Both the position numbers and the translations under genes were made by a program. Shown one piece after another: positions 1 through 41,991 of a stretch of 41,991 nt of DNA. Origin of the DNA: Natronolimnobius baerhuensis (GTDB lineage Archaea; Halobacteriota; Halobacteria; Halobacteriales; Natrialbaceae); NCBI RefSeq assembly GCF_002177135.1, contig NZ_MWPH01000006.1:69955-111945 (forward strand). Reading direction: 5' to 3'. Numbering within the stretch: position 1 is the stretch's first letter; each line of letters begins with the position of its first letter. Below the pieces are notes generated by a model. The model saw nothing but the letters and a program-made list of their open reading frames with translations, had not been told where the DNA came from and did no database searches.

Positions 1-1
1 C

Positions 2-307
2 TTTTACGCCACGATTGGTTGGGCGGAAGCGGGCATCGCGAATTTCTTCTGGCACTCCGATAACATCGGTGGTGGGAATCGGATATTCCTCGATGATCCG
101 GAAATCGACACTCTGCTGGAAGAGGCGACAACGGTCGAAGATCCGACAGAGATTTACGAAGAAGTCCAAATTCGGGCGATGGAAACCTACGGTTGTCAGC
201 CTATCATGACATACGACGAGGTTCGCGGTGTCAATGAACGGGTACAAAACTACCGGCAGCACCCGATCACGATGACGCCGATGTATCACGATATGACGCT
301 CGAATAA
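2..307 (+). CDS. Peptide/oligosaccharide ABC importer, substrate-binding protein (C-terminal 101 residues)
   Basis: The window opens inside this gene; the visible frame runs from base 2 to the TAA at 305-307. The residues look like the C-terminal lobe of family-5 extracellular solute-binding proteins (DppA/OppA type): an IDTLLEEATT stretch, a helix with EIYEEVQ, and the closing strand ending MYHDMTLE. The protein would capture the ligand outside the cell and deliver it to the permeases encoded directly downstream, 26 bp away on the same strand. The signal peptide and ligand-pocket residues are outside the window, so the substrate cannot be inferred. Family assignment rests mostly on the following dppBCDF-type genes. 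Confidence 0.8.
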   Translation, partial: FYATIGWAEAGIANFFWHSDNIGGGNRIFLDDPEIDTLLEEATTVEDPTEIYEEVQIRAMETYGCQPIMTYDEVRGVNERVQNYRQHPITMTPMYHDMTLE

Positions 308-333
308 TAATATCTGTATGATGTACTCGAACC

Positions 334-1299
334 ATGTCTGGAATATTGAAGTACGTAGTTAAGCGACTACTTTGGGCGATTCCCGTCCTACTGGGTGCAG
401 CGTTAGTTGCGTTCATGCTCGTCCACCTCGCACCGGGCGATCCGGTCCAACTCATGCTTGGCGAGGCAGCGACGCCCGAGCAGATTGACCAAACTCGGGA
501 AGAACTCGGTCTTAACGACCCACTCTATGTGCAGTTCGGAACGTTTGTCACCGATGCTGTTCAGGGCGACCTCGGCCAGTCAATATCCACACGCCAGCCC
601 GTTTCAGAGCAGATCATGGATCGAATCCCGTATACGCTTCAGTTAGCAGGAGTTAGCATGGTTATCTCGTTGGCACTGGCGTTCCCTCTGGGAATCCTTT
701 CAGCGACGCACAAACAGGGGCGAATCGATAGTGGGAGCCGACTTGCAGCTCTGCTTGGGATTAGTATTCCTAACTTCTGGTTGGGCATCATCCTCATCCT
801 GTTTGTCGCCGTTCCGATCAGTATTTTCCCCCTCGTTGGGATGACGCTGATTACGGATGATGTAATCGATGGGCTCCTGTCGACACTGTTGCCAGCGATA
901 GCTATCGGAACAGCGTTAGCAGCGCTCGTCATGCGCATCCTTCGCGGTGGGATCACCGACGAAATGAATAAAGGGTACGTTCAGACCTCTCGGGCGTACG
1001 GAATCGCGGAGTCTGAGATCATGTACGTCCATATCCTGAAAAATGCAGTGCTGCCGACAATCACCGTAATCGGCCTGCAACTCGGGTATCTGATCGGTGG
1101 AAGCATCATCATCGAGACTGTGTTTAGCATTCCGGGGGTCGGACAACTCGCGATCAATGCAATCTACGCACAGGATTTCCCGATCGTTCAGGGTGTTATC
1201 CTGTTCGTCGCCGTTGCGTTCGTAGCGGCGAACATTCTGGTGGATATCCTCTATGCGTACCTTGACCCGCGAATCCAGTACGATGGAGGTGGCCAATGA
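334..1299 (+). CDS. Dpp/Opp-type ABC importer permease, DppB-like
   Basis: This 321-residue membrane protein is the first permease of a peptide/nickel/oligosaccharide ABC importer. The N-terminus (KYVVKRLLWAIPVLLGAALV) is the usual first helix of DppB/OppB proteins, followed by the family's extracellular loop with HLAPGDP and a five-helix transport core. The cytoplasmic EAA-type coupling loop is visible as SRAYGIAESEIMYVHILKNA. Its end overlaps the next permease by the four bases ATGA, so the two are probably translationally coupled. DppB and DppC form the transmembrane channel energised by the two ATPases further down. Start: the ATG at 334 is the first in frame and gives a normal family length. 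Confidence 0.93.
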   Translation: MSGILKYVVKRLLWAIPVLLGAALVAFMLVHLAPGDPVQLMLGEAATPEQIDQTREELGLNDPLYVQFGTFVTDAVQGDLGQSISTRQPVSEQIMDRIPYTLQLAGVSMVISLALAFPLGILSATHKQGRIDSGSRLAALLGISIPNFWLGIILILFVAVPISIFPLVGMTLITDDVIDGLLSTLLPAIAIGTALAALVMRILRGGITDEMNKGYVQTSRAYGIAESEIMYVHILKNAVLPTITVIGLQLGYLIGGSIIIETVFSIPGVGQLAINAIYAQDFPIVQGVILFVAVAFVAANILVDILYAYLDPRIQYDGGGQ

Positions 1300-2255
1300 C
1301 GACTGAAACGAACGATGTAGCTGACGCAACTGAACAGGCGGACAAAATTGAACAACAGGCTCACGTCACGACGAAGCAGCGGGTTCTACGCCAGATCTTG
1401 GCGGACCCACTCGCGATGGTTGGTGGCAGCGTTATCGCACTCGTCTTTGCCGTCGCTATTTTCTCAGCGGTTGATCAATTCCTTCTCGAACGGCGATTGA
1501 TCACGGCGCTGTTGAACGATCCGTACGCGACGAACCGCGAGGCTCGGTTGCTTGGCCCTAGCGTCGAATACCCAATGGGGACCGATCACCAGGGGAGAGA
1601 CGTCATGGCTCGTGTTATCTATGGTACTCGTACGAGCATCTTCGTCGGTGTGACCGCGGTCACGACGGCGGCAGTGTTCGGGATCCTGATCGGGGCTGTG
1701 ACTGCCTACTACGGGAACTTGACGGATATGATCGGGATGCGTGCGATGGACGTTCTGCTCGCGTTTCCAGCGATTTTGTTGGCGATCGGTCTGCTCGCAG
1801 TGTTTGGACGCGGAATCACCAACGTTATCATTGCGATCACGATCGTTTATACACCGATCTTCGCACGAGTTGCCCGAAGCGAGTTCCTCTCGGAAAAGTC
1901 CGAAGAATACGTCGATGCGGCTCGTGTTATCGGATATCCAGACCGTCGGATAATGATTCGTGAGCTGCTTCCAAATTGCCTGACGTCGATTACGGTACAG
2001 TTTACGTTCAGCCTCGCACTGGCTATCATCGCGGAAGCGTCGCTGTCATTCCTCGGTGTCGGCGTGTCACCAATTACGCCTTCGTGGGGAATGATGCTCT
2101 CACAGGCCCGCGACTACATGACCATCGCCTGGTGGTTTTCGCTGTTCCCCGGGGTCTCTATAGCGATCACCGTTTTCTCGTTCAACATCCTTGGTGACAG
2201 CTTACGCGATGCATTAGATCCCGAAGAAGGAAGCGGAGGAGGTGGGATGATATGA
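1296..2255 (+). CDS. Dpp/Opp-type ABC importer permease, DppC-like
   Basis: This 319-residue protein is the second permease of the importer. A cytoplasmic N-terminal tail of about 40 residues leads into the DppC-type first helix (DPLAMVGGSVIALVFAVAIF). The extracellular segment carries the family hallmark PMGTDHQGRDVMARVIYGTR, and five core helices follow. The EAA-type coupling loop reads ARVIGYPDRRIMIRELLPN, and the C-terminus has the usual GDSLRDALDPE motif. The ATG overlaps the stop of the preceding gene. A 102-bp gap containing a small GGCC-AAA-GGCC hairpin separates it from the first ATPase gene. Confidence 0.93.
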   Translation: MTTETNDVADATEQADKIEQQAHVTTKQRVLRQILADPLAMVGGSVIALVFAVAIFSAVDQFLLERRLITALLNDPYATNREARLLGPSVEYPMGTDHQGRDVMARVIYGTRTSIFVGVTAVTTAAVFGILIGAVTAYYGNLTDMIGMRAMDVLLAFPAILLAIGLLAVFGRGITNVIIAITIVYTPIFARVARSEFLSEKSEEYVDAARVIGYPDRRIMIRELLPNCLTSITVQFTFSLALAIIAEASLSFLGVGVSPITPSWGMMLSQARDYMTIAWWFSLFPGVSIAITVFSFNILGDSLRDALDPEEGSGGGGMI

Positions 2256-2357
2256 CCGGACGAGCACCCGCGACTGCGACGTGGCTATCACGATCCTTAG
2301 CAGCACACATAGCAATGAGAAGCACCCGGCCAAAGGCCGTCTTGGAGGGAACAAACG

Positions 2358-3389
2358 ATGAGTCTACTCGAAGTTACTGACCTACACACGCGGTTCGACA
2401 CATCAGAAGGAACCGTCCACGCCGTCGATGGCGTTGACCTGAACATCGAAGCCGGTGATATTGTTGGTCTCGTCGGCGAAAGCGGCAGCGGAAAAAGCGT
2501 TACCGCACGCTCAATTATGCGGCTAATCAACTCACCAGGTGAAATCGCCGATGGCGAAATTACCTTCAACGAGACAGATATCCTGGCCGCCGACAAATCC
2601 GAACTCCGCTCGATTCGAGGAAATCGGATCTCAATGATATTTCAGGATCCACAGGATGCGTTTAATCCGACACAGACGATCGGTCGTCAACTTCACGATG
2701 TCCTCCGAACCCACGAATCGGGATCCGTTCATCCACTTATGCGAATCCTCGGACGGGATCACTCCTCAGCGTACCGTGAACGCGTTGTCGAAGCGCTCGA
2801 CCGCGTCGGCATTCCAAGTCCCGAAACGCGATATGACGAGTACCCACACCAGTTCTCGGGTGGGATGTTACAGCGCGCGATGATCGCAATGGCTGTCCTC
2901 TGTGAGCCGGAACTGATACTCGCTGATGAACCGACAACTGCCCTGGACGTCACTGTTGAGAGCCGAATTCTTTTGATGTTTCGAGAACTCGTTGACGATC
3001 TTGGTATCTCTGTTTTGTGGATCACACATGATCTCTCAATCGTCTCCGAACTCTGTGATCGTGTCGTCGTGATGTACGCTGGGAAAATTATGGAGGAGGG
3101 GCCAACCGAGGATCTTCTCGAAAATCCACAACACCCGTACACGCGCGCTCTCCTCGAGTCAGTACCGCGATACGATATGCCCGAAAAAGAGCTATTTGCG
3201 ATCGACGGATCGATTCCGAGTCCACACAACATGCCTCAGGGCTGCCGATTCGCTGATCGTTGCCCGGAGGCGCACGAACGATGCTACGACGACCATCCAC
3301 CGATGTACGAGCGTCAAGAGACGCACGCCGCGTGTTATCTCTTGGATGACACCAATAGTAAAAGACCGGAACCGGGGGTGGAAGAATGA
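2358..3389 (+). CDS. Dpp/Opp-type ABC importer ATPase, DppD-like
   Basis: This 343-residue ATPase drives import. The Walker A is GESGSGKS near residue 49, the Q-loop is in MIFQDPQ, the ABC signature is FSGGMLQRA, and the Walker B with catalytic glutamate is LILADEPTTALD. The H-loop is in WITHDLSIV. The C-terminal oligopeptide-transporter domain follows with the usual cysteines (GCRFADRCP, then two further Cys), a pattern typical of DppD/OppD. The start is the ATG at 2358, with a purine-rich GGAGGGAAC just upstream. The gene ends with an ATGA overlap onto the second ATPase, so the pair is probably produced together as a heterodimer. Confidence 0.94.
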   Translation: MSLLEVTDLHTRFDTSEGTVHAVDGVDLNIEAGDIVGLVGESGSGKSVTARSIMRLINSPGEIADGEITFNETDILAADKSELRSIRGNRISMIFQDPQDAFNPTQTIGRQLHDVLRTHESGSVHPLMRILGRDHSSAYRERVVEALDRVGIPSPETRYDEYPHQFSGGMLQRAMIAMAVLCEPELILADEPTTALDVTVESRILLMFRELVDDLGISVLWITHDLSIVSELCDRVVVMYAGKIMEEGPTEDLLENPQHPYTRALLESVPRYDMPEKELFAIDGSIPSPHNMPQGCRFADRCPEAHERCYDDHPPMYERQETHAACYLLDDTNSKRPEPGVEE

Positions 3390-4378
3390 CACTCGTACAG
3401 ACGGAAGGGCTAAAGAAGCACTTTCCAGTGAATTCTGATTTCTTCTCTCGCTACCTCTCGAGAGAGGCCGTACACGCCGTTGATGGCGTCGATTTGACCG
3501 TCGAGAGAGGGCAAACGCTTGGATTGGTTGGAGAGAGTGGGTGCGGGAAGAGTACGCTCGGTCGATGTCTACTCAGATTGTTGTCGCCCACCGAAGGGAG
3601 CATCTACTTTGACGGTGAGGAAATCACCGATCTGAGCCAGCGACAGTTGCGATCGCGTCGCCGGAACATGCAAATGGTGTTTCAAAATCCACGCAGCAGT
3701 CTCAACCCGAGACAGACTGTCGGAGAGATCCTCACGAACCCTATCGAGTTCCACAACATCGCGGCCGGCGACGAGGCAGAGGAAATCGCACGGACGTTAC
3801 TCGAGGATGTTGGGTTAGCGGGTAATCACGTCAACCGATATCCACACGAATTCTCTGGGGGCCAACAGCAACGAATCGGCATTGCCAGGGCACTGTCGGT
3901 CAATCCTGACTTCATCGTTCTCGACGAACCTGTCTCCGCGCTCGATGTCAGTGTTCAGGCCCAGATTTTACAGCTTATTGAACAAATCAAAACAGAGTAT
4001 GATCTTACGCTCGTGTTTATCAGCCACGATCTCAACGTTGTTAGACACGTCTGTGACGAGGTCGCTGTAATGTATCTTGGTGAAATCGTTGAGAACGCCC
4101 CAGTCGATAAACTGTTCGAAAACCCGATGCATCCGTATTCTCAAGCGCTTCTGAATTCTGTTGCGCTCCCGGACGCATCGAAGTCGGTCGACAGAGAGAA
4201 CGTAATCAACGAAGACCTTCCGTCGCCGATCAACCCTCCCAGTGGATGTCGATTCCATACTAGGTGCCCCGAAGTGATGGATGAGTGTCGTTCAAATAAG
4301 CCATCACTGTGTACCCGGGTTGACTCAGACACACAAACGTCACGGCTGGCAAAATGCCACTTGTACGATAGAAAGTAA
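3386..4378 (+). CDS. Dpp/Opp-type ABC importer ATPase, DppF-like
   Basis: The second ATPase of the importer (330 residues) has Walker A GESGCGKST, signature EFSGGQQQRIGIARAL, Walker B FIVLDEPVSALD and H-loop FISHDLNVV. The N-terminus carries the DppF-type insertion between the first strand and the Walker A (LKKHFPVNSDFFSRYLSREA). The C-terminal oligopeptide domain again has GCRFHTRCPE and two more cysteines. It is the last gene of the transport operon. A T-rich stretch near 4398-4405 could serve as an archaeal U-tract terminator, but this is only suggestive. The substrate class cannot be told from the ATPase. Confidence 0.94.
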   Translation: MTLVQTEGLKKHFPVNSDFFSRYLSREAVHAVDGVDLTVERGQTLGLVGESGCGKSTLGRCLLRLLSPTEGSIYFDGEEITDLSQRQLRSRRRNMQMVFQNPRSSLNPRQTVGEILTNPIEFHNIAAGDEAEEIARTLLEDVGLAGNHVNRYPHEFSGGQQQRIGIARALSVNPDFIVLDEPVSALDVSVQAQILQLIEQIKTEYDLTLVFISHDLNVVRHVCDEVAVMYLGEIVENAPVDKLFENPMHPYSQALLNSVALPDASKSVDRENVINEDLPSPINPPSGCRFHTRCPEVMDECRSNKPSLCTRVDSDTQTSRLAKCHLYDRK

Positions 4379-4573
4379 CCCATTCATATCGGCACGGAAT
4401 TTTTCTTGAGGTGGTTCTGAATGGCAAAGATTGTGTAAGTGACTTCAGCTGGCTCGGCGGTCATTGTCCATATTGGCCTATGCCAGTAGTAAGGGGTCTA
4501 ATTGCATGTGACTTGTAGAAACCGAGCTCCCGAAATTGTGGCGCCTTCAGCATACCTATTCTATATGGCTAAA

Positions 4574-4588
4574 TATGGTTTATAGTCT
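4574..4588 (+). promoter_or_regulatory. Putative TATA box of the integrase gene
   Basis: The sequence TATGGTTTATAGTC resembles a haloarchaeal TATA element. Its centre is about 28 bp before the GTG at 4612, the spacing expected if transcription starts almost at that codon (leaderless mRNA). The rest of the 4379-4611 gap shows no tRNA or other RNA gene. Confidence 0.4.
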
Positions 4589-4611
4589 TTGACTTTGAGA
4601 GTAGAAGGCCT

Positions 4612-5841
4612 GTGAACATCACAAACACCCGCGAGAGCCGATATGGTCTTTACTTGGTTAAAGAGCAGTTTAACCAAGTAGTTTCAATAGGGCCGACGCT
4701 GTACCCCACAGTGACAATCGTGCCTGAACGAAATTCTGAGGTTACGGCCGGTTCTGACGCCTCCAACACCCACCACTCGAGTGTCCACCAAGCGGTTGAC
4801 CGCTACTTGAATAAGAAACTCGAGGCTGGCGGCAGCCGCGCGACGATGCAATCGCCGCTCACTGCCTTCGCCACGTACTGCGAGAACCAGGGCATCGAAC
4901 GCGTCGATGAGCTGACCACCGACGACCTTCGTGACTACGGTCTCGAGTTGCGAAGTGCATCCATTGATGGCGACATTGCGGGTTCGACAGCGAATACGTA
5001 CTTCCGGTATATTCGCGCGTTCCTCTCGTTTTGCGTTCGGGATGGGAAACTCGACACGAATCCTGCCGACACTGAAGCCGCCGAAGAGTTCCTTCCCGAA
5101 GATACGCCGACACGGGACACCCAGTTCTGGGAACCCGACCAACGGAAGCGGTTACTCGAGTACGCCGACGAACGCGTCCGTATGGCACGTGACGAGACGA
5201 TTGATACACCACTCGAGCGGGCCTACCGCGACCGGACAATTGTCGTGTTGCTCGCCGAACTCGGGTTGCGTGGGGCCGAACTCTTTCGCGACCCGAACGA
5301 CGATGCCCGTGACGGGCTTCAGTGGGGAGACGTCGATCTCGCGAACGGCCGACTCGAAGTCTTCGGAAAGTCCCGCGAGTACGAGACCGTCGGACTGACC
5401 AGAGATGCACAAGATGCCCTCGAGCGCCTACAGCGGGTTCAAGACCCACCGACTGACGAGTGGCCGCTGTTCCCGACCGACCACGCTGCGAGCAAGTACG
5501 ACGCTGTTGAAACGGCGACGGGCGAACGACCTCCGACCGGAACCGATATCGACGCCGTCTGTCGTGAGCAACGGATTGCCCCGTCGTCGATCACCAAAGA
5601 GGCCGGTCGACAGATCCTCAAACAGTTGACTGCCGAGGCTGGGATTGAACTCACCGGCGACGCTGACTATCTCCAACCACATGGCGCACGGCGAGCACTG
5701 GGTGCTGAGTTGTACAAACAAGGCCACTCGGAGCTAGCCCAATCGGCGCTGCGGCACTCGTCGATAGAAACGACTCACGAGGCGTATTCGGATATCAAAG
5801 CGGAGGACATTGCCAAGTCAATCGACGAGGTGCGAGAGTGA
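4612..5841 (+). CDS. Tyrosine recombinase / phage-type integrase (XerC/D-like)
   Basis: This 409-residue site-specific recombinase catalyses strand exchange through a covalent 3'-phosphotyrosine. An N-terminal SAM-like core-binding domain (about residues 60-165, with LTTDDLRDYGLEL and the interdomain NPAD) precedes the catalytic domain. Visible catalytic positions are the first Arg in ELGLRGAELFR, the HxxR box HGARR, the second His in LRHSS, and the nucleophile Tyr in THEAYSDI. The chosen start is the GTG at 4612, which fits a leaderless transcript from the TATA-like box upstream. GTG 4711 or 4720 are alternatives, and the first 36 residues do not look conserved. A perfect inverted repeat lies inside this N-terminal stretch. 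No tRNA attachment site is seen nearby, so the integrated element's borders are unknown. Confidence 0.88.
   Translation: MNITNTRESRYGLYLVKEQFNQVVSIGPTLYPTVTIVPERNSEVTAGSDASNTHHSSVHQAVDRYLNKKLEAGGSRATMQSPLTAFATYCENQGIERVDELTTDDLRDYGLELRSASIDGDIAGSTANTYFRYIRAFLSFCVRDGKLDTNPADTEAAEEFLPEDTPTRDTQFWEPDQRKRLLEYADERVRMARDETIDTPLERAYRDRTIVVLLAELGLRGAELFRDPNDDARDGLQWGDVDLANGRLEVFGKSREYETVGLTRDAQDALERLQRVQDPPTDEWPLFPTDHAASKYDAVETATGERPPTGTDIDAVCREQRIAPSSITKEAGRQILKQLTAEAGIELTGDADYLQPHGARRALGAELYKQGHSELAQSALRHSSIETTHEAYSDIKAEDIAKSIDEVRE
4652..4679. repeat. Perfect 11-bp inverted repeat near the integrase start
   Basis: The arms ACTTGGTTAAA (4652-4662) and TTTAACCAAGT (4669-4679) are exact reverse complements with a six-base spacer GAGCAG. 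The repeat sits 40 bp inside the longest integrase reading frame but upstream of the alternative GTG starts at 4711 and 4720. It could be an operator for autoregulation, a recombinase arm site or an RNA hairpin. Confidence 0.7.
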
Positions 5842-5966
5842 AATCAACAACTCGAACAGATATCGCTGTCCGAACAGGCGGTTGTCCTGCTCGACCCTCT
5901 CCGGACGTTCATTGATCCATTACGGAGGGTGGCTGGTCTTCCCTTCGTGATGCCCGTCGTCGCTGT

Positions 5967-6307
5967 ATGAACGGACTGACGCCGCTGGATATGCGAAACC
6001 GGATACTGGCCGTGGCAGTTCATGCTCGAGAAGGGGATCGAACCGCCGTCAATGAGCACGTCCAGTGTGCGAACGCTGTTGAAACGGCTTTCAGAGAGGC
6101 TTCGATTCTTGACCTCGAGGCGGATGCGTATCTCACGCTGCATGGTGCCCGCCGTGGGGTTGGCGAGACGCTGTATCGAGAGCGTGGGGCTGCTGCAGCA
6201 CAGCGAACGCTGCGAATGCGGATCCGCAGACGACCTTGGAGATGTACTCTCATATTGAAGTGAGTGAACTGGCTGCGGACAACACAACAGTGTTTGACGA
6301 CGAATAA
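5967..6307 (+). pseudogene. C-terminal remnant of a second tyrosine recombinase, frameshifted
   Basis: The frame from 5967 contains the catalytic box LTLHGARRGVGETLYRERG, a close match in type to the HxxR region of the integrase upstream. After LR the frame runs off into non-family sequence. Dropping one base near 6213-6216 restores ADPQTTLEMYSHIEV followed by a normal tail to the TAA at 6305-6307, including the Tyr nucleophile. The arginine-1 region and the whole N-terminal domain are missing, so this is a 5'-truncated and frameshifted relic. It indicates a second, older integrase-bearing element at the same spot. Its codon 1 ATG is arbitrary. Confidence 0.75.
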
Positions 6308-6392
6308 CCTGTTTGTGTCGTCCGGATATCACCTCTCTTCTTGCGGTCTCTGACCTATACACTTCTTATCGCTATATACTCTCTGTAATCCC

Positions 6393-6423
6393 AGAAGGCA
6401 GGCATGTCACGGATAATCGGTTG
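6393..6423 (+). repeat. Left terminal inverted repeat of the IS4-type element
   Basis: The outer 13 bases and inner 11 bases match the reverse complement of 9105-9136 exactly; the middle seven bases differ from an eight-base middle on the right. This outer/inner block layout is what a transposase with two contact regions per end would need. Confidence 0.75.
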
Positions 6424-6460
6424 AATTGCTCAGTAAACCTGCGAACCTAACACGGGTGTT

Positions 6461-6472
6461 CATATCGATATG
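6461..6472. promoter_or_regulatory. 12-bp perfect palindrome inside the IS, upstream of the lipoprotein gene
   Basis: CATATCGATATG is its own reverse complement and lies 88 bp before the lipoprotein ATG; a related half (ATATAGATATG) follows at 6484-6494. It could be a regulator-binding site, but no regulator is encoded in the element. Confidence 0.3.
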
Positions 6473-6559
6473 AAGTGGTGTTGATATAGATATGTTGAAC
6501 GAGGAGAATGCGATTTGACTTGGGGAAAGCATTTACCTAGCTAATCCTTACATACTGTT

Positions 6560-6982
6560 ATGAACCGACGTACATTCCTCACAGGAACGGGGACTGGAAG
6601 CATTGCTTTAGTCGCTGGTTGTACAGGGCTATTGAGCGATTCAGACACACCTGACCATCTCGTCCAAATTGCAAATGGGAGAGAGACAGACCACGAAGTT
6701 TTCGTTGAAATGGAGTTTGGGGGAGAGGAAACCGAATACGGGCCACAAACGATTGGACCGAGTGAAAATTGGGAGGTGAGACGCTTTGACTCTGAAGGGG
6801 AACTGACTATTAGGGTCTATGTGGATGAGGAACTTATCTGGGACGACACGCATGAGATTCCAACACCAAGCGGGGACCGCCGCTCGTTTGCTCAAGTTGA
6901 ATTGCTCCCTGATGATGAGGTGCGAACCCTAGTTAAGCAAGAGTTAAGCAAGAGGATTAGCAGCGCATCCATTGATACGTGA
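6560..6982 (+). CDS. Small Tat-type lipoprotein enclosed by the IS ends
   Basis: The 140-residue product begins MNRRTFLTGTGTGS, a twin-arginine-type signal, with a lipobox LVAGC placing the lipidated cysteine at residue 21. The mature protein would be anchored outside the membrane. The remainder is a compact acidic domain rich in beta-type alternation (HEVFVEMEFGGEE, LTIRVYVDEELIW), similar in style to many haloarchaeal surface lipoproteins of unknown function. I do not recognise a specific family. The gene stands 136 bp inside the left repeat and 83 bp before the transposase GTG, same strand, so it behaves like a passenger gene. The base composition is slightly more AT-rich than the surrounding chromosome genes. 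Confidence 0.75.
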   Translation: MNRRTFLTGTGTGSIALVAGCTGLLSDSDTPDHLVQIANGRETDHEVFVEMEFGGEETEYGPQTIGPSENWEVRRFDSEGELTIRVYVDEELIWDDTHEIPTPSGDRRSFAQVELLPDDEVRTLVKQELSKRISSASIDT

Positions 6983-7065
6983 ATCCCTATATGTAGCAGT
7001 CACCCTGCGTGTCCATTCAATCAAAATACATACTTTTTAGAAGGTGTTTCTCGTCTTATCGAGTA

Positions 7066-8952
7066 GTGTCGGTAACTCAACCTACTCAATCCCCGTTCGA
7101 CCACGATAGGTACTTCACATTTACCGTCAACGACGAGACTTACAACGGAAGCATCCACTTCCAGACCCACTACGCCGAGAATCCTGATTTTGTCGAAGTT
7201 CTACGAAATTCCTTCTTCCGCAACGGAACTCTCAATGATACCCGTGCTGGCTGGCATCGGAACACCACGTCATTTCATGCGTGGGTGAAATCACACATGC
7301 TTCGGCTCGCATGGGACTGCCAAGAAACCCATCTTCGCCATTTTCTCAAAGTCTTCCCTACCGTCTGCCGCGACTTTGGATTCCCCGTTGAACACGACCA
7401 AGATATGAGTGGAGCGCCGAGCCAGTCACGGCTCTGGGAAATGTGGAACAAGGAATTCACCGACGTACAGCGTGAATTCGTTCGAGTAGCCACTGAGGAA
7501 GCCCTCTCCTTTGCCCGCGAACAAGGCATTCCTGCTCCTGACCCCATTTTTCGGCCTGAGGAACACAATATCACCACAAAGCGGAGTAAACAGCGGCTTG
7601 TCGCGGAGAAGACCAAGGAAGTCTGGCAACAGGCCAAACCGTTCGTCACGGATACGTTCTACCTGAAACGGGCCGAAAACAGCGTGATTCATGAGAACGC
7701 GTTCTGGGAACAACATGCGTACATGGGTATGCGCGAGAATATGTACGCCCAGAGTGGTCAGCACTCTTTCTACATTGACTCCCAGCGCGACCGCACGCCG
7801 AGCGCGTCGAACCACCGCTATCAGATAGGCAAACTCACTGTCGAGGAAACGCGCTCGATGCTCCATGAAACCACTCGGATGCTAATCTCCCGCGCCCGTC
7901 ACAACTCCGAACTCGTCGGCAAACTCTGGGCTGCAATCGACATCACAAAGGGAAATCCGTGGACAGGCAAAGTCAAGCGGGACGAGGACAACAATATCTC
8001 TGAGGATTGGATTCTCGGCTACAAAGACGGTGAAGTGTACTACCAGTGGGCAACTATCCAGATTATTGGGTACGACATTCCACTCGTTCTGGACGCGGTT
8101 CCAGTCAAACGCGGGATGGAGCGAGCCGACATCGTGGATAGTTTGCTGGAAAATGCGCTTGACCTCGTAGACGACATCGAACTTGTGATGATGGACAGAG
8201 AGTTCGATAGTGCGGGCGTGAAAGTCGCGTGCGACAAGCACGGTGTCTACTACCTGAACGGCGCACGAAAGCACCAGTCAGAAAGAGCGACGTGTACACG
8301 GCTCTGTCGCTCTGAGAAGACGGTTCACATTGAAGAGGAAACAGTTTCAGATGGTCCGAATCGCAAGCGGATGTACCTCCCATCAAGCGCGAACAACGAC
8401 TTCGATATGGAGAACGAAGATGGGGGTCATGAAACAGAGGAGAGGACAGACATCCGTGAGCAGATGCGCAATGACCTCAGTGACCTCGGTATTAAACTAA
8501 ATGAAGATGGTTCTCAGCAGGGTTTCCGTTCTCTCACAAAAGAAATTCGAGAAGATGAGGCAGATGAACCGACCGTGGGGAGTAAAGAGGATGCACAGAA
8601 GTACGCGCTGTTTGAAACGAACCACCCCAGCGTGACGCTGGATGATAACGATAGCGAGGTTGAGCGCACCCACATGGTTGAGCGGATGGTTCGCCGCTAT
8701 CGCCACCGCTGGGGCATCGAGAATGGCTACAAGCAAATCAAGACGTTTCGTGTCCGCACGACGAGTAAACGCCACACGTATCGGTTCTTCAATTTCGTGT
8801 TTGCGTGCGTGCTGTACAACGTCTGGCGGCTTGTGGATTTGCTTGTAAAACTCGCTATTGAGGGTGAAAATTCGACATACGAGCCGTGTGTAGACGCCAA
8901 TCAGTTTCTCACCGTAGCGAAGAAATACTACGGTCTTGACCCGCCCGACTAA
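7066..8952 (+). CDS. IS4-type DDE transposase
   Basis: The product is a cut-and-paste transposase of the RNase H-fold DDE class, 628 residues from the GTG at 7066. The three acidic residues are D292 in AAIDITKGN, D377 in VMMDREFDS and E552 in YRHRWGIENGYKQIK. The last also fits the IS4 signature Y-(2)-R-(3)-E-(6)-K exactly. About 170 residues separate the second Asp and the Glu, consistent with the insertion domain of this group. I chose 7066 because a TATA-like CATACTTTTTAG lies about 30 bp upstream and the earlier in-frame GTG at 7009 adds a Lys/Phe/Cys-rich segment unlike a haloarchaeal protein. The frame is intact, so the element may still be mobile. Confidence 0.9.
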   Translation: MSVTQPTQSPFDHDRYFTFTVNDETYNGSIHFQTHYAENPDFVEVLRNSFFRNGTLNDTRAGWHRNTTSFHAWVKSHMLRLAWDCQETHLRHFLKVFPTVCRDFGFPVEHDQDMSGAPSQSRLWEMWNKEFTDVQREFVRVATEEALSFAREQGIPAPDPIFRPEEHNITTKRSKQRLVAEKTKEVWQQAKPFVTDTFYLKRAENSVIHENAFWEQHAYMGMRENMYAQSGQHSFYIDSQRDRTPSASNHRYQIGKLTVEETRSMLHETTRMLISRARHNSELVGKLWAAIDITKGNPWTGKVKRDEDNNISEDWILGYKDGEVYYQWATIQIIGYDIPLVLDAVPVKRGMERADIVDSLLENALDLVDDIELVMMDREFDSAGVKVACDKHGVYYLNGARKHQSERATCTRLCRSEKTVHIEEETVSDGPNRKRMYLPSSANNDFDMENEDGGHETEERTDIREQMRNDLSDLGIKLNEDGSQQGFRSLTKEIREDEADEPTVGSKEDAQKYALFETNHPSVTLDDNDSEVERTHMVERMVRRYRHRWGIENGYKQIKTFRVRTTSKRHTYRFFNFVFACVLYNVWRLVDLLVKLAIEGENSTYEPCVDANQFLTVAKKYYGLDPPD

Positions 8953-9104
8953 TCAGAATCGTTCCGTGTCCGCTGACTCCTGAGCGGCGGCGCTGTTCTG
9001 CATCCCCTGTTTTGACGGATTCTCGCCTGTTCCTGTAGTGGCCACTCCATTCTGCTCTACCATCTATTTCGTACAGATATATTGACGTGAGTAAAACAGC
9101 CACC

Positions 9105-9136
9105 CAACCGATTATTTGGCTATATGCCTGCCTTCT
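9105..9136 (-). repeat. Right terminal inverted repeat of the IS4-type element
   Basis: Reverse complement of the left repeat at 6393-6423 with a 13-base outer match and an 11-base inner match; see the element entry. Confidence 0.75.
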
Positions 9137-9137
9137 A

Positions 9138-9495
9138 TGTAATGGGTTTCTCACAATTTGCAACTACTTTGAGTATAGTCGACGACCTTCGGATGGTCTC
9201 GAGTCGTGTTCGTCAGCGTGATATTGCTTTAGAGTCGCTTCGAATGGCGATGGATCGTTGGTGACGGCCTTGACGAGTGTCATTGAGACTGGAAATCCAG
9301 ATCGTTTGGTGATCCGAATATCTTGTTTGCGGAACGTCCTTCAACGACGTTCCCAAACTCTGTGCATCCATACTGTTGTGGATCGAGTACTGAACGTGTG
9401 AGAGAGGCTCCGAGGCGATGTGGATGGAACTGGCTTGAGTCGGCGCTTTCTTGCTAATCCGTGCAATCGTGTTACCAAGCGGTCTGAATCCGGTC
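9138..9495. other. Non-coding stretch between the IS and dgoD
   Basis: No frame on either strand looks like a real protein here and no RNA gene is apparent. The open frame on the minus strand (9213-9590) overlaps the dgoD end and has Ser/His/Gln-rich composition unlike its neighbours. It is probably decayed DNA carried with the IS insertion or the 3' flank of dgoD. Confidence 0.5.
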
Positions 9496-10650
9496 TTACC
9501 ACTCGGCGACGCTGCCGTCGTCGTGCCTCCAGACCGGATTGTGCCAGTCAACGTCTTGTGTTGCTCGTTCGCGGACGACATCCTCATCAATGTCGATACC
9601 TAACCCGGGTTCTGTGGGCAGGCTGACGTAGCCGTCGTCGTACTCGAAAACGGTTGGATCAGCCAGATAATCGAGCACGTCGCTCGTCTGATTGTAGTGG
9701 ATATTGAGGCTCTGTTCCTGTATCAGCGTGTTCGGCGTACAGGCATCGACCTGAATACACGAAGCCAGTGCGATTGGGCCGAGCGGACAGTGTGGCGTAA
9801 CGGCAACGTCGTAGGCCTCTGCCATGCTCGCAATTTTCTTGACTTCGGTAATGCCGCCAGCGTGGGAGAGATCCGGTTGGATCACGTCGGCGACGCCCTG
9901 CTCGAACAGCGATTTGAAATCCCACCGGGAGTACATTCGCTCTCCGGTCGCGATCGGGATCGTCGTGTGTTGAGCGATTTCCGGGAGCGAGTCATTGTGT
10001 TCCGGCAGGACTGGCTCTTCGATGAACGTCGGCTCGTAGGGCTCGAGAGCCTCGACGAGTCGCTTAGCCATCGGTTTGCTGACGCGGCCATGGAAGTCAA
10101 CGCCAATGTCGACATCGTCACCAACGGCGTTGCGGACTTCGGCCAGTCGGTCTCGAGCCGCTTGGACGGCTGCAGGGGAATCGACACGTCGCATCTCCGG
10201 GGTGCCGTTCATTTTCAGGGCGGTAAAGCCGCTGTCAACCTTTTCGACTGCGGCCTGGCCGACGTCGCTGGGGCGGTCGCCACCGATCCACTGGTAGACA
10301 CGGATTCGGTCGCGGGCGGCGCCACCGAGTAGTTCGTAGAGTGGCGCATCGAACCGCTTTGCTTTGATGTCCCACAGCGCCTGGTCGATTCCCGAGATGG
10401 CGCTCATAAGAATCGGCCCGCCGCGATAGAAGCCACCGCGGTAGAGGCGTTGCCAGTGGTGTTCGATCCGTGACGGGTCTTCATCGAGGAGGTAGTTGTC
10501 CATCAGTTCCTCGACGGCAGTACGGACGGTTTTGGCTCGTCCTTCGACGACTGGCTCTCCCCAACCAACCGTGCCGTCGCTCGTCGTGATTTTGAGGAAT
10601 ACCTACCGTGGCGGTACCTCAAACAGTTCGTAGTCAGTGATTGTGGTCAT
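9496..10650 (-). pseudogene. dgoD: D-galactonate dehydratase (mandelate racemase/enolase superfamily), interrupted by an amber codon
   Basis: The reading frame resembles E. coli DgoD across its whole length, including GFYRGGPILMSAI, DFHGRVSKPMA, FIEEPVLPE, GERMYSRWDFK, HCPLGPIALAS and the C-terminal HDDGSVAEW. DgoD converts D-galactonate to 2-keto-3-deoxy-D-galactonate. The full-length start is the ATG at 10648-10650, giving 384 codons before the stop, close to the 382-residue E. coli enzyme. Codon 16 (10603-10605) is TAG where the family has Trp (PPRW becomes PPR-stop). The only later ATG (10501-10503) would omit about 49 residues of the N-terminal capping domain. The rest of the frame is undamaged, implying a recent nonsense mutation, a sequencing error or readthrough. 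It is the last gene after the sugar transporter genes on the minus strand. Confidence 0.88.
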
Positions 10651-10793
10651 GAGTATCTACGATATCGTGTCTCTATCTGGTCCGTGCGTCGGTAGCTGGC
10701 GTCACTCGACTGTGTCGATGAATCGTCGGCCCCACTATTCGAGTTCAAAACGCATCGGGGCCGGATTGTGCCCCTTTATCTTTCCAGACTGTC

Positions 10794-11714
10794 TTACGAC
10801 CCTTTCGTTCCGGTGTTCGACAGCCCCTCAACGAGCCAACTCTGGACGAACGCGAATAGCAACAAGACTGGAACCATCGTCACCACTGCTGCTGCAGTGA
10901 CTGCTCCCCAGTCGACTTGGTTGGCCGTCTGGAATAGCTGGAGGCCCATCGGCAGCGTTCGCGTGCCCGAGGATTGTGAGAGGATGGACACGAAGAGATA
11001 GTCGTTCCACGAGGCGATAAACGCGTAGAACGCGCTTACGGCAATTCCCGGAATCGACAGCGGAACGATGATCTTGTACATGATCTGGATTCGATTGCAG
11101 CCATCCATCATCGCGGCGTCGTCGAGTGCCTCCGGAATGCCGTCGAAGAACCCTTTCAGGAGCCAGACAGCGAACGGGAGAGCACCAACAGTGTGGCCGA
11201 TCACCAGTCCCAGCAGGCTATCAACGAGGTTCAGCCGGAACATGATGGTAAACAGCGGCAACAACACGAGTACCAGCGGAAGCATCTGACTCGAAATGAG
11301 GCCGAGAATCACGTAGTCTCGTCCGGGATACTCGAATCGACTCACCGAGTACGCTGCTGGGATCGCAACGACCAGTGTGAGGAGGGTCGTCGCGACAGCG
11401 ACGATGACCGAATTGAGGAAGTACTGCTGGAAGAGTCCATCGCCCAGCACGCGCTCGTAGTTGGCAATCGTGTACTCGTCGATTGACGGAATCAACTCGC
11501 CGCTGTAGAGCCCGGATGTCGTCAGGAACGACGAGAGCATGAGCCAGACGATAGGCACGAGCAAGAAGGTGTAATAGCCGAACAACAACCCGTAGACGGT
11601 CGCAGCTTTGCGGATCGACATATCGTTGCCGAGATGTCGATCAAACCGCCTAATGAGGCCGTCTATCGTCCCGTCTGCATCGTTCGATTGCGTGGAGTCG
11701 GTTTGCGTCGCCAT
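10794..11714 (-). CDS. Carbohydrate ABC transporter permease, MalG/UgpE-like
   Basis: This 306-residue permease is the second membrane subunit of a CUT1-type sugar importer. It has a cytoplasmic N-terminal tail, six predicted helices starting at ATVYGLLFGYYTFLLVPIVW, and the EAA-type coupling loop EALDDAAMMDGCNRIQIMYK followed by IVPLSIPG. The C-terminus ends with the MalG-like RSWLVEG/QSWLVEGLSNTGTKGS region. Its start overlaps the stop of the other permease at a single base position (11714), so the two are a coupled operon. It pairs with the MalK-type ATPase encoded 4 kb away (15569-16714). Substrate is probably an alpha-galactoside or related oligosaccharide, judged from neighbours only. 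Confidence 0.93.
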   Translation of the reverse strand: MATQTDSTQSNDADGTIDGLIRRFDRHLGNDMSIRKAATVYGLLFGYYTFLLVPIVWLMLSSFLTTSGLYSGELIPSIDEYTIANYERVLGDGLFQQYFLNSVIVAVATTLLTLVVAIPAAYSVSRFEYPGRDYVILGLISSQMLPLVLVLLPLFTIMFRLNLVDSLLGLVIGHTVGALPFAVWLLKGFFDGIPEALDDAAMMDGCNRIQIMYKIIVPLSIPGIAVSAFYAFIASWNDYLFVSILSQSSGTRTLPMGLQLFQTANQVDWGAVTAAAVVTMVPVLLLFAFVQSWLVEGLSNTGTKGS

Positions 11715-12625
11715 TAGTTGAAGTCCTCCAGTTTGATGTAGATGGTCGTGAACGTGACCATGATCACCATCATCACGACGCCAACACTGGCTGCGTACCC
11801 GAGTGCGTAAGTTTCGAACGCCTCGCGATAGATGTACGTTGGCAGCACTTCAGTCGTCTGCAACGGCCCGCCGCCGGTCGACAGCCAGACGAAGTCGAAG
11901 TTGTTGAACGTGAACAACACGTGCAACACGATCATGATCATCGAGACGTACGAGATGTTCGGCAGCGTAATATATCGAAACTGTTGGAGCGAACTCGCAC
12001 CATCCATCTGGGCCGCTTCATAGAGATCTCGTGGGATCGATTGCATTGCAGCGTACAATGCAATTGCGAAGAACGGAACGTTCTTCCAGACGTGCATGAG
12101 GATGACCAGTGGCATTGCCCACCGCGTATCAGCGAACCAGTAGGTCGTCGGAAGTCCAAGCCGTTCGAAGATGATGTTTACTGCGCCGTAGCCTGGCTGG
12201 ACCAGCCAGTTGAAGATAATCACGATGACGATCACCGGAAGCACCCACGTCACCATCGTGAGGCTCCGGAAGATCTGGATGCCCGGAACCTTCTGCATCA
12301 ACAGAAGGGCAAGCCCGAGTCCCAGTAGGTACTGGAAGGCAACGGCAACGCCGGTCAACACCGCGGAGTTCCACAGCGCCGTCCGAAACACCTCGTCGTT
12401 TACTAACTGACTGTAGTTCTCGAAGCGGACCCAGGTCCAGTTGTCCGGCTGGAGCATCGATCGCTCCTGAAAGCTCATTAGGATACCCTCGAGAATCGGG
12501 TAGCCGATGATCACTCCCATAATGACGACTACCGGCGCGAGAAACGCGTAGCCAAGCCAACTCTCCTTTGAGAGGGAGAGTAACTCCCGGACGTATGTTC
12601 CGGACCGGTCTGATTGCGTAGACAT
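11714..12625 (-). CDS. Carbohydrate ABC transporter permease, MalF/UgpA-like
   Basis: The first permease of the sugar importer (303 residues) carries six helices, the first in GYAFLAPVVVIMGVIIGYPI, and the EAA loop DLYEAAQMDGASSLQQFRYI followed by TLPNISYV. The lack of a large periplasmic insertion separates it from enterobacterial MalF and puts it with UgpA/LacF-type permeases. The 28-bp gap to the upstream binding-protein gene and the direct contact with the downstream permease argue for one transcript: binding protein, two permeases, then dgoD. Confidence 0.93.
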   Translation of the reverse strand: MSTQSDRSGTYVRELLSLSKESWLGYAFLAPVVVIMGVIIGYPILEGILMSFQERSMLQPDNWTWVRFENYSQLVNDEVFRTALWNSAVLTGVAVAFQYLLGLGLALLLMQKVPGIQIFRSLTMVTWVLPVIVIVIIFNWLVQPGYGAVNIIFERLGLPTTYWFADTRWAMPLVILMHVWKNVPFFAIALYAAMQSIPRDLYEAAQMDGASSLQQFRYITLPNISYVSMIMIVLHVLFTFNNFDFVWLSTGGGPLQTTEVLPTYIYREAFETYALGYAASVGVVMMVIMVTFTTIYIKLEDFN

Positions 12626-12653
12626 AGATTAGTATGGAGCTCTACTCGTCTGT

Positions 12654-13943
12654 TCAGGCCTCGAGTTGGACATCGGCGTCAGCGAGGGCCGCTTCGAGTT
12701 CCTCGGCAGCGGTTGCGGGATCAGTCTCGTCGTAGATGACTTCCTCGATTGCATCGTACATTGGGGTTCGAACCTCGCCCCACTGAATCTGTGCGGGGGC
12801 GACACCGTTTTCGAACGCATCTTCGAACGTCTGGAATTCCTCGAGGTCGTGTTCGACGTCGAGGGAGTCATGCGTTGGTGCGTTTGTCGCGGGGTCGGCG
12901 TCCTCGAACCGCTGCATCATCTCTGGGCTCGTGAACAACTCGAGCGCCTCGAGTGAGGCATCGAGGTCTTCGGTGTGCGTGTTGATCATAATCGGCGAGA
13001 CCTCCATGTACGTTGCTTGCTCGCCGCCATCGACGACAGGGAGTTCCGCGATGCCGGTGTTTTCCTCGATGATATCTGCCTGTTCGTCAGAGGAGTCTGC
13101 ATGTTGTTGAATCCACGGACCACAGTGGACCATCGCGTGGTCACCCATTGAGTATCCTTCATCGTTAGATTCCCAGCCAGCGCCACGGTAGTCGTCGTCT
13201 GCCATCGGTTCGTCACCGAGGAACAGGTTGTGGTACAGCGTCTCGAGAACGACCTCAAAGTCATCGGCAGTCGCTTGCAAAACCCACTCGTCCCCGTCGT
13301 GTTCGTAGATGTTACCGGTGCGCTGGTAAACGTGTGAGAGGAACTCCTGTGTCACGCGGACTTCGCCACGTTCGGTCGTCAGGTGGAGGCCGTTCATGTC
13401 CTCGTTCGCATTGATCTCGCGTGCCAGTTCGACGAGTTCGTCGAGATCTTCCGGTGGCCCGTCTTCGTACCCATACTCTGCGAGGATGTCCGATCGATAG
13501 ACGAGTGCGCGACCGTTACCGCCTGGAAGCGGTAGTCCCCAGATTTCACCCTGGAACTCGAAGGCATCTATCGCGGCGTCGAGATAGCCATCAAAGTGAT
13601 CAAAGTCCTGCACGTGATCGGTCAACGGCTCCAGCATATCCGCCGTAACGTAATCGCCCGGATGCTCGAGAGTGCCCTCAAGCAGGTCTGGCGTTCCGGT
13701 ATTGCCACCAGTGAGCACGTTGCTCTGTAGATCGTCATACTGGTACTCAGTTAGCTCCCACTCTTGACCAGTTTCTTCTTCCAGTTCGGATTCGAACTCC
13801 GGCCGGAACTCCTCCAAGTGGTCTTCATCCCACCAGCCGGCCCAAAACGTGCGGCCATCATCGTCGTCACTGAGGCAGCCGGCAAGGGCTGCAACGCTCG
13901 TTGCACCACTGGCTTTCAGGAAAGTCCGCTTGCTAAGCTCCAT
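12654..13943 (-). CDS. Carbohydrate ABC transporter substrate-binding lipoprotein
   Basis: The 429-residue family-1 solute-binding protein captures sugar outside the cell. From the ATG at 13941-13943 it begins MELSKRTFLKASG, a Tat-like signal with Lys-Arg in place of the usual Arg-Arg, and has a lipobox LAGC before an Asp-rich linker. The mature part is very acidic and shows the family pattern of an N-terminal lobe with GTPDLLEGTLEH, an EIWGLPLPGGNGRALVYRSD hinge region, and a C-terminal helix ending in LADADVQLEA. A longer open frame reaches 14414, but it runs through the promoter region and into melA on the other strand, so it was not used. First gene of the minus-strand sugar operon. Confidence 0.93.
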   Translation of the reverse strand: MELSKRTFLKASGATSVAALAGCLSDDDDGRTFWAGWWDEDHLEEFRPEFESELEEETGQEWELTEYQYDDLQSNVLTGGNTGTPDLLEGTLEHPGDYVTADMLEPLTDHVQDFDHFDGYLDAAIDAFEFQGEIWGLPLPGGNGRALVYRSDILAEYGYEDGPPEDLDELVELAREINANEDMNGLHLTTERGEVRVTQEFLSHVYQRTGNIYEHDGDEWVLQATADDFEVVLETLYHNLFLGDEPMADDDYRGAGWESNDEGYSMGDHAMVHCGPWIQQHADSSDEQADIIEENTGIAELPVVDGGEQATYMEVSPIMINTHTEDLDASLEALELFTSPEMMQRFEDADPATNAPTHDSLDVEHDLEEFQTFEDAFENGVAPAQIQWGEVRTPMYDAIEEVIYDETDPATAAEELEAALADADVQLEA

Positions 13944-14117
13944 CGTATACCTCACTCTTCTTGGACCAACTATCATAAAGGTCAGTCTCAGAATCTGAAC
14001 AAAAAGAGATGAAAACAATTCTGGCCAGCTAACAGTCTCGGCGCTAAATGTTCTTAACGCACGAGCGAGGCCCTGCTGCGACAATTTTATGCGGGTGACT
14101 GAGACAGGTGTATGTAG
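13944..14117. promoter_or_regulatory. Divergent promoter region between the binding-protein gene and melA
   Basis: A TATA-like CAATTTTATGC at 14082-14092 precedes the melA ATG by about 27-30 bp, as in leaderless haloarchaeal genes. On the other strand CTTTATGATAG (13970-13980) stands about 32 bp before the binding-protein ATG. A lone TGAACA half-site at 13996-14001 resembles half of the dyads around the IclR gene, but the second half is poor. Confidence 0.5.
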
Positions 14118-15425
14118 ATGCCAACGATAACCTTCATTGGTGCCGGGAGTATGGTCTTTGCAAAGAACCTCGTCGGTGATATCCTCTCGTTTGATGCCCT
14201 CTCTGACAGCACAATCAGACTGATGGATATCGACGAGCATCGACTCGCACAGACCACCGCGGTTGCGGAAGCGATGGTCGAAAACGGCGACGTCGACGCT
14301 ACCATCGAGTCGACGACCGACCGCCGCGAGGCACTCGAGGGAGCCGATTACGTCTTGAACATGATCAACGTCGGCGGGACCGAGCCGTTCGAAAACGAGA
14401 TTCGAATTCCACAAGAGTACGGCGTCAAACAGTCAATTGGTGACACGCTGGGGCCCGGCGGTGTCTTCCGCGGCTTGCGGACGATCCCAACGATGCTCGA
14501 GATCGCTCGAGACATGGAGGAACTGTGTCCCGACGCCTTACTGTTGAACTACACCAATCCGATGGCGATTCTCTGTTGGACGATGGCTGAGGCGACGGAC
14601 ATCGAAACGATTGGCCTCTGTCACAGCGTTCCACACACTGCCGAAGCGATTGCGGACTACGTTGACCTTCCGGAGGACGAACTCGACTACTGGGTCGCCG
14701 GCATCAACCACATGGCGTGGTTCCTCGAACTCGAACACGACGGGACAGACGTCTATCCGATGCTCGAGGAAGCGATGACGGATCCTGAGATCTATGAACG
14801 GGATACGGTCCGTTTCGAAATCATGAACCACTTCGATGCGTTCGTCACGGAATCGAGCCACCACTTCTCGGAGTACGTTCCGTACTTCCGAACGGATGAG
14901 GCTGTGATCGACGAGATGACTGGGACGGACTACGCCGAGCGGATGCCAACCGCGACGTATCTCAACGGCTGGAAGGAACGCTCCGAAGAACGCGACAGTG
15001 CTCTCGACGATTTTGATCCTGAAGACGCTGAGATCGAACGCTCTGAGGAGTATGCTGCCCGCTTGATTCATTCAATCGAGACGGATACGTCGCGTCGACT
15101 CAACCTCAACGTCCCGAACCACGACGACTACATTACGAATCTCCCCAGCGAGGCCTGCGTCGAAGTCCCATGTCTGATAGACGGCACTGGTGTCCGACCG
15201 TGCTCGGTCGGTGATCTGCCACCACAGCTCATCTCACTCATCCGAACCAACGTCAACGTCCAACAGCTCGCCGTCAAAGGTGGCCTCGAGGGCGACCGTG
15301 ACGCCGTTCACCAGGCGCTCAAACTCGATCCGCTGACCGCAGCAGCGCTTTCGCTCGACGAGATTCACGACATGACCGAGGAACTCATCGACGCGAACGA
15401 AGCGTACCTCCCGACGTTAACCTAA
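14118..15425 (+). CDS. melA: Alpha-galactosidase, glycoside hydrolase family 4 (MelA-like)
   Basis: The 435-residue enzyme belongs to family GH4, which hydrolyses glycosides by an NAD- and Mn-dependent redox mechanism. The dinucleotide fold starts at once (ITFIGAGSMVF, residues 4-14). Substrate and metal positions are recognisable: NYTNPM (144-149), the metal Cys in LCHSV (C168) and the metal His in GINHMAW (H198). Similarity in order and spacing to E. coli MelA, including TLGPGG and FVTESSHHFSEY, makes alpha-galactosidase more likely than alpha-glucuronidase or 6-phospho-glycosidase. It is cytoplasmic and would release galactose from imported oligosaccharide; galactose oxidised to galactonate would then feed DgoD. 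The gene faces away from the binding-protein operon and shares its promoter region. Confidence 0.9.
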   Translation: MPTITFIGAGSMVFAKNLVGDILSFDALSDSTIRLMDIDEHRLAQTTAVAEAMVENGDVDATIESTTDRREALEGADYVLNMINVGGTEPFENEIRIPQEYGVKQSIGDTLGPGGVFRGLRTIPTMLEIARDMEELCPDALLLNYTNPMAILCWTMAEATDIETIGLCHSVPHTAEAIADYVDLPEDELDYWVAGINHMAWFLELEHDGTDVYPMLEEAMTDPEIYERDTVRFEIMNHFDAFVTESSHHFSEYVPYFRTDEAVIDEMTGTDYAERMPTATYLNGWKERSEERDSALDDFDPEDAEIERSEEYAARLIHSIETDTSRRLNLNVPNHDDYITNLPSEACVEVPCLIDGTGVRPCSVGDLPPQLISLIRTNVNVQQLAVKGGLEGDRDAVHQALKLDPLTAAALSLDEIHDMTEELIDANEAYLPTLT

Positions 15426-15568
15426 TCGGCCAGTTTCTTTTTGCGGTGCTCGATCACTCGAGAGGCTGCGCCGAACGGCTGCCAGCTCTGATCGAACAGT
15501 GCGACTCCGATCAGTCTCTACATCGACAGTATTCACTCGCCAGTCGCCCATCAATTGCTACTGGTGAC

Positions 15569-16714
15569 TTACGCTGTCGCGTTCGTGCTTGATCCCGGAA
15601 TGACCGTCTCTTCGTCCAGCGAGGCGTTTTTGAGCGCTTCTCCGCTTTCAGCGTCGAAGACGTGAATATCGTCCTCGGGGAACGTCACATGCACCGTTTC
15701 GCCGGGCTGCAATCGTGGTGTGCCGTCGATACTGGCCGTGTATGTTTTCGATCCGATGTCGATGTTGATATGGGAAACGTCACCAAGCGGCTCGACCACG
15801 TTGACGGTCGCCTCGATTGCGTTCGGATCGTCTGGCGCTGTCAGTGTGATATCTTCGGGTCGGATTCCGAGGGTGTATGCACCGTCGTTCGCCTCGAGTT
15901 CGCTGGTTGTCGTCTCGGTGAGAGTGTAGGTAAATGAGTCGTGCTCGAAGGTTGTATCGGCCAGCGTGACATCGAGGAAGTTCATGCTTGGCGAGCCGAT
16001 AAAGCCGGCGACGAACCGGTTGGCAGGTTCGTGATAGCACTCGAGCGGCGTGCCAACCTGTTGTAACTCTCCATCGTTGAGGACTGCGATTCGATCACCC
16101 ATGGTCATCGCTTCTGTCTGGTCGTGTGTGACGTAGATCGTCGTCACGTCGAGTTCCTGCTGGAGGTTCTGCAACTCCATTCGCATCTGTGACCGCAGCT
16201 TTGCATCGAGGTTCGAGAGCGGCTCGTCCATCAAGAAGACGGACGGGTCCCGAACGATCGCTCGCCCGAGCGCCACACGCTGTTGCTGGCCGCCCGAGAG
16301 TTCGCCAGGTTTCTTCTCGAGGAGATCCTCAATGCCGGTCACTTCCGCAACATCTTCGACCCGGTCATTGATGTCCGCCTTCGCCATATCTGTCGTCATC
16401 TTCAGCCCGAACGCCATGTTCTCTCGAGCTGTCATATGTGGATAGAGCGCGTAACTCTGGAAGACCATCGCCATGTCTCGAGCCGAGGGGTTACTATGCG
16501 TGACGTCATCTCCATCCACGACGATTTCACCTGAACTCACGGATTCCAGACCAGCGATACAACGGAGCGTTGTTGATTTGCCGCACCCGGACGGACCGAC
16601 GAGGACGAGGAATTCACCGTCTTTGATCGTGAAATCGAGGTCGTCGACCGCGACGATTTCGTTCTCGCCGTTGTTGAAGACCTTTCTCAGGTTTCGAATC
16701 GCAATCTGACCCAT
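15569..16714 (-). CDS. Carbohydrate ABC transporter ATPase, MalK/UgpC-like
   Basis: This 381-residue ATPase energises CUT1 sugar importers. It shows Walker A GPSGCGKST, Q-loop MVFQSYALYPHMT, signature LSGGQQQRVALGRAI, Walker B VFLMDEPLSNLD and H-loop YVTHDQTEAM, followed by a regulatory TOBE-type domain (LGIRPEDI, then VEPLGDVSHINIDI). The start is the ATG at 16712-16714, directly before QIAIRNLRKVF as in the family; a longer frame to 16756 adds an unconserved leader. A TATA-like element read on the minus strand (GTCTTAATATCC, about 16735-16746) gives leaderless spacing. It is the only ATPase near the two sugar permeases and is presumably their partner. Confidence 0.93.
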   Translation of the reverse strand: MGQIAIRNLRKVFNNGENEIVAVDDLDFTIKDGEFLVLVGPSGCGKSTTLRCIAGLESVSSGEIVVDGDDVTHSNPSARDMAMVFQSYALYPHMTARENMAFGLKMTTDMAKADINDRVEDVAEVTGIEDLLEKKPGELSGGQQQRVALGRAIVRDPSVFLMDEPLSNLDAKLRSQMRMELQNLQQELDVTTIYVTHDQTEAMTMGDRIAVLNDGELQQVGTPLECYHEPANRFVAGFIGSPSMNFLDVTLADTTFEHDSFTYTLTETTTSELEANDGAYTLGIRPEDITLTAPDDPNAIEATVNVVEPLGDVSHINIDIGSKTYTASIDGTPRLQPGETVHVTFPEDDIHVFDAESGEALKNASLDEETVIPGSSTNATA

Positions 16715-16912
16715 GTGAACGGCAATCGTAGCCTCGGATATTAAGACTTTGGTCACAGTCGTAGCTGCTGGCGGTTCTCGCCTAAATCCAGCATAGTCGG
16801 TAGAGGGACTCGGGCCAACACTTGTTGCTTATGATCGCACCGTGCTGATTTGGTTTCTGTTTGACTACAGCGACGCTTGTCTCTTCTCACCGAATCTGTT
16901 CTCTGCTGATGA

Positions 16913-16929
16913 TTCATAATGTGTGAACA
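16913..16929. promoter_or_regulatory. 17-bp dyad, copy 1
   Basis: TTCAT-AATGT-GTGAACA. Shares the form TTCAT-N5-RTGAACA with copies at 17042 and 17914; 14 of 17 bases equal copy 2. Probable operator for the adjacent IclR regulator (inference). Confidence 0.5.
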
Positions 16930-17041
16930 GTATGCTACACTCAGAATATGTATGGTTCGTGCTGTGATAGGGTATCCCAAGAGGTGCTTTTACTCACAGG
17001 TTTGCTGGCTCGGTATGAGTCTCATCGGCAGTGGTTCTGTG

Positions 17042-17058
17042 TTCATCAAGTATGAACA
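17042..17058. promoter_or_regulatory. 17-bp dyad, copy 2
   Basis: TTCAT-CAAGT-ATGAACA; with the preceding TG the arms TGTTCAT and ATGAACA are perfect 7-bp inverted repeats. It touches the upstream edge of the TATA-like AATTATTTG that precedes the iclR ATG, so a protein bound here would block transcription-factor B/TBP assembly. Confidence 0.55.
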
Positions 17059-17090
17059 ATTATTTGTTGATGGGGGGTGGAGGTATCTCT

Positions 17091-17882
17091 ATGACCACGC
17101 CAAACGTCCCTCCTGGGTCGGACGATCAACCGACTGCGACAACGTCAGTAACGAGCGTTCGAGTGATTGAGGCGCTTAAAGATCGTCACACTGCCGGTAT
17201 TACCCAACTGGCGAGCGAACTTGAACTGTCGAAGGGAACGGTCCACAAACACCTTAACACCCTTCGACAGTTAGATTACGTCGTCAAGGATGGCCACGAG
17301 TATCGATTGAGCGTCAGCTTCCTTGGACTGGGAACGAGTGCACGAGCCCAGCTCCCCATCTACGACGCTGCGTTACATCCATTGGAAGATCTTGCCTCAG
17401 CAACGGGCGAAACGGCGAGTCTCATGATCCCAGAACATGGGTATGGCATATATATTGCACAAGAACGTGGCGCCAGACAGGACACAAACGATGTGCGAGT
17501 CGGAGACCGCCTTCCAATGCACGCAACAGCGGGTGGGAAAGCTATCCTTTCGTATCTGCCACAAGATGAACGCGACATGATTCTTGGCCGTCGTGGAATG
17601 CCAGCGCTCACAGAGCACACCATTACGGACCGAGCCGAACTCGAGGATGAACTGCAACTCGTCCGCGACCGTCGAACTGCGTATGATAGGGGCGAACACC
17701 GTTCGGACCGTCACTGTATTGCTCACCCAGTGATGGACAATGAGGAGCGCGCAATCGCTGCAGTATCTGTCTCGGGTCCAGCGACTCGGATGAAACGAAA
17801 GGACGCTAGTACCGATTTTGAAAGCCTCGTCGGCAGTACGATTAACTCCATCCGTAATCGCCTTTCACGTCTTGACGAATAA
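17091..17882 (+). CDS. IclR-family transcriptional regulator
   Basis: The 263-residue protein has an N-terminal winged helix-turn-helix (ITQLASELELSKGTVHKHLN and LRQLDYVVKDG) and a C-terminal IclR effector domain with the usual ATAGGKAILSYLP and AAVSVSGPATR strands. Archaeal and bacterial IclR proteins sense small sugar acids or aromatic acids and control adjacent catabolic genes; here galactonate or a galactoside-derived metabolite is a reasonable guess. The ATG at 17091 follows a GGGGGTGGAGGT purine run and fits leaderless spacing from the TATA-like box. An earlier in-frame start at 17031 would place a dyad and the promoter inside the gene. It stands between the ATPase gene and the sulfatase gene. 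Confidence 0.92.
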   Translation: MTTPNVPPGSDDQPTATTSVTSVRVIEALKDRHTAGITQLASELELSKGTVHKHLNTLRQLDYVVKDGHEYRLSVSFLGLGTSARAQLPIYDAALHPLEDLASATGETASLMIPEHGYGIYIAQERGARQDTNDVRVGDRLPMHATAGGKAILSYLPQDERDMILGRRGMPALTEHTITDRAELEDELQLVRDRRTAYDRGEHRSDRHCIAHPVMDNEERAIAAVSVSGPATRMKRKDASTDFESLVGSTINSIRNRLSRLDE

Positions 17883-17913
17883 TTACGCTCGTACGACTGT
17901 AATAATCCTGCAA

Positions 17914-17930
17914 TTCATACCTCATGAACA
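17914..17930. promoter_or_regulatory. 17-bp dyad, copy 3
   Basis: TTCAT-ACCTC-ATGAACA, same spacing as copies 1 and 2, located 32 bp after the iclR stop and about 200 bp before the sulfatase ATG. A single ATGAACA half follows at 18014-18020. Confidence 0.5.
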
Positions 17931-18098
17931 ACAATCAAACGACGCAGTATATTTTGCCTTATTTCCGACCACCGAGAGTAGTACTCGAGGATTTCCCCGA
18001 ATTGTTTTTGATACATGAACAGAAATCACTGCTGGCTCGTCTGTATATGCTTTGTCAACCAGCAACCCCTGGCTCATCCTCGAGACGGCGATACCGAA

Positions 18099-18110
18099 AA
18101 CAAATATACG
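18099..18110 (+). promoter_or_regulatory. Putative TATA box of the sulfatase gene
   Basis: AACAAATATACG lies about 28 bp before the sulfatase ATG at 18133, the normal distance for a leaderless haloarchaeal gene, and supports that start over 18052. Confidence 0.45.
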
Positions 18111-18132
18111 CTTCCCACTCCAGAAGCGGGTA

Positions 18133-19473
18133 ATGACCGCCGATGAACATCCGAACGTGCTCGTGGTCTTGACGGACCAGCAGCGGTGGGATACCCTTAG
18201 TGCATACGGGTGTCCACTGGATCTCACGCCAACACTTGATGGGCTTGCCACGCGTGGGACCGTTTTGAAACAGGCGATCACACCACAACCGCTGTGTGGT
18301 CCGTTCCGTGCGATGTTCCAGAGCGGCAAATATGCCAGTGAAGTCGACGTATGGCGAGATACGATGCCCATCTCGACCGATGAGTTACGTCTCGCTCAAC
18401 AGTTCAAAGACGCCGGATACGACGTAGGGTACGTTGGAAACTGGCATATTTCGGGAACGTTCGATGATCCGATTCCTGAAGACCTTCGTGGTGCGTACGA
18501 AGACTTCTGGATTGCTGCCGACGTTCCGGAGTTCACCTCTTCTCCGATGGACGGACACCTGTTTGGCTCCGATAACGACCCCGTCGAGTTTGCGTCGTAT
18601 CGTGCGGATGCATTCACCGACTTCGCACGCGAGGCCATTGAGTCTCTCTCGGAGCCGTTCTTCCTCGTCGTTGCGTATCTCGAGCCACACAACCAGAATG
18701 ATATGATGACATACGCCGCGCCGGATGGATACGCAGAACCCTACAAGAAGCGACCGTACGTTCCTGAGGACCTTCGTAATCGACCCGGCGACTGGTACGA
18801 TGAGCTTCCAGACTACTACGGGACGATCAAACGCCTTGATGAGTGTGTGGACGAGCTCTTGAGCGAACTCTCTGCCCGCGGTATCGAAGATGAAACCATC
18901 GTGAGCTACACCGCAGATCACGGCTGTCATTTCCGTACTCGTCCCGGAGAATACAAGCGCACACCTCACGAATCTGCTGTCCGAGTTCCTGCTGTTCTGT
19001 CTGGGCCTGGGTTCGATACGGGTACTGATATCGAGACTCCGACGAGTCTCATTGATCTTCCGCCGACACTGCTTGATGCCGCCGGACTCGATATTCCCGA
19101 TGCAATGCACGGCGAGAGCTTTCTCCCGGTTGCCCACGGTGACCGTCCCGATGCTGACGGTGATGCGTTCATCCAACTTAGTGAGTCACAGGTTGGTCGA
19201 GCGCTCCGAACCGAGCAATGGAAGTACGGTGTTGCCGCAACCTCTTCGACCGGATGGCGAGGTGGAAGCGGGGCAAAATCGTCCGATACGTACGTTGAAC
19301 GGTATCTCTATGATCTCGCACGGGACCCACACGAACAGGTCAATCTCGCTGGGCGACCTGATTTCCGATCCGTCGCTGATGACCTCCAAGCGCGTCTTCT
19401 CGAGTATATCGAAACCGTGGAAGGTGAATCTCCCCGGATTAGGCCATACGAAAACGGCTATAGCGTGTTCTGA
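18133..19473 (+). CDS. Sulfatase (alkaline phosphatase superfamily)
   Basis: The 446-residue enzyme would hydrolyse sulfate esters. The sulfatase signature C-x-P-x-R is present as C55-GPFR-59, the cysteine that a formylglycine-generating enzyme must oxidise. Metal-site residues follow the family layout: the N-terminal Asp in LTDQQRWD (D15) and the DH pair in SYTADHGCHF. The C-terminal subdomain has ALRTEQWKYG and LYDLARDPHEQVNLA, as in choline- and polysaccharide-type sulfatases. There is no signal peptide, so the substrate is probably cleaved inside the cell after import. Its place beside a galactosidase and a sugar importer suggests sulfated galactosides. No modifying enzyme for the cysteine is seen in the window. 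Confidence 0.92.
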   Translation: MTADEHPNVLVVLTDQQRWDTLSAYGCPLDLTPTLDGLATRGTVLKQAITPQPLCGPFRAMFQSGKYASEVDVWRDTMPISTDELRLAQQFKDAGYDVGYVGNWHISGTFDDPIPEDLRGAYEDFWIAADVPEFTSSPMDGHLFGSDNDPVEFASYRADAFTDFAREAIESLSEPFFLVVAYLEPHNQNDMMTYAAPDGYAEPYKKRPYVPEDLRNRPGDWYDELPDYYGTIKRLDECVDELLSELSARGIEDETIVSYTADHGCHFRTRPGEYKRTPHESAVRVPAVLSGPGFDTGTDIETPTSLIDLPPTLLDAAGLDIPDAMHGESFLPVAHGDRPDADGDAFIQLSESQVGRALRTEQWKYGVAATSSTGWRGGSGAKSSDTYVERYLYDLARDPHEQVNLAGRPDFRSVADDLQARLLEYIETVEGESPRIRPYENGYSVF

Positions 19474-19500
19474 AACAGCGGGATTTCAGCATGCTCGAGA

Positions 19501-19516
19501 ATGAATATTTATTCAT
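19501..19516. terminator. 16-bp dyad after the sulfatase gene
   Basis: ATGAATA-TT-TATTCAT, 28 bp after the sulfatase stop. The AT-rich hairpin could help end transcription, but it could equally be a protein site; no long T-tract follows. Confidence 0.3.
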
Positions 19517-20261
19517 GTATTGTGACACGTAACCTGGGAGTGCCTCTAGTAGTCATTGCACACCTGAACGCCCGACAACTGTCCCTCAGTGTTAAATTCA
19601 ACCCTTGAACGGAGTGCATGATTGGTTAGCAGCGTTCTATACTCGTCGATGACAAAGCCGTTGCGGCGTTTGATGGATAAATTTACTGTTACAAATAAAG
19701 GCTGTTAAAATTGGGCTATAAGTGCAACACAACATGTCCTAATTTACTTCTTGTTGTCGAGTATTTGATCAATAAGGCACTGATTTCGAAATTAATTTCT
19801 TATACTATTTCAGTGAAAAATACACTCTCGCAGGGGAGGTGATTTTATCTATTAATTTTGCCGTTCGACTTCACTTACTCGATTAGGGCTGAACAGACGA
19901 GATGAATATTCGACAGAATCTCATCGGAAAGTAATTTCACACCTTCAAAAAGTGGGCCGGCCGTTTTCCATAACTCGAGGGTTACCAGTCGGGCGAACGT
20001 ATGAATGTGTATTGGAGTTTTCATACATTATTGCGCCCATTAGATATCAAATTAATCGCTTGATGGACAAACGCCTTCTGGCGAAGTACTAAACCTAGCA
20101 GTTCAGGGCTGAAGCCGCACTAGTCCATTACGCAGACACTGTTTCTCGACAGGTCATACCTCCAATCACACGATCACTTCGAGTGACGGCACTGTCGAAG
20201 CAGTTGAGATATGCTGTCTCAGTATGTAGCTCGAAGAACCAACTCGTTGAGGGGAACGTTT
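19517..20261. other. Low-GC stretch with no recognisable gene
   Basis: About 750 bp without a believable reading frame on either strand. The part 19670-20070 is markedly AT-rich compared with its neighbours. Stop codons are dense in all frames; no tRNA, CRISPR or complete IS end was identified. It may be decayed mobile-element DNA. Confidence 0.5.
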
Positions 20262-20489
20262 CTAACGGATTTGCTCGAGATCGATGAACACATCCATGTC
20301 TGCAGACAACCAGGTTGTCAGTTGTTCAACTTCGGAACAGTCTCGAGGCAGAATCGTACATCGATCAGGTCGACTTTCGTATCGAACGACGATGGCCTCG
20401 AGGGTGATCGATTGATTCGAGTGCTGGGGTGTGGTCGTCTCGCGGTGCCGGACGTCGTCGGGGTGATAGCCGCTCGAAGTGCCTGTCAT
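20262..20489 (-). CDS. Small haloarchaeal protein, DUF7511-like
   Basis: The 75-residue product starts at the ATG 20487-20489 (MTGTSSGYHPDD). Its core, LEAIVVRYESRPDRCTILP followed by an MTTW-like TTWLSADMDVFIDLEQIR, matches the pattern I associate with DUF7511, a family of short soluble haloarchaeal proteins of unknown function. The ending at a charged EQIR directly before the stop is typical. The open frame extends upstream to 20639, but that part is unrelated in composition. It is divergent from the DUF7260 gene across a 199-bp gap. Confidence 0.65.
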   Translation of the reverse strand: MTGTSSGYHPDDVRHRETTTPQHSNQSITLEAIVVRYESRPDRCTILPRDCSEVEQLTTWLSADMDVFIDLEQIR

Positions 20490-20688
20490 GGGTCTTAATT
20501 GGGCAGCGGTCCTACATCGACGGTATTCCGAGTCGTACAAAGCCGCTTCTAGTTGTGATATTGAGTAGTATGGACGGCTTGGCAGCGATCCGTATGATGG
20601 AACGCGAGCGATAATTATGGGGTCGAACGTAGTTGACATGGCGACTATTAGATGGCTTTACCATAGTTGACTGTGATCCGCTGATATC

Positions 20689-21225
20689 GTGCGTATCGAG
20701 ACCCCAACCATCGATCTCGATCCGCAACAGCGGATCCTCGAGCGAGAGCACCGACAGATAACTGCAGAACGACGTGCGTTTGAACGGTTCTCGAGTCGAA
20801 TCGTCGATCTGGAGGTCAGGCCAGTCCACCATGTTGCTGGGTCGTCCGGCTCCGTTGGGACAGTTCGACGCGTCACCGAGACGACGCAGGCTGGTCTTCG
20901 CGAGGTGCAACAGGCCTACACTGAAACCGTGATGAGCGTCTCTCATTACGATGATGTCTACGCTGAGTCGTGGGACGAACACATGGCCGAAGAGTTAAGC
21001 GAAGAACTGGCAGTGGCGATCCGGACGGCGACGCAGTTCGATCCACGGCTCCAGCAGTCGATTGTTGACGCGACGGCACAAGCTGTAACGCGACGAACCA
21101 ATCTGCTCGAGCCGATCAACGCCGAGCAGGCCGCACTCGAGGATGTTCGGCGATTGATCACAGAAATGCAAGGAGGAAGCCCACGACTTCAGTCGTGGGT
21201 TACTGACTTGCGATCTATGTGTTAA
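20689..21225 (+). CDS. DUF7260-like haloarchaeal protein, C-terminus replaced by an IS end
   Basis: The 178-residue frame begins with GTG and reads ITAERRAFERFSSRIVDLEV, then LREVQQAYTETVMSVSHYDD and MAEELSEELAVAIRTATQF. These are features of the haloarchaeal DUF7260 family, helical proteins of unknown role often near mobile DNA. The natural family sequence continues to about EDVRRLITEM. From 21158 the DNA equals a 42-bp IS200/IS605 right-end repeat also found at 39774, so the last 20 or so residues (QGGSPRLQSWV onward) are encoded by IS-derived DNA and end at a chance TAA. It is therefore a slightly truncated fusion, possibly still functional. Confidence 0.65.
   Translation: MRIETPTIDLDPQQRILEREHRQITAERRAFERFSSRIVDLEVRPVHHVAGSSGSVGTVRRVTETTQAGLREVQQAYTETVMSVSHYDDVYAESWDEHMAEELSEELAVAIRTATQFDPRLQQSIVDATAQAVTRRTNLLEPINAEQAALEDVRRLITEMQGGSPRLQSWVTDLRSMC
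21158..21199 (+). repeat. IS200/IS605 right-end repeat (42 bp), copy 1
   Basis: Identical over 42 bases to 39774-39815. It ends in a perfect hairpin: CCCACGAC (21180-21187), loop TTCA, GTCGTGGG (21192-21199). This is the terminal hairpin typical of haloarchaeal tnpB elements. No tnpB remains here. Confidence 0.8.
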
Positions 21226-21327
21226 ACAATATTCGCCAACTGTTACTGTTGTGTCGTCTACAACGGAACTCTCGCCTAGCGGTGTGTCTGTGGTACTGGG
21301 AGCAAAATACCCACGTAAATCTGTATT

Positions 21328-21362
21328 TTGACATCCTCTCCGCCCTGAAGGGGCGAGGCTTT
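21328..21362 (-). repeat. Solo IS200/IS605 end scar (minus orientation)
   Basis: Read on the minus strand it runs AAGCCTCGCCCC, then a TTCA-loop hairpin, then GAGGATGTCAA. The first part matches the left end and the last part the right end of the tnpA/tnpB element at 33551-35494. It looks like left and right ends fused after loss of the interior. The rest of 21226-21520 shows no gene. Confidence 0.6.
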
Positions 21363-21520
21363 CTCCTTGATTCCCCGTAATATCCTACCTACTGGATCGG
21401 TTGTCGAGCGCGTCGGAATGGACTCACTAACCGAATTTGAAGAATATCTGGAGGAGATATAGGACACATATACAAAATTAACTTCTCAGAAACAATACCA
21501 GACACAAATGAGTATCCGAT

Positions 21521-24500
21521 ATGGAGTACAATCCGACAAGAAGAACGGTCATCACATCGAGTGGATTGCTCACAGCTGGTCTCGCCGGTTGTATAGGCGC
21601 CGCGCAAGAAGATAGCGATTTTCCGGTCCAGATCCAACAAGACGGTCCAGCACCGGTCGATCTCGGGACGGCCTGTGACTTTTCGATCCTGGCAAAATCC
21701 GGGATATCGAGCGTTCCCAACTCCGATGTGGCAGGGGACATCGGCGTGAGTCCGATCGCGTCGACTGCCATAACCGGATTCGATCTAACGCTGGATGCAT
21801 CCGGCGTCTTCGCGACATCAACGCAGGTGGGCGGACGGGTGTACGCGGCCAATTATGCGGAGCCAACCCCGTCCAGGTTAACGACTGCGGTGAGCGATAT
21901 GGAAACCGCCTTCACTGATGCATACGGCCGCGTTCCGCCGGACTTCACAAATTTAGGAGGCGGCAATCTCGACGGAGAAACACTGACTCCAGGAGTGTAC
22001 AGTTGGGATACCGGCCTCTCGATTGACGGGGATATCACCCTCGACGGCGGTCCAGACGACACCTGGATCTTCCAGGTTGCAGGAGATCTCACCGTGGCGA
22101 GCGGTGCGACTATCAATCTGACGGGGGGCGCACAGCCCGAGAACATCGTCTGGGTGGTCGCTGGCGGTGGCGGTGTCGAGATCGGAACGGACGCGAACTT
22201 TGCGGGGGTCGTGCTAGCCCAGACGGCGATCAACGTGCTCACCAATGCAACGGTGGACGGCTGTTTGTACGCCCAAACCGCCGTCAATCTGCAGATGGCG
22301 ACGGTTACCGGGTGCGACTGCGATCTCGTCGACCTGCAAGTTGATTCGGCGTGTGTAGATGAGGACGGGGAGATCACGGTATCGAACCCCAACGACGTCT
22401 CAGTGATGGTAACCGTCACCGGTCCCGACGCGTACGAGGAAACAATGGAGGTTCCCGCCGGCGGTTCGGCGACGTGGGGGAACCTTGCGGATGGGACGTA
22501 TTCGCTCGAGACCGACAATATCGCAATCGGTCTCGATATCACGACGCTCGACATCAGTTGCGATCCGACCGTCCCTGACGTCGTAACGACGCCAGCGACG
22601 GACGTCAACGGCTCGACGGCCACGCTCAACGGAGAGTTGACCGACCTCGGGGACTTTGCCACTGTCGACGTCTTCTTCGAGTGGCGCGAACTCGGGGCGG
22701 ACGACTGGATCGCCACCGCACCGCAGACGCTCGACGCACCCGGCGACTTTAGCGACGAGATCGCGGGTCTCGAGCCCGGCACCACATACGAATTCCGGGC
22801 GGTCGGGCTAGCAAACGGTGAACGGGTCGAAGGAGCCACGCTTCGTATCATCAAGGAGGTGCCAGGTGTACCGGAAGTCATCACGTCGCCGGCGACGGAC
22901 GTCAACGGCTCGACGGCCACGCTCAACGGCGAACTGCTCGACCTCGGAGAGTTCGACAGCGTCGACGTCTTCTTCGAGTGGCGCGAACTCGGGGCGGACG
23001 ACTGGATTACCACCGAGACGCAGACGCTCGACGCGCCCGGTGAGTTCAGCGCCGAGATCCCGGGCCTCGAACCCGGCGAAACGTACGAATTCCGGGCAGT
23101 CGCAGTGGCCGATGGCACGCGTGACGAGGGAGCTATTCTCTCGTTCACCAAAGCCGAGCCCGGTGCTCCCATCGTCGAAACCCAGACTGCGACGGACATC
23201 AACGGATCGACAGCGACGCTCAACGGTGAGTTGATCGATCTCGGCGACTTCGACACGGTCGACGTCTTCTTCGAGTGGCGTGAACTCGGCGAGGACGAGT
23301 GGATCGCCACCGAGACGCAGACGCTCGACGACCCCGGCGACTTCACCACCGAAATCGCAGGTCTCGAGCCCGGCACCACGTACGAATTCCGGGCGGTTGC
23401 AGTGGCCAATGGCGAACGCTACGAAGGAACCATCGTCTCGTTCACCAAAGCTGAGGCCGGCGTTCCCAGTATCGAGACACAGCCAGCGACGGACGTCAAC
23501 GGCTCGACGGCCACGCTCAACGCTGAACTGCTCGACCTCGGAGAGTTCGACACCGCCGACGTCTTCTTCGAGTGGCGCGAAGTCGGCGCGGACGAGTGGA
23601 TCGCTACCGAGCCCCAGACAGTTGACGAACCCGGTGAGTTCAGCGCCGAAATCGAGGGCCTCGAGTCCGGCAGCACGTACGAATTCCGGGCAGTCATGGT
23701 GGCGAACGGCGAACAGTTCCTCGGAGCCACACTCTCGTTCACCAAATTCGGACCAGATGAGTTGGATGTCGAGACGAGGCCAGCGACGGACATCAACGGC
23801 TCGACAGCCACACTCAACGGCGAGTTGATCGAACTCGGCGACTTCGACAGCGTCGATGTCTTCTTCGAATGGCGCGAAGTCGGCGCGGACGAGTGGAACA
23901 CCACCGAGACGCAGACGCTCGACGAACCGGGCGACTTCAGCGCCGAGATCGAAGGCCTCCAGCCCGGCAGTACGTACGAATTCCGGGCGGTCGCAGTGTC
24001 CGATGGCACGCGTGACGAGGGGGCTATTCTCTCGTTCACCAAAGCTGAGATCGGTGCCCCCATCGTCGAGACCCAGATGGCGACCGACGTCAACGGCTCG
24101 ACGGCGACGCTCAACGCAGAGTTGATCGACCTCGGCGAGTTCGACACGGTCGATGTCTTCTTCGAGTGGCGTGAAGTCGGCGCGGACGACTGGATCACCA
24201 CCGAGACGCAGACGCTCGACGCGCCCGGCGACTTCAGTACCGAGATCGCGGGCCTCGAGCCCGGCAACACGTATGAGTTCCGGGCGGTCGCAGTGGCCGA
24301 TGGCGAACGCTACGAAGGAACCATCGTCTCGTTCACCAAAGCTGAGGTCGGCGCCCCGAGCGTCGAGACACAGCCAGCGACGGATATCAACGGTTCGACG
24401 GCGACGCTCAACGCAGAGTTGATCGATCTCGGCGACTTCGACACGGTCGACGTCCTCTTCGAGTGGCGCGAAGTCGGCATGGACGACTGGATCGCTACCG

Positions 24501-25126
24501 GATCCCAGACGCTCGGCGAACCCGGTGAGTTCAGTACCGAGATCGCGGGCCTCGAACTCGGTTCCACGTACGAATTCCGGGCCGTCGTGGTCGCGAACGG
24601 CGAACGGTTCCTTGGAGCCACACTCTCGTTCACCAAATTCGGGCCAGCTGCGTTGGATGTCGAGACGAGGCCAGCGACGGACATCAACGGCTCGACGGCC
24701 ACGCTCAACGGCGAACTGCTCGAACTCGAGGGTGCAGCGGAGGCTACCGTCTTCTTCCTCTACCGCGTCAAGGGAACAGCGGTGTGGACGTTTACCGACG
24801 AAGCGGCCCTCACCGAGCCCGGACCGTTCAGTGCGACGGCGATGAACCTCGAGACCGGCACAACCTACGAATTCCAAGCGGTCGCCCAAGTGGGCGACAC
24901 GGTTGTCTACGGCAGTATTCTGGAGTTCACGAAGGAACCAGACAAGAAAGACAAGAAGAAGAAAAAGCGCGAATACAAGCGCGCAAAACGCGAATACGAG
25001 AAGTGCAAAAAGAAATACGAGAAAGGAAACGTGAACAAGAAGCAACTGAAAAAGAAGAGACACGCCTACGAGCGCGCAAAACGCGAGTACGAGGAGTATA
25101 AACAGAAGTGTAAGAACGCGTCCTGA
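21521..25126 (+). CDS. Surface lipoprotein: DUF3494 (ice-binding-like) domain, eight FN3-like repeats, polylysine tail
   Basis: The 1201-residue protein starts with a Tat-type signal (RR at residues 7-8) and a lipobox ending at C24, so it is probably anchored outside the cell. Residues about 48-260 show the DUF3494 pattern: SILAKSG, DIGVSP, TGFDLT, a LDGETLTPGVYSW strand pair, WIFQVAGDL and FAGVVLAQTAI. This beta-helix domain is known in ice-binding proteins and adhesins. After a Cys-rich linker, eight repeats of 99 residues follow (about 353-1140), each with NGSTATLN, VFFEWRE, and TYEFRAV, resembling fibronectin type III. The last ~62 residues are overwhelmingly Lys/Arg/Glu/Tyr with a REYKRAKREYEK coiled-coil look, in sharp contrast to the acidic remainder. 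A role as an adhesin is inferred; ice binding is unlikely in brine. Confidence 0.88.
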   Translation: MEYNPTRRTVITSSGLLTAGLAGCIGAAQEDSDFPVQIQQDGPAPVDLGTACDFSILAKSGISSVPNSDVAGDIGVSPIASTAITGFDLTLDASGVFATSTQVGGRVYAANYAEPTPSRLTTAVSDMETAFTDAYGRVPPDFTNLGGGNLDGETLTPGVYSWDTGLSIDGDITLDGGPDDTWIFQVAGDLTVASGATINLTGGAQPENIVWVVAGGGGVEIGTDANFAGVVLAQTAINVLTNATVDGCLYAQTAVNLQMATVTGCDCDLVDLQVDSACVDEDGEITVSNPNDVSVMVTVTGPDAYEETMEVPAGGSATWGNLADGTYSLETDNIAIGLDITTLDISCDPTVPDVVTTPATDVNGSTATLNGELTDLGDFATVDVFFEWRELGADDWIATAPQTLDAPGDFSDEIAGLEPGTTYEFRAVGLANGERVEGATLRIIKEVPGVPEVITSPATDVNGSTATLNGELLDLGEFDSVDVFFEWRELGADDWITTETQTLDAPGEFSAEIPGLEPGETYEFRAVAVADGTRDEGAILSFTKAEPGAPIVETQTATDINGSTATLNGELIDLGDFDTVDVFFEWRELGEDEWIATETQTLDDPGDFTTEIAGLEPGTTYEFRAVAVANGERYEGTIVSFTKAEAGVPSIETQPATDVNGSTATLNAELLDLGEFDTADVFFEWREVGADEWIATEPQTVDEPGEFSAEIEGLESGSTYEFRAVMVANGEQFLGATLSFTKFGPDELDVETRPATDINGSTATLNGELIELGDFDSVDVFFEWREVGADEWNTTETQTLDEPGDFSAEIEGLQPGSTYEFRAVAVSDGTRDEGAILSFTKAEIGAPIVETQMATDVNGSTATLNAELIDLGEFDTVDVFFEWREVGADDWITTETQTLDAPGDFSTEIAGLEPGNTYEFRAVAVADGERYEGTIVSFTKAEVGAPSVETQPATDINGSTATLNAELIDLGDFDTVDVLFEWREVGMDDWIATGSQTLGEPGEFSTEIAGLELGSTYEFRAVVVANGERFLGATLSFTKFGPAALDVETRPATDINGSTATLNGELLELEGAAEATVFFLYRVKGTAVWTFTDEAALTEPGPFSATAMNLETGTTYEFQAVAQVGDTVVYGSILEFTKEPDKKDKKKKKREYKRAKREYEKCKKKYEKGNVNKKQLKKKRHAYERAKREYEEYKQKCKNAS
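22577..24940 (+). repeat. Eight tandem 297-bp coding repeats
   Basis: Repeat units begin near 22577 and recur every 297 bp (checked between units 1, 2 and 3); eight units are counted by the NGSTATLN motif. Units differ mostly by a few codons, with pairs such as 3/6, 4/7 and 5/8 most alike, suggesting duplication of a three-unit block. The eighth unit is the most diverged. Confidence 0.85.
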
Positions 25127-25292
25127 TTCGGTCGAACACCTGACAACGGCTAATAGCTGTTTCTACCCCAAAATTTAGGAAGCTATTCGATGAATAACAG
25201 ACACGATAGCCGTCACAAATCACGTCGGTAGCCCCTCTTGTTCAGATTTGAGGAGATACCCGAATCCTAGAGACGGCGTCGACAGAGCACCT

Positions 25293-27554
25293 ATGTCACA
25301 GTACGATCCGTCAGACACACCTGATTCACAGCACGTTCACGAAGAACAGAAGCGGACCGGAAAGCCGACCGACCGCGATTGCCCGTGCTGTCGAGTCTGT
25401 GGACTAAGCGCTGATCGGACCGACGAATCGACGGAGCGACGCGAGCACCGGACGGAAGAACACGGCGAACACGAATCGTCTGAGCACGAAGAACACAGTC
25501 GTGATCACGATCACGACGATGAAGCGCACGTCGACCACGCCGATCACGAGGAGTTGTTCAAGCGGCGATTTTTCGTCTGTCTCGCCCTCTCGGTCCCGGT
25601 GCTGTACTACAGCGAGATGCTCCAAGAGTGGTTTGGCTACACAGCAATAACGTTCCCTGGAAGCGAGTTCGTTGCGCCGATTCTCGGGGCTTTCGTCTTT
25701 GTCTACGGTGGCGTACCGTTCCTGCGGATGGGTGCTGTCGAAGCTCGCAACCGCGAGCCGGGGATGATGCTGTTAATCTCGCTGGCGATCACCGTCGCGT
25801 TCGGCTACAGTATCGCAGCGGTCGCGTTGGACATCGGGGAACCGCTATTCTGGGAACTCGTCACGCTGATCGTCATCTTCCTACTCGGCCACTGGATCGA
25901 GATGCGAAGCGTTCGGCGCGCTTCGGGAGCGCTCGACGAACTCGCCGAGTTGATGCCGGATACGACCGAGCGTATCACCGACGACGGCGAGACTGAAGAG
26001 GTCCGCGTCGACGACCTCGAGGAAGACGACCTCGTGCTTGTTCGGCCGGGAGCGAACGTGCCCGCCGACGGCGTCGTCGAAGATGGCGAATCGAACATCA
26101 ACGAGTCGATGATCACCGGTGAATCCCGGCCGGTCAAGAAGGAACCAGGTAACGAGGTGATCGGTGGGACGACCAACCGTGATGGTAGCCTCCGGGTTCG
26201 CGTTACTGCGACAGGCGACGAGACGACGCTCTCCGGAATCATGCGATTGGTCGAGGAGGCACAACAGAGCCGCTCCCGGACGCAGATGCTCGCCGACCGC
26301 GCGGCGGGATGGCTGTTCTATGCCGCACTCGCGGTCGCAGCGGTCACGGCTATCGCGTGGACCGTCGCTGTCGGGTTCGGACTGACGGTCGTTGAGCGTG
26401 TCGTCACCGTGTTGGTGATCGCGTGTCCCCACGCGTTGGGGCTCGCTGTCCCACTGGTCGTCGCGATCAATACAACGATGGCGGCGCAAAACGGGATGCT
26501 CATTCGGGACCGAATTGCCATGGAGGAGGCGCGAAATCTCGATACGATCGTCTTCGACAAGACGGGAACCCTCACCAAAGGCGAGCAGGGAGTCGTCGAC
26601 GTCACGACGACCGACAACTGGGACGAGGACGAACTGCTAGCGGTGATGGCTGCTGCCGAAGGCGACTCCGAACACATGATCGCAGCGGCAATCCGGGACG
26701 AAGCCGACGGGCGGGGCCTCTCCGTGCCGAGCGTCCGCGAGTTCGAAGCCCTCAAGGGGCGGGGCGTCCGCGCGACGCTCGAAGCGGAAACTGCTGTCAC
26801 TCCGGGTGCCGATGTGGACACAGACCGCGTAGCGGGCGGTGAAACAGTGTACGTCGGCGGGCCAAACCTGCTGCGGTATCTCGATGTTGAACTGGGCCGT
26901 GACCTCGAGATGTTCGCCGGCGAGGCCGGCGAGCGCGGTCAGGGCGTCGTCTACCTGATTCGGGACGGCGAAGCGGTGGGTGCGGTCGCGCTCGCGGACG
27001 TGATCCGAGAGGAGAGCTACGAGGCAATCGACGCGCTTCACGAGATGGGTGTCGAAGTCGCAATGTTAACCGGCGACACGGAGGATGTCGCTCGCGCCGT
27101 CTCCGACGAACTCGAGATCGACACGTACTTCGCCGAAGTCCTTCCGGAGGATAAAGACAAGAAGATCATCGAACTCCAGGAACAGAGCAAACTCGTATCG
27201 ATGGTGGGCGACGGCGTGAACGATGCGCCCGCACTGACGCGGTCCGACGTCGGCATCGCCATCGGGTCGGGAACTGATGTTGCCGTCGAGTCCGCCGATG
27301 TCGTCCTCGTCGAGAACGATCCACGCGACGTCGCTCACCTCGTCCGATTGAGCCGGAAGAGCTACCGGAAGATGAAAGAAAACCTCGTGTGGGCGGCTGG
27401 CTATAACGTCTTCGCCTTACCGCTCGCAGCCGGCGTCCTCGCACCGATTGGCGTTCTCCTCTCCCCAGCGGTCGGTGCAGTCCTGATGTCGGTCAGTACG
27501 GTCATCGTGGCGGTCAACGCACAGTTCCTGCGCCGTGCGGATATCTCCAGTTGA
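25293..27554 (+). CDS. copB: Copper/silver-exporting P1B-type ATPase, CopB-like
   Basis: The 753-residue pump exports Cu (or Ag) across the membrane at the cost of ATP. A cytoplasmic tail with CPCCRVC (Cys 30, 32, 33, 36) and a long His/Asp/Glu-rich stretch (about 48-82) precedes eight expected helices. Key motifs: TGES (275-278), C378-P-H, the intramembrane metal motif of the P1B-3/CopB group rather than CPC of CopA, the phosphorylation site DKTGT (D422), and GDGVNDAP near 639. The nucleotide-domain HP motif reads SEHM, lacking Pro. I chose the ATG at 25293; the open frame begins at 25248. Downstream genes encode likely metal-handling partners. A second N-terminal copy of this gene is at 36944. 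Confidence 0.93.
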
Positions 27555-27723
27555 AGCTCTTTGTGGCACTCGAACGAGCCGAAACGCGATAGTGCTCGTC
27601 TTTGTCGTCAATGAACGGTTGTTCACACGAGAGACGACGAGAAGGCAGCAAAAACGCTCTTGGACGATTTCGCTGATGAGTTCATGCCCACGTATTCAAG
27701 GACAACGCTGTCGTATTCAGACT

Positions 27724-28077
27724 ATGACAACCGATGACTCCCTCGTCCGAACGCTGTTGATTGTTATCGTCGCGATTCTGCTCTTCCCCCTTCTTGCGAT
27801 GGCGCTGATGATGCCGTTGATGGGGATATGGGGAGGCGGACATATGTGGAACGGGATGTGGAATGGTAGCGACAGCGGATGGATGTGGCTCCTCATGGGA
27901 ATCATCCCGTTGATCGTTCTCTTCGGAATCGGCTCTCTCCTGTATAGCGCGGTTCGACAGTCGAACGAAAATCAATCTGATCCCGCCATTCAAGAACTTC
28001 GGTCGGCATACGCCCGAGGCGAACTCACCGAGGAAGAGTTCGAGAAGCGCCGCGAACGGCTGGAACGAGATCGATAG
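27724..28077 (+). CDS. SHOCT-domain membrane protein
   Basis: This 117-residue protein has two predicted helices (LIVIVAILLFPLLAMALMM and LLMGIIPLIVLFGIGSLLY) separated by a Gly/Trp/Met-rich loop with GGGHMWNGMWNG. A C-terminal SHOCT motif follows (IQELRSAYARGELTEEEFEKR), a short helical segment found at the ends of many small proteins. The Met/His loop facing outward could bind Cu or Ag, matching the ATPase gene 169 bp upstream; that role is inferred. The ATG at 27724 was chosen because the longer open frame has an unrelated leader. Confidence 0.85.
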   Translation: MTTDDSLVRTLLIVIVAILLFPLLAMALMMPLMGIWGGGHMWNGMWNGSDSGWMWLLMGIIPLIVLFGIGSLLYSAVRQSNENQSDPAIQELRSAYARGELTEEEFEKRRERLERDR

Positions 28078-28079
28078 TC

Positions 28080-28357
28080 GACTTGTGTAGTACGAACCGG
28101 ACCTCACTGCGACGTGTGAGGTCGTCGATGCACTCGAGGACGGCGAGTATCGGCTGAAGACTCAAATCGAAAACGATCTCAGTTCCAGAGTCGATTTCGA
28201 TACCGTTGCTTCCCGCATCGGTGTCGGTACCGTCGTCACCATTTTCCGCTGCTGTCTCATCGTCGTCGTCACCGAGACAGCCTGCGACTACCGCGGTTGC
28301 GAGGGATGCGCCCGTGACTTTCAGCACCGTTCGACGAGTGGCGGGTGTATTCGACAT
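28080..28357 (-). pseudogene. N-terminal fragment of a Tat lipoprotein, probably cupredoxin (halocyanin)-like
   Basis: On the minus strand the sequence starts MSNTPATRRTVLKVTG, a Tat signal, with lipobox VAGC and an Asp/Glu-rich linker ending in IEIDSGTEIVFD. That is how haloarchaeal halocyanins enter their copper-binding beta-sandwich, but the expected cupredoxin strands and the Cys/His/Met copper ligands are absent. The frame instead continues into unrelated residues and runs into the end of the SHOCT gene. The truncation point is near 28175. On the plus strand 28100-28190 reads DLTATCEVVDALEDGEYRL, which could be a fragment of another gene joined at the break. Halocyanin identity is likely but not certain. 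Confidence 0.5.
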
Positions 28358-28508
28358 CATCACCGGCAGCTACGGTGCTCCATGAATTACCGATTTGGAC
28401 GCGAATTCACCGAGGAGAACGTTCGAGAGTATTTTTCGAGCCCCCTAATCGTTTTTTCTTGAGAGAGCGTTCACGCGTGCCGATCTCAACACCCTCGACG
28501 TGTACAGT

Positions 28509-29087
28509 CTACAGTTGGTTCTCGATGTCCTCTGCGGGATAGATTCGGTATGTCCGACCCTGAGGTTCTCGATACAGCAATCCTCGCTTTTCTAGGTCGG
28601 TGACCGTTTGGCTGACCTTGCTTTTCGAAAAATTTGATCGGTCCCTAAGCTCGATCTGCGTGAGGCCCGGGGATGTGAGAACTGGCTCGAGAATGCGTTT
28701 CTCGTCATCCGGAAGGAGGTCCAAGATCTGGCGTTTTGCTTCACTTTCGGTACGTTGTGCTGTCTGGTCTCTCGAGAGGTTTTCCGGATCTTCTACACCA
28801 GTTGTGTCGTCGCTCGGCTCACCCGGTGTTAGTTTATCCGACGGAGAGATAATCCGATCACGAACGCCAACGTACACACCGACGGTTACACTTGCGATAA
28901 ATACAGTTCCAAGCAGATACCAGACTGGGTGGGTCCCGTGCATCGCCGCCATCGACGACCCCATGTGATCTTCCATCCCCTCGAGGGCGACCCACTGCTG
29001 ATACGCCTCCCAGGTGGCACCCCCTCCGATGAGGAGTATCATCACAATCAAGAGTCCAACAGCGGTATCTGCGTGCTTCGGTTTCAC
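28509..29087 (-). CDS. Membrane-anchored winged-helix (MarR-like) regulator with Met/His-rich outer loop
   Basis: The 192-residue protein starts with GTG. Two helices at the N-terminus (about 10-26 and 57-75) flank a short extracellular loop containing MEDHMGSSMAAMHGTH, rich in Met and His. After a charged linker, the C-terminal half (about 118-192) is a winged helix: LTQIELRDRSNFSKSKVSQT as the helix-turn-helix and LEKRGLLYREPQGRTYRIYP as the wing. Such membrane-tethered HTH proteins are common in haloarchaea with unknown signals. Here the loop composition and the CopB neighbour suggest a metal sensor that acts on DNA from the membrane; this is an inference. Confidence 0.8.
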   Translation of the reverse strand: MKPKHADTAVGLLIVMILLIGGGATWEAYQQWVALEGMEDHMGSSMAAMHGTHPVWYLLGTVFIASVTVGVYVGVRDRIISPSDKLTPGEPSDDTTGVEDPENLSRDQTAQRTESEAKRQILDLLPDDEKRILEPVLTSPGLTQIELRDRSNFSKSKVSQTVTDLEKRGLLYREPQGRTYRIYPAEDIENQL

Positions 29088-29423
29088 GGTCGGTAGGGTA
29101 CACTTATGGGTGATCTGTTCTACGCGTTACGGTCATGCCCACTGGTTGGGAGTTCCGATGGGATTCAGAAGTGGATGGCAGACAACCTGGCCGGGTACAA
29201 TTGGGTCTCAAGAGTGATTCTTTTTCAAACGATCCGAGGATAATCGGCACCTCGTGCTATAGCGAGCCAATGCCGATAGCGGTCGAATATTCCTGCAAGA
29301 AACGCTATCGCTTGGAAGGAACGATTAAAGGAGCTTAGAAACGCCATCGAACGATCTCTCGACTGGGTTCACACCCATACTAATAATTCACGTCTGCTCG
29401 TCCTCCCACTCGAGGTGGATCAC
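29088..29423. other. Intergenic region between the membrane regulator and the Met/His-rich protein gene
   Basis: No believable reading frame or RNA gene was seen in these 336 bp. It must carry the divergent promoters of the two flanking genes. A GAGGTG ribosome-binding-like stretch at 29412-29417 precedes the ATG at 29424. Confidence 0.45.
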
Positions 29424-29684
29424 ATGACATCCAGAACAATTCGCCTGGTAGTAGCGTTTACAGTCGTCGTCGCGCTCGTCGGTGCAGTCGGACTCGTGAG
29501 TGGCGAGATGCATTCAGACGGCACTGATGGCGACTCAGAGAGCACCCACATGGCTCAAATGGCCGGCCACATGAACGGTGACATGGCTGATCACATGGAT
29601 GGGAACGCCATGGAGATGATGCAAGACAACATGGGTGACCACGACCACGCCGACCATCACGACGGTGAGGACGGGCACTGCTGA
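29424..29684 (+). CDS. Small secreted Met/His-rich protein, probable metal binder
   Basis: The 86-residue product has a hydrophobic N-terminal segment (LVVAFTVVVALVGAVGLVSG) acting as a signal peptide or anchor. Almost all of the remainder is Met, His, Asp and Gly: repeated M-x2-H/M-x3-M patterns (MAQMAGHMNGDMADHM) and a His-rich end with DHADHHDGEDGHC. Such sequences bind Cu(I)/Ag(I) through Met and Cu(II) through His, as in CopC-, PcoE- and SilE-type proteins. It would soak up metal outside the membrane near the CopB pump. The ATG at 29424 follows GAGGTG at good spacing; a GTG at 29415 is also open. Confidence 0.75.
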   Translation: MTSRTIRLVVAFTVVVALVGAVGLVSGEMHSDGTDGDSESTHMAQMAGHMNGDMADHMDGNAMEMMQDNMGDHDHADHHDGEDGHC

Positions 29685-29749
29685 CATCGCGGTCCCGTCC
29701 CTATTTTTGCGTGGGGAGTTGAAGAGCGAAGATTGTAGCACGGATTCGA

Positions 29750-29950
29750 ATGGGTGAACCAGACGATCTACCGGGTTCCGAGCCGGGTCAAGTAGTCGAA
29801 CGGGACGAAACCTACGAACACGACGACTTCGGTCTCGTCGAAGTGACTGGGATCTGGCGGGGGATTCCCCAAGTCGATTCAGCACGCCACACCGATCAAA
29901 AGGACGGTATCATCGTTCGGTACTCGACGAAAGAGGACGACACTGGCTGA
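29750..29950 (+). CDS. Small hypothetical protein
   Basis: The 66-residue acidic product starts MGEPDDLPGSEPGQVVERD and contains DDFGLVEVTGIWRGIPQVD and IIVRYSTKEDD. Composition and codon use match haloarchaeal genes, and the acidic soluble character makes it a likely real gene. I do not recognise a family. It follows the Met/His-rich gene by 65 bp on the same strand, so cotranscription is possible. Confidence 0.55.
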   Translation: MGEPDDLPGSEPGQVVERDETYEHDDFGLVEVTGIWRGIPQVDSARHTDQKDGIIVRYSTKEDDTG

Positions 29951-30097
29951 TTTCCAGGCCCTATTTAAGACACAATAGACACAAGATCATCGATAGATCA
30001 GACTCAACTACAGACGCTAATTGGATGCACTAATTAAATCAGTCTAACATCCCTCTGGCCTCTATCCGCCATTCGAATTTCCGACCGGCAGCTGAAA

Positions 30098-30151
30098 CGT
30101 TACGTGAAACAGGCGCAAAGCCTCGCCCCTTTAGGCGCGGGAGGATGTCAA
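30098..30151 (+). repeat. Solo IS200/IS605 scar: left end fused to right end (54 bp)
   Basis: The first 31 bases equal the left end of the tnpA/tnpB element at 33551-33581. From 30121 onward the sequence equals that element's right end (35466-35494) apart from a base or two, ending GGAGGATGTCAA. The interior is gone, leaving one hairpin (CGCCCCTTTAGGCGCG) shared by both ends. Confidence 0.75.
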
Positions 30152-30231
30152 CCATTACCCACCGCCCCACCCACCTCCACGTTCCGGGCTTCTCACGGCC
30201 AGGAGCCGCTTCGTTGCCGGGCTTTCGCTGA
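30152..30231 (+). repeat. Dispersed repeat, copy A
   Basis: Starts right after the IS scar. The stretch from CCATTACCCACC through CCCACCTCCACGTT to TTGCCGGGCTTT aligns with 41043-41113 over about 65-70 bp at roughly 70% identity. No coding sense was found. The nature of the element is unknown. Confidence 0.5.
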
Positions 30232-30241
30232 TCCCAGACTG

Positions 30242-31330
30242 TCAATTTGCTTCGCCGTGAAGCAGTCGCGGTAACTCCATTTGTACGAATAGCGTCGCAA
30301 CTACCATCAAAAGCGGCCCAAGAAAGATACCGTACCAGCCGAAAGCGACCGGCCCGAGGATGTACGCAAAGAGGACGAGTCCCGTCGGGAACATTCGGCC
30401 TGAGAGCGATGGCCGAACATAGGTTCGAATGATATTGTCGAAAAAGACACCCATGACGATGTAAAACGTGATGGGAAACCACAATGTCGTTAGGTCGGTC
30501 TGAATGGCCATCACTGCTAGGTAAACGACGATCGCTGCGTACACGATGGATCGACCAATGAGTGGGATAACCGAAGCGAGACCAGTCACAATAGCTAGCA
30601 ACAGCACCTGTGGAATCGCAAGTCCGGGTGGTGCAATCACATTGAGAAGCGTGTAGATGATTCCAGTGAGTACCATAATCGCGAGAATTGTCAAAGTATA
30701 TCCGAAAAACACAGAACGTAACCCCTTGTCAACCGCTTGAGCGAACTCGTCGACACGGGTTCCCTCACCAACAATTTCGAATCGAAACCACCTAGAGAGT
30801 CGCCTCTCATCACGAAGCAGAAAGAACGCAAAAAGAAGCGTGATAAACAGATTGTATGCTGCTGTGACAAACGCACCCAATACGCCACTTCCCCACTCGA
30901 GTACCGATCCAACAGTTGGATCGGTGGCGAAGTCTTCCACAAAGAGGTAGATCTCCTCCTCAGTCGTGGGTACCGTTTCCGGGAGGCCGTCAGGGAACAA
31001 CGTTTCGACGATCCGTTCGAAATCAGTTGCCTCGAGGGTTCCAAGTTGTACAATAGCAATTGAAGCAAGGACGATGAGGATACCCACGAAGGGGAGGATA
31101 ACGAGTCCAAGAGTGATGACCGCAGCCGTACTTTCTGAAAGCCCACGCTGTCGGAGCTGTCGGGCCACTGGCCGGGCCACATAATAGAGAAATACTCCGA
31201 ACACGGCCCATCCGAGATACCCCCGAAGTGTGTATACTAAGATGGTTGTAAGGACAAGCCCAAAAACCCACCAACTAAGTTTTGACCGAAATCGTTTGTC
31301 AATAAAACCATCGTCTGAATCCATGGACAT
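30242..31330 (-). CDS. AI-2E/UPF0118-family membrane protein (1)
   Basis: The 362-residue membrane protein from the ATG at 31328-31330 has the hallmarks of the AI-2E family: two early helices, a large soluble loop (about 95-150, with LFPDGLPETVPTTEEE), FAFFLLRDERRL, then RSVFFGYTLTILAIMVLTGI. The C-terminal helices carry the family's IPLIGRSIVYAA and DNIIRTYVRPSLSG motifs. Family members export small molecules or exchange Na+/H+; the substrate here is unknown. Another family member lies 400 bp downstream of its start on the same strand, but the two are only distantly alike. Confidence 0.9.
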   Translation of the reverse strand: MSMDSDDGFIDKRFRSKLSWWVFGLVLTTILVYTLRGYLGWAVFGVFLYYVARPVARQLRQRGLSESTAAVITLGLVILPFVGILIVLASIAIVQLGTLEATDFERIVETLFPDGLPETVPTTEEEIYLFVEDFATDPTVGSVLEWGSGVLGAFVTAAYNLFITLLFAFFLLRDERRLSRWFRFEIVGEGTRVDEFAQAVDKGLRSVFFGYTLTILAIMVLTGIIYTLLNVIAPPGLAIPQVLLLAIVTGLASVIPLIGRSIVYAAIVVYLAVMAIQTDLTTLWFPITFYIVMGVFFDNIIRTYVRPSLSGRMFPTGLVLFAYILGPVAFGWYGIFLGPLLMVVATLFVQMELPRLLHGEAN

Positions 31331-31473
31331 GGAACGAACACCTCTTGAGAACAAGCCTCTTGGGGTAAAGAATCTTCATTCTCGAGTTCGATTGGGGAGG
31401 CGCCGATACAATCATGAACTTGAGCAGTTGCACCCGAGAAACGTTCGATGATTCGGGCACCCGACACAATGAT

Positions 31474-31632
31474 ATGTATAGCACGATCAAAACATGGCTC
31501 GAGGACCTCGTCTGTGAGGTCGACGATGCGGTCTCGAGCGACCAGTTCAGAGAGTGGCTCGACGTCCAGAGTGAGTTTCACAGCAAGTGTGGCAAGAATT
31601 GTGAATCAAACGGGCCGATTCCAGGCTTCTGA
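31474..31632 (+). pseudogene. N-terminal remnant of an ArdC-like ssDNA-binding protein
   Basis: The frame reads MYSTIKTWLEDLVCEVDDAV then SSDQFREWLDVQSEFHS. This resembles the start of haloarchaeal proteins with the ArdC-like N-terminal ssDNA-binding domain, which normally continue FHSYSxxNxLLI. Here the sequence decays into KCGKNCESNG and stops; traces (DRSHQIRYLWV) appear in another frame until about 31680. Such genes travel on plasmids and viruses. It is antisense to, and between, the two AI-2E-type genes. The rest of 31331-31727 shows nothing else. Confidence 0.45.
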
Positions 31633-31727
31633 TCGAAGTCACCAAATTCGATACCTGTGGGTGCGCTCGAGGTGTTCTTCAGTGACTACGACACAATACC
31701 TCCGCGGATATGCACTCGAGGAGTCGT

Positions 31728-32801
31728 TCAAGGCGATGGAGTCCGCTCAGTCCGTTCGGCGGGATCGTACGCCTCGCTGAAGACTTCGACGACGGCCTTG
31801 AACGTCGCCAGGAGGACCGGCCCGAGCAGCAATCCTAACATTCCGAAGAGGTAGAGGCCGCCGATGACGCCGATCAGGACGGTCCCCGGGTGGACGCCGG
31901 ACTCAAGGTCTACCAGCACGGCGCGCAGGTAATTGTCTACTACGGAAAGGACCGTAAAGCCATAGACCAGCAGCAAGCTCGCACCGACCGAATCACCCAT
32001 GACGAAAAGATAGCCCACAATGGGTCCCCAGACCAGCCAGACGCCGATGGCGGGGAGAAACGAGACGATAATCATTACGACCGTCCAGAACGCGACGTTC
32101 GGAACGCCGAGGACGTAGAGGCCGATTCCACCGAGTACGCCTTCCGCAATCGCAACGAGGACGTGACTCCGCAGCACCGCCCACGTAACAGCGTCGACCT
32201 CATCGATCAGCTCCCGGCGAACCTCGTCGTCAATCGGTGCAACCGATCCAATCCAGGCGACCAGCCGTCGGCCATCAACGAGGAAGTAGTAGAGCAAGAA
32301 CACTAGCACCAACAGCCCGAGTCCGACCTGAAAGCTCGTGTCCAGCAACCGGAGCAGTTCCTGGAGGGCGAACTCGAGACCACGATTGAGAAAACCCTCA
32401 AGTTCAGAGGAGAGGGCCGCCTCGAGACCATTCAGAACCGTCTCGTCGAACCCCAGTTCGCGAGCGGTCGTTCGAGCGGTTTCGACGAGGTCCACATCGC
32501 CGAGGTCGTTGACGAACGAGAGGACGGTCTGTAACAGCAAAACCGTGAAAATGAGTAACGGAATGACCGTGGCCAGAATGCCGAACACGGTCACAACGCC
32601 CGCCGACACGCGCGGCGAAATCGTGATGGCGGTTCCACGGACGCGTACCGTCCTTCCCTCGAGTCGGTCGTGAAGCGGGAAGAGCACGAACGCCAGCAGG
32701 ACGGCCGCCATGATGTACTGCAGCAAGGGGAGGGCAAGCAAGACGCTGATCGCCCCGAGGAGAGCCACCAGTAACAGGAGAAAGCCGATGCGGAGATCCA
32801 T
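31728..32801 (-). CDS. AI-2E/UPF0118-family membrane protein (2)
   Basis: This 357-residue protein again shows AI-2E architecture: MDLRIGFLLLLVALLGAISV, the soluble segment ARTTARELGFDETVLNGLEA, LLYYFLVDGRR, and late helices with VSFLPAIGVWLVWGP and the conserved NYLRAVLVDLESGVHP. Transport function is expected but the substrate is unknown. It is followed on the minus strand by the other AI-2E-type gene (30242-31330) and preceded by the YdjM-type gene at a 46-bp gap, so these may form a membrane-protein operon. Confidence 0.9.
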   Translation of the reverse strand: MDLRIGFLLLLVALLGAISVLLALPLLQYIMAAVLLAFVLFPLHDRLEGRTVRVRGTAITISPRVSAGVVTVFGILATVIPLLIFTVLLLQTVLSFVNDLGDVDLVETARTTARELGFDETVLNGLEAALSSELEGFLNRGLEFALQELLRLLDTSFQVGLGLLVLVFLLYYFLVDGRRLVAWIGSVAPIDDEVRRELIDEVDAVTWAVLRSHVLVAIAEGVLGGIGLYVLGVPNVAFWTVVMIIVSFLPAIGVWLVWGPIVGYLFVMGDSVGASLLLVYGFTVLSVVDNYLRAVLVDLESGVHPGTVLIGVIGGLYLFGMLGLLLGPVLLATFKAVVEVFSEAYDPAERTERTPSP

Positions 32802-32847
32802 ATCTGAACATTCAAAGATCCCTACTTAACGTTTCAGTATCAGTCCG

Positions 32848-33471
32848 TCAGGCACGATCAGGTCCGAAATCCTCGAGGTAGCGCTCGGGAACGTACGGCA
32901 ACACCCCTGCCGGAAGCACGCGGACGACGACGGCGGCGAGATCCGCGAGAGCGCGCCTGAGTGCAGCATAAACGATTGCAACGGCGAGGGCACCGATCAC
33001 GACCCACTGGAACGCCCCCTCGAGCGTCCACAGCAGGGGGACCGACAGTGCGACCGACAACAACAGGTCGCCGGGTGAGCCATCGTATCGAACCAAGCGA
33101 CGAGGTGCGATCCAGGTCCCGCGATAGTGATCGTACACCGCCTTCTCGGAGCGCCCCTCCCAGGGACGCAACTCGAGGCCGCTGCCGAAGACGTCGGTCA
33201 CGCAGTGGACGGCAGCGCCGAGCAGGAAGACGGCGACGCCGACGGTCGCCGTCGTGGGAATCAGCGCCGCGACGACGACCGCGACGGTGGCGACGGCGCT
33301 GTAAAACACGGGAAAGTGGAGGGTCTTGCGGTGGCCGGCGTACAGATCCAGATCCGGGAAGACGCCACCGAGTAACCCCGCAACGAGTGCGATGGACGCG
33401 AACTCCGGCGCCGTAGCTACCAGCGGTAACACGAGCGCCATCCCCGCGAGGGCGTGGGTCGGGAGCATCAT
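32848..33471 (-). CDS. YdjM/DUF457-type membrane-bound metal-dependent hydrolase
   Basis: The 207-residue membrane protein has the YdjM-family histidine/aspartate motifs in order: LPTHALAGM at the start, FPDLDLYAGHRKTLHFP, and AVHCVTDVFGSG. Four or five helices surround them. Family members include the E. coli LexA-regulated YdjM; the reaction is not established. The start is one of two adjacent ATGs (33469-33471 or 33466-33468). It lies 79 bp from the left end of the IS605 element, which sits on the opposite strand. Confidence 0.85.
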   Translation of the reverse strand: MMLPTHALAGMALVLPLVATAPEFASIALVAGLLGGVFPDLDLYAGHRKTLHFPVFYSAVATVAVVVAALIPTTATVGVAVFLLGAAVHCVTDVFGSGLELRPWEGRSEKAVYDHYRGTWIAPRRLVRYDGSPGDLLLSVALSVPLLWTLEGAFQWVVIGALAVAIVYAALRRALADLAAVVVRVLPAGVLPYVPERYLEDFGPDRA

Positions 33472-33593
33472 TGTGACCTTATAGAAGGGACAGAACTTCT
33501 TGAACGTATCGGGGATTGACGAACGACGAGTGCTAACGGTTGCGTCGCCCCGTTACGTGAAACAGGCGCAAAGCCTCGCCCTTCAGGGGCATG

Positions 33594-33637
33594 GCGAGAG
33601 CGAAGCTCTCGCTGCAACCGAAAAGCTCCGCTTTTCG
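33594..33637. repeat. Pair of short hairpins near the IS605 left end
   Basis: Hairpin 1: GCGAGAGC-GAA-GCTCTCGC (33594-33612 region). Hairpin 2: CGAAAAGC-TCC-GCTTTTCG (33619-33637). Each is a perfect 8-bp stem with a 3-base loop, separated by six bases. The solo left end at 30098 lacks them, so they look inserted. A similarly built pair is at 34082-34130. Confidence 0.7.
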
Positions 33638-33742
33638 AGGACGGGGATACGCGCCGTAATTCTCGTCAATCTTCCGCCGTCGAACGCACTGCTGGGGTTC
33701 TGTCGGTACGTTTAAGTAAAATCCCGACCATAGTATGCATAG

Positions 33743-34168
33743 ATGGTGAAGAGCACTCGTCACGCGAAATACGAACTCTACTACCACATAGTATTCATCC
33801 CGAAGTACCGGGAGCCGCGTCTGACGGGCGCAACCAAAGAACGTCTCAAAACCATCTTCGTGGAGATATGCGACGACAAAGACCTTGAACTTGTAGAGGC
33901 CGAAATCATGCCTGACCACGTTCACCTGTTCGTGGGAAGCCCGCCGCGCAACGAACCGTCGTTGCTCGTCAATTGGCTCAAAGGCATCTCCGCGCGGTAC
34001 TACAATCAGCGATACGACGACCGTATCAAATGGACACGCTCGTACTACGTCGGAACGGCGGGTAGTGTCTCGAAGGACGTTCACAAGAGCAACGCTCTTG
34101 TGGGCCAATCAGAAGCCGATGGCTTCTGATAACGCCGTAGAACAGTATATCCGCGAGCAACACAACGC

Positions 34169-34172
<4 letters not shown>
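33743..34172 (+). pseudogene. tnpA: IS200/IS605 transposase TnpA (Y1 HUH), inactivated by a 55-bp insertion
   Basis: TnpA catalyses single-strand excision and insertion. The frame shows the family start ([17 protein letters not shown]), the HUH pair H59-V-H61 in DHVHLFV and the closing [16 protein letters not shown]. There the frame meets a 55-bp insertion (34079-34133) and stops at 34127-34129. Skipping the insertion restores [12 protein letters not shown] and a stop overlapping the tnpB ATG (ATGA at 34169-34172). The tail supplies the catalytic Tyr, so the truncated 128-residue product should be inactive. The insertion is not a multiple of three and carries an in-frame stop. Confidence 0.85.
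34079..34133. repeat. 55-bp insertion in tnpA made of two short hairpins
   Basis: Hairpin 1: CACAAGAGC-AAC-GCTCTTGTG (34082-34102), 9-bp stem. Hairpin 2: ATCAGAAGCC-GAT-GGCTTCTGAT (34108-34130), 10-bp stem. Both perfect with 3-base loops, five bases apart. The stem tips share AGC-NNN-GCT or AGCC-NNN-GGCT with the left-end pair at 33594-33637, although the stems otherwise differ. Confidence 0.8.
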
Positions 34173-35490
<1,318 letters not shown>

Positions 35491-35494
<4 letters not shown>

Positions 35495-36795
35495 TCTCGC
35501 CGAGCGCCGACCCGCTCCTCGAGTTGGGTTGCCAGACCCTCCGAAACCTCGGTGAGGTAGACCGTCCCCCACGTCGCGACGAGGATCGCACCGAGGGTGT
35601 TGAACAGCATGTCGACGACCGTGTCATCAATCCCGTGCTGGGCGAGGATGGGCTCCAGTCCCAGCATGAGCGCGCCTTGGTCGACAAAGAACTCGAAAAT
35701 CTCCCAGATGACGCCCATTGCGAGGATGAACACGAGAGTGAATGAGAACAGCGCCCAGCGCGGGAGGTGGACCGACTCGCTGTGGAGGTGGACCGCCCGG
35801 ATCGCGGCGTACCCCGTGGCAGCGACGACCGTCGCTGAGAGCGTATGCGTCAGGTGATCGTAGGGACCAATCGCGTCGTACAGGCCCGCGGTCCCGAGCG
35901 CGTGGAAGAAGACCGCAGCCGTCACCCACAGCGCGAGGCCGGGTTCGATGGAGATTTGATAGTCTCGTTCGAGCACGGCTGGAACGAGCGTGATAACCAG
36001 CGCGAGGGCGGCGTTAGTCGTGACGGGGAGTTGTAGCGTCCAGACGCCGTAGAGCAGGACACTGACGAGAACGACCTGCATCGCGCGTACCAGTTGCGTC
36101 TGCCGGCGCACCGAAATCCCGAGTTGATCACTGAGGACCACCCCTTCAACGTTCTCTTCGTCTGTCCGAGAAACGATGGAAGCGGACATCCGGGAATCAG
36201 ACCGTCCGGCCCTAGAACGGAAGTACAGGGCGAAGATCACGCCAGCGAGCAACCCGGCAGCGGTTGCGTACATGAACTCGACCATCACCGCTGCGTTGAT
36301 CGCGTCCTGCGACCGGCCGTCGAGCAGGAACGTCGTCCCGAACGTGACATCTGCCGACCAGCGGAGCATACTCAACACTCCCGCCATCGCGAGCGTGAAC
36401 AGCACGGTGAGGACGACGGCGAACCACGGAACCAGGCGAAGCGACGTGAACCGATGGAGTTCGACCGCGAGCAACAGCCCGAGCGTGGCGAGTGCGAGAT
36501 TGGGGACGACATCCGTAACCAGCGGCTGCGGTGCGAACGTCTCCCACAGTACCGGCAGGCAAATCAGCCCGACGAAGTACCACGGCGGCATAACCGTCGG
36601 GTCACGAAACGTGATCGCCGGCAAGACAATGAGTGTAATCGCGACGACGCTGAACAGAATCGGCTCGTACCGCTCGAGGACGATCCCGCCGAGGAGCGGC
36701 GCACACAGGACGAGGACGAGCAGCCACGAGAGCGTCGTGTTTCCTGACGACTCGACGAACAACGCGGCGAGTCTATCGGTGTCGCTCTCACTCAT
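35491..36795 (-). CDS. Polytopic membrane protein with DUF2238/YjdF-like C-terminal half
   Basis: The 434-residue protein from the ATG 36793-36795 has about twelve hydrophobic segments. The first half (LLVLVLCAPLLGGIVL, then ALATLGLLLAVELHRF) and the second half are each a helical bundle. The second contains YDHLTHTLSATVVAATGYA, GVIWEIFEFFVDQ and DTVVDMLFNTLGAILV, the pattern of DUF2238/YjdF-type proteins of unknown function. The stop codon TGA (35491-35493 on minus) lies in the terminal bases of the IS605 right end, so the natural C-terminus may have been cut off. Other ATGs at 36816 and 36957 are open but precede unrelated leader residues. Confidence 0.8.
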
Positions 36796-36943
36796 GCTGG
36801 AGACGGACGGCAGCATCTCTAGCGGTACCGCTCGTCGAATCGCGAATGAACATGTGAATACACCGATCCGCACGGCATATATAGCCCGCGTATCCGCTCG
36901 AGGGCGTCTCGTATCGGGGCGGATTAACCCTAAGAGACGACCG

Positions 36944-37270
36944 ATGTCACGAGACAACCCAACGGAGCCATCCGATTTGAATCACGAACATGGTACCCAA
37001 CAGCAAACCGAAAAGCCGACTGACCGCGAGTGTCCATGCTGCCGGGTTTGCGAATTGACCGCAGAGCGCACCGGTGAGCCATCAGACCACGACGACCATC
37101 GAGACGAAGTCCGGGAGGAACGTACAGACGCTCCAAGGAACGAACCGTCCGATCACGCCCACGAAGAACACGACGACGACGACGGCCACGCCCACGAGGA
37201 CCACGTTGATCACGCTGGACACGAGGAACTGTTCAAACGGCGCTTTTTCGTGGCGGTTCTTTCATACTGA
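36944..37270 (+). pseudogene. N-terminal remnant of a second CopB-type ATPase
   Basis: From the ATG at 36944 the 108 codons match the first part of the CopB gene at 25293: KPTDRECPCCRVC, a His/Asp-rich run with repeated HEE/HED, then [14 protein letters not shown]. After RRFFV the intact gene goes on to the first helix. Here a few codons are missing and the sequence reads AVLSY then stop. No further pump sequence follows. This is a duplicated and decayed copy, on the same strand, 11.7 kb downstream of the intact gene. Confidence 0.8.
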
Positions 37271-37545
37271 GACAGAATTCCCATGAATAAATGTGTTCGC
37301 TAACAGTCGATTCAGACTGATTTACTCGTACTTTGAGCACCTGTTTCCGGATGTTCACGATCAGATGGATCTTTCTTCCCTTCAAGACATGGAAAACTTG
37401 GAACACGAGGTCGATACAGCACGTGACTTTGAATGAGTGAGTCGTTTCCCACCAGCCTTTCTTGACCAGTAGTATGCGGCGCTGTCACGAGTAGGGATAG
37501 GAATTCTAATTCTATGGGTACAACGTATGTACGCGTGAGTGAACA
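37271..37545. other. Decayed stretch with a short open tail
   Basis: One frame (about 37299-37437) stays open and reads YFEHLFPDVHDQMDLSSLQ then DMENLEHEVDTARDFE and stop, which looks like the C-terminus of a helical haloarchaeal protein, but no start or family was recognised. The remainder contains the promoter region of the broken antitoxin gene. Confidence 0.35.
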
Positions 37546-37850
37546 ATGGGAACAACGTGAGTCAACTTTCGGCTTCCAGAGGAACTCCTCGAGAAGGCCG
37601 ATGTTGCGCTGAAATAACGCATACAAACCGTACAGAGGTCATCAAGAAGGCGCTACAGCAGTACTTCGAAGCGGTTGAAGATGACGAGCGGTTCAACGAA
37701 GCACTCATTGAACTCTATCTTGATGAGGAAGTCGGCTTCGAAACCCTGAAAGAGTTCGTCGGTCGGCAAGATGCTGAAGCCGTTCGGGCTTCGAAAGCTG
37801 TTCTTGAGCAAGGAGATGACCTAGCAGACGAACTTGCAGATCTCGAGTGA
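37546..37850 (+). pseudogene. Ribbon-helix-helix antitoxin (VapB-type), broken by a stop and a frameshift
   Basis: The ATG at 37546 opens MGTT, then a TGA (37558-37560) stands where Arg is expected before VNFRLPEELLEKADV, a ribbon-helix-helix DNA-binding start. A one-base loss near 37606-37610 then shifts the frame; the shifted frame continues EITHTNRTEVIKKALQQYFE and FVGRQDAEAVRASKAVLEQG to a normal end. Two independent lesions make it a clear pseudogene. Its stop overlaps the GTG of the PIN-domain toxin frame, the usual layout of this type of toxin-antitoxin pair. Confidence 0.8.
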
Positions 37851-38044
37851 CAGGGCCAGGAACGATCGTTATTGATACAAGCGCGTTCATCTCTTTAGCC
37901 ACAGCAGACTCGGTAGAGATGGTTCTCGAGGAATATGATGTACAGACAACTGAGACGATACTCGAGGAATTGGTGGAGACAGCAGAGTATGACGATGTTC
38001 ACGGGACATTCGGGACTGTCTGTCGGAACCTTAGTGGGTGGTAG
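37847..38044 (+). pseudogene. PIN-domain toxin (VapC-type), truncated
   Basis: The frame starts with GTG overlapping the antitoxin stop and reads GTIVIDTSAFISLATADSVE, with the first catalytic PIN Asp at residue 10, followed by TTETILEELVETAEYDDVHG. It then breaks down (TFGTVCRNLSGW, stop) after 65 residues. A complete PIN toxin needs a further 60-90 residues including the later acidic residues. Traces of a related frame continue to about 38060. With its antitoxin also broken, the module is dead. Confidence 0.75.
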
Positions 38045-38077
38045 CTCGAACAATTGGCCCACCACATTAGAGTTTCA

Positions 38078-38105
38078 ACTATTATAGTTCAGACTATTAT
38101 AGTTC
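38078..38105 (+). promoter_or_regulatory. Tandem TATA-like direct repeat upstream of the ATPase gene
   Basis: ACTATTATAGTTC occurs at 38078-38090 and again at 38093-38105 (15-bp period). Each unit is nearly palindromic and resembles a TATA box. The second lies about 50 bp before the ATG at 38154. Confidence 0.5.
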
Positions 38106-38153
38106 TGTCTCTAACTCCGGAACACGTATGTATCTCCCACTACGACTGGGAGT

Positions 38154-39569
38154 ATGGACCAGTTCGTCAATCGTATCGATGAACTCGAGCGGTTGCAGGC
38201 CCTCTATGAGAGTGACGCTGCAGAACTCGCAATTATCTATGGGCGCCGCCAGATCGGCAAGAGCGAACTCGTCCGCCAATCGATTGTCGACCGCGACGAT
38301 GCCGTGTACTATCAGGCAGTCCAAGGAACAGCGACGACACAGCTGAGGCGATTTGTCGAGGCAGCAGCGACGACCTATCCAGACATCACTGCTGTCAAAG
38401 AGGAATGGGAACCACTCTTAACGTATCTCACCGACAGAGACGCCATCATCGTCATCGACGAATTCCCGTACCTCATTGAATCGAATGAGGGACTTCCATC
38501 GGTCATTCAACACCTGTGGGATACAGCTGTCGAGGAGAGTCAGGCGACGCTCGTACTCACAGGCTCTGCAATCGGCATGATTCATACCCACGTCCTCGAT
38601 GGCGGTGCGCCACTCTACGGCCGGGTATCCCAGACACCGAATGGCCGCCTCGAACTCACCCAGCTACCGTTTCGTTCCATCCAAGAGTTCGTGCCGACGT
38701 ACGATCCCGAAGAACGGGTGTTCGTCTATGGCGTCTTCGGCGGCACACCCCGATATCTCAGCCCTCTCGATCCATCACAGAGTCTCGGAGAAAACATCAC
38801 GCGGCTGTTGTGCGACCTGGATGGTCCACTCCACGACGAGCCCGAAACCGTCCTCCAGATGGAGCTCAACGAGGTGAACACGTATTTCTCCGTACTGGAA
38901 TCGATGGCCAGCGGGAGCCGCAGTCGAAACGAGATCGCCCAGGGAGCCGACATCGAGAGCACCAACACATCGTACTACTTCGACCGGCTGGAAACACTCC
39001 AGATCATCGAGAAACACCATCCGGCGCTCGCCGACCCAGCGCGCAGCAAGCGGACTCGGTACCAGATTCGAGATCCCGTATTCCGGTTTTACTTCCGGTA
39101 TCTCTACGGCCGCGGGGGACAGTACGAACTCTACGGCGAGAACGCCTACGCGGATCTCATCGAACCGGAATTGCCCGACTTCGTCAGCGAAACGTTCGAA
39201 TCGCTCTGTCACCAGGCGGTACCGGCGCTCTATGCAGACTACCAGCTCACACAGGTGCCAAGCCAGTGGTGGTACAAGGGCCGGGAGGTAGATGTCGTCG
39301 CACCAACTGACGAGTCAACGCTGATCGCTGGCGAAGCGAAATTTACCAACACCCCCCTCGGTTATGACGTACTCGCTGACCTCGAGGACGACATGGAGCA
39401 CATCGACTGGACACCCATTGGAGGTGGTGAGCCGACGTATGAACTCGCCTTATTCAGCCGATCCGGGTTCAAACGCTCTGTCAAGGAAGCTGCAGACGAG
39501 CGTGATGATCTTTGTCTCTTCGATCTATCTGATATAGTTGCTGTTCTTGAAAGTAAAACCGACCAGTAA
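38154..39569 (+). CDS. Archaeal-type AAA/STAND ATPase with nuclease-like (DUF234) C-terminus
   Basis: The 471-residue protein starts FVNRIDELERLQALY, as in the Arch_ATPase family. The Walker A is G30-RRQIGKS-37 and the Walker B IIVIDEF has D102-E103. A winged helix follows (SRSRNEIAQGADIESTNTSY), with the linker YQIRDPVFRFYFRYLYG typical of the DUF234 partner domain. The C-terminal part contains EVD380 and GE394AK396, the spacing of a PD-(D/E)xK nuclease core. Proteins of this type are frequent in archaeal mobile regions; function unknown, with defence or DNA maintenance proposed. It stands alone between broken vapBC and an IS scar. Confidence 0.88.
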   Translation: MDQFVNRIDELERLQALYESDAAELAIIYGRRQIGKSELVRQSIVDRDDAVYYQAVQGTATTQLRRFVEAAATTYPDITAVKEEWEPLLTYLTDRDAIIVIDEFPYLIESNEGLPSVIQHLWDTAVEESQATLVLTGSAIGMIHTHVLDGGAPLYGRVSQTPNGRLELTQLPFRSIQEFVPTYDPEERVFVYGVFGGTPRYLSPLDPSQSLGENITRLLCDLDGPLHDEPETVLQMELNEVNTYFSVLESMASGSRSRNEIAQGADIESTNTSYYFDRLETLQIIEKHHPALADPARSKRTRYQIRDPVFRFYFRYLYGRGGQYELYGENAYADLIEPELPDFVSETFESLCHQAVPALYADYQLTQVPSQWWYKGREVDVVAPTDESTLIAGEAKFTNTPLGYDVLADLEDDMEHIDWTPIGGGEPTYELALFSRSGFKRSVKEAADERDDLCLFDLSDIVAVLESKTDQ

Positions 39570-39721
39570 CGCCAGAGGGTAACAGCTGGGGATGGTTTTT
39601 CGACCACCAAGGAGGCGCGGGGGAATCGAACGTACCCCCATAGGTGAATCAAATAAAAGAAACCAATGAGACGACAGCGTCTCGATCTTCAGTTTTTGTG
39701 TTAGCAGAAAGAGAGAGCGTT

Positions 39722-39818
39722 GAGCCCCCGCCCTCAAGGAGCCAGCCTCTGCTGGCGAGTAGGCTGGAGTAGTTCACAGAAATGCAAGGAGGAAGCCCAC
39801 GACTTCAGTCGTGGGAGG
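39722..39818 (+). ncRNA. Orphan tnpB 3' end with omega-RNA-like hairpins
   Basis: The segment has a GCCAGC-CTCT-GCTGGC hairpin (39741-39756), a linker, and a terminal hairpin CCCACGAC-TTCA-GTCGTGGG (39796-39815) followed by AGG. The layout matches the conserved 3' end of haloarchaeal tnpB elements, where the guide RNA is made. No tnpB gene is present: the preceding 39570-39721 shows no TnpB protein sequence. The last 42 bases are identical to 21158-21199. If transcribed, the guide would come from the bases after 39818, upstream of the MazE-type gene. Confidence 0.5.
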
Positions 39819-39877
39819 AATCCGACTTGCACCTGCCGACCGATAGTCTCTTGAGTATGGATATGATATGAGTATGT

Positions 39878-40147
39878 ATGAGTGGAATAGAAAAACGACG
39901 AGTCGGCGACCGCGGACAGGTCACTCTCCCCAAGGAGATGCGCGAAGAGTTTGACATCGGCGGCGGTGACGAGGTGGAAATCCGCAAAGAGTCGGGGAAA
40001 ATCATCATCGAGAAACCAATCACTCGAGAGGATCTTGCGGCCGGCTATCGTGCGCGAGCCGATCGCCTTCGAGAACTCCACGATGAGATGAATGGCGTAT
40101 CGCAGGAGGCCGACGAATATCTCGGCGACGCCCCGGAGTGGGAGTAG
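39878..40147 (+). CDS. AbrB/MazE-type antitoxin
   Basis: The 89-residue protein has the SpoVT/AbrB swapped-hairpin fold signature: GDRGQVTLPKEMREEFDIGG then DEVEIRKESGKIIIEKP. The second half (LRELHDEMNGVSQEADEYLG) would wrap around the toxin. It binds its own promoter and neutralises the toxin encoded directly downstream, whose ATG follows its stop with no gap. The ATG at 39878 was chosen among several in the run ATGGATATGATATGAGTATG because it gives the conserved MSGIEKRRVG start. It begins 60 bp after an orphan IS end. Confidence 0.88.
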   Translation: MSGIEKRRVGDRGQVTLPKEMREEFDIGGGDEVEIRKESGKIIIEKPITREDLAAGYRARADRLRELHDEMNGVSQEADEYLGDAPEWE

Positions 40148-40504
40148 ATGGAGGTACGCCGGGGCGACATCGTGATCGTCCAACTTGACTCGACAAAAGG
40201 TTCAGAACAACGGGGGACGCGACCATGTCTCGTCGTCCAGAATAACGTTGGGAACGAAAACGCACCCACGACGATTGTCGTCCCGTTTACGACGTCGTTT
40301 GATGATGAGTTGTATCCGTTCGAAGTGCTCGTGAAGGCCGATGAGTGCCACCTTCGAGAGGATTCCGTCGCAATGTGCAGCCAGATCCGAACGGTGTCAA
40401 TCGAACATCGAATCAACACCGTCGTCGGATCCATTCCTGAAGAGCGAATGCGTGACGTCGATACCGCACTCGAGTATAGTCTTGGGCTGCGCGGCTCGTG
40501 GTGA
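40148..40504 (+). CDS. MazF/PemK-type endoribonuclease toxin
   Basis: The 118-residue product has the MazF fold order: MEVRRGDIVIVQLDSTKGSE, then QRGTRPCLVVQNN with the catalytic Arg, a TTIVVPFTTSF strand, and CSQIRTVSIEHRI with the conserved Gln-x-Arg. MazF toxins cut mRNA at short sequences. It follows the AbrB-type antitoxin directly, so the pair forms an intact toxin-antitoxin operon. This contrasts with the broken vapBC pair 2 kb upstream. Confidence 0.9.
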   Translation: MEVRRGDIVIVQLDSTKGSEQRGTRPCLVVQNNVGNENAPTTIVVPFTTSFDDELYPFEVLVKADECHLREDSVAMCSQIRTVSIEHRINTVVGSIPEERMRDVDTALEYSLGLRGSW

Positions 40505-40868
40505 TTCGCGACGCTTCTGTGTCATCATCCGATTTTTCATCGAGGAGACCCGTCGCATCAGTCGAGAACTCGTGTTCTGTCTCGAGGGAAACGTCGTTCC
40601 CGTCAGTCGTGAGCACGACGTCGCCGTGGACGGCGGTCCAATAGATCTCGATTCTGCGGTCAGCAAAGTCCTCGAGGACCTCGTCATGTGGATGGCCATA
40701 CTGGGAGTCGTACGCACTCGAGATGATCGCTGTTGTAGTGCAGATCTGAATCCGAGTCGCCCTCTGGCGGGTTGAGGACGTCGACGTCTGTATCACCGAA
40801 CTCAAAATGGTCACCGTCTTCGACAACCAGGAGTTCGACATCGTACTCTTCGACGGCGGGTCATCGCC
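40505..40868 (-). pseudogene. ComEC-like metallo-beta-lactamase-fold protein remnant with internal deletion
   Basis: On the minus strand one frame reads VEEYDVELLVVEDGDHFEFG then DTDVDVLNPPEGDSDSDLHYNS, and another reads IISSAYDSQYGHPHDEVLED then FADRRIEIYWTAVHGDVVLTTDG. Both belong to the C-terminal part of ComEC/Rec2-type MBL-fold proteins found in haloarchaea. The segment expected between them (about 70-80 residues with metal-ligand His) is missing, and the frame shifts at the join near 40710-40745. The upstream part of the gene is also absent. It is tail-to-tail with mazF. Confidence 0.65.
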
Positions 40869-41174
40869 TTGAATGTCAAAGTTTCCCAATCTGCCCGACG
40901 GTAGGTATCTTCGCTTGGAGTTCTCGAGTAGCTTCAGATCAACCAAGGCGTGATGGTGAATTAGCGACCTGGTTTCTATGTCTGCTATTTCAGGGAACTC
41001 ACAGACCAAGAAAGGATTTTATCATGCACTTTAGAAAATACACCAATCACCCACTACCCACCTCCACGTTTCAGGACATTCACGAACAAGGGTCGTTTCG
41101 CTGCCGGGATTTTGCATATTCTCATCTCGGATGGCACCCAGTGTTTAACCGTATAGAACGGTTCATTCAGGGTA
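40869..41174. other. Region upstream of the TFB gene
   Basis: No real reading frame seen. It contains dispersed repeat copy B (41043-41113) and a TATA-like GGATTTTATCATG at about 41014-41026, too far from the TFB ATG to be a leaderless promoter. Confidence 0.4.
41043..41113 (+). repeat. Dispersed repeat, copy B
   Basis: Aligns with 30152-30231: shared CCCACCTCCACGTT, then TTCACG/CTCACGG, GTTTCGCTGCCGGG versus GCTTCGTTGCCGGG. About 70% identity over 65-70 bp, same orientation. Function unknown. Confidence 0.5.
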
Positions 41175-41991
41175 ATGGAACGCCTGACCCGCCAGAAAGA
41201 GCGTGAGGACGAAACTGAGCACGAAACCACTGGACAAGAAGGCGTTCGAACCTGTCCTGAATGTGATTCAACGTCGCTCACCAGAAGTTCGGATGAAAGC
41301 GAAATTAGCTGTGAGGACTGTGGACTGATTTTGGAAGAGGAGACGATTGATCGAGGCCCAGAGTGGCGAGCGTTCAACGCAGCCGAGCGTGACAGTAAAT
41401 CACGCGTTGGTGCGCCGACAACCCAGACAATGCACGATAAGGGGCTGACGACGATAATCGACTGGAAAGACCAGGACGCCTACGGTCGATCACTTTCCTC
41501 GGAGAAGCGCACTCAAATGAATCGACTGCGGAAATGGCAAGAGCGGATCCGAACAAAGGATGCCGGCGAACGAAACCTCCAGTTTGCGCTCTCTGAGACA
41601 GACCGAATGGCTTCTGCCCTAGGTGTTCCTCGCTCTGTCCGAGAGGTTGCAAGCGTCCTCTATCGACATGCACTCGATGAGGATCTTATCCGGGGACGCT
41701 CAATCGAAGGTGTGGCTACCAGTACGCTATACGCAGCCTGTCGGATGGAAGGAATCCCACGATCCCTGGATGAGATTGCGGCCGTCTCACGAGTAGACCG
41801 GATGGAAATTGGTCGCACATACCGGTACATCTCACAGGAACTGAGCCTCGAGATGGAGCCTGTCGATCCGAAGAAATACGTCCCTCGATTCTGTTCTGAA
41901 CTCGAACTTCCCGAAGAGGTACAAGCGAAAGCTAACGAAATCATCGATACGACAGCCGAGAAAGGGTTGCTGTCAGGCAAATCACCGACTG
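41175..41991 (+). CDS. Transcription initiation factor IIB (TFB), C-terminus beyond window
   Basis: The frame from the ATG at 41175 is open to the window end (272 codons). It has the TFB zinc ribbon C27-PEC-30 and C46-EDC-49, the B-finger/reader region (RGPEWRAFNAAERDSKSRVG), and a linker LSSEKRTQMNRLRKWQERIR. The first cyclin repeat (FALSETDRMASALGVPRSVR) is followed by the signature SIEGVATSTLYAACRMEGIP, then the start of the second repeat. TFB recruits RNA polymerase to TBP-bound promoters. Haloarchaea carry several TFBs; a copy in an IS-rich area is likely one of the accessory, condition-specific ones (inference). Confidence 0.92.
   Translation, partial: MERLTRQKEREDETEHETTGQEGVRTCPECDSTSLTRSSDESEISCEDCGLILEEETIDRGPEWRAFNAAERDSKSRVGAPTTQTMHDKGLTTIIDWKDQDAYGRSLSSEKRTQMNRLRKWQERIRTKDAGERNLQFALSETDRMASALGVPRSVREVASVLYRHALDEDLIRGRSIEGVATSTLYAACRMEGIPRSLDEIAAVSRVDRMEIGRTYRYISQELSLEMEPVDPKKYVPRFCSELELPEEVQAKANEIIDTTAEKGLLSGKSPT

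Follow-up and report, generated by a model that had tools for sequence, protein, structure and literature searches.

Within the window, a stretch of 41,991 nucleotides from the haloarchaeon Natronolimnobius baerhuensis, one element of the IS200/IS605 type carries two pairs of closely spaced hairpins, one pair in its left end and one in its transposase gene tnpA. Do these hairpins belong to the insertion sequence (IS), did they arise in place, or did they come in as elements of their own? Our data favour the last of these, and the two window pairs probably go back to two separate insertions of mobile, non-autonomous double-hairpin elements (DHEs). The ends of the IS, read from the sequence, and the Pfam domains of its two open reading frames, Y1_Tnp in tnpA as well as OrfB_IS605 and Cas12f1-like_TNB in tnpB, give the following arrangement (strand stated where one applies):

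33557..35494, plus strand: IS200/IS605 element, host of both inserts, with its TTAC target at 33553-33556 and TCAA as its right end
33589..33641: insert 1, 53 nt, in the left-end palindrome; empty site in L039 and L010
33594..33612: hairpin 1a, stem of 8 bp, loop GAA
33619..33637: hairpin 1b, stem of 8 bp, loop TCC (reverse complement GGA)
33743..34129, plus strand: tnpA (Y1_Tnp) frame, truncated within insert 2; Pfam, intact homologue in L010
34078..34132: insert 2, 55 nt, in tnpA, frameshifting; empty sites in L010 and L011
34082..34102: hairpin 2a, stem of 9 bp, loop AAC
34108..34130: hairpin 2b, stem of 10 bp (ATCAGAAGCC/GGCTTCTGAT), loop GAT
34133..34172, plus strand: displaced 3' end of tnpA with the motif QYIREQ and the catalytic tyrosine, aligned with Y127 of ISHp608 TnpA (PDB 2A6M)
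34169..35443, plus strand: tnpB (OrfB_IS605 / Cas12f1-like TNB); Pfam
30104..30151, plus strand: fusion of the left and right IS ends, 48 nt (52 with TTAC), terminal-only and free of DHEs, with TTAC before it and TCAA at its end

All four stems, of 8-10 bp, are perfect, all loops measure 3 nt, and the spacer between the hairpins is 6 nt in pair 1 and 5 nt in pair 2. Using a third-order Markov model, 0.25 such pairs are expected per window at stems of at least 7 bp and 0.05 at stems of at least 8 bp; apart from pairs 1 and 2, no double hairpin with stems of at least 7 bp occurs in the 42 kb. The two perfect double hairpins noticed in an earlier, sequence-only reading of this DNA thus stand out from chance.

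To find empty sites, the flanks of each pair were joined and searched among the collected loci. Pair 1 is absent from the IS copies of Natronorubrum texcoconense (L039, 97% TnpA identity) and of genome G040 (L010, 95% DNA identity), where the left end runs uninterrupted as CAGGG^CGGGG (GCCCTTCAGGG^CGGGGATACGCGCC). Pair 2 is absent from L010 and from L011 (G184), in which tnpA is uninterrupted. Hairpins that were part of the IS itself should be found at both sites in all of its close relatives, and this is not what we observed. The same reading had pointed to a solo left end at 30098 as a copy that lacks the pair. The pair is indeed lacking there, but this stretch is the left-end/right-end fusion at 30104-30151 and hence not a clean empty left end, which makes it a weak control; the true empty sites come from the relatives.

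While the borders of insert 1 are unambiguous, three to four neighbouring placements are equivalent for insert 2. Since 55 is not a multiple of three, the tnpA frame is shifted and its last residues are lost, including the tyrosine that aligns with the catalytic Y127 of ISHp608 TnpA. The window copy is unable to encode a working TnpA; one DHE disrupts the left-end palindrome and the other inactivates tnpA. The TnpA of L010 is naturally intact, and its C-terminal end differs from that of the window frame. In the window copy tnpB is free of DHEs, whereas the tnpB genes of relatives carry them. A second tnpA of the window genome (G000:C2:91733-92116) has a frame-keeping DHE of 54 nt (91967-92008).

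A comparison of occupied with empty sites, as the sequence-only reading had proposed, allowed us to define borders and target. Automated calls were dropped as unreliable if their identity was under about 0.8 or their borders disagreed (e.g. L035, L206_1501, L255 and L302_1397), and in the 19 curated sites that were kept the inserts measure 50-60 nt and no target duplication is found. The right junction is A|C in 16 of the 19 sites and in all nine with unambiguous borders (chance about 2e-11). Read inward, the 18 unambiguous ends share GNYG|TCGTY, with T+1 in 17, G-1 in 16 and G-4 in 14 of them. Since this consensus is found at both ends, the target is loosely palindromic, GNYG^CRNC, although for five of these nine sites the empty relative is only 80-87% identical, so that single consensus bases may shift and small junction changes could hide.

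The hairpins themselves are of very uniform build. Among 142 distinct pairs, 259 of 284 hairpins (91%) have a loop of 3 nt, compared with 32% of control hairpins from random stretches. Stems measure 7-11 bp, with 8-9 bp in 209 and CG or GC as the outermost two bases in 157 of the 284, and the distance from tip to tip is 25 nt in 70 pairs. Of 53 distinct hairpins, where those with related stems were counted at full weight, 98% are closed by a C-G pair with C on the 5' arm (48% of the controls, p=4e-13) and 60% have GNA or the complementary TNC as their loop (14% of the controls, p=1e-10); purines prevail in the 5' arm (79% versus 51% in the controls). Hence, the AGC-NNN-GCT tip that had been put forward as the shared feature does not define these elements; what hardly varies across the hairpins is the C-NNN-G closing pair, together with GNA/TNC loops. 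The tip motif AGCNNNGCT, used twice as a search pattern, was dropped with a single real pair in the whole genome.

Mini-hairpins with C-GNA-G triloops are exceptionally stable in DNA. It is therefore conceivable that nuclease-resistant, single-stranded hairpin fragments were captured as filler DNA at double-strand breaks without the help of any enzyme, and no dedicated transposase is evident. The constant ends and the target context imply a site-specific enzyme, however, and we consider capture at breaks unlikely.

That DHEs are mobile elements, as the sequence-only reading had suspected, is our firmest conclusion, and we hold it with high confidence. In addition to the empty sites and the conserved ends, we found that insert 1 is identical in 53 of 53 positions to the left-end insert of L013 (G098); the two IS copies are only about 80% alike, and the nearest relatives of both backgrounds are empty. 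Three different DHEs are found, in different lineages, at the left-end palindrome, which is a hotspot of insertion. Nested copies are found twice within DHE spacers in L072 (Natrialba hulunbeirensis), and there are more in L300/L301. As a separate observation, a recurring sequence context 'gaacttttgcgctgtcgtt' / 'cggcaaaatct..ttagctttgatgaaaagcactcctcc' carries DHEs in L300 (1200-1480), L301 (1170-1361), L276 (1500-1640) and L280 (1499-1547).

IS605 relatives from Halobacteria contain dozens of pairs, in the left end, in tnpA and in tnpB. Four families can be defined by the spacer and the flanks, while the stems differ within each of them (hp, hairpin):

Family I: GTCGTT-hp-TGATGA/TGATCA-hp-AACCAC/AACGAC
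Family II: CTGA-hp-GAGGTCC-hp-TTGA
Family III: TCCTCAGAA..-TGGGCTG-..-ACGTC
Family IV: GTCC-CCAGAA..-TGTGCGA-ACGA..-CAACG

The spacers found in DHEs are TGATCA/TGATGA, TGGGCTG, TGTGCGA, GAGGTCC and TGCAAC. Pair 2 of the window is a member of family III, and its right half, GGGCCAATCAGAAGCC-NNN-GGCTTCTGAT, recurs in tnpB of two other genomes (G390 and G349). As CTGCCAATCAG.., with two mismatches, this half-element is also present in G014 and G057, where dnaK has it at its 3' end. Control matches to it numbered 0 in 392 genomes.

Host genes were also found to be occupied. In Natrialba hulunbeirensis, a tryptophan synthase beta-like (TrpB-like, PALP family) gene contains a 60-nt family III DHE that keeps the frame, and most of the matches listed from 98 Natrialbaceae genomes span both sides of this site without an insert; in one further genome (G474) an insert appears to occupy this site as well. 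A similar TrpB-like gene in G134 (L344) carries a 60-nt and a 51-nt DHE, the latter introducing a stop. Judged by open frames and not by annotation, the length is divisible by three in 12 of 13 coding inserts (p=2e-5), and ten leave the frame open. The other three are the insert in the window tnpA, which shifts the frame, the one in the L072 tnpB (3224) and the 51-nt insert of L344, both of which bring in a stop. DHEs thus explain in-frame insertions of 17-20 residues in TnpB and in the TrpB-like protein.

For Haloquadratum, the idea has been proposed that small mobile repeats of the SMR-A type serve as a weapon against IS605 (PMC3119063). DHEs might likewise be used by the host to inactivate IS605, which concerns their function and not their mobility. 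The strong link to near-terminal IS605 palindromes and to transposase genes, and a window tnpA without its catalytic tyrosine, would be in agreement with such a role. However, inserts that keep the frame in 12 of 13 cases, and are mostly read through, spare the gene, and host genes receive DHEs as well. We therefore assign a low probability to this function. As mobile elements that prey on IS605/TnpB transposons, DHEs also have to be kept in mind when the structure of a left end or of a guide RNA is deduced from sequence.

A view of the hairpins as parts of IS605, i.e. as a functional left-end or RNA structure that moves only with the IS, could draw on the left-end hotspot with its three DHEs, on a second IS605 family (G000, G010 and G011) in which many copies have DHEs at the left-end apex, and on a 51-nt DHE in tnpA that has been inherited through an entire IS lineage. 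Nevertheless, it is very unlikely, since the closest IS relatives are without both pairs, DHEs lie outside any IS in the TrpB-like gene and at dnaK, and the window copy destroys tnpA.

The 51-nt tnpA site also provided the compensatory stem changes for which a search had been suggested. In 12 loci of this lineage, nine of them distinct, 97.8% of the cells pair, compared with 25-51% in slid controls; two pairs are changed on both sides (eight cells), and the covariation score is higher than in all shuffles. Independent compensatory events are few, probably one or two. Moreover, loops occur in inverted form, as GTT in L205 versus AAC in L206 and as GAA/TTC elsewhere. Perfect stems, inverted loops and compensated stems would all fit template switching between the hairpin arms, and the sequence-only reading had named replication slippage as an alternative; but an origin of the palindromes in place, as mutations and not as elements, is the least probable explanation and already largely refuted, since it would not be expected to give fixed ends GNYG|TCGTY, a uniform tip distance, sequences shared between unrelated sites or a 53-mer that is identical in IS copies that have diverged. 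Slippage or template switching may still maintain the stems after insertion, and the inverted loops and compensated stems suggest that inserted hairpins are also repaired or copied from arm to arm. CRISPR and TIGR arrays were dropped as candidates because there are no guide arrays, and so were MITEs because there is neither a long inverted repeat nor a target duplication and the inverted ends are only about 5 nt long.

How might a DHE move? A DHE is a unit of 50-60 nt that consists of a TCGTY end, a hairpin, a spacer of 4-7 nt, a second hairpin and a RACGA end, with perfect stems of 7-11 bp and 3-nt loops closed by C-G; a family I element is the inverted pair TCGTT-hp-TGATCA-hp-AACGA. Insertion takes place between G and C of GNYG^CRNC without duplication of the target. 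Movement may proceed via single-stranded DNA, in which the hairpins could fold. A hairpin-binding enzyme of the HUH/REP-transposase type could then recognise them in trans, and a DHE would act like a REPIN or like an IS605 stripped to its left and right hairpin. The two feet that face inward, the paired hairpins, the precise ends, the absence of a duplication and IS605 palindromes as preferred targets resemble single-strand HUH transposition as in IS200/IS605 and REPIN/RAYT (PMC3116915); by this analogy such a mechanism is plausible, although we would put it at slightly less than an even chance.

A resident Y1_Tnp transposase as the mobiliser is not supported by the genome distribution. Y1_Tnp (PF01797) is present in 26 of 59 Halobacteriales genomes and absent from 33, and the number of DHEs does not track its presence (Mann-Whitney p=0.17). 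Thirteen genomes have at least 10 strand hits and no Y1_Tnp, which indicates that a resident TnpA is not needed now, that the copies are old, or that another enzyme is at work. Among these genomes, sampled as one per species, we saw no recent strain-level insertion and no excision intermediate. A similar puzzle has been described for Haloquadratum, where strains differ in IS605 without having an intact TnpA and the mobiliser of SMR-A is equally obscure (PMC3119063). Haloarchaea are genetically tractable hosts for finding the enzyme of DHEs.

Comparable elements have been described in other organisms. The sequence-only reading had called the element undescribed, which holds for the DHE family within the searchable literature: no paper joins haloarchaea with 'double hairpin', in a search that mostly covered literature outside subscription journals. 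It does not hold for the kind of element, since REP/REPIN, CGTC repeats, RPE and SMR-A are similar. The CGTC-tagged REP dimers CGTC-1 to -4, which include RPE-4/RPE-6 of Rickettsia and dRS3 of Neisseria (Di Nocera 2013, PMC3733652), share with DHEs the CGTC/TGTC at the hairpin foot with the feet outward, stems of about 8-9 bp, a mostly head-to-head dimeric form, in-frame copies within genes and the lack of an associated transposase gene. Among these in-frame copies, RPE-4/RPE-6 are those that the in-frame DHEs resemble (PMC3733652). An unpaired CGTC (TGTC) beside the stem is found in DHEs as the YG|TC consensus of the 18 unambiguous ends; there, YG|TC straddles the junction, and the empty sites reveal that its YG part comes from the target. 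Hence, exact empty sites fix the ends and the target of DHEs, a point that was left open for the CGTC repeats (PMC3733652). In contrast, CGTC-REPs have loops of 4-5 nt, A-T at the first and second stem position and a CCA tail, whereas DHEs have C-GNA-G loops of 3 nt, C-G/G-C as outermost pairs and spacers without a general CCA. Moreover, DHEs are archaeal and concentrated in IS605.

REPINs, which are moved by RAYTs (PMC3116915), are likewise mobile as an inverted pair of short palindromes, as seen in DHEs of family I (TCGTT...AACGA, spacer TGATCA), and both show compensatory changes and a link to IS200/IS605. The REPIN palindrome is highly conserved and genome-specific, whereas DHE stems vary widely, and a REPIN pair can fold as a single long hairpin and lies near a RAYT gene (PMC3116915). 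REPINs also go with a genome-resident RAYT (Y1 HUH), while PF01797 is absent from 33 of 59 genomes in our set.

SMR-A, i.e. the small mobile repeats HqIRS42, 43 and 55 of Haloquadratum walsbyi (PMC3119063), resemble DHEs in having no coding capacity, no target duplication and an unexplained mobilisation, and in inserting preferentially into near-terminal palindromes of IS605/PATE, as the three DHEs at the left-end site do. They are about 110 bp long with prominent terminal inverted repeats and more than 95% identity within a type, whereas DHEs measure 50-60 nt, have inverted ends of about 5 nt and consist of two internal hairpins; by its description SMR-A is thus set apart. PATEs resemble DHEs with about 52 bp, two palindromic ends of the IS605 type and no target duplication (PMC3119063). 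However, PATEs are bounded by IS605 ends and preceded by a TTAC-like target, and the ends and hairpins of DHEs are unlike those of the window IS (GNYG|C target and TCGTY ends versus TTAC|GTGAAAC..TCAA). In the window, the fusion at 30104-30151 is like the terminal-only PATEs, 52 bp long, that are described for Haloquadratum (PMC3119063).

Two hairpins that are inserted as a unit in genes or spacers, without a flanking duplication, are also described for mitochondrial double-hairpin elements of Allomyces (Paquin 2000, cited in PMC2800124) and for sponge RHEs; these belong to organelle DNA, are unrelated in sequence to haloarchaeal DHEs and were suggested to transpose via RNA (PMC2800124). By their anatomy and behaviour, DHEs work like CGTC-REP dimers, REPINs and RPEs, with a preference for IS605 as in SMR-A. 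Because of their 3-nt loops, the absence of A-T foot pairs, of a CCA tail and of a resident RAYT, and a length half that of SMR-A, we leave them unassigned to CGTC-REP, REPIN or SMR-A. Haloarchaea hereby gain a family of small mobile repeats that is comparable to bacterial REPINs and to the palindromic elements of Rickettsia. DHEs have no family match in Rfam.

To survey the distribution, a covariance model was built from 21 DHEs, with some spacers trimmed to 8 nt, and applied to overlapping collections of genomes. It matches 50 of 59 Halobacteriales genomes (E<=0.01) and none of 16 bacteria. Of 44 further archaea from the phylum, the 39 that lie outside family f24 have no hit. Within f24, three genomes of genus g117 have 47-81 strand hits each, and a fourth genome (G410) has one weak hit. 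About 16 DHE sites are found in the window genome; as the model misses pair 2 of the window, its counts are minima, and most sites were counted once per strand. Random chromosome has few pairs: three in 400 kb (0.33 expected), five in another 400 kb and none in 160 kb of the window genome. The pairs were therefore judged to be enriched in IS605 and not simply abundant throughout the genome. The Haloquadratum genome G401 also has DHEs. In viral contigs the right-hand stem of pair 2 has no exact match, and the four viral contigs that contain the hairpin 1b stem gave no DHE.

The g117 genomes (G428, G437 and G444; L347-L354) have a G+C content of about 41% and a mcrB gene. They contain dense arrays of AAAATC-GNA-GATTTT hairpins with tips as in DHEs, which are partly in frame in genes for a polyprenyl synthetase and an FMN-dependent enzyme. 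A more speculative view, which we offer tentatively and do not expect to hold in full, is that DHEs are ancient minimal hairpin transposons of the whole Halobacteriota, in halophiles as well as in this MCR-bearing family, which have C-GNA-G triloops and a GNYG^CRNC target, are moved by an enzyme other than the resident IS200-type transposase, live as parasites of IS605 palindromes and persist in frame in housekeeping proteins.

One hairpin pair was set apart as atypical because of its 10-nt spacer (L004 503-550, L053 405-454 and L221 1783-1829; ACGG..CCGT-tcgyayggyy-..). The L004 and L053 copies have no match in Rfam, and this pair is conserved across several genera. Finally, an identical hairpin, CCCACGACTTCAGTCGTGGG, occurs twice in the window, at 21180-21199 and 39796-39815, and is like the right-end hairpins of other IS605/TnpB elements.
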